64,000 nt of DNA from Solirubrum puertoriconensis. GTDB taxonomy: Bacteria; Bacteroidota; Bacteroidia; Cytophagales; Hymenobacteraceae. Every line of letters begins with the position of its first letter. Within the stretch, counting starts at the first letter, position 1. Positions 1 through 64,000 of the stretch are shown one piece after another. The DNA lies in NCBI RefSeq assembly GCF_001483135.1, contig NZ_LNAL01000008.1, forward strand, positions 930,001 through 994,000, read 5' to 3'. Position numbers and translations under genes: made by a program. The notes beneath the pieces were generated by a model that was given only the letters and a program-made list of their open reading frames with translations, ran no database searches and was not told the DNA's origin.

Positions 1-211
1 CGATACGGCCTTTGGGCAAACCGCCAATACCCAGCGCAATGTCGAGGCCAAGCGAACCGGTGCTGATAGCGGGGATGTCGCCCACTTTGTTGTCGCTCAG
101 CTTCATCACAGTGCCCTTGCCGTAGGCCTTGTCGAGCTTGTCCATCGTGAGCTGAAGCGCCTTGAGTTTCTCGGCGTTCTGGTTCACCGTTTTGTCAGTG
201 GTTGCAGCCAT
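1..211 (-). CDS. recA: RecA recombinase, N-terminal part (cut by window edge)
   Basis: This is the first 70 codons of RecA, the ATPase that forms the strand-exchange filament in homologous recombination and triggers the SOS response. The reading starts MAATTDKT and passes through [24 protein letters not shown] and GGLPKGRI, which are typical RecA N-terminal residues lying just before the Walker A loop. The ATG at 211 is the natural start because the N-terminal helix follows at once. The rest lies beyond position 1. The 160 bases to the divergent gene at 372 show no convincing TAnnTTTG box for this strand. Confidence 0.95.
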
Positions 212-371
212 TTGTGCGTGCTTTGTGGAGATATGATGTAGGTTTGATGTCGCTGTTGGGCGATGCCGCCACTTCAGTTACTAAGACTGGGAAAACCCCG
301 CTAGCGTCCGTTGCAGGCAGCTTTTTCTAACACAGCCGAACCCCGTTTTGTGCCGACTTGGCAATAAATAT

Positions 372-1517
372 ATGAGAAAATATTTGCTAAAACTATTAGC
401 CACTGGGGTTCTGTGTTTTATAAACTTATTAGCATGGGCGCAGCTAGATAACCGAGCGTTTCAGTACCGTATGACTGTACGTGCCGAGCACAATAGTCAG
501 TTGCGCTTAGCGGTTCAGGCATTTCTTTTCTCCAAGGACAACGAGTATTTCAACAAGATATTCGAAGGCCGCACGTACTACGGCACGCAATTGGCGCCGC
601 GCTTGGTGTACTACCCAAGTCCGAAGCTGAGGCTCGAGGCCGGCATCTTTCTGTGGAAAGATTATGGCACTCCACGCCTGCGCCAGGTACGGCCATTGTT
701 TACGGCGTTGTACCAAACGGGCCCGCACCGCTTCTTGTTCGGCAATATCGAAGGCCACCTGAACCACGGCTACATCGAGCCCATCTTCGATTTCGAGCGT
801 GTGATGCTAAACCGCTTGGAAGAGGGCATTCAGTACCAGCTAAAAACCCACCGCTTCAACGTAGATGCCTGGGTGGACTGGCAACGGCAGCAGTACCGGT
901 TTAGCAACTTTCAGGAGGAGGTAGCCGGCGGTTTGGTGGCCGATGTAAACGTGGTGCGCGATACCACCGCTGGTTGGTTGGTGCGCGTGCCGCTGCAGTT
1001 TTTGGCTACCCACCGCGGCGGACAAATTGATACCATCGAAAAACCCCTGCAAACCTTGTTTAATGTAGCCAGCGGTTTGCGCGTGCGCAAAGAGCTGGGC
1101 GGTTCGTTTCTGCACAGCCTCTACGCCGATGGCTACGGAGTTTACTTTCACGATTACTCTTTCACGCGTGAGCTGGCCTTCAAGCGTGGCACGGGTTTGT
1201 ACCTCAACCTAGGTGCCGATACCCGTCTGAGCAAAGTGCAGGTAAGCTACTGGCGTGGCAACGGGTTTGTGGCCCCGCAGGGCGGGCCGCTGTACCAGTC
1301 TATTTCTTATACTGTAAACGATGCCGATTACACCGAGCGCAACCGGCAGCTACTGATTCTGCGCTTTTTCAGCGACTACAAGCTTACCGACGGGCTAACG
1401 CTCTCGACGCGCTTCGAACCGTTTTATGACTTTACCAGCCGACAAGTAGAGTTTTCCTTTGGGGCATACATCAACTTCAACCGCGAGTTTTTCATCGCAA
1501 CCCTGCAACGCGATTAG
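372..1517 (+). CDS. Predicted outer-membrane beta-barrel protein
   Basis: A 381-residue protein beginning with a clear signal peptide: MRKYLLK, a hydrophobic core, and cleavage after LLAWA before QLDN. The mature part has alternating polar and aromatic strands throughout (many Y, F, R and W) and ends in a strand with aromatic residues (FNREFFIATLQRD), as expected for a barrel in the outer membrane. It resembles DUF2490-type barrels such as the one at 13615, but I cannot place it in a named family. An upstream in-frame start at 348 would put extra polar residues before the signal peptide, so ATG 372 is preferred. Its stop overlaps the stop of the convergent acetyltransferase gene. Confidence 0.75.
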   Translation: MRKYLLKLLATGVLCFINLLAWAQLDNRAFQYRMTVRAEHNSQLRLAVQAFLFSKDNEYFNKIFEGRTYYGTQLAPRLVYYPSPKLRLEAGIFLWKDYGTPRLRQVRPLFTALYQTGPHRFLFGNIEGHLNHGYIEPIFDFERVMLNRLEEGIQYQLKTHRFNVDAWVDWQRQQYRFSNFQEEVAGGLVADVNVVRDTTAGWLVRVPLQFLATHRGGQIDTIEKPLQTLFNVASGLRVRKELGGSFLHSLYADGYGVYFHDYSFTRELAFKRGTGLYLNLGADTRLSKVQVSYWRGNGFVAPQGGPLYQSISYTVNDADYTERNRQLLILRFFSDYKLTDGLTLSTRFEPFYDFTSRQVEFSFGAYINFNREFFIATLQRD

Positions 1518-2071
1518 AACGCTGCGTGCCCTAGGTAACTCGTGCGGCTAAGGGTGTAGTGCCAAATGCTGGCGTCGATGTCGGCGGCGCGGCGGAAGCC
1601 GATGGCCTCGGCCGTGGCTTGGCTACGTACGTTGGCCGCACGGCAACGCAGCGTGAGCTGGCGCGCCTCGAGTTGCTCAAAGGCATAATCTACTACGGCA
1701 CGCAAGGCCTCGCGAGCGTAGCCAAAGCCCTCGGCTGCGGCGGCCAGGTAGTAGCCAATTTCGCCCGAACGAATGCGGGGCGAATCGGGCTGCAGGCTGA
1801 TGTCGCCTAGGTAGCAAGTGGCCGTGCTGTTCCAGATGCCCCACACCAGCAGGCGCCGCTGGCGCCAATTGTCGTGAAAGGTGCGCAGCGTACGTTCGGC
1901 GTCGGCCAGGGTACGAACCGACGTAACCCGACGCGGAAAGGCCGGCTCGAGGCGGTAGCGCTCGGCATTAAGCAAGGCAAAAAACGCCGGGGCATCGGAA
2001 AGCACATAGGGGCGGAGCAAGAGCCGCTCGGTGCGCAACGACGCCGGTGCGAGAGTGGGCAGCAAACTCAT
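1514..2071 (-). CDS. GNAT N-acetyltransferase, RimJ/RimL type
   Basis: A 185-residue acetyltransferase of the GNAT superfamily, subgroup that includes the ribosomal-protein N-acetyltransferases RimJ and RimL. It transfers acetyl from acetyl-CoA to an amine; the substrate cannot be told. Visible signatures are the start LRTERLLLRPYVLSDAPAFF, the GEIGYYLAA strand, a GFGYAREALRAVV acetyl-CoA binding stretch, and the late NVRSQATAEAIGFRR motif. A second RimJ/RimL-like gene lies at 58235. The longest frame starts at 2134, but ATG 2071 places the family N-terminus normally. The stop overlaps that of the convergent barrel gene by four bases. Confidence 0.85.
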   Translation of the reverse strand: MSLLPTLAPASLRTERLLLRPYVLSDAPAFFALLNAERYRLEPAFPRRVTSVRTLADAERTLRTFHDNWRQRRLLVWGIWNSTATCYLGDISLQPDSPRIRSGEIGYYLAAAAEGFGYAREALRAVVDYAFEQLEARQLTLRCRAANVRSQATAEAIGFRRAADIDASIWHYTLSRTSYLGHAAF

Positions 2072-2257
2072 AGGCAGCAGAACTCTTTGCCACACGCAAG
2101 CCGCCCCCAAACGGTTGCACTGCGCAGCCCGCATCGGCGCAACTAGGGCAACCCCGTAGCTAATGGTTCGTTAGCCTGAAGCACTGCGCTAGCTATGCCT
2201 GCTCGGGCACCTAGGGCGGCGTGTTCTACTACATCAACCACACCAAAACACCACATT

Positions 2258-3142
2258 ATGAACCGACTGCAAGGCAAAGTTGCCATTGTTACGGGCGGCG
2301 GGGCCGGTATCGGCGAGGCCATTTGTAAGAAGTTTGCCAACGAGGGCGCCGCCGTTGTTGTGTGCGGATTTCCGGAAGACCCCGTGCAGGAAGTAGCCCA
2401 GGAAATAATAAAAGCCGGCGGCCGGGCCGTAGCTTTTGCGGGCGACATCTCGAAGCAGGAAGAAGCAGAAGCCTGCGTAAAGCGGGCCGTGAAAGAGTTC
2501 GGCCAACTTGATATTCTCATTAATAACGCCGGCGTGTTTCCGGCTACCGCTACCATTGATGAATATCCCGTAGAGGCGTTTCAGTACATGGTGAAGAATA
2601 ATATTTACTCGTGCTTCATGATGACGCGGGCTGCCATTCCGCAACTACAAAAAACCCGTGGCAACATCGTGTCGGCAGGTTCGGAGGCAGGCTGGATGGG
2701 CATTGCCGAAAACACACCCTATGGCGGTACCAAGGCCTTTATTCATGCGTTCATGAAAGGCGTGGCTACCGAACAAGCCAAGGAAGGTGTGCGTGCTAAC
2801 TGCGTGTGCCCCGGCCCCGTTGACACCGCCTGGACACACAAGGAAACCGGCCCGATGTCGGCCAAAATGGAAAAGCAAACCGTGGAGGGCACCCCCATGG
2901 GCCGCCGCGGTACCCCCGAAGAAGTAGCCAACGTGTACCTGTTCCTGGCATCCGACGAAGCCAGCTTCGTTACCGGCGCGCTGTACTTCGTAGATGGGGG
3001 CGTAACCAACTCCAAAGGCCCGCACGGAGCCGAGGTACCGAGCAAGCTCAAGCAAGAACCCGAAGGCGAGCTTGACCTGCGCCACGACATGGACGGACAC
3101 GCCGAAATACGGAAGCAAGATCAGTGGCAGCACCTAGGGTAG
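2258..3142 (+). CDS. Short-chain dehydrogenase/reductase (SDR)
   Basis: A 294-residue classical SDR oxidoreductase using NAD(P)H. The Rossmann signature TGGGAGIG is near residue 12, NNAG near 90, and the catalytic Ser and YxxxK are seen as SAGSEAG followed by YGGTK. CPGPVDTAW is the usual post-catalytic loop. The C-terminus carries a charged tail of about 40 residues after the normal VDGG end, ending QDQWQHLG, longer than most members such as glucose 1-dehydrogenase or FabG. The substrate is unknown. ATG 2258 is chosen over the longer frame from 2195, which would add an unlikely polar leader. A strong hairpin follows the gene. Confidence 0.88.
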   Translation: MNRLQGKVAIVTGGGAGIGEAICKKFANEGAAVVVCGFPEDPVQEVAQEIIKAGGRAVAFAGDISKQEEAEACVKRAVKEFGQLDILINNAGVFPATATIDEYPVEAFQYMVKNNIYSCFMMTRAAIPQLQKTRGNIVSAGSEAGWMGIAENTPYGGTKAFIHAFMKGVATEQAKEGVRANCVCPGPVDTAWTHKETGPMSAKMEKQTVEGTPMGRRGTPEEVANVYLFLASDEASFVTGALYFVDGGVTNSKGPHGAEVPSKLKQEPEGELDLRHDMDGHAEIRKQDQWQHLG

Positions 3143-3155
3143 CATTGGTATACAA

Positions 3156-3196
3156 CAGAAAGCCCCGGCTGCGCAGTGTGCAGACGGGGCTTTCTG
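3156..3196. terminator. Bidirectional hairpin terminator
   Basis: Arms 3156-3167 and 3185-3196 pair perfectly over 12 bases (CAGAAAGCCCCG with its complement). The hairpin lies between the ends of the convergent SDR gene and the minus-strand gene at 3214, so it can serve both. Confidence 0.75.
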
Positions 3197-3213
3197 TTGA
3201 AATCAAACTCGCA

Positions 3214-3675
3214 CTAACGCTGTACCGGCAGCGTCGAGATAAGAGCGGCCTCCGAGAGGTGCGGGTGGCGGTACTGCGCCGGGCTACCTAGGGATTGTTG
3301 CGTGCGCATCACGTTTACCTGGCGAGCAGCTTCGTTGAAGAACTCGAGGCGGCGGATTAGCATTTCTTTGGTGAGCACGCGGCCTTCGGGCGTAAGCATG
3401 TAGGATTTCCAGTCGTCGAGAAAACGCTGCATAATGGCGTTGGCCTGATCAAAGCTGGCTTCGTACTGCTGCTTGAACTCGGCTACGCGCTGCAGCCCAT
3501 CGGTGGTGAGCTTGATGGCAGCGCCGCCTTGGTTAAGGATTTCGCTGAGCACGTACACCTCCAGCGGCAGCGAGGTTTCGAGCGCCGTGGTGCGCAGGTC
3601 GAGGCCGGCGCGCAGGGCGTCGTCTACCATGTGCAGGTTGCGGGGAAAGCTTTCGTAATAGCCTTGAACTTCCAT
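3214..3675 (-). CDS. Hypothetical alpha-helical protein
   Basis: A 153-residue soluble protein, starting MEVQGYYESFPRN, with no signal peptide and no membrane segment. It is rich in charged and amphipathic helix (for example EFKQQYEASFDQAN and RRLEFFNEAARQV). I recognise no family. It is preceded by the best minus-strand promoter in this part of the window and ends at the shared terminator, so it is probably transcribed alone. The upstream neighbour is the MoxR gene, whose stop lies 142 bases before this start. Confidence 0.6.
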   Translation of the reverse strand: MEVQGYYESFPRNLHMVDDALRAGLDLRTTALETSLPLEVYVLSEILNQGGAAIKLTTDGLQRVAEFKQQYEASFDQANAIMQRFLDDWKSYMLTPEGRVLTKEMLIRRLEFFNEAARQVNVMRTQQSLGSPAQYRHPHLSEAALISTLPVQR

Positions 3676-3743
3676 GGGGGTAGGGCAAAATAGCGCGGCG
3701 TGCCGAGTGCCACCTAGGCCGCTCGCGTGCCGACTTCAAGTAG

Positions 3744-3773
3744 CAAAGGTACTACCTAGTTACACATGCCAAA
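3744..3773 (-). promoter_or_regulatory. Bacteroidetes-type promoter for the 3214-3675 gene
   Basis: On the minus strand TTTG (3773-3770) is followed after 18 bases by TACCTTTG (3751-3744). This matches the phylum's -33/-7 pattern TTTG...TAnnTTTG. It predicts an untranslated leader of about 60 bases. Confidence 0.6.
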
Positions 3774-3817
3774 TGCAGCGGCTACACGCGGCACAGCTTT
3801 TGGGCCGAATTAGCTGC

Positions 3818-4783
3818 CTACAGCAGTTCTTTTACAATCTGGTCGACGGTAATGCCTTCGGCTTCGGCCTTGAAGTTGCGCACCACGCGGTGGCGCAAAA
3901 TGGCCGGCGCTACGGCGCGCACGTCTTCGATATCGGGCGAGTACTTGCCGTTGAGCAGCGCATTGCACTTAGCACCTAGGATGAGGTGCTGCGAAGCCCT
4001 AGGCCCGGCACCCCACTCGAGCAGTTGCGAAGCCCGTTGGGCAGCGCGCTCGGTGTTGGGGCGCGTTTTGTGCACCAAGCTCACGGCGTACTCAATCACG
4101 TTGTCGGTTACGGGTACGCGGCGCACCAAGTGCTGGAAGGCCTCAATCTCATCGGCGTGCAAAATCTTTTGCACGGTGGGCTTAATGTCGGCCGTGGTGT
4201 TCTTCACAATCTGCAGCTCGGCCTCGTAGCTGGGGTAGTCCAACGTGATGTTGAACATGAAACGGTCGAGCTGGGCCTCGGGCAGCGGGTATGTACCCTC
4301 TTGCTCGATGGGGTTTTGCGTCGCCAGCACAAAGAAGGGGCGTTGCAGTGGGTAGCGGCGGCCCGCTACCGTAACGGCGTACTCCTGCATCGACTCAAGC
4401 AGCGCGGCCTGCGTTTTGGGCGGCGTGCGGTTAATCTCATCGGCCAGGATAATGTTGGCGAAGATCGGCCCCTTCACAAACTGAAACTCGCGCTGCTGGT
4501 TCAGCGTCTCCGAGCCGACAATGTCGGAGGGCATCAGGTCGGGCGTAAACTGTATGCGGTTGAACGATAGATCGAGCGCGTTGCTGATGGTTTGCACCAG
4601 CAGTGTTTTGGCCAGGCCCGGTACGCCAACCAGCAACGCGTGGCCTTGCGCAAACACGGCCGTCAGCAGCAGCCGCACTACGTCGTCTTGTCCTACAATT
4701 ACTTTTCCGATTTCCTGCCGCAGCGTGCGGTACGATTGGGCCAGCGCGTCGGCGGCTTCCTTATCCGATGAGTATGTGCGCAT
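3818..4783 (-). CDS. MoxR-family AAA+ ATPase
   Basis: A 321-residue MoxR ATPase, a chaperone-like AAA+ protein that typically works with VWA-domain partners in enzyme maturation or stress tolerance. Walker A is GVPGLAKT at residues 53-60, Walker B is IILADEINR near 115, and sensor-like ATQNPIEQEGTYPLPEAQ and LDRFMF follow, all diagnostic for MoxR. The C-terminal lid ends at VDQIVKELL. The usual partners (DUF58, VWA, BatA/B/D) are not adjacent; a BatD-like gene does occur far away at 50294. A hairpin at 4817-4862 separates it from the upstream SurA-like gene. Confidence 0.92.
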   Translation of the reverse strand: MRTYSSDKEAADALAQSYRTLRQEIGKVIVGQDDVVRLLLTAVFAQGHALLVGVPGLAKTLLVQTISNALDLSFNRIQFTPDLMPSDIVGSETLNQQREFQFVKGPIFANIILADEINRTPPKTQAALLESMQEYAVTVAGRRYPLQRPFFVLATQNPIEQEGTYPLPEAQLDRFMFNITLDYPSYEAELQIVKNTTADIKPTVQKILHADEIEAFQHLVRRVPVTDNVIEYAVSLVHKTRPNTERAAQRASQLLEWGAGPRASQHLILGAKCNALLNGKYSPDIEDVRAVAPAILRHRVVRNFKAEAEGITVDQIVKELL

Positions 4784-4816
4784 GCTTGCTTGTATAGTGA
4801 GACAGAAGACGTAATA

Positions 4817-4862
4817 AGTGCGGGGAGGTTGTACGGCCCAGCCGCTTCAACCTCCCCGCACT
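4817..4862 (-). terminator. Terminator after the SurA-like gene
   Basis: Perfect 15-base arms at 4817-4831 and 4848-4862 around a 16-base loop, in the gap between the SurA-like stop (4884) and the MoxR start (4783). Confidence 0.7.
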
Positions 4863-4883
4863 CGTTATACGTTGCTCGCGCGG

Positions 4884-6257
4884 TTACTCCGCATCCAGCA
4901 CTTTGCAGCCGGCGTATTCTGGGTCGACCTCGATAAATACGGTGCCGCGGTTACGCAAAAACCACTCATCCAAGGCTTTGTTCTTTTTCTGGTTGAGTGC
5001 CGCCGTGGCAATCTTCTGGTAGTCGTCCTTCAGGTTGGCTTGGTGCGGCGGCGTATTCGATTTCAACCAAATAATCCGCACGGCATCCTTGCCGTCGTCG
5101 GTACGGTAGGGCAGGGGTTTGCTGATGCTGCCCACCTTCATGGTATCGATGGTGAAGAAGATGGCCGGGTCGAGCTGATCGAGCGGCAGGTAAGAGCTGC
5201 CGTCGCGGCGGTTTTGCAGCAAGCCGCCGTTGCCCGCCGATTCTTTGTCTTCGGAGAAGTCCTTAGCCGCCTTCGCAAACGTGATGCTGTCCTGCTGAAT
5301 GCGCGTGCGCAGCTTGTTCAGCTCAGCCGTAGACGCATCCACATCAGCTGAGCCCGAGGTAGGCTTCATCAGGATGTGGCGCGAGTTGTAGCTGTCGCCT
5401 TTCCGCTCGATAAGCTGAATAAGGTGGTAACCAAACTGCGACTTAACAATGGGCGAAAGACCGCCGGGCTGCAAACGCAAGGCCGCGGCTTCGTACTCGG
5501 GCACCAGCTCTTTGCGCTTGAAAAAGCCTAGGTTGCCGCCATCTTTAGCCGATACGGGGTCTTCGGAAAACTGCTTGGCCAGCGTAGCAAAGTCTTCACC
5601 GGCCAAGATGCGCGCCCGTAGGTCGTTCATTTTGGCCAGGGTAGCCTGCTCGGCCTTTTGGTCGGGCTTGGCCAGCTTTACAATTTGGCCTACTTCAACC
5701 TCGGTGGAGTAGTAGGGCAGCGAGTCTTTCGGAATTTTGCTGAAAAACTGGCGCACCTCGCGGGGCGTCACCGTCACCTTGCCCGAAATCTGGTCCTGCA
5801 TTTTCTGCTGAACCAGCTGCTCGCGCACCTGCACGCGCAGTTCTTCTTTCAGCTGCCGGATGGACTTGTTGTAGTACTCCTCAAGCTTCTTCTCCGAGCC
5901 AATTTGCTGGATAAAGTAGTTCATGCGGCGGTTTAGCTCGCCGTTTACCTGGTCGTCGGTTACGGTTACCGAGTCGGTTTCGGCTTTGGCCAGCAGCAGC
6001 TTGTTGAGCGTGAGCGACTGCAGAATGCGGCAACGCAAATCGGGCGGCAGCGGCTTGCCTTCGGCTTGCTGTTGCTGCTGCAGGTAAATATTCTCCAAAT
6101 CAGAGCGCAGCACAATCTGGTTGTCCACCTTCACCAAAATGCCATCGGCCACGGGCTTGCCCGTGTTGCGCGATAGGCCGGCTAGCGCCTGGGCTTGGGC
6201 ACCTAGGGTGTGAAGGGCCAGCAGCACCAAGGCCGCCAATCGAAGTAAGTGAGTCAT
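4884..6257 (-). CDS. SurA-like periplasmic peptidyl-prolyl isomerase
   Basis: A 457-residue exported chaperone of the SurA type, expected to help outer-membrane proteins fold in the periplasm. A signal peptide (MTHLLRLAALVLLALHTLGAQA) is followed by a SurA N-terminal helical domain with DNQIVLRSDLENIYLQ near residues 46-62. Two parvulin (PpiC) domains lie at about 183-290 and 293-400. The first shows the usual FSEDPVSAKDGGNLGFF and FGYHLIQL motifs, the second FSEDKESAGNGGLLQ. Length and domain order match SurA. The next gene upstream (6518) is a second parvulin protein, making this a folding cluster. Confidence 0.9.
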   Translation of the reverse strand: MTHLLRLAALVLLALHTLGAQAQALAGLSRNTGKPVADGILVKVDNQIVLRSDLENIYLQQQQQAEGKPLPPDLRCRILQSLTLNKLLLAKAETDSVTVTDDQVNGELNRRMNYFIQQIGSEKKLEEYYNKSIRQLKEELRVQVREQLVQQKMQDQISGKVTVTPREVRQFFSKIPKDSLPYYSTEVEVGQIVKLAKPDQKAEQATLAKMNDLRARILAGEDFATLAKQFSEDPVSAKDGGNLGFFKRKELVPEYEAAALRLQPGGLSPIVKSQFGYHLIQLIERKGDSYNSRHILMKPTSGSADVDASTAELNKLRTRIQQDSITFAKAAKDFSEDKESAGNGGLLQNRRDGSSYLPLDQLDPAIFFTIDTMKVGSISKPLPYRTDDGKDAVRIIWLKSNTPPHQANLKDDYQKIATAALNQKKNKALDEWFLRNRGTVFIEVDPEYAGCKVLDAE

Positions 6258-6465
6258 GTCGGATAAAAAAGCAGCTACGGAGCAGGCTTGCCGGGCACTA
6301 CGGCCCTAGGTGCGCACCTACCGCTCCGCTAGGCAAACGCTAAACGCGGCCGGTAAATTTCAGCATAAATAGCCGAGCGGGCAAAAAGCCTTCGAATTAG
6401 GCGCTTGCCAAGAGCAAGAGCCACCTAGGGGCCAATTGGGTTGCATGCCGCTTGGCAAGTAAAAA

Positions 6466-6493
6466 CCCTGACCTAGGCCAGCCTAGGTCAGGG
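6466..6493 (-). terminator. Terminator built from two CCTAGG copies
   Basis: Perfect 12-base arms (6466-6477 and 6482-6493) with a four-base loop. Each arm contains one CCTAGG. On the minus strand the stem is followed by a run of five T, giving a classic intrinsic terminator for the 6518 gene. The remaining 208 bases up to the SurA-like start hold two more CCTAGG copies but no recognisable gene or promoter box. Confidence 0.8.
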
Positions 6494-6517
6494 TTTCGGG
6501 AGTAGGGCAAGGAGCCG

Positions 6518-8884
6518 CTACTTGGTTACGAGTTTGTTTACCTCGGCTTCGTTCACCTTCACCGGGTACTTGGTGCGCAGTTCCTTAATCCACTCCTGCT
6601 CCAGGTAGTTCTGGTAATCGGAGGTGGCTTGACCGCGGGCTTCGTTCAGGCTCTTGGGGCCAGCGGGCAGTACTTTGTCGATGATAACGGCGTAGTAGCG
6701 GCCATCCTGTTGCACGTTGTAGGTGCCGGGCTGCTGCGGTACGCCATCCACCACTTTGCTGTCGCCTTTCGGGAAAGCGCGCTGCTGAATTTGCACTGCC
6801 AGCGGGTTGCTACGGTTCAAACGCTGCTCGATAATAGCAGGGTTGCGGGTGGAGCCTCGTAGGAATACGCCATTAACAGCAGCAGCGGTGCTGGCTTCTT
6901 TGCCGCCCAACTGCTGGCCTGCTAATACGCGTTTGGCCGGTACGCCTTTGCTGGTGAGGAAAGTGCGCACCTGCGTAGCGCGTTGGGCCGCCAGCGGAAT
7001 GGCAGCGTTGGTTTTGGCGTAAGCCGTAGCCGTAATGCTCAGCGTGGTGTCGGCCAGCATTTGGTTGGCTAAGCTTTCAAGAGCCGACATGCCAGCCGCT
7101 GTGAGGGTAGCCGATTTGGCGTTGAACGCCACCGTAGCTGGAATGCCCTGGTCGGTAGGCATCGATGCCTCGGCAATGCCTTTGCCAGTGGGCTTGCTGA
7201 AGTACGTAACGGCCTGGCTGCGCAGCTGGGGCGTTGCCGCGCTGATGAGGGTGGCCTGCACGCGGGGCTCCCACTGATACTTAGCCTGATTGGCGGCGAA
7301 GTACTGCTTCAGGCCCACCGTATCCTCGATGGCTTTCGACCACACCTTCTCGTCCATCAGCTGGAACAGCAGAATACCATCGCGGTACTCCTTTACGAGC
7401 ATGCGGTAGTCTTCGTACTTGGTTTCGAGGTTGGCGCGTTCGTAGTCCTGCAGGCTCTGATCGACGTACTGATCGTAGAGCAGCTGCATGGCGTGCTGCG
7501 GTGTAGCACCGGCGCGGGGCTGCTGGCGCTGCTCGGCAAACGTCAGGAGATCTTTAATGGTGTAGGGCTTCGCTCCGATGGTGAACAGTGGCGCTGTTGG
7601 CATCAAGGCAGTGCTCTTCTTGCCTTTGGCTGGTTGGCTAGCAGCCACCCGGTTCATAAAAGCATCGGCTTTCAGAGTGCCTTTAGTAACCGAGGTATCG
7701 GCTTGGGCAAGCAGTGCATCGCGCATGGCGGGCACTTCGGTAAAGCGGTTTTCGGTGCGGATACGCTTCAGGAAAGCCGTGCGATTGAGCTCGGAGCGCG
7801 AGTCGCGGGCTACCTTCTGCTTCAGGCTGGCTTCCATCTGCTCAAACGACGGAACCGATTGTTTCTCGATCAGCCGGATAATGTGCCAGCCGTACGGCGT
7901 TTGTACCGGAGCCGAAAGGTCGCCGGACTTTTGCAGCCGGAAAGCGGCCTCCTCAAACGACGGAATCATGCGGCCGGTGCCAAAAGGCGGTAGCTCGCCG
8001 CCACCCGAGGCCGAGCCCGCGTCCTCCGAAAACTGCGCTACCAGCTTTTCCCAGTTTTCGCCTTTGCGCAGGCGGCTGTACAGCTCGTCTACTTTTTTCT
8101 TGGCTGTCACCGAATCCGCTTTAGGCATGCCCGGCGTGGCCCGAATCATCAGGTGCGCTACTTTGATTTCGCCCTGCGCGGGGCGCATATCATTTACCTT
8201 GATGACGTGGTAACCAAACCGCGTACGCACCGGCTGCGATACCTGGCCAACCGGGGTTTTGTATGCTGCGGCCTCAAAGGGGTACACCATTTGCAGGGCC
8301 GTAAAGTACCCTAGGCGGCCGCCATTTTCGCGCGCCGAGGGGTCCTCGGAGGCTTCGCGGGCTACCTTCTCAAAGTCCTCGCCGCCGGTTACGCGCTGGC
8401 GCAGCGCCGTAATGCGCTGGTAGGCCGCAAGCGTATCCTTCGGGTCGGCTTCGGGCGTAATGCGCACCAGAATGTGCGAGGCGTTTACCTCCTTCTGCAT
8501 GTGCTCGTAGGCCTCGCGCACCAACTGGTCGGTTACGCTCTTCTCGGTGAGGTAGGGCTGAGCCAACTGCTGCTTGTAGCCGTCCAGCTCACGCTTGAAG
8601 GCTTGCGTGGTATCGAGGCCGCGTTGTTCGGCCTCCAGCACCTTCAGCTTAAAGTTGGTGTACAGATCGAGGTACTCCTGCACGTTTTCGCGCGAGCCGG
8701 CATCAGGGGCAGAGCTGTTGTTTTTGCGGTATACATACGCAAACTCCGAAGCAGGCACCTCCTGGTTGCCGAGCGTCATGAGCACCGGCTGTTTGGTAGA
8801 AGCAGTGGGTTTAGTGCTTTGGCACGAAGCCAGAAACGCAGCCGCTAGTGCGGCGCCGGAAAGCAGAATGCGGTTGTTACGCAT
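6518..8884 (-). CDS. Lipoprotein with two parvulin domains and an OmpA-like segment
   Basis: A 788-residue predicted lipoprotein: a short hydrophobic signal with lipobox AFLASC and acylated Cys21. Parvulin-type prolyl isomerase domains lie at about 134-235 (ending FGYHVIKVND) and 245-350 (FSEDAGSASGGGELPPFG, YGWHIIRL). A long helical stretch follows, with a segment at about 585-676 that matches the OmpA C-terminal fold (SATLTAAGMSALESLAN, then AAQRATQVRTFLTSKGV). In that segment the usual GHTD peptidoglycan-binding motif is replaced by TAYAKT. The C-terminus resembles a third, incomplete parvulin module. It probably acts in envelope protein folding beside the SurA-like gene. ATG 8884 is chosen because it gives a correct lipobox. 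Confidence 0.82.
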   Translation of the reverse strand: MRNNRILLSGAALAAAFLASCQSTKPTASTKQPVLMTLGNQEVPASEFAYVYRKNNSSAPDAGSRENVQEYLDLYTNFKLKVLEAEQRGLDTTQAFKRELDGYKQQLAQPYLTEKSVTDQLVREAYEHMQKEVNASHILVRITPEADPKDTLAAYQRITALRQRVTGGEDFEKVAREASEDPSARENGGRLGYFTALQMVYPFEAAAYKTPVGQVSQPVRTRFGYHVIKVNDMRPAQGEIKVAHLMIRATPGMPKADSVTAKKKVDELYSRLRKGENWEKLVAQFSEDAGSASGGGELPPFGTGRMIPSFEEAAFRLQKSGDLSAPVQTPYGWHIIRLIEKQSVPSFEQMEASLKQKVARDSRSELNRTAFLKRIRTENRFTEVPAMRDALLAQADTSVTKGTLKADAFMNRVAASQPAKGKKSTALMPTAPLFTIGAKPYTIKDLLTFAEQRQQPRAGATPQHAMQLLYDQYVDQSLQDYERANLETKYEDYRMLVKEYRDGILLFQLMDEKVWSKAIEDTVGLKQYFAANQAKYQWEPRVQATLISAATPQLRSQAVTYFSKPTGKGIAEASMPTDQGIPATVAFNAKSATLTAAGMSALESLANQMLADTTLSITATAYAKTNAAIPLAAQRATQVRTFLTSKGVPAKRVLAGQQLGGKEASTAAAVNGVFLRGSTRNPAIIEQRLNRSNPLAVQIQQRAFPKGDSKVVDGVPQQPGTYNVQQDGRYYAVIIDKVLPAGPKSLNEARGQATSDYQNYLEQEWIKELRTKYPVKVNEAEVNKLVTK

Positions 8885-8905
8885 ACAAAGTAAATGACAC
8901 AAAAA

Positions 8906-8943
8906 AGCCGTCCGCATCCTGGTCGCGCCAGTTGCGGACGGCT
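8906..8943 (-). terminator. Terminator of the RsbU-RsbV-RsbW operon
   Basis: Arms 8906-8916 and 8933-8943 pair perfectly over 11 bases. The minus strand continues into six T residues. It lies just beyond the RsbW-like stop. Confidence 0.75.
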
Positions 8944-8992
8944 GCTTGTTGCAATGTTAAGCAATTTTCGGATGCCGCCGAGGGGCTGAGGA

Positions 8993-9403
8993 TCAGGCCA
9001 AGCGCTTGCGCAACCGACAGAAATTGCGGTTGCCAATGGTTGCGAATTCTACCTGATCCATTATGCGGTTGACGAGGGCAATGCCTACGCCTCCTTTCTT
9101 ACCCATGCGGATGTGCTCCTGAATGTCGGGGTCTTGGTAAGCTGCGGGCGAAAACGACTGCCCATCGTCTTCGGCCTCAAACCGGAATTCGTCGTCGTCG
9201 ATGGTCACCCGAATGTCGAGGTGCTTCGATTCGTCCTCGTGGTTGGAGTGGATGATGAGGTTGGCCACAATCTCATCGACGGCCAGAATAATCTGGTTTT
9301 GCAGAATATCCGACAGCTTATAAGCGGCTAGTACGCCAGCCACGAAGTCGCGCACCGTCTTCAGGTTACGGCGGCTGCAACTGATGCGGATGGCGTGCTT
9401 CAT
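8993..9403 (-). CDS. RsbW-like anti-sigma/serine kinase (HATPase_c_2)
   Basis: A 136-residue GHKL-fold kinase of the RsbW/SpoIIAB type. In known systems it binds a sigma factor or other target and phosphorylates an STAS antagonist. The N box is AVDEIVANLIIHSN and the G-box region is KGGVGIALVNRIMDQV. It is the last gene of a three-gene operon with the STAS protein (21 bases upstream) and the PP2C phosphatase. No sigma factor is encoded nearby, so the binding target is unknown. Confidence 0.9.
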   Translation of the reverse strand: MKHAIRISCSRRNLKTVRDFVAGVLAAYKLSDILQNQIILAVDEIVANLIIHSNHEDESKHLDIRVTIDDDEFRFEAEDDGQSFSPAAYQDPDIQEHIRMGKKGGVGIALVNRIMDQVEFATIGNRNFCRLRKRLA

Positions 9404-9424
9404 GGGCTCGATGGTGCTAGCAAA

Positions 9425-9754
9425 CTAAATAGCCGTGGCTTCTTGCTCGGAGGGCACAATCGTCATAAGCGAATCCAGACCTAGGATTTCGAACACGTTG
9501 TGTACTTTCTCCTGCATGTTAAAGAACACCAGCTTCACGCCGGCATCCTGAAAGCGCTGCAAGTGCGAGATAAACACGCCGAGGCCCGCCGACGAAATGT
9601 AATTCAGGCGTTGGCAGTCAATCATCACCTTGCGGTAATTCAGAATTTCGGGCTTTGTGAGCTCGTTGTCGAGCAACACGGAGGAGCTGGCGTCAAGCTC
9701 GCCGTCGAGGCCGAGCGTTAAGGTATCGTTGGCTGCGTTCTGTACAATTTTCAT
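9425..9754 (-). CDS. STAS-domain anti-anti-sigma factor (RsbV-like)
   Basis: A 109-residue single STAS domain, the antagonist in partner-switching modules. The conserved loop is CQRLNYISSAGLGVFISHL; one of the two serines in YISSAG is the expected phosphorylation site of the RsbW-like kinase. The protein begins MKIVQNAANDTLTLGLDGELDA, the typical first strands of the fold. It lies 20 bases after the phosphatase gene and 21 before the kinase gene, so the three are surely co-transcribed. Confidence 0.92.
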   Translation of the reverse strand: MKIVQNAANDTLTLGLDGELDASSSVLLDNELTKPEILNYRKVMIDCQRLNYISSAGLGVFISHLQRFQDAGVKLVFFNMQEKVHNVFEILGLDSLMTIVPSEQEATAI

Positions 9755-9774
9755 AGGATATGTCTACGAGGCAG

Positions 9775-11856
9775 CTACGCCATGGGTTGAGCGTTCTTAA
9801 ACTTGATGATCAGTAGCGTCTGGTCGTCGAAGGGCGGCAGGCCCCGGCTGAACTGTTCTAGATCGTTGATAATGGCTTGTTTAATGTCCTCGGCCTCCAG
9901 GTAGTGCGAGCGAGCCAATAGTTGGCGTAGGCGCGCCTCGCCGTACTCCTCGTCCTCGGCATTACGCGCCTCAACAATGCCGTCGGTGTACATCACCATT
10001 ACGTCGCCAGGGTTGTAATCGTAGTACATATTCTTGATGCGCTTCTCGTACGAAGCGTCGCGAATGATGCCCAAGCCCAGGCCTTCGGTCTGGAAATAGA
10101 AGGTTTCCTCGGTAATGGCGTTGTAGTACAGCGTATGGCAGTGCCCCGCGCGGGCAAAGGCAAAGCCGCGCTCTTTGTAATCGATGATGTAGAACGAGGC
10201 CGTAATAAACGAGCTGCGCTCGAGGCAGTGGCTCAGGGCCTGGTTGGCCATGGCCATAAACTTGCTGGGCTGCAGCGGCTGGCCCTTTTCGGGGCGGTCG
10301 AGCAGCATCAGCGAGTGGAAGATACCTTTCATCTGGGCCACGTGGAAAGCCGCCGTGGTGCCTTTGCCCGATACATCGCCGATTATGATGGCAATACGCG
10401 ACGAGCTTAGCTGCAAAAAGTCATAAAAGTCGCCTCCTACTTCGCGGGCCGGCAGGCTGTGCCAGCGAATCTCAAACCAGCTGTCGGCGGGCAGCGTCTT
10501 CGGAATAAGGCCCTCCTGCACCAAACTGGCAATCTTGAGCTCCTCTTTCACGCGCTCGTTTTGGAGCGAGTCTTCGAGCAGCCGCAGGTTTTCAATGCTG
10601 AGTACCGTTTGGCTGGTAAAGATTTGGAGCAAGCTCAGGTTTTCGCGGTCGAAACCCTGGCGGAAGCGCTTGAGCAGGTACAGCGTGCCGTAGTGGTGCT
10701 TGCTCGAGCGCAGCGGCATCACAATCAGCGAGCAGTACCCAAGTCCTAGGGCCCTGAAGCCCGCGCTGTGGGGGAGGTCGTTGTTGAGGTACTCGATGTG
10801 GCCGATGTTGTAATCGGATAGCAGCTGGCAAATGCCCTGGCGGGTATCGGCATCTACTTGGTACTCGAGCAGGGGGGTGGGGTTATCATCGGCAAGGTCA
10901 AGCCAAGCAGCATCGGCCTCCACGGTTTGCACCGACGAATCGAAGAGCAGGTTGTAAACCTCTTGCTCGCTTTGGCCCTTCTGAATAAGCTGGGCCAAGC
11001 GTTGCATGCTGAGAATTTCCTCGCGCTTTTGCTCAAACACACCAGCTGTGGGCAGGTTAAACAGCGTTACCAGCAGGCCCATTACGGCATAAAAAGCCGC
11101 AAAAAAACCAGTTAGTAACAGGAAAGCATGTTGCGCCAAAGGTCCGGCCAAGCTGGGCTCACGCTGCAGCCGCAAGAAGTACACTAGGCACACCGCCATA
11201 CCCCCCAAAATGGCCGCTTGCAGAAATACCACTTCCCATTTCTGCCGGCGGTTGAGGTAGGCCACCCATTGCTGATGGGCACTGAGGTAAACGCCCAAAC
11301 CTGCCAGCACGGCCATTACAGGGAGCAAAGGCCAATGCAGCTCGCGGCCCTGCACCAGCCTAAACAGCAGCGTGGCACCTAAGAGCAACTCAAACCACTC
11401 CCACTCGCGGCGGGTAGAGGGCTGTGCCCGGAAGTGCACCAACGAACGCCACGTGTAGCACGTGCGGGCCAGAAAGTAAACAAACAGCCCTAGGTTAATG
11501 GTATAGAGCGTGTTGAGCAGGATTGGTTGATTGCCAATGGTTTCGGGTAGCAACCAATGCCCCGCCAGGTGTAAGCCAACCACCGCAGTGGCCAACAGGC
11601 CAGGTCCAAGTAGCAACTGCCGCAGCAAGGGTACAAATTCGGCCCCGCGCAGGCGGTCGGGGCGGGAGCGTTCGTACACAAACACACCGGCCGCAAAGGC
11701 CGCTTGCGTAGCCAGGATAAGCCAATCGGGCGGGGTACCCCATTGCGCAGCAGCCGGCTGATGAGCCCGCAACAACATGCAAACCAACAAAGCCAACCAG
11801 CTCAGAACCGCGAGGGGCAATGCGGCTGGAAGAAGCTTTTCGCGGAATGCAATCAT
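9775..11856 (-). CDS. RsbU-like PP2C phosphatase with membrane and GAF domains
   Basis: A 693-residue sensor phosphatase. The first ~290 residues hold about eight hydrophobic segments. A GAF-like region (about 310-460) follows, containing ALGLGYCSLIVMPLRSSKHH. The C-terminal SpoIIE/RsbU PP2C domain shows GGDFYDF, the metal-binding GDVSGKG, ARAGHCHTLYY and VMYTDGIVEARN. It should dephosphorylate the STAS protein encoded next, releasing the kinase's partner in response to a membrane or small-molecule signal. ATG 11856 (MIAFREKLLP) is preferred to the frame start at 11973, which would add an implausible leader. First gene of the operon. Confidence 0.88.
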   Translation of the reverse strand: MIAFREKLLPAALPLAVLSWLALLVCMLLRAHQPAAAQWGTPPDWLILATQAAFAAGVFVYERSRPDRLRGAEFVPLLRQLLLGPGLLATAVVGLHLAGHWLLPETIGNQPILLNTLYTINLGLFVYFLARTCYTWRSLVHFRAQPSTRREWEWFELLLGATLLFRLVQGRELHWPLLPVMAVLAGLGVYLSAHQQWVAYLNRRQKWEVVFLQAAILGGMAVCLVYFLRLQREPSLAGPLAQHAFLLLTGFFAAFYAVMGLLVTLFNLPTAGVFEQKREEILSMQRLAQLIQKGQSEQEVYNLLFDSSVQTVEADAAWLDLADDNPTPLLEYQVDADTRQGICQLLSDYNIGHIEYLNNDLPHSAGFRALGLGYCSLIVMPLRSSKHHYGTLYLLKRFRQGFDRENLSLLQIFTSQTVLSIENLRLLEDSLQNERVKEELKIASLVQEGLIPKTLPADSWFEIRWHSLPAREVGGDFYDFLQLSSSRIAIIIGDVSGKGTTAAFHVAQMKGIFHSLMLLDRPEKGQPLQPSKFMAMANQALSHCLERSSFITASFYIIDYKERGFAFARAGHCHTLYYNAITEETFYFQTEGLGLGIIRDASYEKRIKNMYYDYNPGDVMVMYTDGIVEARNAEDEEYGEARLRQLLARSHYLEAEDIKQAIINDLEQFSRGLPPFDDQTLLIIKFKNAQPMA

Positions 11857-11975
11857 GCAAGAGGGGAGAAGAGAAAACCAAGCCGCAGGCCAATAGCAGG
11901 AAGGCCAAACGGATGCCCAAGATACGAACGCCACGCAAAACCCGGACAGTGGAAGCTGCCCCGAGTATGGCAAAA

Positions 11976-12008
11976 CACAGCCGCCGCCCTAGGTGGGCGG
12001 CGGCTGTG
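11976..12008 (-). terminator. Terminator of guaB with CCTAGG at the stem-loop junction
   Basis: Perfect 14-base arms (11976-11989 and 11995-12008) enclose a five-base loop; CCTAGG spans 11988-11993. On the minus strand it is followed by TTTT. It lies 33 bases past the guaB stop and ahead of the RsbU-like gene. Confidence 0.75.
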
Positions 12009-12040
12009 GGCTATTAACAGCAAACAGGCCGGGGAGGTTG

Positions 12041-13519
12041 CTAGCGCGAGCTGTAGTTGGGGGCCTCCCGCGTGATCTGAACGTCGTGGGGGTGCGACTC
12101 GCGCAGGCCAGCACCCGTAATGCGCACCATCTGGGCCTGTTGCAAAGCGGGCACATCGGCGGCGCCTACGTAACCCATACCGGCGCGCAGGCCGCCTACC
12201 AACTGGTACAGCACCTCGGCCACACCGCCCTTAAAAGGTACGCGCCCTACAATGCCCTCCGGCACCAGCTTCTTCACGTCGTCCTCGGCGTCCTGGAAGT
12301 AACGGTCCTTCGAGCCTTCTTCCATGGCTTCTACCGAGCCCATGCCGCGGTACGTCTTGAATTTGCGGCCTTCGTAGATGATTACCTCGCCCGGCGCTTC
12401 TTCGGTGCCGGCCAACATCGAGCCAATCATTATTGAGGAGGCACCGCCAGCCAGGGCCTTCACCGCGTCGCCCGAAAATTTAATGCCGCCATCGGCAATA
12501 ACGGGTACGTCGGTTCCTTGCAGGCCGCGCACAGCCTCCATCACGGCCGAAAGCTGTGGCACGCCAATACCGGCAATAATGCGGGTGGTGCAAATGGAGC
12601 CCGGGCCGACGCCTACTTTCACCGCATCGGCACCAGCGTCGGCTAGGGCGCGGGCGCCGGCGGCAGTGGCTACGTTGCCAGCAATCAGCTCGAGGTTCGG
12701 GAACTGCTCTTTCACGCGGCGCACCATATCAAGCACGCCTTTGGAGTGGCCGTGGGCCGTATCGATGCTGATCACGTCAACGCCGGCATCAACCAAGGCT
12801 TTCACGCGCTCCAAAGTATCGGGCGTTACGCCCACGGCAGCGCCTACGCGCAGGCGGCCAAACTCGTCTTTGCAGGAGCGGGGGCGCGAGCGGCGCTTGC
12901 GGATGTCGCGGTAGGTAATGAGGCCTTGCAGACGACCATCGGCATCCACCACGGGCAGCTTCTCCACGCGGTTGTTCTGCAAAATGGTTTCGGCCTGTGT
13001 CAGGTCGGTGCCCACGGGCGTGGTGATAAGGCGCTCGGCCGGCGTCATGACGGCGGTTACTGAACGCGTGAAATCCTTCTCGAAGCGCATGTCGCGCGAG
13101 GTAAGGATGCCGCGCAGGCGCCGGTCGCCGTCGACAATTGGGATGCCACCAATTTTGTTGTCGCGCATCAGCTTTTGCGCATCGGCCAGGGTGGCCTGCT
13201 CGCTAAGCGTGAGCGGATCGAGCACCATGCCGCTTTCGGAGCGCTTAACGCGGCGCACCAGTTCGGCCTGCGCCCGAATGCTCATGTTTTTGTGAATGAT
13301 GCCGATGCCGCCCTCCTGAGCCATGGCAATGGCCAGCTCAGCTTCGGTTACGGTATCCATGGCAGCCGAGATGAACGGAATGTTCAGCTGAATGCGGCGG
13401 GTGAGGCGGGTACGGGTGTCGGCGTCGCGGGGCAATACCTCCGAGTAGGCAGGTAGCAGCAGTACGTCGTCGTAGGTCAGCGCCTCGAAGGCAATCTTGG
13501 CGGCAGGTTCGGCGGCCAT
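12041..13519 (-). CDS. guaB: IMP dehydrogenase
   Basis: A 492-residue enzyme that oxidises IMP to XMP with NAD+, the first committed step of GMP synthesis. The barrel begins [16 protein letters not shown]. Paired CBS domains occupy about residues 95-215. The catalytic loop is [12 protein letters not shown] with the nucleophilic Cys, and the flap contains [12 protein letters not shown]. The C-terminal [24 protein letters not shown] segment (shortened here) is standard. ATG 13519 (MAAEPAAKI) is chosen over the frame start at 13561. A TAGCTTTG box lies 39 bases upstream. Confidence 0.97.
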
Positions 13520-13558
13520 AGCAAAAGGCTGGTTACGTGGTTGACTCCTTTTGCCACG

Positions 13559-13566
13559 CAAAGCTA
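13559..13566 (-). promoter_or_regulatory. -7 box of guaB (TAGCTTTG)
   Basis: Minus-strand TAGCTTTG matches TAnnTTTG, 39 bases before the guaB ATG. No clear -33 TTG is seen at the expected distance. Confidence 0.4.
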
Positions 13567-13614
13567 CGGCGAATTCCTGATTAATAAGCTGACCTAGGCC
13601 GGCATAACCAAAAC

Positions 13615-14418
13615 CTAATCCGATGTTCCCTCAATCACAGGAGCTGGCGTGGGGGCCGCTGTGCCGGAGCGCAAATCTAGGTTTAGTACCACGCTGAGTT
13701 GCAGCGTATGATTATGCTCGAGCACGCGGCCGCTGCCCTGTTGTACCAACTGGTGCAAGTAGCCGCCCTCGAGGGTAAGTAGCTTGCTGGCCTGGTAGCC
13801 AAAACCACCGTACAGGCGGTTTTGGTCGAAGATATTACTGCGTACATTTTTGCCGAACGCAACAAAAATTTCGTCGGAGGCAACCAAGTAAGGCATACCG
13901 GGCTTCATCTCGCGGCCGAACAGCGGCAAGGCCAAACGAAGCTGGTAGCGGGCGCGGTTGGAATAAGTAAAATCCGATTCGTTGGGGCGCCGTATCCAGC
14001 GCTGCTCGAGGCGGTAGCGGTGCTGTACTTGCACGCGGCCATCGGTGTCGCGCAGTACTACTTGTTGGTAAATGCGGTTTTCGGGCGAGCGGCCAGCAGC
14101 CGGAAAGTCACCGTACGGAAACGACTTCTGGTAAGCGTAGCCGCCACTCAGCATCAGGTTTTTCGAAACATGATAATCGACAGCACCGCGTATGAGGTTT
14201 TGCTGCGGGTTGCTGCCAAAGCTGGCGCGGCGTATTTGAGCCTCCGTGTATACTCCCCAACGCTCCGACAAACGTACGCTGCCATTGTACACCAGCCACA
14301 AATGCCGGTTGTTATCGGCAATACGGCCGTCGGGCACTTGCGCATAAGCCGGAAGCGCACCTAGGCAACAGAGCGCCAGGCCAGCAAATAAGCTACGAAG
14401 GAAGGGGCGGGTAAGCAC
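13615..14418 (-). CDS. DUF2490 outer-membrane barrel protein
   Basis: A 267-residue protein with a signal peptide cleaved after LPAYA before QVPDG. The mature part has the DUF2490 pattern: [19 protein letters not shown], the [12 protein letters not shown] strand, and alternating aromatic strands to the end. Members are predicted outer-membrane beta-barrels of unknown role. It is distinct from the barrel at 372. No promoter box was found in the 229 bases upstream, which otherwise contain nothing I can recognise except the start of the divergent FRG gene. Confidence 0.85.
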
Positions 14419-14647
14419 TGCTAGGTGGGGTAGTGTGTTAAGGGAAGGTTATCAAATATCGTCTTATGTTACCGGAATGTTACGCTAGGGCTTATTAAGT
14501 TTTTCGAACAGAAGGGTTAACCAACTGGCACGCAAGCCTAAATCAGCAGGGAGTGGCCCGCTACACTACTCGGGCTGCAGGACGGGCAGCATAGCAGGGT
14601 GTTTTCGCGTATGTACCGAGCCGCCCAACTTCTCCTAGCTTGCACTT

Positions 14648-15490
14648 GTGGAAAACACCGAAAACGAAATCGTGGTCAGTTCGTGGGAAGAGCTGCAGCA
14701 CGCCTTGTTTCGCGACACCTGGGATGGCCGCATTGGCCGCTTTCGCTCACCGTTTGTGTACCGGGGCGTGCGCTCCACCAATTACAACCTGAGCACCAGC
14801 TTGCAGCGCCTAGGTGGTAACTACCACGAGCTGGAGCACCACCTGCTGCGCAACTTCCGGAAGTACGCCCACGATACTTCCATCCCCGATAAAGCCTCGG
14901 TTTGGGACTGGCTGGCCGTAGCGCAACACCACGGCTTGCCTACGCGCCTGCTCGACTGGACGTACTCGCCCTACGTGGCGCTCCATTTCGCTACCGACGA
15001 CCTCGATGCTTTTCACGAAGACGGCGTGATATGGGGGCTGAACTACGTGAAGGCCGCCGAGTACATGCCCGCCCGCCTGCGCGATGCGCTGCGGGCCGAA
15101 GGCTCCAACGTGTTCACGCCTGAGTTGCTCGAGCCTGTGTGCCGCAACCTGCGCGAACTAGCCGACATGCAGCCCGACGAGCCGTTCCTGCTATTCCTGG
15201 AGCCTCCCTCGCTTGATGCGCGCATTGTGCACCAATACGCCTTGTTCGCGCTGATGTCGACGGCGCAAGCCTGCCTCGACGATTGGCTGAAGCACCATCC
15301 CGAGCTGTGCTTCAAGATTATTTTGCCGGCGCGACTTAAGTGGGAAACCCGCGACAAACTCGATCAAGCGAACATCACGGAGCGGGTGCTGTTCCCCGGC
15401 CTAGGAGGCCTGAGCCGCTGGCTGCACCGGCACTACAGCCCCGCCGAAAGCCACGACCCGCGCACCAAAAAACTGCCCGGCGACGATTAA
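14648..15490 (+). CDS. FRG-domain protein
   Basis: A 280-residue protein with an FRG domain, named for the F/Y-R-G motif, seen here as FVYRGVRSTNYNLSTSL near residue 40. Further conserved pieces are WLAVAQHHGLPTRLLDWT and SPYVALHFA, which are diagnostic. The function of FRG domains is not established; they often occur in accessory and mobile-element regions. The start is GTG 14648: no in-frame ATG precedes the conserved sequence. The gene converges on hrpB with only 14 bases between stops. Confidence 0.88.
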   Translation: MENTENEIVVSSWEELQHALFRDTWDGRIGRFRSPFVYRGVRSTNYNLSTSLQRLGGNYHELEHHLLRNFRKYAHDTSIPDKASVWDWLAVAQHHGLPTRLLDWTYSPYVALHFATDDLDAFHEDGVIWGLNYVKAAEYMPARLRDALRAEGSNVFTPELLEPVCRNLRELADMQPDEPFLLFLEPPSLDARIVHQYALFALMSTAQACLDDWLKHHPELCFKIILPARLKWETRDKLDQANITERVLFPGLGGLSRWLHRHYSPAESHDPRTKKLPGDD

Positions 15491-15504
15491 GCCGGCGGTG
15501 CTGG

Positions 15505-18057
15505 CTACTGCCCGTTGCTTTGCTCGAAGCGCTTTTTGGTGAGCTTGGTGGGCACAGCCGTAAGCGGGTCGTCGGGCCAGGGGTGCTTGGGGTAGCGGCC
15601 GCGCAAATCTTTACGTACCTCAAAGTAGCCCGACTGCCAGAAGCTGCGCAAATCGCGGGTAACCTGCACGGGGCGCTGGGCCGGCGAAAGCAGGTGCATG
15701 GTAAGCGGCACGCGGCCGTTGGCAATGCGCGGTGTATCAAGCAACCCAAACACTTCCTGCAGCTTTACGGCCAGCACGGGTGCCGCCGGCTCGCCATAGT
15801 CGATACGCACGTGCGAGCCGCTGGGTACCTCGAGGTGCGAAGGAGCCAAGCGGTCGAGTTCCTGGCGCTGAGCCCAGCCGTTGGGCAGGCGCATGAGCAG
15901 CAACTCTGCTACATCGAGGCGTGCTACCTCACCTAGGCTGCGCAAACCTGCCAAATGCGGAGCCAGCCATTCGTCGGCGTCGGCGAGCAGGGCTTCGTCC
16001 GAAACATCGGGCCAATCGGCGGAGAAGTGCAAGCGCAAAAAGCCCAGCCGCTCGCGCAAGTGTTGGGCGTTTTCCGTCCAGTTCAGGTTGCGTAGGTCGG
16101 CGGCTTTCAGCGCTTCGAGCAACGCAACGGCAATTACTGCCGGGTCAGGGTTAGGTTGGTTTGTTTCGCTGAGCACCAAGGCGCCTAGGCGGCGCAAACG
16201 GCGGGCAAGTACGCGGCCGGTAGCTGCATCGAAGCGAACCTCGCTTTGCTCCTCCATTTGCTCAGCAAATAACTCCTCTACTTCGGCGCGGCTGAGCGGC
16301 GCGGCCATAGCCGCGCGAGGCGCGGCGGCGGTGCCATCGAGGTAAGCTGCGGCGAAGAAGGTGTCGTCGGCGGCGAAAAACTCACTTGGCAAAGCCACGC
16401 GTTGGCCCGTAACCAGCCGCAGCCGCTCGCCGCCTTCCCGCTGGCCTAGACGGTCGGGGTAGGCGAGGGCAGCCAGCAGGCCAGCGGTGTCGGGCTCGAG
16501 GTTGGCGGCTTTTACGCCAGCCCGGTTGCGTAGGGCTTGCGCGGCCTCACGTACGCGGCGCACACCGCCGGCATCGGCTACGAGGCCGGGCAGCGGAGCG
16601 CGGCCACTTTGCAGGGCTTCGAGGCGCAGGCGCAAGTCGGGCGGGGCGGGTTGGCCATCGGTAGCGCGCAGCACGTCGCGCTCAGCCAGCAGTGCGGCCA
16701 AAGCGCAAGCCGTAGGGCCGTGGCCTAGCTCGCGGCCGCGCACCACCAAATGCCCCAGGCGTGGCGGCAAACCCAAGCGGGCTAGCTCGCGTCCGTGAGC
16801 GGTGGGCTGCCCCGCGGGGGTAAGGGCACCTAGGCGCACCAGCAGCTCGCGGGCTTGCGCCAGGGCTGGGGCGGGCGGCACATCGAGCCACTGCAGCGCC
16901 GTGGCATCGGTAGCGCCCCATAAGGCCAGCTCAAGCGTAAGGCTGCTGAGGTCGGCGGTAAGGATTTCGGGTGCTAGGTGTGCCGGCAGCTGGTCGTGGT
17001 CGGCTTCCGTCCAGAGGCGGTAGCAGGTGCCCGGACCTAGGCGGCCGGCCCGGCCCCGGCGCTGGTCGGCAGCGGCTTGGCTAACGGGTACGGTTTCGAG
17101 CGTGGTAAGGCCGGTGCGCGGAATAAACCGGGGCACGCGGGCATAGCCGGCATCAACCACTACCCGCACACCCTCAATGGTAAGGCTGGTTTCGGCAATG
17201 CTGGTGGCCAACACCACTTTGCGGCGGCCCGCAGGCGCAGGGCGCAGGGCGGCATCCTGCTTATCGAGCGGTAACTCGCCGTGCAGCACGTGCAAATCCA
17301 CTTCGTGGGGCAAGGCCGACTCGAGCCGTTCGCTTACGCGGCGCTGGTCGGCAAGGCCCGGCAGAAACACCAGCACGTCGCCGTCGTGCTCGGCTAAGGC
17401 TTGTCGCACGGTGGCGGGCGTTAGCTCGGCCATACGTTCGGCCGGGCGGTTGGGTAAGCCAGCGGCGCGGCGCGGGCTGAGGTAGTGCGTGGCTACGGGA
17501 TGCATGCGGCCTTCGCTGGTAACCACGGGCGCCTGCAACCAAGTGCCCAGGCGTGCCGCATCAAGCGTGGCCGACATCACGAGCAGGCGCAAGTCGGGCC
17601 GCAGCACGCTTTGCGCATCGAGCGTAAGCGCCAGCCCTAGGTCGGCTTGCAGGCTGCGCTCGTGAAATTCGTCGAAGAGCACGGCGGCAATGCCTTCCAA
17701 CGCCGGGTCGTCTTGCACCAGGCGCGTCAGGATGCCTTCGGTTACTACCTCAATGCGTGTTTGGGTTGATACTTTGTTTTCGAGGCGCACGCGGTAGCCT
17801 ACGGTTTGGCCCACCGGCTCGCCCAGCAGTTGCGCCATGCGCGTTGCGGCTGCCCGGGCAGCTAAGCGCCGCGGCTCCAGCATCAGAATCTTGCCCTCCT
17901 GCCGCCAATCAGCCCCAAGCAGAGCCAGCGGTACCAAAGTGGTTTTGCCGGCGCCGGGCGGAGCTTGCAGTACCACCCGGTTGTGGGCTTGCAGCGCGGC
18001 CGTAAGCTCGGGCAAGGCAGCCCGGATGGGCAGATCGGGGAGGAAAAGCGAAGACAC
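15505..18057 (-). CDS. hrpB: ATP-dependent helicase HrpB (DExH, DEAH family)
   Basis: An 850-residue DEAH/RHA-type helicase of the HrpB family; its cellular role is not well defined in bacteria. Walker A is APPGAGKT at residues 32-39, the DExH box is DEFHER near 128, motif III is SAT, and motifs V-VI are ATSIAETSLTIEGV and QRRGRAGR. The C-terminal HrpB-specific domain is present through the end. The longest frame begins at ATG 18123 inside the preceding rhodanese gene. GTG 18057 (MSSLFLPDLPI) matches the usual short HrpB N-terminus better, so the start is uncertain by 66 bases. Co-transcribed with the rhodanese. Confidence 0.9.
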   Translation of the reverse strand: MSSLFLPDLPIRAALPELTAALQAHNRVVLQAPPGAGKTTLVPLALLGADWRQEGKILMLEPRRLAARAAATRMAQLLGEPVGQTVGYRVRLENKVSTQTRIEVVTEGILTRLVQDDPALEGIAAVLFDEFHERSLQADLGLALTLDAQSVLRPDLRLLVMSATLDAARLGTWLQAPVVTSEGRMHPVATHYLSPRRAAGLPNRPAERMAELTPATVRQALAEHDGDVLVFLPGLADQRRVSERLESALPHEVDLHVLHGELPLDKQDAALRPAPAGRRKVVLATSIAETSLTIEGVRVVVDAGYARVPRFIPRTGLTTLETVPVSQAAADQRRGRAGRLGPGTCYRLWTEADHDQLPAHLAPEILTADLSSLTLELALWGATDATALQWLDVPPAPALAQARELLVRLGALTPAGQPTAHGRELARLGLPPRLGHLVVRGRELGHGPTACALAALLAERDVLRATDGQPAPPDLRLRLEALQSGRAPLPGLVADAGGVRRVREAAQALRNRAGVKAANLEPDTAGLLAALAYPDRLGQREGGERLRLVTGQRVALPSEFFAADDTFFAAAYLDGTAAAPRAAMAAPLSRAEVEELFAEQMEEQSEVRFDAATGRVLARRLRRLGALVLSETNQPNPDPAVIAVALLEALKAADLRNLNWTENAQHLRERLGFLRLHFSADWPDVSDEALLADADEWLAPHLAGLRSLGEVARLDVAELLLMRLPNGWAQRQELDRLAPSHLEVPSGSHVRIDYGEPAAPVLAVKLQEVFGLLDTPRIANGRVPLTMHLLSPAQRPVQVTRDLRSFWQSGYFEVRKDLRGRYPKHPWPDDPLTAVPTKLTKKRFEQSNGQ

Positions 18058-18097
18058 AGAAAGCAGGTATAAAGCAGGCGGCGCTCGGTCGCGCAAA

Positions 18098-18424
18098 TCA
18101 GTAGATCGGTACCGACGGATCAACCTTAACCGACCAGGCGTGGATACCGCCGCGCAGGTTAAGCAAATTGGTTAGGCCGTGGCGGTGCTGTAGGTAGGCC
18201 AGCGCCTGCATTGAGCGCACGCCGTGGTGGCAGATGAGCACCACCGGCTCGTCGGCTTCAATCTCATCGGCACGGCGGGCCAAGTCGCCTAGCGGGATGA
18301 GCGTGCTGCCCTCAATGCGGCAGTAAGCGTACTCCTCAGGTTGGCGCACATCCACGAGGTGCAGGGTTTCGCCGGCGGCCAGTCGGTCGCGCAGTTGTTC
18401 GGGCGTTAGTTCGGGTAACGACAT
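18098..18424 (-). CDS. Single-domain rhodanese sulfurtransferase
   Basis: A 108-residue rhodanese-like protein. The active-site loop is CHHGVRS with Cys65 as the presumed persulfide carrier. LVDVRQPEEYAYCRIEGS is the conserved N-terminal rhodanese region, and GGIHAWSVKVDPSVP the end. It is similar in size to GlpE-like proteins. ATG 18424 (MSLPELTPEQL) is chosen; the frame opens earlier at 18472 with no family support. It is the first gene of a unit with hrpB. Confidence 0.9.
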   Translation of the reverse strand: MSLPELTPEQLRDRLAAGETLHLVDVRQPEEYAYCRIEGSTLIPLGDLARRADEIEADEPVVLICHHGVRSMQALAYLQHRHGLTNLLNLRGGIHAWSVKVDPSVPIY

Positions 18425-18469
18425 GGTAATAATTGCGGCCGTGGGCACCGAAACCCTTGGCTGCTTGTA

Positions 18470-18477
18470 CAAAAGTA
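18470..18477 (-). promoter_or_regulatory. -7 box of the rhodanese-hrpB unit (TACTTTTG)
   Basis: Minus-strand TACTTTTG, 45 bases upstream of the rhodanese ATG. It lies back to back with the pnuC box at 18490, giving closely spaced divergent promoters. Confidence 0.45.
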
Positions 18478-18489
18478 GCCTACACTACG

Positions 18490-18497
18490 TAGTTTTG
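18490..18497 (+). promoter_or_regulatory. -7 box of the pnuC operon (TAGTTTTG)
   Basis: TAGTTTTG fits TAnnTTTG. A TTG at 18465-18467 is 22 bases upstream, slightly far for a -33 element. The implied leader before pnuC is about 55-60 bases. Confidence 0.4.
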
Positions 18498-18561
18498 GCC
18501 TCTGCCCACGTGCGGGCACCTGTTGATCGGTTTCATCTGCTTGGTTTATTGCTCCTAGGTT

Positions 18562-19197
18562 TTGTCGTGGTTTGAACTCTGGACGGCCGTAGCTGGCACC
18601 AACCCCACCGAGTGGGTAGCCTTTGCTACGGGCCTGGCCTGCGTGGCGCTAGCAGCAATTGGCACCATCTGGAATTTCCCGGTAGCTATTGTTAGCTGCG
18701 CGTTCTACGTGGTGGTGTTTCATCGGGCGCAGCTGTACTCCGACCGCAACCTGCAGTTCGTGTTCATTGCCATGAGCCTGTACGGCTGGTACGAATGGCT
18801 GCGCGGCGGCAAAAACCACTCGGCCTTGGTAGTTACCCGCACGCCGCAGCGCGAGTGGCCGCTGCTCGCCTTGGCCGCGGCAGCCTACACCGGCGGTTTT
18901 GGCTACTACCTGCACCAGCACACCGATGCCTCGTTTCCGTACCTCGACAGCTTTACCACCGCCATCAGCCTGGTGGCGCAGTACCTGCTTACCCGCAAGC
19001 GCCTCGAAAACTGGCTGCTCTGGATTGGCGTCGATCTGATTTACGTGCCGATGTACTGGGCCAAAAGCCTGCACGCTACCAGCGGCCTGTACGTGCTGTA
19101 CCTAGGGCTGGCTGCCTACGGCTACTGGGAGTGGCGCCGCCTGATGCGCCAAGCCTCCATTGCCGAACTACAACCCGCTAACTCTGCCGCCCGCTAA
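18562..19197 (+). CDS. pnuC: PnuC-family vitamin-nucleoside transporter
   Basis: A 211-residue membrane protein of the PnuC family, which carries nicotinamide riboside (or, in PnuT relatives, thiamine) across the inner membrane. About seven hydrophobic segments are visible, with the conserved WNFPVAIVSCAFYVVVFH, YGWYEWLRGG and LTRKRLENWLLWIGVD stretches. The start is TTG 18562: an in-frame TAG formed by a CCTAGG lies just upstream and no ATG is available. Its stop overlaps the start of the kinase-like gene by one base (TAATG), so both are translated together, favouring nicotinamide riboside as cargo. A thiamine role is possible since a TPP riboswitch lies 3 kb downstream. Confidence 0.9.
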   Translation: MSWFELWTAVAGTNPTEWVAFATGLACVALAAIGTIWNFPVAIVSCAFYVVVFHRAQLYSDRNLQFVFIAMSLYGWYEWLRGGKNHSALVVTRTPQREWPLLALAAAAYTGGFGYYLHQHTDASFPYLDSFTTAISLVAQYLLTRKRLENWLLWIGVDLIYVPMYWAKSLHATSGLYVLYLGLAAYGYWEWRRLMRQASIAELQPANSAAR

Positions 19198-19775
19198 TGC
19201 TTCGCGTCGCGCTAACCGGACCCGAATCGACGGGCAAAACTACCCTCAGCCAAAAGCTAGCCGAGCACTACCACACCGCGTGGGTGCCCGAATACGCCCG
19301 CGAGTACCTCGAAACACGCCAGCTTGGCCTAAGCTACACCCTAGCCGACCTCGAGGACATTGCCCGGGGCCAGCTAGCTACCGAAGATGCCGCCGTGGCC
19401 GCCGCCGAGCGCTGCCGCCGCCCCGTGGTGTTTTGCGATACGGAGCTGCTCGTGATAAAAGTATGGGCCGAACACGCCTTTGGGCACTGCCCCGAGTGGA
19501 TATTGCAAGAAATTGAGCGGCGCAGCTACGACCTGATTCTACTGTTGGGCATCGATTTGCCTTGGGAGCCCGACCCCTTGCGCGAGCACCCGCACCTGCG
19601 CCAGTATTTCTACGACTTGTACCGCAGCGAGCTAACGGAGCGCCTCTCCAACTTTGCCGAAATCGGCGGCACGTTCGAGCGCCGCCTCGATCAGTCCTGC
19701 TTCCTGATTGACGAGCTGTTGCGTAGCCATGGGTACGTGCCCGCCGCGCAAGCCGCCGCCGACCCCCAATCCTAA
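19197..19775 (+). CDS. NadR-type P-loop kinase (ribosylnicotinamide kinase-like)
   Basis: A 192-residue P-loop protein matching the C-terminal kinase part of NadR. Walker A is GPESTGKT at residues 8-15, followed by the family-specific VPEYAREYL and later FCDTELLVIKVW. The LLLGIDLPWEPDPLREHP segment is typical of the NadR kinase fold. It lacks the NadR adenylyltransferase and DNA-binding parts. Coupled to pnuC by a one-base overlap, it most likely phosphorylates imported nicotinamide riboside to NMN and so traps it. Confidence 0.85.
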   Translation: MLRVALTGPESTGKTTLSQKLAEHYHTAWVPEYAREYLETRQLGLSYTLADLEDIARGQLATEDAAVAAAERCRRPVVFCDTELLVIKVWAEHAFGHCPEWILQEIERRSYDLILLLGIDLPWEPDPLREHPHLRQYFYDLYRSELTERLSNFAEIGGTFERRLDQSCFLIDELLRSHGYVPAAQAAADPQS

Positions 19776-19785
19776 CCTGCCCGCT

Positions 19786-20667
19786 ATGAAAGCCTACTTC
19801 CTCGAAAACAGCCGTTGCCGCGTACAAATCAACGAACACGGCGCCGAACTCAGCAGCTTTGTGCGCCACGACCTAGGCGGGTTGGAGTACGTGTGGCAGG
19901 CCGATGCCGCCGTGTGGGCCCGCCATGCGCCGGTGCTGTTTCCGATAGTGGGCCGCCTGCCCGAGGACACTTACTACCACCTAGGGCAAACCTACAAGTT
20001 GCCGCAGCACGGCTTTGCCCGCGACCGGGCCTTTGCGCTAGTGGAGCAGTCGAGCACGGCCCTGCGCCTGCGCCTCACCGACGACGAGCAGAGCCGGCAA
20101 CAATACCCCTTTGCGTTCGAGCTAACCATTGGCTTCCGCCTGCACGAAACTACCCTGCGCGTAAGCTGGGAGGTGCGCAACCCCGCCGCCAGCGAGGAGC
20201 TGCTGTTCAGCATCGGTGCGCACCCGGCGTTTCGGTGCCCGCTGTTGCCCGACGAGGCGTTCGAGGATTACGTTTTCCGCTTCGATCATGCGGTACAACT
20301 CGAGCGGCATTTGCTGCAAGGCGGCCTGCTGGATGGCCAAACCGAAACCGTGCTCGACAACGCCAACGAGCTACCGCTCACTTACGAGCTGTTCAGCCAA
20401 GATGCGCTGGTGCTCAAGCACTACGATTTTACGCGCATAGCCCTGGCGAGCCGCCGCTCGGAGCGGGCCGTGCAGATGCAGTTCGACGGCTTTCCGTACC
20501 TAGGGCTTTGGACGAAAGGCCCCGGCGCGCCGTTTGTGTGCATCGAGCCGTGGCACGGCATTGCCAGCTCGGTAGGCGGGCCCGTTGAGCTGCGCGATAA
20601 AGAAGGCATTCTGACGCTGGCGCCGGGCGCCGTGTTCAAGGCCAGCTACACCATTGAGGTGCAGTAG
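19786..20667 (+). CDS. Aldose 1-epimerase family protein
   Basis: A 293-residue galactose mutarotase-like beta-sandwich protein, subgroup of LacX-like aldose epimerases. Conserved elements are PIVGRLP, LPQHGFARDRAF with catalytic-type His75, SIGAHPAFRCP near residue 148 and CIEPWHG near the end with the likely catalytic Glu. It probably interconverts sugar anomers; the sugar is unknown. ATG 19786 (MKAYFLENS) is preferred to the frame start at 19708 inside the kinase gene. It is the third gene of the pnuC operon by spacing (10 bases), although its function has no clear link to NAD. Confidence 0.88.
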   Translation: MKAYFLENSRCRVQINEHGAELSSFVRHDLGGLEYVWQADAAVWARHAPVLFPIVGRLPEDTYYHLGQTYKLPQHGFARDRAFALVEQSSTALRLRLTDDEQSRQQYPFAFELTIGFRLHETTLRVSWEVRNPAASEELLFSIGAHPAFRCPLLPDEAFEDYVFRFDHAVQLERHLLQGGLLDGQTETVLDNANELPLTYELFSQDALVLKHYDFTRIALASRRSERAVQMQFDGFPYLGLWTKGPGAPFVCIEPWHGIASSVGGPVELRDKEGILTLAPGAVFKASYTIEVQ

Positions 20668-21094
20668 CATACAGGCCGAAATTCGCCGGATTAGCGCGGC
20701 CGATACCTACCCGCTGCGCCACCAAGTGCTTTGGCCCGATAAGCCGCTGGAGTACGTGCACGTACCCCACGATGCCGAAGGCTACCATTTCGGGGCTTAC
20801 CGCCACGGCGAGCTGGTAAGCGTGGTATCATTATTTGTGCAGGGCCGCGAGGCGCGCTTCCGCAAGTTCGCTACCCGCCCCGATCAGCAGGGGCAGGGCA
20901 TAGGCTCGGCGTTGCTGCGGCACCTAATGGCCGAGGCAGCGCGCCTGGGTGCTGAGGAGCTGTGGTGCGATGCCCGGCAAGAGGCAGCCGGTTTCTACCA
21001 GAAGTTTGGGTTTGCTACCGAGGGCAGCACGTTCTACAAGGGCACCATCCCGTACGTGCGCATGCGCTGCGCTTTGCCGCAGCCCACGGCCTAG
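20654..21094 (+). CDS. GNAT N-acetyltransferase
   Basis: A 146-residue GNAT acetyltransferase. The acetyl-CoA binding motif is RPDQQGQGIGSALLRHLM and the late strand is GFYQKFGFATEGSTF. The sequence HQVLWPDKP near the N-terminus is seen in the YitI/ElaA-like subgroup. The start appears to be TTG 20654, overlapping the epimerase gene by 14 bases, since no ATG occurs before the conserved sequence. The stop codon TAG is inside a CCTAGG (21090-21095). The substrate is unknown. Confidence 0.82.
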   Translation: MRCSSIQAEIRRISAADTYPLRHQVLWPDKPLEYVHVPHDAEGYHFGAYRHGELVSVVSLFVQGREARFRKFATRPDQQGQGIGSALLRHLMAEAARLGAEELWCDARQEAAGFYQKFGFATEGSTFYKGTIPYVRMRCALPQPTA

Positions 21095-21099
21095 GTGCG

Positions 21100-21345
21100 C
21101 TAGAGCAGCACCGGCTTGTGGGGCCGCACGGGGCGGTTGGGGCGCCGGTTGTACTCGGGCTCCCAGTCGTTGATGGGCCGCGAAATTCCCGGCGGCAAGT
21201 CGAGGTCGGGTAGGCCATCGTCGAGCGGTTCGCCGCCGTCGTCGTCGTTGTCGGCCGAGGGCGGGCGGGTAGCTGTGCGGCGCGGCATCACCATAAAGTA
21301 GGCCAACAAGGTGAGGACCACGAGCGTGTATACGAGGCTGATCAT
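21100..21345 (-). CDS. Small single-pass membrane protein with acidic Pro-rich tail
   Basis: An 81-residue protein with one hydrophobic segment at the start (MISLVYTLVVLTLLAYFMVM), then RR and a soluble tail rich in Asp, Pro and Arg (NDDDGGEPLDDGLPDLDLPP). The positive residues after the segment suggest a cytoplasmic tail. I recognise no family. ATG 21345 is preferred to the frame start at 21408. Convergent with the GNAT gene, five bases between stops. Confidence 0.55.
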   Translation of the reverse strand: MISLVYTLVVLTLLAYFMVMPRRTATRPPSADNDDDGGEPLDDGLPDLDLPPGISRPINDWEPEYNRRPNRPVRPHKPVLL

Positions 21346-21649
21346 GGCGGTATTTGGCTGGTTGTGGGCTGGCCTTTGCAGGCCTGCTGCAGAAGAAGGT
21401 AACGGCACAAAGCCCGGCGTGGTTTTGCTCGAGCGCAGCTTTTTTCAACGGGGTTGCTTCTACAGTAATATACTTAACTGTAAGTGGTTAAGCTATGTTT
21501 TTGTGGGCTGATTGCCTGTTTGCTAAGGGCTGCTTTAGGTGCTGGCGTCGGTACGTTACGGGGCAAGCCAAGCCGCTTAAAATGGCCTTTTGGCACCCCG
21601 GTACCTAGCAAACTCGTGCATTCAGCAAGGGGCTTTTGCGCCCAACTGA

Positions 21650-21680
21650 TTGCGTGCTGCCAAGAAGCGTTTTACTTTTG
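21650..21680 (+). promoter_or_regulatory. Promoter of the TPP riboswitch transcript
   Basis: TTG (21650-21652) and TACTTTTG (21673-21680) are separated by 20 bases. The predicted start near 21687 falls just before the riboswitch begins. The upstream stretch 21346-21649 contains no gene that I can support. Confidence 0.55.
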
Positions 21681-21690
21681 CCACGCGTTT

Positions 21691-21770
21691 AGGGGTGCTA
21701 GGCTTTCAGACCTAGCTGAGATGATACCCATTGAACCTGATCCGGCTAGTACCGGCGAAGGGAACAAACG
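21691..21770 (+). ncRNA. TPP riboswitch (THI box)
   Basis: The conserved THI-element parts occur in order: GGGGTGCT (21692-21699), CTGAGATGATACCC (21716-21729), TTGAACCTGATC (21731-21742) and GGCGAAGGGAA (21754-21764). They form the thiamine pyrophosphate aptamer. No terminator hairpin follows before the TonB gene, so control may be at translation. High TPP should lower expression of the receptor downstream. Confidence 0.95.
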
Positions 21771-21842
21771 GTCCGCGAACGGTAACACCATGGCTCCGAC
21801 CCCTGGGGCTTGGTCTCGTTCCACTTTTTCCTACCACTTACC

Positions 21843-24335
21843 TTGTTTAAGTCTCGGATTTTGCCGGGGGCAGCGCTGCTAGCGTGGCTGCCCGTTGGCA
21901 TGGCATGGGCGCAGGCGCCCGTGTCGGGTACCCTCACCGATGCCCGCAGCGGGCAGCCGTTGCCCGGTGCCACCATCGCCCTCGATGGCACCGCCGTAGG
22001 CACTACTGATGCCAATGGCAACTTCAGCCTGCCGGCCGTAGCCGCTGGCGCACACGAACTGCGCTTCACGTTTGTGGGCTACCAGCCGCTGGTGCGCCGC
22101 CTTGCCGGCCAGCCCACGGCGCAGCAACTCAGCGCCGCCTTGCAACCCGCCGATGTGCTTACCGGCGAGGCCGTAGTGACGGCCACCCGCGCCAACGAGC
22201 GCACCGCTACGGCCTACACCAACGTAAGCCGCGAGGAGCTGCAGCAGCGCAACTTTGGGCAGGATTTGCCTTACCTGCTCGACCAAACCCCCTCGGTAGT
22301 GGTTACCTCCGACGCCGGCGCGGGCGTGGGCTACACCGATATTCGTATTCGGGGCACCAGCAACACGGGCATCAACATGACCATCAACGGCGTGCCGCTG
22401 AACGACCCGGAGTCGCACGGCTCGTTCCTGGTAAATCTGCCCGATCTGGCTTCATCCATCAGTTCGCTGCAGGTGCAGCGCGGGGTGGGCACCAGCCAAA
22501 ACGGTAGCGCTGCATTTGGGGCCAGCATCAACATCAGCACCCTCGACAACCGCCGCGAAGCCTACGCCGAAACGCAGAACTCGTATGGCTCCTTCAACAC
22601 CTGGAAAAACAACGTGCAGTTTGGCACAGGGCTGATTGCGGGCAAGTTCACCTTCGACGGGCGCCTTTCGCGCATCGCCACCGATGGCTACATGAACCGC
22701 GCCTCTTCGGACCTGAAGTCGTACTACTTCGCGGGCGGTTATCAGCAGAAAAATACCCTGCTGAAGTTCATCACCTTTTCGGGCCGCGAGAAAACCTACC
22801 AAGCCTGGAACGGCGTGCCCGAACCCGCCATTACTGGCGACCGGGCCTTGCTGCAAACCTACGTTGATAACGGTGAGCTGTCGGAAGCTGATGCGGCGCG
22901 CGTGTTGCAAGAAGGCCGCCGCTACAGCTACTACACCTACGACAACCAAACCGACAACTACCAGCAGAACCACTACCAGTTGCACCTCTCGCAGGGCTTT
23001 GGGCCGAACTGGAACCTAGGGGCCGCCCTGCACCTTACGCGCGGCTTTGGCTACTACGAAAGCTACCGCGCCAACCGGCGCCTCTCGGCCTACAACCTGC
23101 CCAACGTGGTGCTCGGCGATACCACCATCCGGCGGACCAATCTGATTGACCAGAAGTGGCTCGACAATTACTTCTACGGCGGCACTTTCGCGCTTAACTA
23201 CCAGCCCGCCAACAACGACCGCCTGCAGGCCACGGTGGGCGGCGGCTGGAACCACTTCGACAACGACCACTACGGCGAGGTAATTTGGGCGCAGTTTGCC
23301 TCCACGGGCAACATGCGCCACCGCTACTACTTCAACACGGCCGATAAAACCGACTACAACACCTACGCCCGCGCTACCTGGCAGGTGCTGCCGCGCCTAG
23401 GTGTGTACGGCGATGTGCAAGTGCGCCACATCGATTACCGAATCAAGGGCGTGGAGGACGACCAAAACGACGTGACCACCAGCGCCAGCTACACCTTCTT
23501 CAACCCCAAGGCCGGTGCTACCTTCGCGCTGGGCGAAGGCCAGCAGCTGTATGCCAGCTACGCCGTTGGCCAGCGCGAGCCCGTGCGCTCCGACTTTACC
23601 GACCGCCCCGCCGGCGACACCAGCGCCAAGCCCGAGCGCCTCAACGATTTTGAGGGTGGCTACCGCTTGTCGTTGCCGAATACTGATTGGCTGGGCCGCA
23701 ACACGGCCGTGCGTTTCGAGGCCAACTACTTTTTCATGAACTACCGCAACCAGCTGGTGGCTACTGGCCAGCTGAACGATGTAGGAACGCCCCTGCGCAC
23801 CAACGTGGCCAGCAGCTACCGCACTGGCGTGGAGCTAACAGGCTTTGCTTCGGCCAACAACAAAGTAAGCCTGAGCAGCACCCTTACCCTGAGCCGCAAC
23901 CGCATTCGCAACTTCCAAGAGGTCAGCTACGATGCTGATTTTAATCGGGTAGTAGGGGAGCGGCGCACCTCCACCATTTCGTACTCGCCGGCGGCCGTTT
24001 CGGCCCATACGCTGGAGGGACAACCACTGCCGGGCTTGCGTGTGGCGCTGCTCTATAAAACCGTGAGCCGCCAATACCTCGACAACTCTGAGAACCGCCG
24101 CCGCAGCCTTGACCCATACCAAGTGATGGATTTGCGGGTGCGCTACACCATTCGCCCCGCATTCGTGAAGGAAATCGAGTTAGGCTTATTAGTAAGCAAC
24201 CTGCTCAATCACCGTTACGAAGCCAACGGCTACACTTACAGCTACGTGGGGGCCAGCGGCCGCCCCGAAACCTTTAACTGGTACTACCCGCAAGCCACGC
24301 GCAACTTCCTGGCTTCGGTGGGCGTGAAGTTCTAA
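21843..24335 (+). CDS. TonB-dependent receptor, probable thiamine-class transporter
   Basis: An 830-residue outer-membrane receptor. A signal peptide (MFKSRILPGAALLAWLPVGMAWA) is cleaved before QAPVSGTL. A carboxypeptidase-regulatory-like beta domain lies at about 25-105, then the plug with YTDIRIRGTSNTGINM and VQRGVGTSQNGSAAFG, then a long barrel ending in FLASVGVKF. The TPP riboswitch in its leader points to thiamine or a precursor as ligand, as for OMR1 receptors in this phylum. No ATG fits; TTG 21843 gives the best signal peptide, with TTG 21810 as the alternative. An ATG at 21790 is in another frame and stops at 21882. Confidence 0.92.
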   Translation: MFKSRILPGAALLAWLPVGMAWAQAPVSGTLTDARSGQPLPGATIALDGTAVGTTDANGNFSLPAVAAGAHELRFTFVGYQPLVRRLAGQPTAQQLSAALQPADVLTGEAVVTATRANERTATAYTNVSREELQQRNFGQDLPYLLDQTPSVVVTSDAGAGVGYTDIRIRGTSNTGINMTINGVPLNDPESHGSFLVNLPDLASSISSLQVQRGVGTSQNGSAAFGASINISTLDNRREAYAETQNSYGSFNTWKNNVQFGTGLIAGKFTFDGRLSRIATDGYMNRASSDLKSYYFAGGYQQKNTLLKFITFSGREKTYQAWNGVPEPAITGDRALLQTYVDNGELSEADAARVLQEGRRYSYYTYDNQTDNYQQNHYQLHLSQGFGPNWNLGAALHLTRGFGYYESYRANRRLSAYNLPNVVLGDTTIRRTNLIDQKWLDNYFYGGTFALNYQPANNDRLQATVGGGWNHFDNDHYGEVIWAQFASTGNMRHRYYFNTADKTDYNTYARATWQVLPRLGVYGDVQVRHIDYRIKGVEDDQNDVTTSASYTFFNPKAGATFALGEGQQLYASYAVGQREPVRSDFTDRPAGDTSAKPERLNDFEGGYRLSLPNTDWLGRNTAVRFEANYFFMNYRNQLVATGQLNDVGTPLRTNVASSYRTGVELTGFASANNKVSLSSTLTLSRNRIRNFQEVSYDADFNRVVGERRTSTISYSPAAVSAHTLEGQPLPGLRVALLYKTVSRQYLDNSENRRRSLDPYQVMDLRVRYTIRPAFVKEIELGLLVSNLLNHRYEANGYTYSYVGASGRPETFNWYYPQATRNFLASVGVKF

Positions 24336-24366
24336 CCAAGTCTTTCTGAGCTATTGAAATCCTTAA

Positions 24367-24399
24367 CCCGGCGCCGCCAACAGCGGCGCCGGGTTTTTT
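24367..24399 (+). terminator. Terminator of the TonB receptor gene
   Basis: Perfect 11-base GC-rich arms (24367-24377 and 24383-24393) followed by TTTTTT. Confidence 0.9.
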
Positions 24400-24484
24400 G
24401 CGCCGTTCCGGAACGGTAAGCCCGATAAGTCCTGTTTGGCCCTGCTGAATGGAATGCGGCCTTTCTCAACGCATAGGGATTAAC

Positions 24485-24492
24485 TATATTTG
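24485..24492 (+). promoter_or_regulatory. -7 box TATATTTG before the 24511 gene
   Basis: TATATTTG is an exact TAnnTTTG match, 18 bases before the GTG start. No clear -33 TTG is present. Confidence 0.45.
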
Positions 24493-24510
24493 TAGCTCCC
24501 ACTTTCTATT

Positions 24511-24876
24511 GTGCTGTTTTTCACCGCCATATTGCCTCGCCTTCGCTTTAGCCTGCTAGCGGCCACTTTGCTGCTGATTGTAGGGCTAAACAACCAGGCT
24601 GTGGCCACCTTCCGGGTGCCGGTAAAAGCCGCGACTACGCGGGTTGCTGGTGCGCCCAAAGGCACGGTGGTGAAGCAAAAAGTAACGCTGGAAGCTACCG
24701 CGCAGCTTGGCCCCTGGCTGCTGCCCGTGGCCGAAGCCTGGGAGCCCTCTGTTCCTGCACAGTACCCCCGAATTGCCAGCCATCGGGACGCTGCCCCCGC
24801 TGTACGGCCCTCCGCCGTACCCGATTGGTTTCGCACACGCTTGCTGGTAGCAGCGTTGTCGCCGCACGCGCCCTAG
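24511..24876 (+). CDS. Small hypothetical exported protein
   Basis: A 121-residue protein with an N-terminal hydrophobic segment (RFSLLAATLLLIVGL) that could be a signal peptide ending near QAVA. The rest is Ala/Pro-rich with no recognised domain. It starts at GTG 24511, has its own TATATTTG box, and its TAG stop lies within CCTAGG (24872-24877). It could be a minor secreted or membrane-attached protein; a chance frame is possible. The 190 bases to secDF hold another CCTAGG and nothing else recognised. Confidence 0.5.
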   Translation: MLFFTAILPRLRFSLLAATLLLIVGLNNQAVATFRVPVKAATTRVAGAPKGTVVKQKVTLEATAQLGPWLLPVAEAWEPSVPAQYPRIASHRDAAPAVRPSAVPDWFRTRLLVAALSPHAP

Positions 24877-25066
24877 GTAGCGGGCGTGCTGGCTAAGGCT
24901 GGCAGCTACGGCTGCCACTTTTAGTCGAGCCCATCGGAAGCAAGCCCGCCCGTAGGCTTGCGCAAAACCACACGGCGGCCCCAGGTCCGCGACCCTACCT
25001 CACTGGCCCGCACCTAGGGCTGTGCTACGGTAGCCCCTCAACAGCAATTCATTTTTTCCTTTTTCA

Positions 25067-28000
25067 ATGCGTAATAAAGGTTTAGTCATTACGCTGACGC
25101 TTATCGTGTCGGCGTTGTGCGTCTACTTCCTCTACTTCACGTTCGTGTCGAGGCGCGTGCAGGACGATGCCGTCCGCTACGCCTCGCGCAACGGTGTGGT
25201 CGATCAGGCCAAGCGCCAGCGCTACCTCGACTCGGTGTGGCGCGCCCCGGTTACCAACGTACTTGGTGCCGAATACACTTACCGCGACGTGCGCGCTTCG
25301 GAACTGGGCCTTGGCCTCGACCTGAAAGGCGGTATGCACGTAACCCTGGAAGTATCGCCGGTGGAGATTGTGCGTGCCATGTCGGGCAACTCCAAAGACC
25401 CGAAGTTTAACGAAGCCCTGCGCCGCGCCCAGGAATTGCAGCGGCAAAACCCGAGCACCTCGTTCACGGCCCTGTTTGCGCAGTCGTTTCGCCAGGTTGC
25501 TCCCGGCGACCGTCTGGCCCGCATCTTCGCCAACACTACCAACCGTAGCCGCGGCATCGATGCCAGCTCGACGGATGAGAAAGTGCTGCGCGAAATCAAC
25601 ACCGAAGTGGAAGAAGCCATCGAGCGCGCCTTCCGCATCCTGCGTACCCGCGTCGATAAGTTCGGTGTAAACCAGCCCAACATTCAGCGCGTAAAGGGCA
25701 CCGGCCGCATCCAGATTGAGCTGCCCGGTGTGGATAACCCCGACCGCGTACGCAAACTGCTCCAGGGCCAGGCTAAGCTCGAGTTCTGGGAGGTATGGCG
25801 CCAAGATGAGTTCTTCCCGTACCTGCAGCAGCTCGACGAAGTGCTGAAGGCCAAAGAAGCCCTAGGTGGCAAAGCTGCCACTACGGCTGCTGCCACCCCG
25901 GCCGCCAACGACACGGCTGCTACGGCTGCCGCTGCTACCCCCGCCGACACTACCTCGCTGGCTAGCCAGCTGGCCAAGAAAAAGCCTGCCGGCGCTACTG
26001 CCGACTCGGCCCAGAGCGCACAGCAAGCCGGTTCGGGCTTGGCTAAGCTCTTCACGATGCCTGGTGCCCTGGGCGCCAACATCCGCGATACGGCCCGCGT
26101 GAATGCCGTACTCCGCTCGCCCGAAGTACGCGCCGTAATGCCCGCCAACCTCACGTTCCTGTGGGACGTGAAGCCCACCGTTATCGAGGGCCAGGAATAC
26201 CTGCAGCTGAATGCCATCCGCAAATCGGCTGAAGGCACCGCGCCCCTAGGAGGCGAAGTAGTATCGGATGCCCGCCAAGACTACGACCAAGGTGGCCGCC
26301 CCGAGGTATCGATGCAGATGAACCCCACGGGTGCCCGCAAATGGGAGAAGCTGACCGGTGCGAACATTGGCCGCCAGGTGGCCATCGTGCTCGACGATTA
26401 CGTGTACTCGGCGCCGGTGGTGCAGTCGGAAATTGCCGGCGGCAACTCGAGCATCTCGGGAAACTTCACCATCGAAGAAGCCCAAGACTTGGCCAACGTA
26501 CTGAAGGCTGGTAAGCTGCCCGCCCCTACGCGCATCGTAGAAGAAGCCGTAGTAGGTCCGTCGCTTGGTCAAGAAGCCATTAACCAAGGCTTGTACTCGT
26601 CGCTGGCTGGCCTGTTGGTAATCATGATCTTCATGGCCGTGTACTATGGCCGTGCTGGTTTGGTAGCCGACGCTGCCCTGCTCTTCAACATGTTCCTGAT
26701 TCTGGGTGTATTGGCCCAGTTCAGCACAGCCCTTACGCTGCCGGGTATTGCCGGTATGGTGCTCGTAATCGGTACTTCGGTTGACGCCAACGTACTGATC
26801 TTCGAACGCATCCGCGAAGAACTCAGCCACGGCCTGCAGGTGAAAGACGCCATCAACAAAGGCTACGCACGCGCTTTCTCGGCCATCTTCGACTCCAACG
26901 TTACAACGTTGATCGTAGCCATTATCCTGGGCTTCTTCGGTACGGGCCCGGTGCAGAACTTTGCCGTAACGCTGGGTATTGGTGTATTCACCTCGTTCCT
27001 GTCGGCCGTATTCGTGTCGCGCCTCATCATCGAGTGGCTCACGAAGGGCAAAGAGACCTCGGCCATTACCTTCTCCACGTTCCTGTCGCGCAAGCTGTTC
27101 CAAGGCGTGAATTTCGACATCGTGGGCAAGCGCAAGATTGCCTATATAGCCTCAACGCTTTACATCGTTATCGGCTTTGTGCTGATGGCTGTGCAAGGCG
27201 GCCCCAACCTAGGGGTTGACTTCCGCGGTGGTCGTGCTTACATCGTCAATTTTTCGAAGGTTGTGCCTGCCGACGAGGTGCGTTCTGCCTTGCTCGATGA
27301 TTTCCAGAATGCAGGTACCGAAGTAAAGACGTACGGCGCGTCAAACCGTCTGCGCATTACCACAGGTTACCTCGCCGAGGATGAGTCGGTTGAGGGTGAT
27401 GCCAAGGTGAAAGCAGCGCTTTTGCAAGGGTTGAAGCCTTACAACATCACGGCCGACAATATTCCTAGCGAATCGAAAGTGGGCGCAACCATCGCCGACG
27501 ATATCAAGAAAACCTCGATCCTGAGCCTTGGTCTCACGCTGCTGGCCATTTTCGTGTACGTACTGTTCCGCTTTGAGAAGTGGCAGTACTCGATGGCGGC
27601 GGTAGTGGCCCTGTTCCACGATGCGCTGTTCATCATTGCTACTTACCCCATTGTTCGTGCCCTAGGTGTGAACTACGAAATGGACCAGGTATTCGTGGCG
27701 GCAGTGCTTTCGGTGCTGGGTTACTCAATGAACGATACCGTAGTTATCTACGACCGTATCCGCGAGTACCTGCACGAGAACCCCAAGCTGACGTTTGCCC
27801 AAGTGGTAAACCCAGCTCTGAACAGCACCTTCTCGCGTACGATGATTACGGCAACCACCGTACTGCTGGTGGTAGTGGTGCTGTACATCTTCGGTGGCGA
27901 AACGCTGCGTTCGTTCTCGTTTGCCATGATTGTGGGTATGGTTATCGGTACGTACTCGTCGCTGTTCATCGCAGCGCCGCTGATTCTCGATACCTATGGC

Positions 28001-28072
28001 CGTAAGGAGAAGGACCGCCTAAGCGAAGGTTCGGAAGCTGGCGCTCCGAAACTCTCGACGGCCGTGCAGTAA
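25067..28072 (+). CDS. secDF: Fused protein translocase subunit SecDF
   Basis: A 1001-residue SecD-SecF fusion, which uses the proton gradient to drive late steps of Sec export. The first membrane helix is at 5-27. The SecD signature GLGLDLKGGMHVTLEV lies near residue 80, the P1 periplasmic domain follows, and SecD helices include VLVIGTSVDANVLIFERIRE. The SecF half starts near FNFDIVGKRK-like sequence (NFDIVGKRK) with NLGVDFRGGRAYIVNF and VLGYSMNDTVVIYDRIRE. An Ala/Thr-rich insertion lies within P1 at about residues 262-310. Fusion is usual in this phylum. Two hairpins follow. Confidence 0.97.
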   Translation: MRNKGLVITLTLIVSALCVYFLYFTFVSRRVQDDAVRYASRNGVVDQAKRQRYLDSVWRAPVTNVLGAEYTYRDVRASELGLGLDLKGGMHVTLEVSPVEIVRAMSGNSKDPKFNEALRRAQELQRQNPSTSFTALFAQSFRQVAPGDRLARIFANTTNRSRGIDASSTDEKVLREINTEVEEAIERAFRILRTRVDKFGVNQPNIQRVKGTGRIQIELPGVDNPDRVRKLLQGQAKLEFWEVWRQDEFFPYLQQLDEVLKAKEALGGKAATTAAATPAANDTAATAAAATPADTTSLASQLAKKKPAGATADSAQSAQQAGSGLAKLFTMPGALGANIRDTARVNAVLRSPEVRAVMPANLTFLWDVKPTVIEGQEYLQLNAIRKSAEGTAPLGGEVVSDARQDYDQGGRPEVSMQMNPTGARKWEKLTGANIGRQVAIVLDDYVYSAPVVQSEIAGGNSSISGNFTIEEAQDLANVLKAGKLPAPTRIVEEAVVGPSLGQEAINQGLYSSLAGLLVIMIFMAVYYGRAGLVADAALLFNMFLILGVLAQFSTALTLPGIAGMVLVIGTSVDANVLIFERIREELSHGLQVKDAINKGYARAFSAIFDSNVTTLIVAIILGFFGTGPVQNFAVTLGIGVFTSFLSAVFVSRLIIEWLTKGKETSAITFSTFLSRKLFQGVNFDIVGKRKIAYIASTLYIVIGFVLMAVQGGPNLGVDFRGGRAYIVNFSKVVPADEVRSALLDDFQNAGTEVKTYGASNRLRITTGYLAEDESVEGDAKVKAALLQGLKPYNITADNIPSESKVGATIADDIKKTSILSLGLTLLAIFVYVLFRFEKWQYSMAAVVALFHDALFIIATYPIVRALGVNYEMDQVFVAAVLSVLGYSMNDTVVIYDRIREYLHENPKLTFAQVVNPALNSTFSRTMITATTVLLVVVVLYIFGGETLRSFSFAMIVGMVIGTYSSLFIAAPLILDTYGRKEKDRLSEGSEAGAPKLSTAVQ

Positions 28073-28095
28073 TCCTACGGCATAAGCGTCATGCA

Positions 28096-28127
28096 ACAAG
28101 GCCCGACCTGTGTAGGTCGGGCCTTGT
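28096..28127 (+). terminator. Terminator of secDF
   Basis: Perfect 14-base arms (28096-28109 and 28114-28127) with a four-base loop, followed by a T-rich tract. Confidence 0.88.
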
Positions 28128-28246
28128 TTTTATATATGGGTTAGCGTTCTTGGTTGGCCTGCCCATTTGAGGGACCTAGGTTTTTCTGGCGTGAGAAGGT
28201 CCTTCGGCTAGCGCCTCAAGATGACAACCAGATCGAGCCATAAAAC

Positions 28247-28277
28247 AAACGGCCCGGGGCGCAAGCCCGGGCCGTTT
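28247..28277. terminator. Second hairpin, terminator of nfu (minus strand)
   Basis: Arms 28247-28258 and 28266-28277 pair perfectly over 12 bases and end in AAA/TTT on both sides. It lies between the convergent secDF and nfu genes; with the hairpin at 28096 it makes a double stop. Confidence 0.75.
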
Positions 28278-28328
28278 TATCGTTTACAAAATCCGCGAAT
28301 TCAGAAAATTCGCTTCAATGCAAGGTTT

Positions 28329-28952
28329 TTAGAAACCGCCGGTTACGCCTTCGGCTACTACTTCTTTTACCTCGGGTACCATGCGCTTCAGCAGGTTCTC
28401 GATGCCCGATTTCAGCGTAACAGTTGCCGAAGGGCAGCCCGAACATGAGCCTTGCAGGTTCACCGTCACGATGCCGTCGTTGTAGCTTTTGAAGGTGATG
28501 TTGCCACCGTCTTGCTCCACAGCGGGGCGCACGTAGTTATCAAGCAGGTCGATGATTTTTTGCGACGTAGCCTGATCCTCGGCCGAGCCTTCGGCACCGG
28601 CTGCAACCTGGGCAGCACGCTGCTCTTCGGCTGGGTCAACGGTGAAGATGGGGCCACCGGCCTCCACGTACGATTTCAGGAAGGTGCGCAGCTCCGGGAT
28701 GAGCTGCGTCCAGGTGTGCTCGGTGGTTTTGGTTACGGTTACGAAGTTGGCGGCGATAAATACGCGGCCCACGTAATCGAACTTAAACAGCTCCTGAGCC
28801 AGCGGCGAGTGGGCAGCGGCTTCGGCATCGGGGTAGTCAACGCTCACACCCTCGCGCACAAGCTGCGAGTTGAGCACAAACTTCATCGACTCGGGGTTGG
28901 GCGAGGCTTCGGCGTAGATCGAAACCGAGCCGGCGGGGGCAGTAGTATTCAT
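28329..28952 (-). CDS. NifU-like iron-sulfur scaffold (Nfu)
   Basis: A 207-residue Nfu-type protein that holds and passes on Fe-S clusters. The N-terminal Nfu domain reads NPESMKFVLNSQLV near residue 20, with FDYVGRVFIAANFVTVTK. The C-terminal NifU domain begins about residue 125 with VRPAVEQDGG and contains the cluster-binding CSGCPSA. Domain order matches eukaryotic and Bacteroidetes Nfu. ATG 28952 (MNTTAPAGS) is preferred; the longer frame from 29018 adds an implausible leader. Confidence 0.93.
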   Translation of the reverse strand: MNTTAPAGSVSIYAEASPNPESMKFVLNSQLVREGVSVDYPDAEAAAHSPLAQELFKFDYVGRVFIAANFVTVTKTTEHTWTQLIPELRTFLKSYVEAGGPIFTVDPAEEQRAAQVAAGAEGSAEDQATSQKIIDLLDNYVRPAVEQDGGNITFKSYNDGIVTVNLQGSCSGCPSATVTLKSGIENLLKRMVPEVKEVVAEGVTGGF

Positions 28953-29035
28953 GGTGATACAGTGCTTCTTAGTACAAGGGGAAGGCCGCGCCGGAGCGCT
29001 TATGTTGTATAACCGCAATGGGCCGCCTACGGTTG

Positions 29036-29043
29036 CAAAAGTA
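29036..29043 (-). promoter_or_regulatory. -7 box of nfu (TACTTTTG)
   Basis: Minus-strand TACTTTTG, 83 bases before the nfu ATG. No clear -33 element. Confidence 0.35.
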
Positions 29044-29094
29044 GAGGTTTGCTGGCAGTTGCCGATGCCTGGTAACCCTGCTGAAACCTAGGAG

Positions 29095-30174
29095 CTACAC
29101 GCGGCTGGCGCGGGCACGCAGCAGCATATCGGCCAGCACCAAGGCTGTCATGGCATCCACGATGGGCACGGCGCGGGGCAGCACGCAAGGGTCGTGGCGG
29201 CCACGGCCGGCCAGCTCAACGGCCTCGCCTTGGTTGTTGATGGTTTGTTGCGGCTGCAGAATGGTGGCTACCGGCTTGAAAGCTACCCGAAAGTAAATAT
29301 CCTGCCCGTTGCTGATGCCGCCCTGGATGCCGCCCGAGTGGTTGGTGCGGGTGCGCACCTGCCCGGCCTCGTCGGTGTAAAACGCATCGTTGTGCTCCGA
29401 GCCGAACAAGAGTGTGCCCGCGAAGCCCGAACCGTACTCGAAGGCCTTTACGGCGTTGATGCTCAGCATGGCCTTACCCAGTTCGGCGTGTAGCTTATCA
29501 AATACCGGCTCGCCCAGGCCAGCCGGCACACCCGTGGCTACACCTGTAATAATGCCGCCCACGGTGTCGTGCCGGTCGCGGGTTTGCCGGATAAGCTCGG
29601 CCATGCGCTCGGCGGTTTCGGGGTGGGGGCAGCGCACCAAGTTCGAGTCGATCAGCCCTAGGTCGAGCTGCTCGTAGCCAACCGGCACCGCCACGGCACC
29701 CACCTGCGATACATAGCTGCGCACCTGTATGCCGTAGTGCTGCAGCAACTGCATGGCTACGGCGCCGGCCGCCACGCGGGCGGCCGTTTCGCGGGCCGAG
29801 GAGCGGCCGCCGCCGCGGTAGTCGCGGTGGCCGTACTTCTGATCGTAGGTGTAATCGGCGTGCGAAGGCCGGTAAGCGTTTTGGATGTGCGAGTAATCGT
29901 GGCTGCGTTGGTCGGCGTTGCGGATAAACAAGCCAATAGGCGTGCCGGTGGTTTGTCCCTCAAAAAGGCCCGATAGCACCTCCACTTGGTCGGCTTCGGA
30001 GCGCGGCGTAGTCAGCTCGGATTGGCCGGGCCGACGCCGATTGAGCGCAGCCTGAATATCGGCTACGTTTACCGCCAGCCCTGCCGGACAGCCATCGATA
30101 ACCACCCCGATGCCGGGGCCGTGCGATTCGCCGAAGGTACTGATGCGGAACAGGGTGCCGAAAGAGTTGCTCAT
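29095..30174 (-). CDS. aroC: Chorismate synthase
   Basis: A 359-residue enzyme that converts EPSP to chorismate with reduced flavin, the last common step of aromatic amino-acid synthesis. It begins [20 protein letters not shown] with the conserved His, then [12 protein letters not shown] (as [16 protein letters not shown]) and the late [18 protein letters not shown]. Length fits the family. ATG 30174 starts exactly at the conserved N-terminus and lies six bases past a TACCTTTG box, so the mRNA may be leaderless. Confidence 0.97.
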
Positions 30175-30180
30175 AGCGCG

Positions 30181-30188
30181 CAAAGGTA
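30181..30188 (-). promoter_or_regulatory. -7 box of aroC (TACCTTTG)
   Basis: Minus-strand TACCTTTG ends six bases before the aroC ATG, the distance at which transcription normally begins. Confidence 0.5.
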
Positions 30189-30246
30189 GTGCAGGGCTGT
30201 TGCTCCGCAGTAGCAATGGCCCTGTTGGCACCTAGGGCAGTGGGGG

Positions 30247-31983
30247 TCAGATAATGAGGCGCACGCCCCCTAATTCGGAAATCTGGTATGGAAAACGGTC
30301 GCCGGGAGAGCCGATGAACATGAAGTTCTTCGGAATGCCCCATTCCTGCGATAGTTCATCGATTAGTTGCGGGCCAAAGTGACCTTGGCGGATGACGAAA
30401 TCAACCACAATTTCGGTGTACGCACGGTCAAGCACCCGCACATCGTTCAGCAATTGCTGGGGCACTTGCTCATTGCCCTCCACGAGCGTCACGATTTTGA
30501 GGCGGTTGGTAAATTCGTTTTCCACCACGTAGATCATGACTTTGTTGAGGTTGGAAACATTGTCGCCTTTGGTAAAAAACACGAATTCCTGCCGGTTCAA
30601 CGCGTGCAGCATGCCCCGAATACGCTGCTGCGTAATGCCGAAGAAAGAGCCGTGCTTTTTGGAGTAGTTGCGTACGGCATGCAGCACCAATTTCAGAATA
30701 GCCACGCGCTCGAGCATTACTATCACCAGCAACATGGTGGGTACAAAGTATTGCAGAAACACCACCAGGTACTCGGGGTGCAACTTGATGTTGCCGTACA
30801 AGCCCATAAGTACCCCCAGCAGAGCGAGCGTAACGGTGAGCACCGAGGCGTATACGGGGCGGGGCAAGCGTGCACGCTTATTCTTCAGCAGGAAGTTGCC
30901 AATGGCGAAAAACGCCATTACGGCCAGGAAGGAAATCGTGTATACCCCGGCCAGCGGGCCTAGTTCGCCGCGCGTAATCAGCAGAATGCTCATGCACAGC
31001 AGAAAAAAGGCAATCAGGATGATGTAGTTGCTACCACGGCGGTTTTCCCGCAGAAACGACTGCGGCCAGATGCGGTCGAGTGCCATGCGCTTCATCAGTC
31101 CGCTCACGCCCACAAACGACGTGAGCACTGCGCCGCTGAGCACAGCTACCGCATCGATGGAAATTAGTGCGGCCAACCATTGCCCGCCGGCCACCTCGCC
31201 TAGGTGCGCCAGTATGGTAGCGGCATGTTCGCCCACCTGCACCAGCGGCAGCACGGCAATAAGCAAAAAGGCCAGCAGTGGGTTGAAGAAGGAAACCACC
31301 ACCCACATGTTGCGCAGTGTTTTATTGAACACGCCCCCCGCTTGCTCCTCCACGAAGTTGGCCGAGCTTTCGAAACCCGAAATACCCAGCATGGCCGCGC
31401 TAAATCCGTAGAAAAGCGCCGCCGCAATACCGCCTTTTACCGGAGCCTGAAAGTTGAGCGAGAGTGTATCGGTGCCGTGCGTGGCTAAGTACCACACGGC
31501 TGCTCCGCTCAGCAGCGTCAGCGAGGCCAAGTGTACCAGGAATATGATGACGGCCACCTTGGCTGACTCGGACATGCCTAGCAGCGTGAGCACCAAAAAC
31601 AAGCCCAGCAAGCCTACAGTAGCCGGCAGCACGGGCAGGCTGTGCCACAGCGTATGCAAGTAGTGCATGGCTTCGGAGGCCGATATAACGGCCGTGGCCA
31701 TGTACGAAAGGATGGTAAGCGCCGCGGCCAGCGCCGCGTTGTTCTTGCTGGTGGTGTTGAGCAGCACGTTATAAGCGCCGCCGTTGAGGGGCAGCGCTCC
31801 TACCACTTCGCCGTAAATTTTGCGGAACAAGAACAACACCGCCCCCACCATAAGCAACGCCAGCCAGGCGTATTGCCCGGCGTAGGTAATGGCCAACCCC
31901 GACACGTACAGGCACGACGAGGAAATGTCGTTGCCGCAGATGGCGGTAGCTTCCAGTTCGTTGAGTTTCTTGTGGGTGCTCAT
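30247..31983 (-). CDS. APC-family amino-acid permease with C-terminal cytosolic domain
   Basis: A 578-residue transporter with about twelve hydrophobic segments. Near the N-terminus is LNELEATAICGNDISSSCLYV, followed by LPLNGGAYNVLLN and GFSAAMLGISGFESSANFVEEQ, typical of the APC superfamily. After the last membrane segment (LQYFVPTMLLVIVMLERVA) comes a soluble tail of about 150 residues with a universal-stress-like alternation (VMIYVVENEFTNRLKIVTLV). The substrate is unknown. ATG 31983 (MSTHKKLNEL) is preferred to the frame start at 32079. The 228 bases to the divergent gene hold its promoter and one CCTAGG. Confidence 0.87.
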   Translation of the reverse strand: MSTHKKLNELEATAICGNDISSSCLYVSGLAITYAGQYAWLALLMVGAVLFLFRKIYGEVVGALPLNGGAYNVLLNTTSKNNAALAAALTILSYMATAVISASEAMHYLHTLWHSLPVLPATVGLLGLFLVLTLLGMSESAKVAVIIFLVHLASLTLLSGAAVWYLATHGTDTLSLNFQAPVKGGIAAALFYGFSAAMLGISGFESSANFVEEQAGGVFNKTLRNMWVVVSFFNPLLAFLLIAVLPLVQVGEHAATILAHLGEVAGGQWLAALISIDAVAVLSGAVLTSFVGVSGLMKRMALDRIWPQSFLRENRRGSNYIILIAFFLLCMSILLITRGELGPLAGVYTISFLAVMAFFAIGNFLLKNKRARLPRPVYASVLTVTLALLGVLMGLYGNIKLHPEYLVVFLQYFVPTMLLVIVMLERVAILKLVLHAVRNYSKKHGSFFGITQQRIRGMLHALNRQEFVFFTKGDNVSNLNKVMIYVVENEFTNRLKIVTLVEGNEQVPQQLLNDVRVLDRAYTEIVVDFVIRQGHFGPQLIDELSQEWGIPKNFMFIGSPGDRFPYQISELGGVRLII

Positions 31984-32155
31984 GGCGGGTGGGGTTGAAG
32001 CAGCCGTAATGTAGCATTTGCACGCGGGCTGCAGTGCGGCTAACAGCCCTACGCAGAACCGACCAGCCAGGATGAGCAAACCCTAGGTGCCATTGGCGGA
32101 ACCGCATCGGCGGCAAGGTGTTGTAGGTATGCGGCACGCGGCACAGGCCAAGCCG

Positions 32156-32184
32156 TTGGGCACACCCCGAAATCTTTATCTTTG
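32156..32184 (+). promoter_or_regulatory. Promoter of the acyl-CoA dehydrogenase gene
   Basis: TTG (32156-32158) and TATCTTTG (32177-32184) are 18 bases apart, a good match to the Bacteroidetes consensus. The leader before ATG 32212 would be about 20 bases. Confidence 0.65.
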
Positions 32185-32211
32185 AGCTTCCCACCCAATC
32201 CGTTTTCGCAT

Positions 32212-33444
32212 ATGTCCTCCCAAGCCGACGTACTCTCCCCGAAAGCGCAGGTACAGCAAAACAAAGGCTCCCTGAACGCCGCCGGTTTCACCGATTACTA
32301 CGACATCGACGGGCTGCTCACCGACGAGCACAAGCTCATTCGCCAAACCATCCGCGACTTCGTGAAGCGCGAGATTTCGCCCAACATTGAGAAGTGGGCG
32401 CAGGACGGGCACTTCCCATCCGAAATCGTGCGCAAGTTTGGCGAGGTGGGCGCGTTTGGTCCCACCATCCCTACGGAGTACGGCGGCGGCGGCCTCGACT
32501 ACATCAGCTACGGCCTGATTATGCAGGAAATTGAGCGCGGCGACTCGGGCATGCGCTCCACGGCCTCGGTGCAAGGCTCGCTGGTGATGTTCCCCATTTA
32601 CCAGTACGGCTCCGAAGAGCAGCGCAAAAAGTACCTGCCCAAACTGGCCTCGGGTGAGTGGCTGGGTTGCTTTGGCCTCACGGAACCCGACCACGGCTCG
32701 AATCCCGGCGGCATGGTTACCAACATCAAGGATATGGGCGACTACTACCTGCTCAACGGCGCCAAGCTGTGGATCAGCAACTCGCCCGAGTGCCAGGTAG
32801 CCGTGGTGTGGGCCAAAAACGAAGAGGGCCGCATCAAGGGTCTCATCGTGGAGCGCGGCATGGAAGGCTTCACCACCCCCGAAATCCACAACAAGTGGAG
32901 CCTGCGCGCTTCGTGCACCGGCGAGCTGGTGTTCGACAACGTGCGCGTGCCCAAAGAAAACCTGCTGCCCAACGCCGATGGCCTGAAAGGCCCGCTGTCG
33001 TGCCTCGACTCGGCCCGCTTCGGCATTGCCTGGGGCGCTATTGGTGCCGCTATCGACTGCTACGAGTCGGCTCTGAAGTACTCGCTGCAGCGCGAGCAGT
33101 TCGGCAAGCCCATTGCCGCCTACCAGCTGCAGCAGAAAAAGCTGGCCGAAATGATTACCGAAATCACCAAAGCCCAGCTGATGGCCTGGCGCTTAGGTGT
33201 GCTGAAGAACGAAGGCAAAGCCACCTCGGCCCAGATTTCGATGGCCAAGCGCAACTCCGTTGACATGGCCTTGCACATTGCTCGCGAGGCCCGCCAAATC
33301 CACGGCGGCATGGGCATTACCGGCGAGTACCCCATTATGCGTCACATGATGAACCTGGAGTCGGTAATTACCTACGAAGGCACCCACGATATTCACCTGC
33401 TCATCACGGGCGCCGATATTACGGGCATTCAGGCGTTTAAATAA
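32212..33444 (+). CDS. Acyl-CoA dehydrogenase, glutaryl-CoA dehydrogenase-like
   Basis: A 410-residue flavoprotein that oxidises an acyl-CoA at the alpha-beta bond. FGLTEPDHGSNPGGM and LNGAKLWISNSP are the FAD/substrate motifs, and TYEGTHDIHLL carries the catalytic Glu in the position and context of glutaryl-CoA dehydrogenase. RASCTGELVFDNVRVP fits the same branch. The exact substrate is not provable from sequence. ATG 32212 (MSSQADVLSP) follows the promoter; a TTG at 32182 overlaps the -7 box and is rejected. No CCTAGG occurs in this gene. Confidence 0.92.
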   Translation: MSSQADVLSPKAQVQQNKGSLNAAGFTDYYDIDGLLTDEHKLIRQTIRDFVKREISPNIEKWAQDGHFPSEIVRKFGEVGAFGPTIPTEYGGGGLDYISYGLIMQEIERGDSGMRSTASVQGSLVMFPIYQYGSEEQRKKYLPKLASGEWLGCFGLTEPDHGSNPGGMVTNIKDMGDYYLLNGAKLWISNSPECQVAVVWAKNEEGRIKGLIVERGMEGFTTPEIHNKWSLRASCTGELVFDNVRVPKENLLPNADGLKGPLSCLDSARFGIAWGAIGAAIDCYESALKYSLQREQFGKPIAAYQLQQKKLAEMITEITKAQLMAWRLGVLKNEGKATSAQISMAKRNSVDMALHIAREARQIHGGMGITGEYPIMRHMMNLESVITYEGTHDIHLLITGADITGIQAFK

Positions 33445-33464
33445 GCCGATCAATAAGTAAGAGA

Positions 33465-33498
33465 AACGGCCGTTCTTGCAGAAGAACGGCCGTTTTCT
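33465..33498 (+). terminator. Terminator of the acyl-CoA dehydrogenase gene
   Basis: Arms 33465-33477 and 33482-33494 pair perfectly over 13 bases, and a short T run follows. Confidence 0.8.
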
Positions 33499-33513
33499 GT
33501 TTTGAGCTCAGCA

Positions 33514-34242
33514 ATGATTTATCGGTACCTGGCCCTTGCATGTTTAAGTGCACTACTACTAGGATGCTCTGGCCGTAAGCCGCAGGGTAATGCTTGGTGG
33601 AACGGCACCAACAAAGTCGAAGAAAAACCAGCGCAACCTAAGTGGTTAAAGTGGGCTGAATGTAGACTGCTAGTACCCGACACAACGATTCACCACTTCC
33701 TGCGCGAGTTACTAGAGCAGGGCGAGGACGGCAAGGTGTTCATGGTAGGTTGGCCGCTGGGCAAGGTGTTAATCGACAAGCGTTCCTTATTTCTTCCTCT
33801 GTGGCCCGGACGCCCTAGACCCTGGAACAATCCGGAGCTAGGTGACAGTGCATTCATAGCGCTGGTTAGCCATGATCATCTGCTGACTGCCGCCGACACA
33901 GTGTTCATGCATCAGCAGATGGCAACATCTTCGGGGTTCAGGCTAGATGCTAAGTTGTTACCCGGCTATCTGGTAATACCTGAAGACACTCTGACGGAAA
34001 CAACTAGGCGTTTGAGAGCCGTCGGTCAGAGGCCCGATATATTGGATGAAGTAAATAAGAGATACGGCGTATACGGGTACTCTTCCATCTCTATGCCGTT
34101 GTTCTCGCGCGATTATTCCACTGCCATAGTAGACGTGTGGCATTCCTGTGGAGGGTTATGCGGCAGGGGCGAAACGTTTGTTGTTCGTAAGAAGAATGGC
34201 AAGTGGAAAGTTATGAAGGTGATTACGGGATTTGTGGCCTAG
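33514..34242 (+). CDS. Hypothetical lipoprotein
   Basis: A 242-residue predicted lipoprotein: MIYRYLALACLSALLLGC is a signal with lipobox ending in Cys18. I recognise no domain in the mature part, which carries DKRSLFLPLWPGRP and ends in a short strand pair (TFVVRKKNGKWKVMKVITG) like those of small secreted lipoproteins. Base composition is visibly less GC-rich than its neighbours, with many A/T third positions, suggesting recent acquisition. No CCTAGG lies within it except the one that supplies its TAG stop (34238-34243). It starts just after a terminator and has no clear promoter box. Confidence 0.7.
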   Translation: MIYRYLALACLSALLLGCSGRKPQGNAWWNGTNKVEEKPAQPKWLKWAECRLLVPDTTIHHFLRELLEQGEDGKVFMVGWPLGKVLIDKRSLFLPLWPGRPRPWNNPELGDSAFIALVSHDHLLTAADTVFMHQQMATSSGFRLDAKLLPGYLVIPEDTLTETTRRLRAVGQRPDILDEVNKRYGVYGYSSISMPLFSRDYSTAIVDVWHSCGGLCGRGETFVVRKKNGKWKVMKVITGFVA

Positions 34243-34271
34243 GCATTCAGGGCAGATGTAACTCTTAGCCC

Positions 34272-34733
34272 TCACCGCAGCTCATCAAACGCGTACTGCG
34301 CGGTGCTCCAGAACTCATCCAACGCTACCAGCCGGGGTTTGAAAAACGAAATCAGCTCGGGCCAATGCTCGCGGTTGTACATGTTCACGCCGGGCAGCTC
34401 TTGGTAAATGCGGCTAAGCGGCTGCCCGTACTCGTCGGTGGCCTCCAACTTCCACACCCACGGTTCACCTAGGGTTTCCTCCAGCATCAGGCGCAGCTCC
34501 TTAAACTGCTCGAAGAACAGCTCGCGCAAGCCGGCGTCGGCGTGGGTTATTTCGATGCCGATGCTGGCCCGGCGCGTGTCGGCGTGCATGCGGAAGTACA
34601 CGTTTTTGAGGCCGGTTTTGTAGTTTATCCAGGTCACGGGCAAGCCTTCCGACGACAGAATAGGGCGCATGTACTGGCCTAAGGCGGTCCAGAATGCTTG
34701 GCGGAGTTGAGCGGCTTCGGTTTTGCTGTACAT
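34272..34733 (-). CDS. DUF4268 family protein
   Basis: A 153-residue protein matching DUF4268. Typical parts are AAQLRQAFWTALGQYM, TWINYKTGLKNVYFRMHAD, and SRIYQELPGVNMYNREHWPELISFF. The family is found alone or at the end of restriction-type proteins; the lone form seen here has no known activity. It starts at ATG 34733. Neighbours are the lipoprotein (convergent) and the HIRAN gene (divergent). Confidence 0.8.
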   Translation of the reverse strand: MYSKTEAAQLRQAFWTALGQYMRPILSSEGLPVTWINYKTGLKNVYFRMHADTRRASIGIEITHADAGLRELFFEQFKELRLMLEETLGEPWVWKLEATDEYGQPLSRIYQELPGVNMYNREHWPELISFFKPRLVALDEFWSTAQYAFDELR

Positions 34734-34873
34734 AGACTAAGGGTGCGCCGAGCACCTAGGGAAACAAGCAAGCCCGGCAGCGGCGCAAAGAAACATACGT
34801 ATGCCGAGGGCTACGCAGCGGTGCGATGAACCGCCGCGCCGCGTTACTTTGCAACTCGCTAGCCCTCCGCCAC

Positions 34874-35215
34874 ATGCCCACTAATACTTCTTCTACCGCG
34901 CCGCTGGTTATTCTGGAATGCTTGGTTGCGGGTACTTCGCACCGCGAAAACCTGGCTCAGTACGAGCCGCAACTCCACGAAGGCCAGCCGTTGGTGCTGC
35001 ACCGCGAAGCCGACAGCCCCTACGACGATTGGGCCGTGCAGGTACGCACCCGCCCCGACGCCGGCGACGTGTGGCTGGGCTACCTGCCCGAAGGCCGCAA
35101 CGAAACCGTAGCCCGTTTGCTCGATGCCGGTCGCAACATCACGGCGCAGCTCACCTACAAATCGTGGGAAGAAGATTGGCTGTACCTCAACATTGAGGTG
35201 CTGCTGCACGAGTAA
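34874..35215 (+). CDS. Stand-alone HIRAN-domain protein
   Basis: A 113-residue protein with a HIRAN-like fold: LECLVAGTSHRENLAQYEPQ, GQPLVLHREADSPYDDWAVQV and VWLGYLPEGRNETVARLLDAG. HIRAN domains in larger proteins (HLTF, Rad5) bind DNA ends or stalled forks; stand-alone bacterial forms are uncharacterised. ATG 34874 (MPTNTSSTAPL) is preferred to the frame start at 34826. A weak TTACTTTG box precedes it. It converges tightly with the MFS gene (three bases between stops). Confidence 0.78.
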   Translation: MPTNTSSTAPLVILECLVAGTSHRENLAQYEPQLHEGQPLVLHREADSPYDDWAVQVRTRPDAGDVWLGYLPEGRNETVARLLDAGRNITAQLTYKSWEEDWLYLNIEVLLHE

Positions 35216-35218
35216 GCA

Positions 35219-36412
35219 CTAAGGCTTAGCGGCAGCAGTTTGCGGCACAATTTGGCGTTGGTTGGCTACCTGTGCAAGCAACCCCGCCGCCGGACCTAGG
35301 GCCAACACCAGGTACACGTTGTGCGGCCCTAGGTAGTCCACCAGCCCGCTAGCAACCTGAATGCTTACTACCGTAATGGCGAAGCCCAGGCAGTTGACGA
35401 TGGTAAGCGCTGTGCCACGCGTAGCCTCCGGCGCGCTCTGCGCTACCAGGGTTGAGAACAACGGCGAATCGGCTACTACCACCAAGCCCCAGAAGAACAA
35501 AAAAGCGAACAGCAACGGCGGGTGGCTTACCCGTAGCAGCAGGGGCGAGGCCACGCAGCACAAGCCCGACAACGCCAGCGCACCTAGGGCCACTTTGCGG
35601 CCCGGCACCACCTGCGAGAGCAGACCGCTGCCCATGCAAGCGAGTGCGCCCCCGCCGATAATCAGAAACGAAAGCAGCGGCACGGGCAGCTCGGCCCCTA
35701 GGTGCGTGCGGTTGTAGGTGCTGAGCATGGCAGGTACAAACGCCCAAAAGGTGTACAGCTCCCACATGTGGCCGAAGTAGCCAAACGCCGCCGCCCGAAA
35801 GCGCGGCACCCGAAAGCCCTCCAACATAGCCGTAAAGCGCAGCCGCTGGCCGGCTCGGCGGTGCGGCCCATCGGGCACCAGCACTGCCATGGCCACGCCG
35901 CCCAGCGTAGCCAGCGCCGAGGTAGCCACCAGCACGTAGTGCCAAGGCAGCGCGGTAGTAGCACTCCGGAGCAAATGCGGAAAAGCCGTGCCCAGCACCA
36001 GCGCCCCCACCAGAAAACCCAACGATTTACCAAGGCCGGCTTGGTAGTAGTCAGAGGCGATTTTCATGCCCACGGGGTAAATGCCCGCCAGGAAGAAACC
36101 CGTCAGAAAGCGCAGGGCCAGCAGGTGCACCGGCCCGGTTGCGGCCATCAGTACGCCTAGGTTGCACAAAGCCGCCAGCAAGGCACTTACCAAAAACACC
36201 CGCGAGGGCGAAAAGCGGTCGGCAATGGCCAGCACGGCAAAGGCCAGCGTGCCGCTGATAAAGCCCAGCTGCACGGCGCTGGTAAGGTTGGCCACAAAAT
36301 CCTCGGCCAACCGGAATTGCCGGGCTATGTCGGGCGCCACGGCGTTGCCGGCAAACCAAAGCGAGGTACAGCAAAACTGAGCCAGCACAATAACCTGCAG
36401 TACACGACGCAT
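35219..36412 (-). CDS. MFS transporter
   Basis: A 397-residue major facilitator with about twelve hydrophobic segments. It starts MRRVLQVIVLAQFCCTSLWFAGNAVAPDI, of which the first 20 residues are the first membrane helix region. The loop after segment two is ADRFSPSRVFL, and a conserved RAxTGxxxxG-type stretch appears as LRFLTGFFLAGIYPVGMK. It looks like a CynX/NimT-type or sugar-efflux-type MFS member; the substrate is not evident. It is divergent from an AraC regulator gene, which may control it. The 183-base gap between them carries two CCTAGG copies. Confidence 0.87.
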   Translation of the reverse strand: MRRVLQVIVLAQFCCTSLWFAGNAVAPDIARQFRLAEDFVANLTSAVQLGFISGTLAFAVLAIADRFSPSRVFLVSALLAALCNLGVLMAATGPVHLLALRFLTGFFLAGIYPVGMKIASDYYQAGLGKSLGFLVGALVLGTAFPHLLRSATTALPWHYVLVATSALATLGGVAMAVLVPDGPHRRAGQRLRFTAMLEGFRVPRFRAAAFGYFGHMWELYTFWAFVPAMLSTYNRTHLGAELPVPLLSFLIIGGGALACMGSGLLSQVVPGRKVALGALALSGLCCVASPLLLRVSHPPLLFAFLFFWGLVVVADSPLFSTLVAQSAPEATRGTALTIVNCLGFAITVVSIQVASGLVDYLGPHNVYLVLALGPAAGLLAQVANQRQIVPQTAAAKP

Positions 36413-36595
36413 GCGGTGGGAAAAGGAGAGAGGTGTCGCGACCTAGGGCGCAGAAAACGGAGAGCCGCAATAACGCAAATCCTACCGCTGCTGCGGCACC
36501 TTAGCGGCTAGGCGAGCTGCAAAACAATTCTTTCCGAGCCGGACAAGAACACCTAGGGGCTGCAGGGGTGTATCTTGGGGCAGCACCCCCGGCCC

Positions 36596-37519
36596 ATGTA
36601 CCGCACCGATTTTCCCGAACTAGGCTGGCTGAAGCGCGAGGTAAACCGCCGCTTCGCCGATGGCAACGGTTGGCCCAGCGTCGTCATTCAGGCGCGGCCA
36701 ACGGTGGCGGTGCATCGGCCCGATATCCGTGGGCCGCTGTCGTTGTTCATGAACTTGCGCGGCAGTAGCACGTGCGCGGTGGCGCAGCACCGCGTGCGCA
36801 TCGAAACCGACACGTACTTTCTCACCAATGCCGCCGAGCATTACACGCTCGACATCGAGGAGCCTGGCCAAACCGAAACTTTCAACATCCACTTCGGCGA
36901 GCAGCTGGCCGAAACCGTACTGCGCGACAGTACCACCGCCGAGGCAACGCTGCTCGATGACCCCGCTCGCCCCGGCGCCGCGGTGCACTTCTTCACCAAG
37001 CTTTATTCCAAAGATGCAGCCCTGGAGGCGTGGGTGCGGCAGCTGCAGGCCCATGCTGCCGACTTCAACGCCCATAGCCTGCTGCGCGACCAACTACTGC
37101 TGGGCTTGCTGGCGCATTTGCTGCAGGTGCATCGCCAAACGCAGCGTCAGGCTGCCGAACTGCCAGCAACCAAGCGCGCCACGCAGCTGGAGATTTTTCG
37201 CCGCCTGAGCTGGTCGGTTGATTACCTGCACAGCTACTACCCGCGCGATTTGAGCCTCGAGGAGCTGGCTCAAGTGGCCTGCCTGTCCAAGTTTCATTAC
37301 CTGCGCCTGTTTCGGGCCTTGCACGGCCAAACTCCCTACGCCTACCTGCGCGAGCTGCGCCTGCGCAAAGGCCAGGAGCTGCTGCGCACCGGGCAGCTGC
37401 CCGTGGCCGATGTAGCCAATCTAGTAGGCTTCGAGAGCAGCAGTGCCTTTGGGCGGGCGCTGTACCAAAGCACTGGCCGCTGGCCCATGGCATTTCGGCC
37501 CGGCGCCCTCGCGAATTAG
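36596..37519 (+). CDS. AraC-family transcriptional regulator
   Basis: A 307-residue regulator. The C-terminal ~100 residues form the double helix-turn-helix: LSLEELAQVACLSKFHYLRL, then GQTPYAYLRELRLRKGQELL and VADVANLVGFESSSAFGRAL. The N-terminal ~190 residues are a sensor domain of no recognised family. ATG 36596 (MYRTDFPELG) is chosen. It is divergent from the MFS gene, the usual layout when the regulator controls the transporter. Confidence 0.9.
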   Translation: MYRTDFPELGWLKREVNRRFADGNGWPSVVIQARPTVAVHRPDIRGPLSLFMNLRGSSTCAVAQHRVRIETDTYFLTNAAEHYTLDIEEPGQTETFNIHFGEQLAETVLRDSTTAEATLLDDPARPGAAVHFFTKLYSKDAALEAWVRQLQAHAADFNAHSLLRDQLLLGLLAHLLQVHRQTQRQAAELPATKRATQLEIFRRLSWSVDYLHSYYPRDLSLEELAQVACLSKFHYLRLFRALHGQTPYAYLRELRLRKGQELLRTGQLPVADVANLVGFESSSAFGRALYQSTGRWPMAFRPGALAN

Positions 37520-37535
37520 CAATTTCGGTCAACGC

Positions 37536-37562
37536 TTGCGGTAGGATGCCGGGCTACTTTTG
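37536..37562 (+). promoter_or_regulatory. Promoter of the 37590 membrane-protein gene
   Basis: TTG (37536-37538) and TACTTTTG (37555-37562) are 16 bases apart. The start of transcription would be near 37569, before ATG 37590. Confidence 0.45.
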
Positions 37563-37589
37563 GCTATTCTCTCATCAAGCACAAACGCT

Positions 37590-38360
37590 ATGGAAACGAA
37601 CGCACTGCAGGGCGCCAGCGCCCTGTTCATCGGCTTGGTAGTGGCGCTGTACCTTTTGGTGCTGCGCGGTACTTACCAGGCCTTTCGCCAGCAAGGGCCG
37701 CAATCGGCGGCCACTGCCCGCAGCCGTACGCTGGTAGCGGCCGCCGTGCTATTGCTGTGGCTGGCCGTTTGCGCTGCCGTGGCTGGCTCGGGTTTCTTGT
37801 CCGACTTCAATGCACGGCCACCTAGGCTGATGCTGGTATTGCCGCTGCCGCTGCTAACGGCCGTATGGCTAGCCCGCTCCGAGGCCGTTGGCCGCCTGCT
37901 CGATGCCATGCCGCGCGCGGGCTTGGTTGCCTTGCAAAGCTTCCGGGTGCTAATGGAAGTGGTGCTGTGGCTGCTGTTTGTGGGCGGCGAAATACCCGTG
38001 CAAATGACCTTCGAAGGCTTGAATTACGATATCCTGACGGGCCTCACGGCGCCTATTATAGCGTACTTCTGCTTTGTGCGGCGCAGCTGGCCGTGGCAGG
38101 TGGCTTTCGGCTGGAACATCGCCGGCCTGCTGATACTGGTCAACATCGTCACCATTGCTTTTTTGTCGGCGCCGCTGCCCATCCGGTACTTCTTCAACGA
38201 GCCGGCCAATACCATCGTCGCGCGCTTTCCGATGGTGTGGTTGCCCTGCTTTGTGGTGCCGCTGGCCTACACGCTGCATGTGCTTTCGATGCGGCAACTA
38301 CTGCGCCGGGCTGCCGCAGCTCGGGTGCCTACGCCGCCTCACGCCGCCAGTTTGGCCTAG
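37590..38360 (+). CDS. Multi-pass membrane protein of unknown function
   Basis: A 256-residue protein with about seven hydrophobic segments (for example ALFIGLVVALYLLVL, LVAAAVLLLWLAVCAAVAG, LMLVLPLPLLTAVWLA, VLMEVVLWLLFVGG). I recognise no transporter or enzyme motif. ATG 37590 (METNALQG) is preferred; a TTG at 37560 lies inside the -7 box. The TAG stop is within CCTAGG (38356-38361). Confidence 0.68.
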   Translation: METNALQGASALFIGLVVALYLLVLRGTYQAFRQQGPQSAATARSRTLVAAAVLLLWLAVCAAVAGSGFLSDFNARPPRLMLVLPLPLLTAVWLARSEAVGRLLDAMPRAGLVALQSFRVLMEVVLWLLFVGGEIPVQMTFEGLNYDILTGLTAPIIAYFCFVRRSWPWQVAFGWNIAGLLILVNIVTIAFLSAPLPIRYFFNEPANTIVARFPMVWLPCFVVPLAYTLHVLSMRQLLRRAAAARVPTPPHAASLA

Positions 38361-38518
38361 GTAGCTCAGGCGCGGTCCTGGGCAAGGCTGCAACCACTCG
38401 TGGAGCTGTGGTAAAATGAGGCTGGCTGGGGTAGCCAAAGCAGGCTAATCAGCAGCTCGTCAGTACCTAGCGGGGCGTAGTGGTCGTATAGCATATCTCA
38501 ACCAAGCACCAAACCACT

Positions 38519-38950
38519 ATGTCGCAGAACGCAGATGAGCGCCGCCAAGAGCGCCGCGAAGGTGATAAAGAAAATTACCGCAACGCCCCCGAAAGCCGCT
38601 ACCAGCCCGACCGCAACAACCCGTCGCGCCACCACGACCGCAACCCTAACGACGACGGCGACGCCACGCAGGACTTTAATACCATCGGCGACGACGGCAC
38701 CTCCGATGGCATTGCCAAAACCTCGGCCGGCTCGGGTGCCAACAACCTAGGTTCGGGCGGCTTGGTGCAAGACACCAACACCCGCAGCCGCGACGCCGAC
38801 CAGGGTGGCACGCAAGGAGGCGGCTCCAAGAGCGATGATCAAAGCCACCTGCGCACGCCCAGCGCCCAAGGCACGCACCGCTCGCAGGGCAACTCGCACG
38901 ATGGCGGCCAAAGTGCCCAAAAAGGCTCGCGCAGCGGCAACCAAGTGTAG
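38519..38950 (+). CDS. Gly-rich hydrophilin-like disordered protein
   Basis: A 143-residue protein with no Cys or Trp and almost no hydrophobic residues. Gly makes up 21 residues (about 15%), and Asp, Asn, Arg, Gln and Ser dominate. There is no signal peptide. It is a loosely repetitive sequence (DDGDATQDF, TIGDDGTSDG, GGSKSDDQSH), so it should be intrinsically disordered. The composition meets the usual hydrophilin definition (high Gly, high hydrophilicity), as in LEA-like desiccation protectants; the function is inferred from composition only. It starts at ATG 38519. The 158 bases before it show nothing further. Confidence 0.72.
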   Translation: MSQNADERRQERREGDKENYRNAPESRYQPDRNNPSRHHDRNPNDDGDATQDFNTIGDDGTSDGIAKTSAGSGANNLGSGGLVQDTNTRSRDADQGGTQGGGSKSDDQSHLRTPSAQGTHRSQGNSHDGGQSAQKGSRSGNQV

Positions 38951-39055
38951 CGCCAGCCTAGGCTAATCAAGCTCATACCGAGCACCTATGCCGCCGGCGG
39001 TGCAGCACGCACCGCCGGCGGCCGTGTTGTCACTCCCACGCCAACGTTCAGCTGT

Positions 39056-39493
39056 ATGTCGCTCAACTTCGAAAAGTACGTGGCCGAAGCCAATGCCTGG
39101 CTGCATGTGGTAGGTCGGCACCTAGGCATCCAAAACCGGGCCCAAGCCGGCCGTATCTTCAGGGCCGTGCTCCACGCCCTGCGCGACCGGATACCCGCCG
39201 AGAAAGCTGCGCACCTAGGGGCGCAGCTGCCCATTATCTGGAAGGGCATTTACTTCGATGGGTATAAGGTGCGGCGCGAGCCCATTGTAGTGCGGCACGC
39301 GCAGGATTGGCTCGTGTTCGTGGCCTCTTACGACGCCTTTGCCGAAGGCCACGATTTCCCGACGGCCGAGCACACGCGCCGCGCGTTCATGGGCGTAATG
39401 AATGCCTTGGAAGAGTTGCTCTCGCCGGGACAGTATTCGCAGGTAGTCGATGCCCTGCACACCGACATTCAGGAACTGCTGTATGTGCACTAG
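39056..39493 (+). CDS. DUF2267 protein
   Basis: A 145-residue all-helical protein of the DUF2267 family. FRAVLHALRDRIPAEKAAHL and GAQLPIIWKGIYFDGYK are the hallmark sequences. The function is unknown; in some genomes such proteins lie in stress-response loci. It starts at ATG 39056. A terminator follows. Confidence 0.85.
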   Translation: MSLNFEKYVAEANAWLHVVGRHLGIQNRAQAGRIFRAVLHALRDRIPAEKAAHLGAQLPIIWKGIYFDGYKVRREPIVVRHAQDWLVFVASYDAFAEGHDFPTAEHTRRAFMGVMNALEELLSPGQYSQVVDALHTDIQELLYVH

Positions 39494-39513
39494 CGCCTAG
39501 GTAGCTCCGCAGC

Positions 39514-39549
39514 AAAGCCCGGTTCTGGCTTCCAGAGCCGGGCTTTTTT
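39514..39549 (+). terminator. Terminator of the DUF2267 gene
   Basis: Arms 39514-39528 and 39532-39546 pair over 15 bases with one G-U, followed by T residues through 39549. Confidence 0.88.
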
Positions 39550-39711
39550 GTAAGCCGATCAGCAGGAACAAGTAACTTGGCTAATTATTTTAGTTGATGA
39601 TCTGATGGCTACTATTTATTTGCTAAAAATATTGTGCACGCGAAATGTTTTCGCCCCGGCCGATGTTACCTTAGCTCTGAAACTCTGACCGCCGAACTAC
39701 CTTCGTTTCGT

Positions 39712-40761
39712 ATGCGCGAATCGTACCTGACAGGTGGAAACTCCCACATGGACGCCACCGATAAAGAAATTGACAAGGCCCTGCGCCCCCTTAGCTTCGA
39801 CGACTTCACGGGTCAGGCCAAGGTGGTGGAGAACCTGAAAGTGTTTGTGGCGGCCGCCAAGCAACGCGGCGACGCCCTCGACCACGTTCTGCTGCACGGG
39901 CCTCCTGGCCTCGGCAAAACCACGTTGTCGCACATCATTGCCAACGAGCTCGGTTCGGGCATCAAGATGACCTCGGGCCCGGTGCTCGACAAGCCCTCCG
40001 ACCTGGCGGGCTTGCTCACCAACCTCGATCCGCACGACGTGCTCTTCATCGACGAGATTCACCGCCTCAATCCGGTGGTGGAGGAGTACCTGTACTCGGC
40101 CATGGAGGACTACCGCATCGACATCATGCTCGACTCGGGCCCCAACGCCCGCTCCGTGCAGATTTCGCTGTCGCCGTTCACGCTCATCGGGGCTACCACG
40201 CGCTCGGGCATGCTCACGGCGCCGCTGCGCGCCCGCTTCGGCATTTCGTCGCGCCTGGAGTATTACGACGCCAAGCTGCTCACCGACATCGTGCAGCGCT
40301 CGGCCGAAATCCTGGGCACGCCCATCCACGAGGATGCGGCCTTCGAAATTGCCCGCCGCTCGCGCGGTACACCCCGTATCTCCAATAACCTGCTGCGCCG
40401 TACTCGCGACTTTGCTCAGATCAAAGGCACCGGCACCATCACCCGCGAAATTGCCCAGTTCGCCCTGAGCGCCCTCGATGTTGACTCGCAAGGCCTCGAC
40501 GATATGGACAAGCGCATTCTGTCGACCATCATCGACAAGTTTAAGGGTGGCCCGGTAGGCATCACCACCATTGCTACGGCCTGCGGCGAAGAAGCCGAAA
40601 CCATCGAGGAAGTGTACGAGCCGTTCCTGATTCAGGAAGGCTACATCAAGCGCACCTCGCGGGGCCGCGAAGCCACCGAGCAAGCCTATACGCACCTAGG
40701 GCGCCCGCTGCCGCAGCACTTGCGTGGCAACGTAGCCGGCGACCTGTTCGCGCAAGAGTAA
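39712..40761 (+). CDS. ruvB: Holliday junction helicase subunit RuvB
   Basis: A 349-residue AAA+ motor that drives branch migration with RuvA. Walker A is GPPGLGKT, Walker B is [10 protein letters not shown], and sensor I is [14 protein letters not shown]. The C-terminal winged helix has [16 protein letters not shown] and [13 protein letters not shown], both diagnostic. ATG 39712 (MRESYLTGG) gives a normal family N-terminus; the frame opens at 39634 with non-conserved sequence. The upstream 218 bases hold the DUF2267 terminator and an AT-rich stretch that may carry the promoter. Confidence 0.97.
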
Positions 40762-40776
40762 CCTGTGATTTATTGT

Positions 40777-40812
40777 GCAAAAATGCACCGCCCAACGGCG
40801 GTGCATTTTTGC
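40777..40812 (+). terminator. Terminator of ruvB
   Basis: Perfect 16-base arms (40777-40792 and 40797-40812) around CAAC. The hairpin overlaps the extended frame of the next gene, which supports the later ATG 40829 for that gene. Confidence 0.88.
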
Positions 40813-40828
40813 GTTAGGCTGGCTGCAT

Positions 40829-41953
40829 ATGCACGCTTTTTCCGCTACGCTCGAGCTGATCGGTGTAAACCCTTTTGTGCAAATGCCTGCCGATGTGTTG
40901 GCCGACGTGTTTTCCAAAGCAGGGCGCAGCAAAGGGCCGATACGGGTGCACGGAACTATCAACAACCAGCCCTATGAGCAAACGTTGGTGCGCTATGCCG
41001 GCGAATGGCGCTTGTACATCAACCTAACGATGTTGGCTAATTCGCCCCGGCGCATTGGCGAAATACTGGCCGTTACGCTCGACTACAACCCGGTAGGCCC
41101 GCCCGTGCTGACGTGCCCCACCTTTGAGCGGGCATTAGCCGAAGCTCCCGAGGCCCAACAAGTTTTTGATGGGTTGTCGGCCTCGCGGCAAAACGAGCTG
41201 GTGCGCTACCTGGTGCGTTTGAAAAGCGAGGAAGCCTTGACGCTTAATATCGAGCGCGCCATCGGATTTCTGTTGGGCAAAAACCGTTTCGTCGGCCGCG
41301 ACCGGCCTAACCTCAATTGCCTTGGGTTTTGCCCATGCCCGCCTTTGCCAAATGTGCTAGTTTCAGCGGTACAAACGAACACCTCGGCCACCATGGGTAG
41401 TAACGAAATAGCCCCCGACCAGCAGGAGCAACTGCTTAGCGTACTGGAAAACAGATTCCGCGAAAATTTGCACCGCCATGCCGGCCATTCTTGGGGGGAG
41501 TTAAAAGGCCGACTCCAGGCCAACCCGTCGAAATTATGGGCGCTATCGGAAATGGAACGAACCGGCGGCGAGCCCGACGTAATAGGGTTTGACGCCGCAA
41601 CGGGCGAGTATCTGTTCTGCGACTGCGCGGCCGAAACGCCCCTAGGTCGCCGTGGTGGTTGCTACGACCGCCAAGGGCTGGAGGCCCGAAAGGAGCACAA
41701 GCCAGCAAGCAATGCCATGGATATGGCAGCGGCAATGGGCATTGAGCTGCTGACGGAAGAACAATACCGAAGCTTGCAGCAACTCGGCCGGTTCGATGCC
41801 AAAACCTCGAGCTGGTTGCAAACGCCTGCCGAAGTTCGCAAGCTTGGCGGGGCGCTGTTCGCCGATTACCGCTACGGCAGGGTTTTCGTGTATCACAACA
41901 CGGCGCAGTCGTATTATTCCTCCAGAGGGTTTCGCGGGCTGCTCAGGGTGTGA
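40829..41953 (+). CDS. DUF1905 / OmdA (YdeI-like) / DUF4256 fused frame
   Basis: A 374-residue frame with three family segments. Residues 1-90 look like DUF1905 (MHAFSATLELIGVN, GTINNQPYEQTLVR). Residues 95-160 resemble the YdeI/OmpD-associated domain (FDGLSASRQNELVRYLV, NIERAIGFLLGK). Residues 189-374 match DUF4256 (HAGHSWGELKGRL, ERTGGEPDVIGFD, GGALFADYRYGRVFVYHN). The join, residues 161-188, is Pro/Cys-rich and looks untranslated, and a TAA in another frame sits exactly where DUF1905-OmdA proteins end (41308-41310). It may be a true fusion or two genes joined by a lost stop. ATG 41393 is a normal DUF4256 start. Confidence 0.75.
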   Translation: MHAFSATLELIGVNPFVQMPADVLADVFSKAGRSKGPIRVHGTINNQPYEQTLVRYAGEWRLYINLTMLANSPRRIGEILAVTLDYNPVGPPVLTCPTFERALAEAPEAQQVFDGLSASRQNELVRYLVRLKSEEALTLNIERAIGFLLGKNRFVGRDRPNLNCLGFCPCPPLPNVLVSAVQTNTSATMGSNEIAPDQQEQLLSVLENRFRENLHRHAGHSWGELKGRLQANPSKLWALSEMERTGGEPDVIGFDAATGEYLFCDCAAETPLGRRGGCYDRQGLEARKEHKPASNAMDMAAAMGIELLTEEQYRSLQQLGRFDAKTSSWLQTPAEVRKLGGALFADYRYGRVFVYHNTAQSYYSSRGFRGLLRV

Positions 41954-42354
41954 GCCCCTAGGTGCATAGCACCGTACAGGGCGAAGGCACCTAGCACGCC
42001 TGCACGCACCTAGGTCGTCCATTTCGCAGCCTCTGCACGGCAACATGGACCGATGAGCCGCTCATGCCGAAACATGTTTTTTACCAAGAACACCCGACGT
42101 CGGTTCCTTAAGCTGACGCCGGGTGTTCGTGTATTCAAGTAAACGCAAAACCCTGCTAGCCGCTGGTTACTCTACATCTGCAGGTCGCAATTCTCATTAG
42201 GTCAACTTGTCTTAATTGACCCTTACTAGCTATGAGGGCTCAAAAAATATATCTGATTTTTATTGATTATCAATAAAAATTTATCGAAAGTTGTTCAAGC
42301 AGAAGTCTGTTGCTGCAAGTACCAGAACTTAATAAACCAACACCCTAACACCCT
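41954..42354. other. Non-coding stretch before the DUF2975 gene
   Basis: No gene is seen in these 401 bases. The left part has two CCTAGG copies (41957, 42009) and a hairpin at 42088-42128 with 9-base outer arms and no following T run. The right part (42230-42350) is strongly AT-rich and contains the palindrome at 42257. Confidence 0.6.
42257..42279. promoter_or_regulatory. 23-bp AT-rich palindrome, likely operator of DUF2975-Xre pair
   Basis: Eleven-base arms around one central T form a perfect inverted repeat (core ATTGAT-T-ATCAAT). It lies 75 bases before the DUF2975 start, in the leader or promoter region. The Xre-type regulator two genes on is the natural candidate to bind it. This is inferred from position and symmetry. 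Confidence 0.5.
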
Positions 42355-42882
42355 ATGAAAACCAAGTCAACGCTTGTTCTGACCATTATGCACGTCGTGT
42401 TCTGGGTCTTGCTTATTGGGTTGTGTATCCAGACCGGAGCCATTTTGATTTCGTTTTTCGTGAGCGAGTTTATCAACCCAGTGGGTGCGCAAAACTTGTA
42501 CATGGGCTTGAACTTGGCTGCGCTAAAAAATTACGCCGAGGTGCACTACGTGGGTGTGGTATCCTTTATGGTGTACTTCCTGGCGGTAAAAGCATACATG
42601 GCTTACTTGGTCATTCAGATTTTCCGAAAAATCGACTTCGCGGCGCCTTTCAGTCCGGAAATAGCTGCGCTGATCACCAAAATCAGTCACGCTGCTTTGG
42701 CAGCCGGCGTAGTGGCCATAGTGGCCAACAACTACACTAAATGGCTGCTGAAGAGCGTGTCAATTGACATCCCAACTTGGTCGGGCGATGAGTTCCTGTT
42801 TCTGGCCGGCATCATCTTCATCATCGCGCAGGTGTTTCAGAAGGGCACCGACATCCAGGCGGAAAACGCATTGACGGTTTAG
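42355..42882 (+). CDS. DUF2975 membrane protein
   Basis: A 175-residue protein with four hydrophobic segments (IMHVVFWVLLIGLC, VSFMVYFLAVKAYMAYLVI, ISHAALAAGVVAIVA, EFLFLAGIIFIIAQVF), matching DUF2975. The family is usually encoded next to a small Xre regulator, as here, where only three bases separate the genes. The role is unknown. Base composition is less GC-rich than most of the window. Confidence 0.85.
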   Translation: MKTKSTLVLTIMHVVFWVLLIGLCIQTGAILISFFVSEFINPVGAQNLYMGLNLAALKNYAEVHYVGVVSFMVYFLAVKAYMAYLVIQIFRKIDFAAPFSPEIAALITKISHAALAAGVVAIVANNYTKWLLKSVSIDIPTWSGDEFLFLAGIIFIIAQVFQKGTDIQAENALTV

Positions 42883-42885
42883 CAA

Positions 42886-43086
42886 ATGCCGATAATCGTG
42901 AACCTGGATGTGATGATGGCCAAGCGCAAAATGTCGTTAAGCGAACTGTCGGAGAAAGTGGACTTGACGCTGGCCAACCTTTCCATTCTGAAAACGGGCA
43001 AAGCCAAAGCCGTACGCTTCAGTACGCTCGAAGCGCTGTGTAAAGCGCTAGACTGCCAACCCGGCGATTTATTGGAATGTCGCTGA
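42886..43086 (+). CDS. Small Xre-family regulator
   Basis: A 66-residue single helix-turn-helix protein of the Cro/CI-like YozG type: MPIIVNLDVMMAKRKMSLSE, then LSEKVDLTLANLSILKTGKA and STLEALCKALDCQPGDLLE. Proteins of this type are typically paired with DUF2975. It probably controls its own operon through the palindrome at 42257. Confidence 0.88.
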   Translation: MPIIVNLDVMMAKRKMSLSELSEKVDLTLANLSILKTGKAKAVRFSTLEALCKALDCQPGDLLECR

Positions 43087-43150
43087 ACCAAGCAGCAGGA
43101 ACGCCGGGCCCGTGTTGAGTGTTGAAAGCAACGCTTAAGCCAGTAGCACC

Positions 43151-43177
43151 TTGGTAGCGGCTTAACCCCGACCTTTG
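43151..43177 (+). promoter_or_regulatory. Possible promoter of queG (GACCTTTG)
   Basis: TTG (43151-43153), 16 bases, then GACCTTTG (43170-43177), one mismatch to TAnnTTTG. It ends five bases before the queG ATG. Confidence 0.35.
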
Positions 43178-43182
43178 CCCGC

Positions 43183-44166
43183 ATGCTTGCCTCCGACATT
43201 ACCCGCGCCGAACACACCGCCTTTATTAAGCGCCGGGCGGCGGAGCTGGGCTTTATGGCCTGCGGCATCTCACGGGCTGAGTTCCTGGAAGAAGAAGCCC
43301 CGCGCTTGGAACAGTGGCTCGCCAAAGGCATGCAGGGCCAGATGCGCTGGATGGAAAACCACTTCGACAAGCGCCTCGACCCGCGCCTGCTCGTGGACGG
43401 TGCCAAGTCGGTGATTTCGCTGCTGCTGAACTACTACCCGGCCGCCGAAGACCAGCAGCCCGACGATACGCTGAAGGTAAGTAAGTACGCCTACGGCCGC
43501 GACTACCACCACGTCATCAAAGACAAGCTGAAAACCCTGCTGCAGGACATACAGGCGCATATCGGCGAGGTGGGCGGCCGCGCGTTCGTCGATTCGGCGC
43601 CGGTGCTCGATAAGGCCTGGGCCAAGAAGAGCGGCCTGGGCTGGGTCGGCAAGAATTCGAACCTGATTACGCCTGGCGCGGGCTCGTTCTATTTCATTGC
43701 CGAGCTGATTGTGGATGTGGAGCTCAGCTACGATGGCCCCATCCGCGACTACTGCGGCTCCTGCACGCGCTGCCTCGATGCGTGCCCCACGCAGGCTATT
43801 ACCGAGCCCTACGTGGTGGATGGCAGCAAGTGCATCAGCTACTTTACCATCGAGCTAAAAGAACAATTGCCCGCCGACGTACAGGGTCAGCTGGGCAATT
43901 GGATATTCGGGTGTGATATCTGCCAGGATGTGTGCCCCTGGAACCGCTTTTCGCGGGCTACGCAGGAGGAGCAGTTTAAGCCGCACCCGCACCTGAAGGA
44001 GATGCGCGAGAGCGACTGGCAGGAAATCACGCAGGAAGTATTTCAGACGTTGTTTCGGCACTCGGCCGTGAAGCGCACCGGCTACCAAGGCCTCACGCGT
44101 AACATCCGGTTTGTTGCGGGCAAGCCTTCGCTCGGCACGCCCGCAACCGAACCTGAATTAAGCTAA
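43183..44166 (+). CDS. queG: Epoxyqueuosine reductase QueG
   Basis: A 327-residue cobalamin and Fe-S enzyme for the last step of queuosine tRNA modification. Two 4Fe-4S motifs are [16 protein letters not shown] and [46 protein letters not shown] and the [13 protein letters not shown] region are standard. It starts at ATG 43183 and may be leaderless. The C-terminus overlaps the small convergent gene by nine bases. No CCTAGG in this gene. Confidence 0.96.
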
Positions 44167-44352
44167 CCGCACCTGCCGGAAGACCCGGTTGAGCACGCGG
44201 CGGTAAAGTTTAGAGAACTGCTGGTAACACCACGCCTTCAACTCACTTACCTCGTCGGGCACAAGCGCACGCAGGGCCTTTCGAAGTTCCTTCTCGAACA
44301 GCATTCGGTCGAAGCTGACTTTAAGCAGGATGGTTTTTACATATTCCAGCAT
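44158..44352 (-). CDS. Small hypothetical basic protein
   Basis: A 64-residue protein: [19 protein letters not shown], then charged helices ending VFRQVRLA. No signal peptide or known family. Dense charged-helix sequence and a normal ATG make it a plausible real gene, but support is limited. Its 3' end overlaps queG by nine bases. The next 232 bases hold only the terminator at 44531 and AT-rich DNA. Confidence 0.45.
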
Positions 44353-44530
44353 TGTAGTAGGTGATAGTGTTTTGGGTAGGGTAAAAACGCCATCTGGGTA
44401 GCGGCGGCTCTCTATACGTGTACCAACGAAAAAAGCTGAAGCAACATTATAGATGCCATTTTGCTACGGAGAAAGGTACAATAATTAAAATTCAAAATGC
44501 AAGATGATTGTTCAGCTATTCGGAAAAAAT

Positions 44531-44563
44531 AATCCCCCGTTAAGTTGAGCTTAACGGGGGATT
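44531..44563 (-). terminator. Terminator of ferritin-like unit 3
   Basis: Perfect 14-base arms (44531-44544 and 44550-44563) with a five-base loop; the minus strand runs into a T tract. It closes the 46192-44585 two-gene unit. Confidence 0.9.
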
Positions 44564-44584
44564 AATGTTCGGGCTTGCAGCAGC

Positions 44585-45448
44585 TTACGCCGTGAACAGC
44601 GCCACTACGGCTTGCACGGCTGTTGCCGTAAGCGGCTCGTCGATAGCCTCCGTTACGGCGGCTCGTCTCTCGGCCTCGGTAATGGCCGGCGAGAAGGGCA
44701 ATAGGGGAGTAATTGTACTAAGGTCAACTTCGCGGGTGGCGGTTACCAATTGGCGTACGCGGTCTTCGCCGGCGTACACCGGAGCCGTAGCCGAGGGCAC
44801 GGGGCCGCCGTTGTCGGTGGCGCTAACCCAGGGCTTCACGTCGGTGCCGCGCTGGCGGCGCAGCAGGCGCAGGTGCGCGCTGTGGCGGCCTTCAACCGTT
44901 ACGCCACGCGTGGCCAAGGTCAGCAGATCGTCGTTGCTGGTGAGCAGCGACACTTGCCCTAGGTAAGCCCGCACGCTCAGGTCTTCGAGAACCTGCGCCA
45001 CGGCCAGCATGGTGTCGGTGTTCGAAAACACATCGGCAAAGGCGGCAGCTTGCGTGCCGCCGCGAGTGCCCGTGAAGTCGTAGCGGGGGCGGGCTGGTAC
45101 TGCACCACCCGATGCCGCAACTATGGCCTCGAGCCGGGCAATGTGCTGGCGCTGCTGCTCCCGGATGAGGGTAAGATCGGGCTGAATAGCGGCCGGCACG
45201 AGCGTGGGGGTGCCCAGCGCACGGCCGTAAAATTCATCTTGCAGCCACTCAACCTGCAGCAACAGCAGCAAAGCATCGAGCTGGGTGCCGGCACGTTGTG
45301 CCACGGCGGGTTGCGCCACGGCACCTAGGGCCAGCGGCAGGGTAGCGGCAGCCGTGCGAGCCAGTTGCGACAGGGCGCTGCGGCGGGCCGTGGGCTGCTC
45401 CGATGCAGCGGCGCCGGCCAGTTGATCAATAAGCGAAAGCAAATTCAT
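44585..45448 (-). CDS. Ferritin-like partner protein, unit 3 (one ligand lost)
   Basis: A 287-residue ferritin-like protein of the PCC13-62/Ferritin_2 type. Its N-terminus, with ARRSALSQL and a hydrophobic Ala/Leu stretch ending AVAQ, looks like a twin-arginine export signal. Ligands by alignment with the paralogues: E67 is present, the second helix ExxH has become Q99-xx-H102 (Glu to Gln), E155 and E186-xx-H189 (VEGRH) are present. So one metal ligand appears lost. It follows the lipoprotein member by 15 bases. Length and layout match the partners at 46405 and 48459. Confidence 0.82.
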   Translation of the reverse strand: MNLLSLIDQLAGAAASEQPTARRSALSQLARTAAATLPLALGAVAQPAVAQRAGTQLDALLLLLQVEWLQDEFYGRALGTPTLVPAAIQPDLTLIREQQRQHIARLEAIVAASGGAVPARPRYDFTGTRGGTQAAAFADVFSNTDTMLAVAQVLEDLSVRAYLGQVSLLTSNDDLLTLATRGVTVEGRHSAHLRLLRRQRGTDVKPWVSATDNGGPVPSATAPVYAGEDRVRQLVTATREVDLSTITPLLPFSPAITEAERRAAVTEAIDEPLTATAVQAVVALFTA

Positions 45449-45463
45449 GGGGGAAAGCCGGCC

Positions 45464-46192
45464 TTAGGTGGTGGGTAAACCGTTGCCGGTAATAGGCAAG
45501 GTGGTGTACTTGCTAAGCTCAGTGAGCACCGCCGCGGGCGCCAGAGCCTGGTTGAAGCCCGCATCGACGCCGGTGTTGGCTACCGCTTCGGCTGCCGCAA
45601 AGGAGCCGGGCTGCAGCAAATCGCGCACGGTGGCCGAGTGGCGACCCTCTACGGCGGCCAAGCGCACCGCAAGCTGCATGTACACCGTGCTCGTGAACAG
45701 GCGAATAACCCCGCCCAACGCGGCCGTGCCTAGGTCCTCAATGGTGCGGGCAGCTGTGAGCACGCCTTGGCGGTTGGTAAGCGTAAGGCTGGCGTAGTTG
45801 AACTCGACGCCCACCAGGTTGCTAATGCCGATGTCGTTTACCAACGAGTTTTCCTTGAGCACGCTGCCCAGCAGCTCGCGGTGCATCAGCTCGTGGCGGT
45901 GGATGTCGCGCAGCAAGGCGAGGTCGGCAGAGGTAAGGTCGGAGGGCGGCGTGGTGATTACGCGCTGGTAGAAATCGGCCGAAAAGCGCTCCAGCAAAAA
46001 CAAGTACGCTACCAAGCCAGCGTCGCCGGTGGGCAACTCAAAGGTGGTAGCAACGGGTTCGGGTTCGGGGTCATCGTCGCCGCAGGCCGCCAGCAGCAGC
46101 GAAGCGGCGGTAAGGGCACCGGCCTGGCGCAAAAACGTGCGGCGGGGCGGTACTTCCGGTTGCGGACGGAAGGCAGACTGTGCGTCGGACAT
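45464..46192 (-). CDS. Ferritin-like Tat lipoprotein, unit 3
   Basis: A 242-residue predicted Tat lipoprotein. RRTFLRQ is followed by a hydrophobic run and lipobox LLLAAC with Cys37, then GDDDPEPEP. The ferritin-like four-helix domain keeps all ligands: E68, E101-xx-H104 (HELMH), E152 and E182-xx-H185 (VEGRH). It may bind or oxidise iron at the cell envelope; this is family inference. ATG 46192 (MSDAQSAF) is preferred, as the frame from 46312 lacks a sensible leader. First gene of its unit with its own promoter box. Confidence 0.82.
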   Translation of the reverse strand: MSDAQSAFRPQPEVPPRRTFLRQAGALTAASLLLAACGDDDPEPEPVATTFELPTGDAGLVAYLFLLERFSADFYQRVITTPPSDLTSADLALLRDIHRHELMHRELLGSVLKENSLVNDIGISNLVGVEFNYASLTLTNRQGVLTAARTIEDLGTAALGGVIRLFTSTVYMQLAVRLAAVEGRHSATVRDLLQPGSFAAAEAVANTGVDAGFNQALAPAAVLTELSKYTTLPITGNGLPTT

Positions 46193-46233
46193 GCGTAGAG
46201 AAAATACGTAGCGGCCAGCAAAGGCCTGAACGG

Positions 46234-46241
46234 CAAAGGTA
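46234..46241 (-). promoter_or_regulatory. -7 box of ferritin-like unit 3 (TACCTTTG)
   Basis: Minus-strand TACCTTTG, 41 bases before ATG 46192. It supports separate transcription of this unit. Confidence 0.45.
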
Positions 46242-46332
46242 GTCCGTTCGGGCTGAAATGAAGCAGGCTTTTCGGTAGCGAGTCGCCCCGCGCTCAAAGC
46301 GTTGCACGGCACCTAGGGCAGGCATAAAAAAA

Positions 46333-46358
46333 GACGACCCCTGTTGCCAGGGGTCGTC
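46333..46358 (-). terminator. Terminator of ferritin-like unit 2
   Basis: Perfect 10-base arms (46333-46342 and 46349-46358) and a run of seven T on the minus strand, between units 2 and 3. Confidence 0.9.
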
Positions 46359-46404
46359 GCAGTGGGTTTTTCAGCAACGGCAACCTAGGGCTGCCGTGCT
46401 TGGC

Positions 46405-47343
46405 TTAGGCAAACAGCACGGTGTTGCCCGGCGCCCGGAACAAGCGGGCAATGCTCTTCACGGTGTTGGCGTCCAGCGGTTCGTCGAACGACTCCGAGGC
46501 GCCTGCTGCCGTGATGGTAACGCCGGTGGTGTTCGTCTGGATGTTCACGCCGGCTTGGGTAATGTTGCTTTCAGCCGGGAAGAAAATATCCGTAGCACCG
46601 CCGGTAGCCGGGGTGCCCGGGCCGTAGATGGGAGTGGTAGTGGGCGGAGCCGAGCCGCCGTTGTCGGTACCCGAAATCCAGCTCTTCGGCTTCTGGTTGA
46701 GGTTGTTCATATCGGCCGCAGCGCCGGGGCCACCACGACGAATGGAACGGATGTGCGACGAGTGACGAGCCTCAACCGAGTGAATGTTCAGGGCGGCTTC
46801 GAGCAGGTCTTTGTTCGGCATCAGAATGGGAGCACCGCCTTTGTAGGCGCGCACGCCGGTGTCAACAAAGCCTTGGGCTACCCCGAAGTACGTGGCTTGG
46901 TTGGTAAACACATCGGGGAAACGGCCGCCGCCAGTGTAATCGAAAGCGGTAACGGGCGGGTCGGTTTGGCTGAAGGCCTGCGAACCTAGGGCGCCGCGCA
47001 GTACTTTGATGTGGCCCGACTCGTCGTTGCGAATTTTCTCAATACCGGGGCGCTCGGCGGCCGGAATAAGGTTGGCTGACTTCAGGCCCGTGTCATAGAA
47101 GTAAAACTCCAGGTACTCAAGCTGCAAGGCCAGGTTCAGCACGGCTGCGATTTCGGCAGGCAGCGAACCGGTTTGGCCGTAAGCGCGCGTAAACAGGCCG
47201 CTGACCACGGCCGGCAGGGTAGCGGCCGTTACGGCTTTGCCCATATTGCCGAAGTGCTTGAATACGCGCCGGCGCGAATCGAACCGGTCGTACACTTCGG
47301 GGTCTACTTTTTCGATGTCGGAAATAAGCTTGAACAGATCCAT
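46405..47343 (-). CDS. Ferritin-like partner protein, unit 2 (one ligand lost)
   Basis: A 312-residue ferritin-like protein. The N-terminus MDLFKLISDIEKVDPEVYDR and SRRRVFKHFGNM with a hydrophobic run ending AYGQ suggest Tat export. Ligands: E76/E79 region present, E108-xx-H111 (DESGH) present, the third-helix Glu is V160 (GFVDTGV instead of FEDLGV), E191-xx-H194 (VEARH) present. Thus one ligand is lost. It has a long C-terminal extension after the domain (ANTVKSIARLFRAPG). It follows the lipoprotein member by 42 bases. Confidence 0.82.
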   Translation of the reverse strand: MDLFKLISDIEKVDPEVYDRFDSRRRVFKHFGNMGKAVTAATLPAVVSGLFTRAYGQTGSLPAEIAAVLNLALQLEYLEFYFYDTGLKSANLIPAAERPGIEKIRNDESGHIKVLRGALGSQAFSQTDPPVTAFDYTGGGRFPDVFTNQATYFGVAQGFVDTGVRAYKGGAPILMPNKDLLEAALNIHSVEARHSSHIRSIRRGGPGAAADMNNLNQKPKSWISGTDNGGSAPPTTTPIYGPGTPATGGATDIFFPAESNITQAGVNIQTNTTGVTITAAGASESFDEPLDANTVKSIARLFRAPGNTVLFA

Positions 47344-47385
47344 GATCGGAAGAGGCTGATGTTGATGTGGGGATGTAGCTGGCGA

Positions 47386-48147
47386 TTAGCGCAAGTTGTT
47401 GGCGCTTACTTTCGAGCCCGATTTCAGGAACTGGTTGGCCGTGGTTAGTACCTCGGCTGGGCGCTTGGAGCGCTCGAGGCCGGTGCCGTTGCCAACGCCC
47501 GGGCCCGAGGTGCCCGAAGTAGGCGTGAACAGATCCACCACATCGTTGTCGACGAAGGAATTGTAAGCCAGCAGGTCGCGAATCAGGCCTGCGTGGCGTG
47601 CCTCTACCGATACAATTTTACCGGCAATTACCAGGTAAGCCGGCGTTTGAATAAAGCGGCCAGCGCCGTTGTACGCCGCTACGCCTAGGTCTTCAAAAGC
47701 CTTGGCGGCGTTGAGCACGCTGCTGCGGTCGTTGAAGTTGATTGAGGAGAAGTCGGGCTCAAGCTGCTTAATGGCAGCGGTGCCCAGGGCTGTCTTGAAG
47801 AAGTCGGCGTGGGCCTTCTCATGGATAGCCAAGTCATCGAGGATCATGCGCTCGGCACTGCTGGCGTTGAGGCCGGTGTAGTATGTGCCGGTTTTTACCT
47901 GGGCATAAAACGCAGCCTCCAATTGCTCCAGTGCATATGCATAGTTCAGCACTCCGGTATCGCCCGAGCCTACATCAATGCCATTTTCAACGTCGTCGTC
48001 ATCGTCGTCGCAGCCGGCCAGCAGCAAGCCAGTAGCACAAGCCGTGAAGCCAGCGTAGCGCAAAAATGCACGTCGTTGGATGGGTTGCAAGAGCGCTCCG
48101 CCCTGCGTTGCCTCCTCCTGCTCAGGAGAGTGTTTGGTCGTGGCCAT
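47386..48147 (-). CDS. Ferritin-like Tat lipoprotein, unit 2
   Basis: A 253-residue predicted Tat lipoprotein. QRRAFLRYAGF precedes a hydrophobic core and lipobox LLLAGC with Cys46, followed directly by six Asp. A run of acidic residues after the Cys fits the surface-export signals known for some Bacteroidetes lipoproteins. The ligand set is complete: E74/E77, E110-xx-H113, E152 (FEDLG) and E182-xx-H185 (VEARH). ATG 48147 (MATTKHSPE) is used; the frame opens at 48186. Closest to the unit 1 lipoprotein. Confidence 0.85.
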   Translation of the reverse strand: MATTKHSPEQEEATQGGALLQPIQRRAFLRYAGFTACATGLLLAGCDDDDDDVENGIDVGSGDTGVLNYAYALEQLEAAFYAQVKTGTYYTGLNASSAERMILDDLAIHEKAHADFFKTALGTAAIKQLEPDFSSINFNDRSSVLNAAKAFEDLGVAAYNGAGRFIQTPAYLVIAGKIVSVEARHAGLIRDLLAYNSFVDNDVVDLFTPTSGTSGPGVGNGTGLERSKRPAEVLTTANQFLKSGSKVSANNLR

Positions 48148-48458
48148 ATAAACTTTTAGGGTTGGTTGGTGAATGGCAAAAGGCAATAGGCATCTGTCCG
48201 GAGCCGGGCACGGCTCGGTAGGAAAGAAACACCGGAATGGATTGGGGGAGGAACTGCAACCCTTTACGCGACCCTAACCACGCAAGGTTGTACTTGAGCT
48301 TGCTTTTTTATTATATAATATTGGTTTAATATATTTATAGCCGTGCTTAGGAACCCTTCTACAGGTATTGCCAGGGCCGAAACAGGCGGCTATAAATGCA
48401 CAAAGCCGACCTCCCGAAGGAGGCCGGCTTGGCAACAAAAAAATTGACTATTAATGCG
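48148..48458. other. AT-rich spacer between ferritin-like units 1 and 2
   Basis: No gene is seen. The segment 48305-48345 is extremely AT-rich (TATATAATATT, TATATTTATAG) in an otherwise GC-rich window and probably carries the unit 2 promoter, though no exact TAnnTTTG box was found on the minus strand. The right end holds the unit 1 terminator. Confidence 0.5.
48403..48430 (-). terminator. Terminator of ferritin-like unit 1
   Basis: Twelve-base arms (48403-48414 and 48419-48430) with one A-C mismatch and a four-base loop, just past the 48459 stop. The T run is weak. Confidence 0.6.
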
Positions 48459-49292
48459 CTAAGCGCGCACGTAGGGCGTAGCCAGCGTAGTAACGGTGCC
48501 GCGGTCGAGCGGCTCGTCGAAGGCTTCGCTTACCTCGGCAGCAGTGTAGCCCAAGGTAGTCAGGTTTACACCGGCTTGCGACACGTTGTCCTCGGCGGGG
48601 TGGTCGGCCACGGGGTTGCCGCCGCCATAAATGGCATCGGGCGCGCCGTTAGCTTCCTTGTTTGTAATCCAGCCAAACTGCTGGGCTCCGCCACCGGCCG
48701 CGGCGCGGCGCATCATGCGGATGTGCGCCGCGTGGCGAGCTTCAACCGAGTGAATTTGCAGCGCTGTTTGCAGCACGTTGTTCGGAGCACCCTTCAGAGC
48801 ACCGGCCTGGCCTTTGTAAGCACGTACGCCTAGGTCCTCGAAAGCCTGCGCAAACGTGAGGAACGAGTTGTAGGTGGCAAAGGCGTTGCCGAAATCGAAG
48901 CTGCGCGGAGCCGGAGCCGCTGCGCTACCTAGGGCCGAAGCCAGCAGCTGTACGTGCGCCGTTTCGTTGTCTTTGATTTTCTGAATGGCGTTGCGCGCGG
49001 CGCTGCCCGACGAAAGGTTAACCGCCAAGGTAGGGGCGGCCAGCGCCTGAACGTAGAACGCCTCCTCGAGGCGCTCGAGCAACAGGGCGTAGTTCAGCAC
49101 ATCGGTTACGCTGCTGCCCGACTGGGCCAGCGCTTTGTTGAATACCGAGCCAATGGCGATAGGCGCCGAAGCCAACGCAAACTTTTTGGCCATGTTGCCC
49201 AGCGACGCAAACGCATCGCGACGGGAGTTTAGTCGGCCCATTACCTCCGGGTCAACTTGTTCCAGGTCGGAAAGAATCTTGAACAGGTTCAT
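48459..49292 (-). CDS. Ferritin-like partner protein, unit 1 (ligands complete)
   Basis: A 277-residue ferritin-like protein. N-terminus MNLFKILSDLEQVDPEVMGR and SRRDAFASLGNM with a hydrophobic run ending KALAQ, likely a Tat signal. All ligands are kept: E73/E76, E110-xx-H113 (NETAH), E152 (FEDLGVRAY) and E184-xx-H187 (VEARH). It shares the C-terminal extension with its paralogues (AFDEPLDRGTV). It follows the lipoprotein member by 32 bases. It is the only partner of the three with the full set. Confidence 0.84.
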   Translation of the reverse strand: MNLFKILSDLEQVDPEVMGRLNSRRDAFASLGNMAKKFALASAPIAIGSVFNKALAQSGSSVTDVLNYALLLERLEEAFYVQALAAPTLAVNLSSGSAARNAIQKIKDNETAHVQLLASALGSAAAPAPRSFDFGNAFATYNSFLTFAQAFEDLGVRAYKGQAGALKGAPNNVLQTALQIHSVEARHAAHIRMMRRAAAGGGAQQFGWITNKEANGAPDAIYGGGNPVADHPAEDNVSQAGVNLTTLGYTAAEVSEAFDEPLDRGTVTTLATPYVRA

Positions 49293-49324
49293 TGCAGGAA
49301 AAACTAGCAGGGTTGAGGAATGGA

Positions 49325-50032
49325 CTAGCGGCCGACCTGGCTACCGTCGATTTTGTCTTTGATGAAGGGCTGCGCAGCCGTGAGCACGTCGCTTACCGAC
49401 AGGGCTTGATCGAGGCCCTGAGCATTCACCACATCGTTAGCGAAGGTACCGTTGCTGATCAGGTCGCGAATCACGGCCGCGTGGCGCGCCTCAACCGACA
49501 CGATTTTGCCGGCCAGCGTCAGGAAAGCCGTGCTTTGAAGCAGGGGGCCGGCGCCGTTGTAGGCCGCTACACCTAGGTCCTCAAACGTACGGGCGGTGGT
49601 CAGCACGCTGGTGCGGTCGTTGAAGTTTACCTTCGAGAAATCGGGCGTGAGGCCCTTGATGGCATTGTTGGCCAGCGCGGCTTTGAAGAAGTCGCGGTGC
49701 ACGGCCTCGTGCTTGGCAATGGCCTGCATAATGGCGCGCTCATCGGCCGTGATGCCGCTGTAGGGCGTAGCCACTACTTGAGCGTAGAAGGCCGCTTCGA
49801 GTTGCTCCAGGGCGTAAGCATAGTTCAGCACCCCGATGTCGCCCGAGCCGAGCTTCACGGCGTCGGAGTTCGGCATATCATCGTCGTCATCGTCGCAGCC
49901 GGCGAGCAGCAGGCCGGTGGCGCAGGCCGTAAGGCCGGTGTAGCGCATAAACAAGCGCCGGTCGATGGGCTGAACCAGCCGATTGCCCAGGCCTGTTTCC
50001 TCGGGGCCGGTGTGGTGTTGTTGGGTGGCCAT
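49325..50032 (-). CDS. Ferritin-like Tat lipoprotein, unit 1
   Basis: A 235-residue predicted Tat lipoprotein: DRRLFMRYTGL, lipobox LLLAGC with Cys46, then six Asp. Complete ligands E76/E79, E109-xx-H112 (HEAVH), E151 (FEDLG) and E181-xx-H184 (VEARH). It is very similar to the unit 2 lipoprotein through the whole length, so one of these units arose by duplication. First gene of unit 1. The 261 bases upstream to the divergent BatD-like gene hold one CCTAGG, and no minus-strand promoter box was found. Confidence 0.85.
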   Translation of the reverse strand: MATQQHHTGPEETGLGNRLVQPIDRRLFMRYTGLTACATGLLLAGCDDDDDDMPNSDAVKLGSGDIGVLNYAYALEQLEAAFYAQVVATPYSGITADERAIMQAIAKHEAVHRDFFKAALANNAIKGLTPDFSKVNFNDRTSVLTTARTFEDLGVAAYNGAGPLLQSTAFLTLAGKIVSVEARHAAVIRDLISNGTFANDVVNAQGLDQALSVSDVLTAAQPFIKDKIDGSQVGR

Positions 50033-50280
50033 GTGAAAGTGAAATGGTTGGTGAACGATTAAGTAAGCCGCACTCCTGGCACTGCCTAGCCCGCCGAGGG
50101 CCTAGGTGGCTGCGCCTGCCCTGAAGCGGGTGGAGTTGCCGGGACCTACGCCACCACTAGCCCAACTGGATTTCACCAGCCTATTATTTTTCTGCAGCTT
50201 GGCCTGGGTATCATTACATCTGGGGTAAATAGCAGGCAAGTCAAAAGCCGTTCTGCCGCCTGTCCACCACGTTTTTTGCG

Positions 50281-50288
50281 TAGTTTTG
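50281..50288 (+). promoter_or_regulatory. -7 box of the BatD-like gene (TAGTTTTG)
   Basis: TAGTTTTG ends five bases before ATG 50294, so transcription may begin at or next to the start codon. Confidence 0.45.
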
Positions 50289-50293
50289 ACTAC

Positions 50294-51892
50294 ATGCCTT
50301 GGCGACTAATTTTTTCTTTCTGGGGGTGGCTTTGGCTGATTTATGTGGCTACGCCCACAGCCGCGGCACAAGCGCCGGCACAGCCCACGCCGCCACCGGC
50401 CGCGGCCAGCGCACCGCCGGCTGGCCAGCAAGCAGCCTTAGAGCTAGGGCGTACCACCTTTCCCATCAACGAGTACTTTACCATTGCCATTCGGCTCAGC
50501 GGCGCACCGCTGGAGAAGTACTCGGCCTTTCCGGATATCGAAGGGTTTAAGAAGAGCGGCAAAACCTCTACTACTACCACGCGCACCAGCCAGGGGCGCA
50601 GCGCCGTAGAGTTAGTACTTACGCAGCGCTACGCCGCGTTTGCCGAGGGTGACTTTACGCTGAAACCCTTCAGCATTACCGTAAACGGGCAAGTGTTACG
50701 CTCGGCTGGAGCTGCCTTGCACGTGGTGCCGCAGCCCACCGCCCCAGCCACTACGCCGCCCACCGCCGCAACGCCCAATGCGCAAGCCCCGCCGGCAACG
50801 GCACCATCTAGCAAGCAGCCGTTGCAGGGCATCGGGCTGCTCGATCAGCTCCTAGGTAAGCCCAAGCCGCAGGAGCTAATCGAGCAGCCCGACCAGGCAT
50901 TTCTATCCGTCGAGCCCAACAAAACCACCGCTTGGGTAGGCGAGCCGGTGCACGTGGGCATGTACCTGTACCTAGCACCTACCGACCAAGGCCTGCTCGA
51001 TTTCCACCGCTTTGCCGAGCAGCTGCCCACCTTGCTGCGCCAATTGCGCCAACCCGGCGCCTGGGAAGAAACCTTTGACGAAACCAATATTAGGCCCGAT
51101 TCGGTGCGGGTGGGTGGCAAGCCGTTTTTGCGCTATCAACTGCACGAGGCGGTGTACTATCCGCTTAGCACCAAGCCGCTCAGCTTTCCGGTAATTGGGT
51201 TGCAGATGATTAAATACCGGCTGGCCAAGCGCCCATTGCCCGGCACCGATAGCCGCGTGGTGGGCTACAAAACATATTTCTCGCGGCCACGCACCGTGCA
51301 GGTAAAAGCCCTGCCTGCGCCACCAGCTGGTATTGCCGCGGCTCCGGTAGCCGTGGGCCGCTACAGCTTGCGCGAAGGCCTCGACCGCACCAAGTTCCAG
51401 ACGGGCCAAACCGTGAGCTACACGCTGGTAGTCGAAGGCGAAGGTAACCTTACGGCCCTCACGCCACCTGCCGTTCAGGCTCTTGCTGGCCTGGAGGTGT
51501 ACGGCCCCGAAATCAGGCAAGAAGTTACCCGCGCCAACGGCCGCGTTACGGGGCGCAAAATCCTCCGCTACCGCTTGGTGCCCAGCCAGCCCGGCCAGCT
51601 GAACCTAGGCGATATTCTGGCCGTGCCCACCTTCGATTATGCCAAGGGCAAATACAATACCCTGCGCTCCGACCTCACGCTGCAGGTAAGCGGCCCGGCT
51701 GTATCGCCTCCGCAAGAGGTAACCGCCTTCGTACGTACCGATCCTTTTTATCAGCAGCAGCTCGCCAAAGCCAGCAGCACTTTGCAAGCCCTCGATACGC
51801 CCAAGCAGGTGCGTCGCTACGCCAACTTTGTGCTGGCCGTGCTGCTGGTAGTAGCCGTGTTTGGCTGGTGGACAGCCCGCGACCGGCCCTAG
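50294..51892 (+). CDS. BatD-like protein
   Basis: A 532-residue exported protein resembling BatD of the Bat aerotolerance locus. A signal peptide ends at TPTAAA. Ig-like beta domains follow (TFPINEYFTIAIRLSG, FPDIEGFKKSGKTSTTTT), a Pro/Ala/Thr-rich linker at about 150-190, then further beta domains with TTAWVGEPVHVGMYLYL and VSYTLVVEGEGNL. The C-terminal membrane helix is FVLAVLLVVAVFGWW. BatA, BatB and the MoxR ATPase are not adjacent, so it may be a stand-alone relative. ATG 50294 (MPWRLIFSF) is preferred to TTG 50276. The TAG stop lies in CCTAGG (51888-51893). Confidence 0.85.
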   Translation: MPWRLIFSFWGWLWLIYVATPTAAAQAPAQPTPPPAAASAPPAGQQAALELGRTTFPINEYFTIAIRLSGAPLEKYSAFPDIEGFKKSGKTSTTTTRTSQGRSAVELVLTQRYAAFAEGDFTLKPFSITVNGQVLRSAGAALHVVPQPTAPATTPPTAATPNAQAPPATAPSSKQPLQGIGLLDQLLGKPKPQELIEQPDQAFLSVEPNKTTAWVGEPVHVGMYLYLAPTDQGLLDFHRFAEQLPTLLRQLRQPGAWEETFDETNIRPDSVRVGGKPFLRYQLHEAVYYPLSTKPLSFPVIGLQMIKYRLAKRPLPGTDSRVVGYKTYFSRPRTVQVKALPAPPAGIAAAPVAVGRYSLREGLDRTKFQTGQTVSYTLVVEGEGNLTALTPPAVQALAGLEVYGPEIRQEVTRANGRVTGRKILRYRLVPSQPGQLNLGDILAVPTFDYAKGKYNTLRSDLTLQVSGPAVSPPQEVTAFVRTDPFYQQQLAKASSTLQALDTPKQVRRYANFVLAVLLVVAVFGWWTARDRP

Positions 51893-51910
51893 GTAGTAGT
51901 TGGGCCACAT

Positions 51911-51955
51911 AACAACAAGGGCCGCCCGGGAGTGTACCGGGCGGCCCTTGTTGTT
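51911..51955. terminator. Bidirectional terminator of BatD-like gene and udk
   Basis: Perfect 19-base arms (51911-51929 and 51937-51955), flanked by A-rich and T-rich ends on the two sides. It lies between convergent genes. Confidence 0.9.
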
Positions 51956-51970
51956 TATCAGAATAGCTGC

Positions 51971-52603
51971 CTACGATATCTGCGAGGCATTCACCTTGGA
52001 GCGCAAGTAGGCTACCAGCACCTCCAAGCCGCGGTCGAAATGGCGGTTGTTGGGGATGATGATGTCGGCATCGTGCTTGAAGGGCTTGATGTACTTCTCG
52101 TAGGTAGGCGCCACGTGGTGGGTGTAGCGGTACAGCACGTCCTCTAGGTCGTAGCCGCGCTCGTCACGGTCGCGCACAATGCGGCGCAGCACTTTCACGT
52201 GCTCCCGCGCATCGATGTACACCTTCAGATCGAGCAGTTTGGCCACTTCCTCGAAGTAGAACACAAAGATGCCCTCCACCACCACAATAGGAGCAGGCTT
52301 AAACACCAGCTCCTTTGCCGGAGCATTGGGGTTGTTAAAGGTGTACTCCTTGCGGCGCACCTCCAGGCCTTGGCTGATGCGCAGCACGTCGGCCGCGTAA
52401 GCCGCCGAATCGATGGAGGAGGGGAGGTCGAAATTGGTAACACCCTGCGGGTCGACTTGCTGTACCTCGCGGGGGTGATAGTAGTTATCTTGCGAAATCA
52501 GGCAGATTTCGTCATCAGAAAACGAAGCGAGCAGGCGGCGCAGAAAGGTGGTTTTGCCGGAAGCGCTGCCGCCGGTGATACCAACGATGAAAGGGTGTTG
52601 CAT
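51971..52603 (-). CDS. udk: Uridine kinase
   Basis: A 210-residue kinase that phosphorylates uridine and cytidine in the salvage pathway. Walker A is GGSASGKT at residues 10-17. LISQDNYYHP, FDLPSSIDS and VVEGIFVFY follow, then IDAREHVKVLRRIVRDRDERG, all standard (shortened here in the lid motif). ATG 52603 (MQHPFIVGITGG) gives the normal N-terminus; the frame starts at 52645. A TATTTTTG box occurs at 52643-52650 on this strand. Confidence 0.95.
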   Translation of the reverse strand: MQHPFIVGITGGSASGKTTFLRRLLASFSDDEICLISQDNYYHPREVQQVDPQGVTNFDLPSSIDSAAYAADVLRISQGLEVRRKEYTFNNPNAPAKELVFKPAPIVVVEGIFVFYFEEVAKLLDLKVYIDAREHVKVLRRIVRDRDERGYDLEDVLYRYTHHVAPTYEKYIKPFKHDADIIIPNNRHFDRGLEVLVAYLRSKVNASQIS

Positions 52604-52714
52604 GGGGTACTTACTGCGGCCCGACCAGCAGGGCCAACCTTGCAAAAATAGCGAGTTGCCGCCGTACGCCGAGCCAAAATGTTGGAGTAGCGCGGTAAAC
52701 GCCCTGCTACGTGC

Positions 52715-53305
52715 CTAAACCGAATGCGCCTGCTGATGCAAAAAGTCCACTAGTTTGGTAACCGCACGGGCCCGGTGGCTTAGTTTATTTTTTTCGCTGA
52801 GGGGCATTTCGGCGAACGTATAGGCGTAATCGGCGGGCTCGAACACGGGGTCGTACCCGAAGCCACCGGCGCCGCGCGGCACGGCCACAATGCGCCCTTC
52901 CACGGCGCCCTCGAAGCTGTGCTGCTCGGCATCCGACAACACCAGGGCCACTACCGTACGGAAGCGGGCCGAGCGGTTGGGCTTGCCCTCGAGTTCGTGC
53001 AGCAGCTTGCGCACGTTATCGGCGGCCGAGCGTTGCGGCCCCGCGTACCGGGCCGAGTACACGCCAGGCTCGCCACCTAGGGCTGCTACCTCAAGGCCGG
53101 TATCGTCGGCAAAGCAGGGCACGCCGTAGTGCTCCCACACGTACTGGGCTTTTTGCAGGGCGTTGCCTTCGAGCGTGTCCTGGGTTTCGGGCAGCTCCTC
53201 TTGGCAGCCAATGTCGGCAAGGCTGAGCAGCTCGATGTGAGCCGGCAGCAACGGCCGGATTTCGTCGAGCTTATGGGCATTGTTGGAGGCGAAGCAGAGG
53301 CGCAT
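52715..53305 (-). CDS. rdgB: dITP/XTP pyrophosphatase
   Basis: A 196-residue Ham1-type enzyme that removes non-canonical purine nucleotides (dITP, XTP) from the pool. SNNAHKLDEI at the start, FADDTGLEVAALGG, and the late GFGYDPVF and LSHRARAV motifs are diagnostic. ATG 53305 (MRLCFASNN) is correct; the frame extends to 53434 without support. Confidence 0.96.
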   Translation of the reverse strand: MRLCFASNNAHKLDEIRPLLPAHIELLSLADIGCQEELPETQDTLEGNALQKAQYVWEHYGVPCFADDTGLEVAALGGEPGVYSARYAGPQRSAADNVRKLLHELEGKPNRSARFRTVVALVLSDAEQHSFEGAVEGRIVAVPRGAGGFGYDPVFEPADYAYTFAEMPLSEKNKLSHRARAVTKLVDFLHQQAHSV

Positions 53306-53391
53306 GGGCAAGTAGCGGCTAACGGATGAATAAAATGCCAACTGTAGGCACAGCACCTGGGCTGTATCTGCCTGAGGCAAACGAGTACAAA

Positions 53392-53414
53392 AAAACCGGA
53401 ACGCGTCCGGTTTT
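53392..53414 (-). terminator. Terminator of the 53440 gene
   Basis: Nine-base arms (53392-53400 and 53406-53414) with A and T runs at the ends. It lies between the 53440 stop and rdgB. Confidence 0.7.
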
Positions 53415-53439
53415 CTAAGCTTTAGCAGCAACAAGCCTC

Positions 53440-53757
53440 CTACAGAAACATCAGCTTAATGCTGCCCCACGAGCGGCTAATCACATTTGGTCGGCCAGCT
53501 GGGGCCGATACGCCATCGTTGGCGCGAGCAGCCAAACCATAAACGTTGTTGTGGAGGGCCGCAAATGGCTGGGCCGAGAACTTGCTGCTGCGGGCCAAGG
53601 TCGTGCCGTTGGGCAGCAACAAATAGCCGTGGGTTTGCTGAGTGATTACGGGTTGAGCTTGCGGCTTAGCTTGATAGTAGGAAACAATGGGCTGCAGGGC
53701 CGCTGCGGAAATAACCAATGCCAACAGCGACAGGCTAAAAAGATATTTTCGCGTCAT
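53440..53757 (-). CDS. Small hypothetical exported or anchored protein
   Basis: A 105-residue protein starting MTRKYLFSLSLLALVISAAAL, a signal peptide or anchor. The rest is polar with no recognised domain (GYLLLPNGTTLARSSKF, PNVISRSWGSIKLMFL). ATG 53757 is chosen; it has its own TACTTTTG box and terminator, so it is a single-gene unit. Confidence 0.6.
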   Translation of the reverse strand: MTRKYLFSLSLLALVISAAALQPIVSYYQAKPQAQPVITQQTHGYLLLPNGTTLARSSKFSAQPFAALHNNVYGLAARANDGVSAPAGRPNVISRSWGSIKLMFL

Positions 53758-53810
53758 AAGTCGGCACAAAGTAAAGCAACGAACAGGATGCTTACGGTAG
53801 TATGATTGCA

Positions 53811-53818
53811 CAAAAGTA
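53811..53818 (-). promoter_or_regulatory. -7 box of the 53440 gene (TACTTTTG)
   Basis: Minus-strand TACTTTTG, 53 bases before ATG 53757. A TTG lies too close to serve as -33. Confidence 0.4.
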
Positions 53819-53901
53819 GCTGATCCGTCTATTTCGGGGGAGTTATATACATGTGGCCTCCGGAAAACCCCTAAGCTCTTTTCTTTTAAGTGTCAACGTT
53901 G

Positions 53902-53909
53902 TAACTTTG
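53902..53909 (+). promoter_or_regulatory. -7 box of rpmE2 (TAACTTTG)
   Basis: TAACTTTG matches TAnnTTTG; the leader before ATG 53963 is about 48 bases. Confidence 0.45.
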
Positions 53910-53962
53910 CCGTCCCTTCCGCAAAATCGGCAGGGCCACAAGGAAACAACCGCATTAGCGTC

Positions 53963-54208
53963 ATGAAAAAGGACATCCACCCCGAGTACCGCGAGGTAGT
54001 GTTTCAAGACACCACGAGCGACTTCAAATTCATCACCCGTTCGACCATGACCTCGAACGAGACCGTTACGATGGAAGACGGCAAAACTTACCCCGTTATC
54101 AAGGTGGAAGTTAGCAGCCAGTCGCACCCCTTCTACACCGGTAAGAACGTACTGCTCGACACCGCCGGCCGCGTGGAGAAGTTCCGCAACCGCTACCAGA
54201 AGAAGTAG
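53963..54208 (+). CDS. rpmE2: Ribosomal protein L31, type B (zinc-free)
   Basis: An 81-residue L31 of the C-minus type, beginning [20 protein letters not shown] with [12 protein letters not shown] and ending KFRNRYQKK. It lacks the CxxC zinc-binding pairs of L31 type A, so it is the form that replaces it when zinc is low. It is followed by a strong terminator. Confidence 0.97.
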
Positions 54209-54255
54209 TAAGCCTGCGTGGTCTTGTGGCCACCATGCGTTAGCTTTTTGCCCGA

Positions 54256-54288
54256 AACTCCTTCCGGTTCGTCCGGAAGGAGTTTTTT
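54256..54288 (+). terminator. Terminator of rpmE2
   Basis: Perfect 12-base arms (54256-54267 and 54273-54284) and a T run to 54288. Confidence 0.93.
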
Positions 54289-54363
54289 GTTTGCCAACTT
54301 TGCAGCCTGACTGCATTGCGCCCTTGCGCGCCCACTTGCTACCAGCCGTTTTCGGCTTTCGCC

Positions 54364-55611
54364 ATGACTGTACTGCTCTTCGACGACCCCGCCATTCGGC
54401 CCAACCTGCTGCCTTTCACCTTCACGCGGCCCGTGGCGGCCCTGCGCTGCGGCATTCTTACCATTGCCGAGAAGTGGCAGCACCGCCTAGGTGAGGAAAC
54501 CGTAAACTACCTCACCGAGCCGTACCTGCAGGCCAGGTACCCGGCAGGCAATACCGCAGGCCCCGCCCTCGTCATCAACGGTGCCGTGTGCCCCGATGAG
54601 CTGCTGACCCAGCAAGTGCAGGCCCTGCAGCCCGGCGAGGCGCTCTACGACGACGAGCTGCTGGTAGCCGCGCACCTAGCCGATGCCAGCAAAGTGGCCG
54701 AGCTGATTCAGGAAGGTTTCCGCAAAACGCACAACGTGGCCGAGCCGGTGGAGGTGATTAAGCACCCGTGGCACCTGTTTCTGCGCAACGGCGCCGAAAT
54801 CCGCCAGGACTTTGAACTGCTGACCAAAGGCCGCCAGTCGCAGCCGGTAAACGACCCGCACACCATCGTGTACGCGCCCGAAAACATCTTCATCGAGGAA
54901 GGCGTGAAGATCCGGGCCGCTATCCTCAATGCCGAAGACGGCCCGATTTACCTAGGCAAGAACTCGCAGGTGCACGAGGGAGCCATCATTAAAGGGCCGC
55001 TGGCCCTAGGTGAGGGGGCGCACATCAACGCCGGGGCCAAGATGCGCGGCGACAACACCGTGGGCCCGCACTGCAAAGTGGGCGGCGAAGTGGGCAACTC
55101 CATCTTCATGGGTTTCTCCAACAAAGGCCACGACGGTTACGTGGGCAACTCCGTGATAGGGGAGTGGTGCAACTTAGGGGCCGACACCAACACCTCGAAC
55201 CTGAAGAACAACTACGCCCCGGTGAAAATCTGGAGCCACGCGGCCAACCGCTTCGTGAACACGGGGCAGCAGTTTTGCGGCCTGATGATGGGCGACCACA
55301 GCAAATGCGGCATCAACACCATGTTCAACACCGGCACGGTGGTGGGTGTGGCGGCCAACATCTTTGGCGCCGGTTTCCCGCGCAACTTCATTCCGTCGTT
55401 TAGCTGGGGCGGCGCTTCGGGCTTCGAAACCTTCCGCCTGAACAAAGTAGCCGAAGTGGCCGAGCGCGTAATGGCCCGCCGCAGCGTGCCTTACGATGAA
55501 GTGGAGCGCAGCATCATGAGCAAAGTATTCGAGCTGACTACCAAGGACCGCGTGTGGGAGCGCGCCACAAACCTCGCCTCTGCCGAGGATAACACCACCA
55601 TCGAGTTGTAA
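54364..55611 (+). CDS. GlmU-like nucleotidyltransferase/acetyltransferase, Bacteroidetes type
   Basis: A 415-residue protein similar to the alternative bacterial GlmU group. The N-terminal part is a nucleotidyltransferase-like fold (MTVLLFDDPAIRPNLLPFTF, TRPVAALRCGILTIAEKW). From about residue 180 a left-handed beta-helix of hexapeptide repeats runs on (GVKIRAAILNAEDGPIYLG, GEGAHINAGAKMRGDNTVG). It probably makes UDP-N-acetylglucosamine or a related sugar nucleotide for cell-wall synthesis. ATG 54364 is chosen. It is first in a unit with the small membrane protein and holB. Confidence 0.9.
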   Translation: MTVLLFDDPAIRPNLLPFTFTRPVAALRCGILTIAEKWQHRLGEETVNYLTEPYLQARYPAGNTAGPALVINGAVCPDELLTQQVQALQPGEALYDDELLVAAHLADASKVAELIQEGFRKTHNVAEPVEVIKHPWHLFLRNGAEIRQDFELLTKGRQSQPVNDPHTIVYAPENIFIEEGVKIRAAILNAEDGPIYLGKNSQVHEGAIIKGPLALGEGAHINAGAKMRGDNTVGPHCKVGGEVGNSIFMGFSNKGHDGYVGNSVIGEWCNLGADTNTSNLKNNYAPVKIWSHAANRFVNTGQQFCGLMMGDHSKCGINTMFNTGTVVGVAANIFGAGFPRNFIPSFSWGGASGFETFRLNKVAEVAERVMARRSVPYDEVERSIMSKVFELTTKDRVWERATNLASAEDNTTIEL

Positions 55612-55640
55612 ACCCTAAGGTTCCATTAGCTGCTGACCAC

Positions 55641-55931
55641 GTGAAGCCAACCGACGAAGAAGAACCCGCCTCGGGCTTGCAGGGCACCGATTTCGCGGTA
55701 GCCATGTTTGCCACCATGTTTATGGGCACCGGCGCCGTGCTCGACACCATCACGTCGGTGAAGCTCGGCGCGGCATCGTTGGTGGTAACGGGCTTGGGGC
55801 TGTGGTTGCTGTTTCGCTGGCTCCGCTCGGGCCGGCCGCAGGTGCAGCGCTTCGTCGGGGCGGTGGTCATTGTAGCTGTTGTTCTGAGTGCACGCGTGCT
55901 GCTGAAGAAGGTGCTGCTGACGGGCTTTTAA
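55641..55931 (+). CDS. Small hypothetical membrane protein
   Basis: A 96-residue protein with two or three hydrophobic segments (FAVAMFATMFMGTGAVL, LGAASLVVTGLGLWLLFRWL, FVGAVVIVAVVLSARVLL). No family recognised. The start is GTG 55641. It lies 29 bases after the GlmU-like gene and eight before holB, so it is surely co-transcribed with both. Confidence 0.65.
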   Translation: MKPTDEEEPASGLQGTDFAVAMFATMFMGTGAVLDTITSVKLGAASLVVTGLGLWLLFRWLRSGRPQVQRFVGAVVIVAVVLSARVLLKKVLLTGF

Positions 55932-55939
55932 CTACTAAA

Positions 55940-57082
55940 ATGCGTTTCGCTGATATTCCGGGACTGGAGGAGGTAAAGCAGGTACTACGCCAATCGGTGC
56001 GGCGCCAGCACGTGGCCCACGCGCAGCTGTTTCGTGGCGCCGAAGGCACCGGAGCCTTGGCACTGGCCCTGGCGTACGCGGCGTTTCTGAACTGCGAAAA
56101 CAGCCAGCCCGACGATTCGTGCGGCGAGTGCCCCAGCTGCCGCAAGGTAAATAAGCTGGTGCACCCCGACCTGAACTTCATCCTACCCGTTACCACTACC
56201 AAGCAAGTCAGCAAAGACGCGCTCAGCCACCGGTTTGCGGCCGAGTGGCGTGCCTTTGTGCTGGCCGACGGCGGCACCTACCTAGGGCTGAACGATTGGA
56301 TGCAGCACATCGGGGCTGATAATAAGCAAGGCAGCATCAGCAAAGACGAAGCCGTGCAGCTGCTCAAGCTGGTGTCGCTGAAAGCATTCGAGGCACAGTT
56401 TAAAGTAGTAGTGATTTGGCTGCCCGAGCTGATGCACCCCGCCGCCGCCAACGCCGTGCTGAAGCTGCTGGAGGAGCCGCCACCCGCAACGGTGTTCCTG
56501 CTCGTGAGCCAGCAACCAGAGAAGCTGCTGCCTACCATCGTGAGCCGCGTGCAGGTGGTGCCCGTGCGCCGCTTTCAGGAGCCCGAAATTACCGGCTACT
56601 TGGTGCAGCACTATCACATGCCCGAGGTGAAGGCGCGGCAATTGGCCCTGGTGAGCGAAGGCAACCTAGGTGCCGCCATTGCCTCGCGCGACGCGCCCGA
56701 CAACGACTACTTCACCTTCTTTGCCGAGTGGATGCGCTCTTGCTTTGCCGCCGAGCGCAACCTCGATAAGCTGGTGGCTGCGGCCGATAACTTCCAGAAG
56801 ATGGGCCGCGAAAACCAGAAAGAATTCTTACAATACGCGTTGGGTTTGGTGCGCAAGGTGCTGCTCTACGGCCTCGATGCGCAGCTGGTGCCGCACCTGC
56901 CCGCGGCCGAGCAAACCTTTATTGGCAAGTTCAGCCCGTTTGTGCACCGCCAAAACGCCGAGGGCATAGCCCGGGTGCTCAACGATGCGCATTTTCACGT
57001 AGAGCGGAACGCGCATCCGCGTATTGTGTTCGTGGATACGTCGTTGCAGGTGGCTGATTTGCTGCGCGTACCGCTGAACTAG
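55940..57082 (+). CDS. holB: DNA polymerase III delta-prime subunit
   Basis: A 380-residue clamp-loader subunit. It begins MRFADIPGLEEVKQVLRQSV with HVAHAQLFRGAEGTGALALA; the P-loop position lacks the usual GKT lysine, as is typical of delta-prime, which does not use ATP. A zinc finger CENSQPDDSCGECPSC follows, then NAVLKLLEEPPPATVFLLVS and IVSRVQVV. ATG 55940 gives the family N-terminus; the longer frame starts at 55802. Confidence 0.92.
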   Translation: MRFADIPGLEEVKQVLRQSVRRQHVAHAQLFRGAEGTGALALALAYAAFLNCENSQPDDSCGECPSCRKVNKLVHPDLNFILPVTTTKQVSKDALSHRFAAEWRAFVLADGGTYLGLNDWMQHIGADNKQGSISKDEAVQLLKLVSLKAFEAQFKVVVIWLPELMHPAAANAVLKLLEEPPPATVFLLVSQQPEKLLPTIVSRVQVVPVRRFQEPEITGYLVQHYHMPEVKARQLALVSEGNLGAAIASRDAPDNDYFTFFAEWMRSCFAAERNLDKLVAAADNFQKMGRENQKEFLQYALGLVRKVLLYGLDAQLVPHLPAAEQTFIGKFSPFVHRQNAEGIARVLNDAHFHVERNAHPRIVFVDTSLQVADLLRVPLN

Positions 57083-57147
57083 CAAGCGGCAGCTGCATCC
57101 AAAGCTGCAAGCCCGCTGGTTCTCTCTTTAACTCCGAAACTCATTCC

Positions 57148-58104
57148 ATGTCCTCTCGTCCTATTCGTATCGGTACCCGCGGCAGCAAGCTTGCCTTGTG
57201 GCAGGCCAACCACGTAGCCGATACGCTTAATGCCGCTGGCCTCGCCACTGAAATTGTCATCATCACAACCAAAGGCGACGTAGTACTCGACCGTTCTTTG
57301 GACAAGATTGGCGCGAAAGGCGTGTTTACCGAAGAGCTGGAAGAAAGCCTCCGAACCGGCCACATCGACATTGCCGTGCACAGCGCCAAAGACGTGCAGA
57401 GCCACATCCCCGACGATCTGGAGTTGCTGGCCTTTATGTCGCGCGAACGGGTGAACGACGTTATCATCAGCTTCGACCCGGAGTTTACCCTCGACCGCCC
57501 CGATATTGTGCTGGGCACCAGTAGCACGCGCCGCCGCGCCCTGCTCAAGCGCCATTACCCCAACGCTATTACGGCCGAAGCCCGCGGCAACCTGCAAACC
57601 CGCCTGCGCAAGCTCGAGGAAGGCCAGTACGATGCCTTGGTGCTAGCCTTTGCCGGCGTGCACCGCATGCAGTACGACAACCTGATTGTGCAGGTACTGC
57701 CCGAAACGCAGTTCATCCCGGCCGCCGGCCAGGGTTCGGTAGCTATTGAGTGCGCCAAAAGCCTCAACGCGGAGCGCAAAGAAACCCTGCGCAAGCTCCT
57801 CGACGACCCCGATACGCACACCTGCCTCGCAGCCGAACGCGCTTATCTGCGCACCATGGAAGGCGGCTGCAGCATCCCGTCGTTCGCCTTGGCCACATTC
57901 ACCGACGAAGGCACGCTGCAACTGCACGGCGGCCTTATCAGCCTCGATGGGCAGCAGTACGTGGAGGAAATCCAAAGCACCACCGACCCCGACGCCGCTG
58001 CTGCCCTAGGTGTAGCCGTGGCCGAAAACGTGCTGAGCCGCGGCGGCAAGGCCATCCTGAGCGAAATTCGCCAGCACCGCGAGTCGGAGTCGACGACGTT
58101 CTAA
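57148..58104 (+). CDS. hemC: Porphobilinogen deaminase
   Basis: A 318-residue enzyme that links four porphobilinogens into hydroxymethylbilane for haem and cobalamin synthesis. IRIGTRGSKLALWQANHVAD at the start, KGVFTEELEESL, AVHSAKDVQ and TSSTRRRALL are standard. The dipyrromethane cofactor Cys is in EGGCSIP. The gene starts at ATG 57148 and is followed by a long palindrome. Confidence 0.97.
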   Translation: MSSRPIRIGTRGSKLALWQANHVADTLNAAGLATEIVIITTKGDVVLDRSLDKIGAKGVFTEELEESLRTGHIDIAVHSAKDVQSHIPDDLELLAFMSRERVNDVIISFDPEFTLDRPDIVLGTSSTRRRALLKRHYPNAITAEARGNLQTRLRKLEEGQYDALVLAFAGVHRMQYDNLIVQVLPETQFIPAAGQGSVAIECAKSLNAERKETLRKLLDDPDTHTCLAAERAYLRTMEGGCSIPSFALATFTDEGTLQLHGGLISLDGQQYVEEIQSTTDPDAAAALGVAVAENVLSRGGKAILSEIRQHRESESTTF

Positions 58105-58119
58105 AGGAACGCAGAACTG

Positions 58120-58167
58120 AGTAGCGCGATGTAGCGCGGGCTGAAGTCCGCGCTACATCGCGCTACT
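58120..58167. repeat. Perfect 20-bp palindromic hairpin after hemC
   Basis: Arms 58120-58139 and 58148-58167 are perfect complements with an eight-base loop. It is longer than most terminators here and is followed by ATTTTG. It could be the hemC terminator or one copy of a REP/MITE-like dispersed palindrome; no second copy was noticed in the window. Confidence 0.6.
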
Positions 58168-58234
58168 ATTTTGACGAGCTGTTTGCCTTGCGAGGCCAAC
58201 GTTACATTCGTGCTTGCCGTTATGCACGTTCGTT

Positions 58235-58852
58235 ATGCCCGCATCTGGTCCGTACCCGCCCGAACTGCTGCGCACCGCACGCTTGGTGCTGCGCCCCTTC
58301 AGCATTGCGGATGCTCCTGCCTTGGCTGAGCTGATAGCCGCCGAACGCCCTAGGTTGCTGCGCAACTTTCCGCGTACGGTGGGGGCTATCCAGGACGAGG
58401 CCACCGCTGGGGTGTACATTACCCTGCGCGAAACCGATTGGCACCTGCGCACGGCCTTTCAGTACGGCTTGTGGTTGCCGGGCAGGTCAAGCCGCAGCCA
58501 ACAATGCGTAGGCTACATCAGCCTGCGCGATATGCACTGGACGCCGTTTGATGTGCCCAAAGCCGAGCTAGGATACTGGCTGGCAGCCACCCACGAGGGC
58601 CAAGGCCTGATGCGCGAAGCTTTGCCCGTGGTACTGCAGGCGGTGTTCGGGGCAGTGGGGCTCGAAAAGCTGTTTGCCCGCGTGCTGCCCGAAAACGTAC
58701 GCAGCAGCCAGTTGCTGCTGCACCTAGGATTTCGGCGCAGCGGCGTGTTGCGGCGTGAATTTCGCTGCGGTGACGACGGCACCATTCACGACATCGACTA
58801 CTACGACTTATTGCGCGAGGAATGGCACGCGCGCTCGGCCGAAACCGCTTAG
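58235..58852 (+). CDS. GNAT N-acetyltransferase, RimJ/RimL type
   Basis: A 205-residue acetyltransferase. It begins with ELLRTARLVLRPFSIADAPA, then a GYWLAATHEGQGLMREAL acetyl-CoA motif and PENVRSSQLLLHLGFRRSG. It belongs to the same subgroup as the 1514 gene but is not a close copy. ATG 58235 (MPASGPYPP) is preferred to the TTG at 58214. A weak TACATTCG box lies upstream. Confidence 0.88.
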   Translation: MPASGPYPPELLRTARLVLRPFSIADAPALAELIAAERPRLLRNFPRTVGAIQDEATAGVYITLRETDWHLRTAFQYGLWLPGRSSRSQQCVGYISLRDMHWTPFDVPKAELGYWLAATHEGQGLMREALPVVLQAVFGAVGLEKLFARVLPENVRSSQLLLHLGFRRSGVLRREFRCGDDGTIHDIDYYDLLREEWHARSAETA

Positions 58853-58888
58853 CTTCGCTGTCAGATTTCCTTGCCCTACCTCATTGCT

Positions 58889-59566
58889 ATGAAGAGCTTC
58901 CCCCGCTTAACCGTTGCTGTGGCCGCATTGCTGCTGTTGGGCACTGCCCCGGCTGTGCAAGCCCAGAAACAAGAAACCAAGATCAAGCAAAAAACCACCA
59001 AACCCCGCAAAAAGGACGAGGTGGTAACGCTGCACGTAACCCAAAACGGTACCGCCCTAGGTGACGTTCGGCTGGTGCTGTTCGAGCAGACGCCGCTGCA
59101 CAAAGCCAACTTTCTGAAGCGCGCCGAGGGTAAGCTGTACGACGGTACTACCTTCCACCGCGTGATTCCCAACTTCATGGTGCAGGGCGGCGACCCAAAC
59201 TCCAAGGACGACGACCCCACCAACGACGGCATGGGCCAGCCCAACGACCCGCGCATTCCGGCTGAAATTCGGCCCGAACTGCGGCACAAGCGCGGGGCTG
59301 TAGCCGCGGCCCGCATGGGCGGGCCGGCCGGTACGCCCAGCAGCAACGCGCAATTCTACATCGTGCAGAACCCCAACGGCACGCCTCACCTCGACGGCAT
59401 GTACACCGTGTTTGGGCAGGTTATCCAAGGCCAGGAAGTGGTTGACAAAATTGCCGAAATGCCGCGCAACGAAATGGACCGCCCCGATCAAGCCGTGAAA
59501 ATGACCGTGGAGGTAGATAAGCTCAAAAAGAAGAAAATCACCCAGCTGTACGGCTACCAGTATTAA
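58889..59566 (+). CDS. Exported cyclophilin-type peptidyl-prolyl isomerase
   Basis: A 225-residue cyclophilin. A signal peptide (MKSFPRLTVAVAALLLLGTA) is cleaved near VQA before QKQE, then a Lys-rich spacer and the catalytic fold: TTFHRVIPNFMVQGGDP, NAQFYIVQN and YTVFGQVIQGQEVV. It acts on prolines in the periplasm. ATG 58889 is chosen because it starts the signal peptide. It is followed after 16 bases by the RfbD-like gene. Confidence 0.93.
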   Translation: MKSFPRLTVAVAALLLLGTAPAVQAQKQETKIKQKTTKPRKKDEVVTLHVTQNGTALGDVRLVLFEQTPLHKANFLKRAEGKLYDGTTFHRVIPNFMVQGGDPNSKDDDPTNDGMGQPNDPRIPAEIRPELRHKRGAVAAARMGGPAGTPSSNAQFYIVQNPNGTPHLDGMYTVFGQVIQGQEVVDKIAEMPRNEMDRPDQAVKMTVEVDKLKKKKITQLYGYQY

Positions 59567-59582
59567 TCCAGAACTCAACTAC

Positions 59583-60482
59583 ATGCGTCTTCTCATTACC
59601 GGAGCCAACGGCTTGTTGGGCCAGAAATTAATCGGGCTGCTGCACCAAGAGCCCAGCGTGGAGCTGATTGCCACCTCGCGCGGCTCGAACCGCCTAGGCG
59701 AGGTATTCCCCAACGTGCCCTTTTCCGCCCTCGATGTAACCAACGCCGAGCAAGTAGAGCAGGTAATTGGCGAGCTGAAGCCCACGCACGTCATACACAC
59801 CGCCGCCATGACGAACGTGGATGAGTGCGAGCTAAACCATGAAGCTTGCTGGCTGCAAAACGTAACGGCCACCGAAAACCTGGCCCGCACCTGCGCCGCG
59901 CACGACGTGCACCTCACGCACCTAAGCACCGACTTTATCTTCGACGGCTCGCACGGCCCGCTCACCGAAGACGCCACGCCCAACCCCATCAGCTACTACG
60001 GCCAAAGCAAACTGGCTGCCGAGCAAGCGGTGCAAAACACCGCCAACCTGCGCTGGGCCATTGCCCGCACCGTGCTGGTGTACGGCGTGCTGCACGGCGG
60101 CGGCCGCACCAACATTGTGCTGTGGGTGCGCAACTCCCTGCGCGAAGGCAAGCAGATTAAGGTGGTGAATGACCAGTGGCGCACGCCTACCCTGGCCGAA
60201 GACCTGGCTCAGGGCTGCTGGCTGATTGCCAAGCAAAGCGCCCGCGGCATCTTCAACATCTCGGGCCGCGAGCTGCTCACGCCCTACGACATTGCCCTGC
60301 GCGTAGCCGATCATTTCAGCCTCGACAAGTCGCTCATCATCGAAGCCGACGGCAGCACCTTTACGCAGCCCGCCAAACGCCCGCCGCGCACCGGCTTCAT
60401 CATCGAGAAAGCCGAAAAGGAGTTGGGTTACCGCCCGCACAGCTTCACTGAAGGCATTGACATTGTGGCCGCCCAGGCCTAG
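59583..60482 (+). CDS. dTDP-4-dehydrorhamnose reductase-like SDR
   Basis: A 299-residue extended SDR of the RmlD/RfbD group, which reduces a nucleotide-linked 4-keto sugar. GANGLLGQK near residue 8, HTAAMTNVDECE, STDFIFDGS and YYGQSKLAAE with the YxxxK pair are diagnostic. Other rhamnose genes are not adjacent, so the sugar is unproven. It starts at ATG 59583 and is probably co-transcribed with the cyclophilin. Confidence 0.88.
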   Translation: MRLLITGANGLLGQKLIGLLHQEPSVELIATSRGSNRLGEVFPNVPFSALDVTNAEQVEQVIGELKPTHVIHTAAMTNVDECELNHEACWLQNVTATENLARTCAAHDVHLTHLSTDFIFDGSHGPLTEDATPNPISYYGQSKLAAEQAVQNTANLRWAIARTVLVYGVLHGGGRTNIVLWVRNSLREGKQIKVVNDQWRTPTLAEDLAQGCWLIAKQSARGIFNISGRELLTPYDIALRVADHFSLDKSLIIEADGSTFTQPAKRPPRTGFIIEKAEKELGYRPHSFTEGIDIVAAQA

Positions 60483-61051
60483 TACCGCGCAACGCAGCGC
60501 CTATTTAGCTTCCGCGACCTTCAGTTTGGCCTGCAGCGCAGGAGGTGACACTTAATTGTTGCCCTAGGTGCTGCTATCAGAGTTGTACCCGAAGAGCGTG
60601 AGCTAAAGTTTGTGCCTTACTCTTCAAACGAGCCCTGAGCATCCACGCTCGGGGCTCGTTCGTGTTTGGGTGACATCGGGCCAAAGTCGTTAAGCGTTGG
60701 CTACACCAGCTCCACGCACCAATACAGCCACTTCCGCCACAAAAAATACAGTCCAACGAAGACGGTGCGCAGGACCTAGGTGCTTTGGCAGTAAACGCAT
60801 AAGAACAGCACAAAGCTTGCCGTACGGCAGGCCTTGTACGTTACTAAGCTTGCTTCTGTCGAGTGGATATCGGCATGGTCGAGCTGTTTGCTTATCTTTC
60901 AGATGGGCGGAGGTGTCGATAGCCCAACCGAACACCGCAATTAGTTGGTCTTTGCCAAATGACGTGGAGTTCGGGCTTGCGGCACACTTGGCGCCTGCTA
61001 CTGCAATACCCTGCAATGCGGGGCTGTATTCACTTGAGGCTTGGTTCTTTT
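60483..61051. other. Non-coding stretch before the subtilase-like gene
   Basis: No gene that I can support lies in these 569 bases. Two CCTAGG copies (60563, 60775) and a hairpin at 60629-60658 (12-base arms with one G-U) are present; the hairpin may end the upstream unit. A minus-strand frame at 60690-61016 has no recognisable family and may be decayed sequence. Confidence 0.5.
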
Positions 61052-63715
61052 ATGACGCAACAATACGGGCGAGGCGCTTGGAAGAAGTGGAGATTAGCAG
61101 GCAGTTTGCTGGCTGTCGTGGGCAGTTTGTTATCAGCCGAAGCAGTGGCGCAAACAACGCGCGCCGCGGTGAGCAGCAGGTTGGCGCCGGCTTTGCAGGC
61201 CGAGCACGCACAGCCCACCCGCCGCAGCGCTTATCGCGTGCAAGTGCAGGATGCAGCAGCCTTTCGGGAGTGGGCCCAGGAAAACTTGCGCGGTGCCCGG
61301 TTGCAAGCACACGGTGCCGAGGCCCGCGTGTTCACGGTGCATGCGCCGGGCAAGCTGGCCAAGTTGGCCCAATGCCCCTTGGTTACGTTTGTGGACGTAG
61401 CCGACCGCGAGGCCAAGCCTGAAAAGGAAATCGACGGGGTAGACCTAGGTGCCAACCGCATCTGGCCGGTGCACCAGCTGTACCCCAATATCACAGGTCA
61501 GGGACTTACCGTTTCCGTTAAAGAAGAGGTATTTGATGCCGCTGATATCGACTTTAAGGGCCGGGTAATAACCAGCACGCTCTTCGGCAGCAATGCTTCT
61601 GATCATGCTACCGTAATGGCCACGCTCATTGGCGGAGCGGGCAACTCGGCGCCTACGGGGCGCGGCGCGGCCTCGGGAGTGCAACTGGCGGCCTCGAGCT
61701 ACGCCCAGCTGATGCCCGACGATGCCGCCCAGCTTACGTCCAACCGCGTGTCGGTGCAAAACCACTCCTACGGCGTGGCGGCTATCGAAAACTACTACGG
61801 CTTGGAGGCGCTGGCTTACGATCAGCAAACTCGCCAGTTGCCCACGCTGCTGCACGTATTTTCGTCGGGCAACGTAGGTAGCCGCACTCCCAGCTCGGGC
61901 GCGTATGCGTCGTTGGCCGGAGTTGCCAACATTACCGGGCAGTTCAAAACCTCCAAAAACACGTTGTGCGCAGGCGCTACCGATGTGCTCGGCCGCGTAG
62001 CCACACTTAGCTCGCGCGGCCCCGCGCACGACGGCCGCCTCAAGCCCGAAATGGTAGCCCTAGGCGAAGCCGGCACTTCCGACGCGGCCGCTGTGGTTTC
62101 GGGCATTGCTGCATTGGTGCAGCATGCCTACCGCGAGCAGCACAACGGCCAGTTGCCCCCGGCTGCCCTTAGCAAGGCCGTGCTCCTCAACAGCGCCGAT
62201 GATGTGGGCCGACCGGGGCCGGATTTCGAAGCAGGCTTTGGCCAAGCCGATGCCCTAGGTGCCGTGCAGACAATGCTCGATAAGCGCTTCGTGCAGGGCA
62301 AGGTAGCGGCCGGTGCCAGCAGCAAGTTTGCCGTAACGGTGCCCGCCGGTGTGCGGCAGCTAAAGCTCACATTGGCTTGGGCCGATCCCGAAGCCGCTGC
62401 CAATGCCAGCAAAGCCCTCGTCAACGACCTCGATGTGGAGCTGGTAGGGGCCAACGGCGTGCGGTGGCGCCCGTGGGTGCTTAGCTCATACCCGCACCTC
62501 GACTCGCTGAAGCTGCCCGCCCGCCGCGGCGTGGATCGGCTAAACAACGTGGAGCAGATAACGGTAGGCGCGCCAGCTGCCGGTGCATACGAAGTGCGCG
62601 TAAATGGCACTACCGTAGCAGCAGGCCCCGAGCAGGAATTTGCCGTAGCCTACGAGTTCGAAACCCAAGGCCTTACCTGGAGCAACCCCGTAGCGGGCAC
62701 GGCCCTGAACGCTGGGCAGCAGCAACGCCTGCGCTGGCATTGGCAAGGTGCTGCTACCACGGGCACCCTTAGCTACCGCACAGCCGGCAGCAATACTTGG
62801 GTACCCATCAGCAACGCCGTAGACCTAGGCGTGGGGCTATACGCCTGGACGGCGCCCACCGAAGCTGCAGTGGCGCAGTTCCGCTTCGAAGTAGGCAGCG
62901 CTGTGTACCCATCGGCCACCGCGGCGGTTAGCCAAGCACCGCTCGTGCAAGTGGGCTACGCCTGCGACGACGAAGCCCTGCTTACCTGGGCACCAGTGCC
63001 GGGCGCGAGTGGCTACCAGGTGCTGCGCCTCGGCCTTACAGCGCTCGAGCCCGTAGCCACTATCGCCGACACTGCTTTGCTGCTAACGAATTCGCAACTA
63101 TTCTTCCGGCATTACACCGTTGTACCGGTGTTGGCCAATGGCAACCCAGGCGTACGCGCGCGTACCATCTCGCTGAACTCGAACTCGGCTTGTTACGTGC
63201 GCTCCTTTTTGCCACGCCAGCTCGTTACCGATGAAATTGAGTTCGATCTGATTCTGGGCAGCACCTACCGCTTGCGGGCAGTGCACCTGGAGCGCGAAAC
63301 TGCCGGCGGATTCCAGACGGTGCAAACCGTTACGCCGGGTGCGCAATCAACCATCGTGTTGCAGGATCAGCTGCCTACACCGGGGCTATACCGCTACCGG
63401 GCCCGCCTCGAAACGGTATCGGGCTCTATGTTATACACGCAGGTGGAGGACATTTACTACGCCCGCCCCGGCGACGTGATGCTGTTCCCCAACCCCGTGG
63501 TTGCGGGCAAAGCAGCCACACTAATTGAAGCCAATGGCCTTGCCATGCATTGGCAGCTATTCGATAACCTAGGGCAGCTCGTGCGCGAAGGCGACGCCCC
63601 CGAGGCCGCCGTGGGCGAATTTGACACCAGCAACCTGCGGGCAGGTACTTATTTCGTGCGCATCACGCCTGCCGGCGGCACAACCGTGGTACGCCGTTTG
63701 GTAGTATTGCGCTAA
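61052..63715 (+). CDS. Subtilase-like (S8) protein with T9SS C-terminal domain
   Basis: An 887-residue secreted protein. A signal peptide (KWRLAGSLLAVVGSLLSAEA) is cleaved near VAQ. An S8-like region spans about 130-430: the His motif SDHATVMATLIGG (His185), the oxyanion Asn in SSGN (274) and GTSDAAAVVSG with Ser343. The usual DTG Asp is replaced: VSVKEEVFDAAD carries Glu158 there. Beta domains follow, then a type A C-terminal domain from LFPNPVVAGKAA to the end, marking a type IX secretion cargo. ATG 61052 (MTQQYGRG) is preferred to the frame start at 60959. Confidence 0.88.
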   Translation: MTQQYGRGAWKKWRLAGSLLAVVGSLLSAEAVAQTTRAAVSSRLAPALQAEHAQPTRRSAYRVQVQDAAAFREWAQENLRGARLQAHGAEARVFTVHAPGKLAKLAQCPLVTFVDVADREAKPEKEIDGVDLGANRIWPVHQLYPNITGQGLTVSVKEEVFDAADIDFKGRVITSTLFGSNASDHATVMATLIGGAGNSAPTGRGAASGVQLAASSYAQLMPDDAAQLTSNRVSVQNHSYGVAAIENYYGLEALAYDQQTRQLPTLLHVFSSGNVGSRTPSSGAYASLAGVANITGQFKTSKNTLCAGATDVLGRVATLSSRGPAHDGRLKPEMVALGEAGTSDAAAVVSGIAALVQHAYREQHNGQLPPAALSKAVLLNSADDVGRPGPDFEAGFGQADALGAVQTMLDKRFVQGKVAAGASSKFAVTVPAGVRQLKLTLAWADPEAAANASKALVNDLDVELVGANGVRWRPWVLSSYPHLDSLKLPARRGVDRLNNVEQITVGAPAAGAYEVRVNGTTVAAGPEQEFAVAYEFETQGLTWSNPVAGTALNAGQQQRLRWHWQGAATTGTLSYRTAGSNTWVPISNAVDLGVGLYAWTAPTEAAVAQFRFEVGSAVYPSATAAVSQAPLVQVGYACDDEALLTWAPVPGASGYQVLRLGLTALEPVATIADTALLLTNSQLFFRHYTVVPVLANGNPGVRARTISLNSNSACYVRSFLPRQLVTDEIEFDLILGSTYRLRAVHLERETAGGFQTVQTVTPGAQSTIVLQDQLPTPGLYRYRARLETVSGSMLYTQVEDIYYARPGDVMLFPNPVVAGKAATLIEANGLAMHWQLFDNLGQLVREGDAPEAAVGEFDTSNLRAGTYFVRITPAGGTTVVRRLVVLR

Positions 63716-63789
63716 GCACGGCCTTGCGCCCAACAAAACGGCCCTGCCTCCGAGGAGGCAGGGCCGTTTTGTTGGGCGCAAGGCCGTGC
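63716..63789. repeat. Perfect 74-bp palindrome between convergent genes
   Basis: Arms of 36 bases (63716-63751 and 63754-63789) are perfect complements with GA at the centre. It starts directly after the subtilase stop and ends four bases before the stop of the convergent gene. It is about three times longer than typical terminators in this window; a shared terminator is the simplest reading. Confidence 0.85.
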
Positions 63790-63792
63790 CGG

Positions 63793-64000
63793 TTAGTACA
63801 AGTAGTTCAGAGCAGTTTTATCGTTGTTATTAAAGTTGCGGTTTTGGCCCGAGCCGATGCAGGCGAGCATGAACGAGCCGGGGTCGGCCGTGGTGGGCGT
63901 GCCGGGGATGTGAATGGCGCCCACGGTGCTGGCGCCCTCGTTGGCCGTGGCGCCGCCGCAGCTGTAGGAGCGGTCCATGTAGTCGGTGTGGCGGAAGCCG
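63793..64000 (-). CDS. M57-type (HEIGH) metallopeptidase, C-terminal part
   Basis: The last 68 codons of a gene that enters from beyond position 64000. GFRHTDYMDRSYSCGG followed by EGASTVGAIHIPGTP, PGSFMLACIGSG and FNNNDKTALNYLY matches the tail of dual-action HEIGH (M57) peptidases, in which the first piece contains the third zinc ligand. The HExGH motif itself lies outside the window. Probably secreted, like other members. Confidence 0.75.
   Translation of the reverse strand, partial: GFRHTDYMDRSYSCGGATANEGASTVGAIHIPGTPTTADPGSFMLACIGSGQNRNFNNNDKTALNYLY

Follow-up and report, generated by a model that had tools for sequence, protein, structure and literature searches.

Organization of the locus

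Six genes encoding proteins with the Ferritin_2 domain (PF13668) are found on the minus strand of the 64-kb stretch of Solirubrum puertoriconensis DNA analysed here (the window), where they form three pairs (I, II and III), each comprising a gene for a Tat lipoprotein (A) and one for a longer Tat-type partner (B). In pair I, A-I (49325..50032, minus strand) is a Tat lipoprotein of 235 aa with a Ferritin_2 domain, and B-I (48459..49292, minus strand) is a Tat-type exported partner of 277 aa having both a Ferritin_2 domain and a conserved C-terminal region with a DEPL motif. Pair II consists of the Tat lipoprotein A-II (47386..48147, minus strand; 253 aa from the ATG at 48147) and the exported partner B-II (46405..47343, minus strand; 312 aa), and pair III of the Tat lipoprotein A-III (45464..46192, minus strand; 242 aa from the ATG at 46192) and the exported partner B-III (44585..45448, minus strand; 287 aa). 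On reading the sequence, the listed starts of A-II (TTG at 48186) and A-III (GTG at 46312) look too early, and the ATG codons given above are preferred. In a profile search all six proteins exceeded the curated PF13668 cut-off of 24.7 bits, scoring 72–140 bits (E-values from 7e-20 to 1e-40). The three pairs of a lipoprotein plus a longer partner, recognized in a preliminary description, are thus borne out by open reading frames (ORFs) and profile scores alike, as is the proposed spacing of 15–42 bases within the pairs (32, 42 and 15 bases in pairs I, II and III).

The same description had each pair ending at its own hairpin. Indeed, the hairpin 3' of every pair folds better than 200 out of 200 shuffled sequences (z-scores of -5.66, -5.62 and -7.04). 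Those after pair II (46333..46358, minus strand; 11 base pairs, U7) and pair III (44530..44564, minus strand; 15 base pairs, U6) resemble intrinsic terminators, and they are the only two of the three picked up by a terminator scan, which overall returned 7 sites vs. 8.1 in shuffled sequences. The hairpin after pair I (48397..48434, minus strand; -27.1 kcal/mol) is absent from the terminator list, and the label of terminator is weaker here, near 48403, since the stem is strong but has no T-run. Strong stems were found at all three pairs and a U-tract at two. Scanning for sigma-70-type promoters gave matches at chance level (3 vs. 1.9 expected). The Bacteroidota -7 box has the consensus TAnnTTTG. 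A match lies upstream of A-III (46234..46241, minus strand); with 23 such matches over the two strands of the 64-kb window, it is not above chance.

Pairing across genomes

A and B are obligately paired. In the S. puertoriconensis genome all eight PF13668 members above the cut-off belong to A–B pairs, four in total, the fourth of which (IV) is located elsewhere in the genome; a ninth match is below the cut-off and unpaired. Among 54 genomes of the same phylum, obtained in two draws, all 172 well-scoring members fell into 86 pairs, and the eight solitary PF13668 genes were all weak, distant members scoring below 42 bits. This supports taking the pair as the unit. Pairs were counted by contig, strand and distance only, excluding two below-cut-off matches and taking two fragments of a broken B gene (that of locus L021) as one; the A and B labels were verified at the DNA level on 91 pairs, whose sources overlap and among which species may recur, and 86 of these 91 were used for the median gap. 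A precedes B in every labelled locus, the exceptions being loci truncated at their ends, one locus with a frame-broken B (L021) and the solitary DRB0118 of Deinococcus radiodurans. Plasmid copies in other phyla are also paired. No natural A–B fusion was met with among approximately 100 loci read, and no description of paired Ferritin_2 genes was found among the matches listed from open-access journal papers.

That the pairs are built of two chain types, as initially proposed, is supported by the phylogeny: a single branch (FastTree, support 96) separates all 91 B domains from the 91 A domains and DRB0118, making A and B two non-mixing clades. Distances among A and among B chains correlate (r 0.74, with none of 2000 permutations as high; 91-pair set, excluding the frame-broken L021 pair, which was also left out of a companion analysis), a correlation that also contains shared species history. 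Agreement between nearest neighbors of A and B is found in only 46 of 90 cases.

Recent tandem amplification was considered as the origin of pairs I–III and rejected, the distances between pairs being 0.99–2.60 (A) and 1.85–2.31 (B) substitutions per site. Such large distances, and the presence of nearer relatives of each pair in other genomes, mark pairs I–III as old lineages. In all 17 Hymenobacter loci retrieved, the order is BatD gene, then pair I, then pair III, then queG, with pair II absent; the presence of pair I in them is by selection, as the B-I protein served as the query for their retrieval.

Export and lipidation signals

Export of all six proteins, suggested earlier, agrees with the signals at their N-termini. 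A proteins have an RRxF[LM] motif and a lipobox cysteine followed by an acidic run (LLAGC and then DDDDDD in A-I), and B proteins have an RR signal region ending in an AxA-like site, with no lipobox. In the alignments, the motif is of the RRxFL type in A and RRxx[FLM] in B; the first arginine is invariant and the second is present in 95% of A (67 rows) and 93% of B (66 rows). TatC is encoded in the S. puertoriconensis genome. The Pfam model TAT_signal gave a sub-threshold match only, to A-III alone among the six proteins.

The lipid cysteine is found in 89 of 91 A proteins, and in 82 of these 89 at least two of the next six residues are acidic (6, 6 and 4 in A-I, A-II and A-III, respectively). 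For surface lipoproteins of Bacteroidota (LES) the rule asks for at least two acidic residues within the six-residue stretch that follows the lipid cysteine (PMC5080379, PMC12578637), and the three A chains of the window conform to it. Judging from this signal, A is probably located in the outer membrane on the cell surface. No type-IX tail model was among the NCBIfam matches for the six proteins, a weak exclusion of type-IX secretion for B.

Metal ligands, fold and relatives

Most chains keep the di-metal ligand pattern E, ExxH, E, ExxH, a set that is also canonical for redox di-iron and di-manganese proteins. It is complete in A-I (E76, E109, H112, E151, E181 and H184), B-I, A-II and A-III, and one ligand is missing from B-II (helix-3 E to V) and from B-III (helix-2 E to Q). 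The complete set is present in 85 of the 91 A chains and in 76 of the 91 B chains. The predicted models of A-I and B-I are four-helix bundles with the di-metal ligands; in the model, A-I ends shortly past a short fifth helix, and the C-terminal region of B beyond the Ferritin_2 domain has no Pfam match. For both models the nearest solved fold is that of the tardigrade ferritin-like metabolite phosphatase (FeMP) RvFeMP-1 (RvY_06210; PDB 8kce, 8w9k, 8wai), with Z-scores of 22.4 for A (15.3 for the second-best match) and 19.3 for B (14.2 for the second-best), i.e., above the 13–15 reached by cage subunits of ferritins, bacterioferritins and Dps. Heteromeric bacterioferritins are cytoplasmic iron-storage cages. 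Their match to A and B is much weaker (9h1u and 9iig, Z about 13–14). Encoded by two genes (e.g., PMC6529640, PMC12120770, PMC8945002), they provide a precedent for two paralogous subunits with unequal roles in one ferritin-like particle.

RvFeMP-1 is, like A and B, a secreted Ferritin_2 protein and shares with them the four-helix bundle plus short fifth helix. There are counterparts of its ligands E51, E90, H93 and E132. However, its essential Asp135 is replaced by Gly in A-I (the residue at this position is Gly in 85 of the 91 A chains and in 81 of the 91 B chains) and its Asp162 by Glu in A-I (the numbering offset of 3 was derived manually). Furthermore, one gene suffices for the RvFeMP-1 homodimer, whereas A and B come from two genes, and no IgG-like domain was recognized in A or B. 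DRB0118, a PCC13-62-like protein of clade 2 in PMC11616004, shares with A and B both the six-ligand pattern and Gly at the Asp135 position; as DRB0118 is reported to be active, Asp135 does not define the whole family. It is of the secreted type with a lipobox-like N-terminus, as in A, and matches the profiles of A and B with similar scores (60 and 65 bits, respectively), but has no second Ferritin_2 gene among its neighbors. According to PMC11616004, RvFeMP-1 and DRB0118 (the latter assayed as an MBP fusion) are metal-dependent phosphatases that form dimers, with rates one to two orders of magnitude under those of other metabolite phosphatases. Dimerization through helix 4 is among the traits by which FeMP are recognized. 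A DRB0118 mutant of D. radiodurans was reported to be desiccation-sensitive (PMC1274311, PMC1978522). The kinship to the plant PCC13-62 family noticed at the outset is supported by the common PF13668 domain (PMC11616004). PCC13-62 of Craterostigma plantagineum, likened here by description, is secreted, desiccation-induced and devoid of an IgG-like domain, and pairing is not described for it in the accessible part of the same source (PMC11616004).

Putative function of the pairs

The partners co-occur so regularly that A and B are probably parts of one enzyme, and the earlier suggestion of an envelope complex containing both types of chain would fit the obligate pairing, the A/B clade split and the correlated trees. 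We consider the chances roughly even that each pair is a di-metal hydrolase of two subunits, exported by Tat and anchored in the envelope, that serves under desiccation or damage stress; here A–B contact, phosphatase activity, the identity of the metal, surface location and stress role are what we infer. Both chains would fold and load two metal ions in the cytoplasm and exit via the Tat route; A would then receive its lipid and stay in the outer membrane, probably at the cell surface, with B as a soluble chain docking on it. By analogy to RvFeMP-1 and DRB0118, the di-metal site would most likely hydrolyse phosphate esters, the substrates being small or damaged metabolites, and the enzyme may help cells to survive drying as well as damage by oxidation or radiation. 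Should A lie on the surface and B in the periplasm, the two could meet only through B being carried along with A. Tentatively, and with rather low probability, A and B might be folded and loaded with metal jointly in the cytoplasm, cross the Tat system as one cargo and reach the outer face of the outer membrane by the acidic-signal route, one chain of pair III now serving the other as a non-catalytic partner; joint delivery of this kind requires that the acidic-signal lipoprotein route pass a folded metalloprotein.

It is possible, if rather doubtful, that A and B are instead separate enzymes made from one transcript, one anchored and the other soluble, which share their substrates but work at different sites, with no complex. 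Each chain usually has its own full metal site and its own RR signal, the two would be apart if A is put outside by its acidic run and B remains in the periplasm, and DRB0118 works with no partner in its neighborhood. Yet no unpaired A or B was seen in 86 pairs, plasmid copies in other phyla included, and the loss of ligands from one chain with the pair retained, as in 11 of 18 pair-III loci, is easier under a shared function. Ligand loss also bears on the very unlikely idea that the pairs are non-catalytic protectants shielding dry surfaces, with the metal mainly structural: in 14 of the 18 pair-III pairs at least one chain lacks a ligand while both genes stay open, but 69 of the 73 other pairs retain all twelve ligands, which argues for chemistry. 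This chemistry might be redox or metal handling in the envelope, either peroxide-consuming and manganese-catalase-like or ferroxidase plus metal buffering, given that the ligand set is canonical for ferritins, bacterioferritins and di-manganese proteins and that drying damage is largely oxidative. We regard this as unlikely, the closest fold and the only assayed relatives being reported as phosphatases.

PF13668 ties together the desiccation biology of plants, tardigrades, Deinococcus and soil bacteria, and a lineage in which it always comes as two exported chains offers a defined unit for addressing subunit role, substrate and site of action. In addition, a lipoprotein that leaves by Tat and has a signal resembling that for surface export would allow one to ask if the outer-membrane route is able to carry folded protein.

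Gene neighborhood

A conserved operon partner was sought in 26 loci (268 ORFs) and rejected, since only three non-ferritin protein clusters, one of them a LytTR response regulator, recur in at least three loci; nor was there recurrence of stress genes in this survey. A link to ECF sigma and anti-sigma factors, suspected from ORF sizes, was ruled out by Pfam for the scanned proteins, which were identified as pentapeptide, creatininase, YkuD, fasciclin, SDR, LytTR, BatD, S24 and RecX proteins, with one having no match. One Methylobacterium plasmid copy has an annotated anti-sigma gene nearby. Pair IV adjoins a umuDC-like pair both in S. puertoriconensis and on a Hymenobacter plasmid.

Paired Organization of the Ferritin-like Genes

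The minus strand of the window carries at 44585-50032 three gene pairs (I-III), each encoding a Tat lipoprotein (A) and a longer exported partner (B), and in the profile search all six proteins are over the cut-off for Ferritin_2 (PF13668). The signal of the window A proteins combines a twin-arginine motif with a lipobox (e.g., DRRLFMRY...LLAGC), and an acidic run directly follows the lipid cysteine (CDDDDDD, CDDDDDD, and CGDDDPE). The B proteins begin with a conserved segment MN....DPE...RR, their signal ends at an AxA-like site with no lipobox, and their C-terminal region holds an EAFDEPL-type motif. The intergenic gaps within the pairs are 32, 42, and 15 bases. A hairpin that beats all 200 shuffles lies 3' of every pair (3/3), with a U-tract at two of the three.

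A-B pairing is the rule. The eight members over the cut-off in the same genome make up four A-B pairs, three in the window and one (pair IV) on contig C5. Two genome draws with few genomes in common, 38 relatives and 296 genomes from the phylum, gave 62 genomes with Ferritin_2 members over the cut-off. When pairs were called from contig, strand, and distance, 172 genes formed 86 pairs in 54 genomes, and eight solitary genes were found in eight other genomes. All eight solitary members are distant (<42 bits), the intact paired genes scoring at least 62 bits. The pairs occur in 59 blocks of one, six of two, and five of three. The family is absent from 255 of the 296 phylum genomes, so the module is optional, yet it comes whole where present.

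Two Old Chain Types

Altogether 91 pairs were examined as DNA and labeled with profiles of the window A and B proteins. Loci read AB, ABAB, or ABABAB, except for loci truncated at their ends, L021 with its frame-broken B, and the solitary Deinococcus radiodurans relative DRB0118. The A-to-B gap, measured in 86 of the 91 pairs, has a median of 23 bases (range -26 to 48). A FastTree phylogeny of the ferritin-like domains has one branch, with support 96, that places every one of the 91 B on one side and the 91 A together with DRB0118 on the other. As the tree takes in sequences from a Gemmatimonadaceae bin (L057) and from Mesorhizobium (L058) and Methylobacterium (L059) plasmids, the A/B split predates these transfers or lineages. 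Distance matrices of A and B correlate (r 0.74; best of 2000 permutations 0.25), which in part reflects common species history, and nearest neighbors agree in 46/90 cases. There is good support both for the pairing and for two old chain types. No account of either was found in the literature searched; the paired branch is new, the family itself known. For the pairs on the Mesorhizobium (L058:4854-6214) and Methylobacterium radiotolerans (L059:4833-6253) plasmids, identity to A-I is approximately 60% across the matched stretch.

Metal Site, Fold, and Putative Activity

The di-metal site has six ligands (E, ExxH, E, ExxH), and the full set occurs in 85/91 A, in 76/91 B, and in DRB0118. Four-helix bundles are predicted for A-I (mean pLDDT 85.2, pTM 0.74) and B-I (mean pLDDT 82.6, pTM 0.77), and the closest solved structure to both models is the tardigrade phosphatase RvFeMP-1. 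In Foldseek it matches A-I at E 1.1e-5 and is the top match of B-I at E 5.4e-3, where no match reaches 0.001; structural re-alignment separates it clearly (Z 22.4 vs. 15.3 for A, 19.3 vs. 14.2 for B). RvFeMP-1 and DRB0118 are described as broad-range metal-dependent phosphatases, with rates 1-2 orders of magnitude under those of known metabolite phosphatases, and helix-4 dimers were modeled for both types (PMC11616004). Asp135 is reported as essential in RvFeMP-1 (PMC11616004). Its position is Gly in A-I and also in DRB0118, so lack of Asp135 alone does not exclude phosphatase activity. We propose a two-subunit enzyme with phosphatase chemistry; the canonical ligand set would also be compatible with redox chemistry. 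DRB0118 mutants are reported to be desiccation-sensitive and radiation-resistant (PMC1274311, PMC1978522).

The gene order BatD gene, pair I, pair III, queG is found in 17/17 Hymenobacter loci, which were fetched using B-I. The genome studied here has the additional pair II between I and III, and G005 and G006, two more genomes of the genus, likewise have three pairs in a row by coordinates. Pair III is the fast-evolving one: four of 18 loci retain all ligands in both chains, 11 show loss in one chain and three in both, and among the chains counted with a helix-2 change only, 10/11 are E to Q in B. The twelve ligands are intact in 69/73 of the other pairs. Of the six window chains, four have the full site (both chains of pair I and the A chains of pairs II and III); the other two each carry a substitution, E to V in B-II and E to Q in B-III. 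If the chains formed a heteromer in which a single subunit works, one would expect a chain to lose its site yet keep its partner; relaxed selection accounts for this as well.

Export and Location

The first signal arginine is invariant in both chains and the second 93-95% conserved (alignments of 66 B and 67 A), and the genome encodes TatC. The lipid cysteine is present in 89/91 A; the exceptions are the alphaproteobacterial plasmid copies (L058 and L059), which keep the RR signal. Surface lipoproteins have been assigned by at least two acidic residues among the six after the lipid cysteine (PMC12578637), a rule building on export signals such as SDDDD in Bacteroides fragilis and SDDFE in Flavobacterium johnsoniae (PMC5080379). 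In Bacteroidota A is probably surface-exposed, because 82/89 lipidated A agree with this rule, and we put forward this location as a reasoned proposal. Tat transports folded proteins, so A would have to pass the outer membrane folded unless the acidic run is no export signal here. Were B merely periplasmic and A outside, the chains would be kept apart, in tension with a two-subunit enzyme.

Genomic Context

Pair IV (G000:C5:232444-234149, equal to L089:7443-9149) resides on a 259-kb contig, 230 bases from a divergent S24/Y-family polymerase (umuDC-like) pair. Hymenobacter sp. YIM 151858-1 carries the 4.28-kb block of both on a plasmid (L060) at 85% identity, and recX adjoins an A-B pair in another relative (L091). 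These neighbors, few in number, fit a damage-response role. Beyond three small clusters, no recurrent neighbor was found in 26 loci compared, and the pair therefore looks self-contained. A BatD-like gene (PF13584; 50276-51892, plus strand) lies beside pair I and also flanks a pair in another genus (L090). At 42355-43086 (plus strand), a DUF2975 membrane protein gene is directly followed by one for a small HTH_26 regulator.

The palindrome CCTAGG occurs at 102 window sites vs. 14.1 expected from shuffles (e.g., 48829, 48928, and 49572), mostly within ACCTAGGG/CCCTAGGT. An 18-kb stretch around pair IV has only two sites, which suggests a separate origin. A longer CCTAGG-based pattern has 250 copies in the genome studied here and 312 in G005, but four further members of the genus have 0-4 and two genomes of the order have none. 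It is a lineage-specific, highly iterated palindrome comparable to HIP1 of cyanobacteria.
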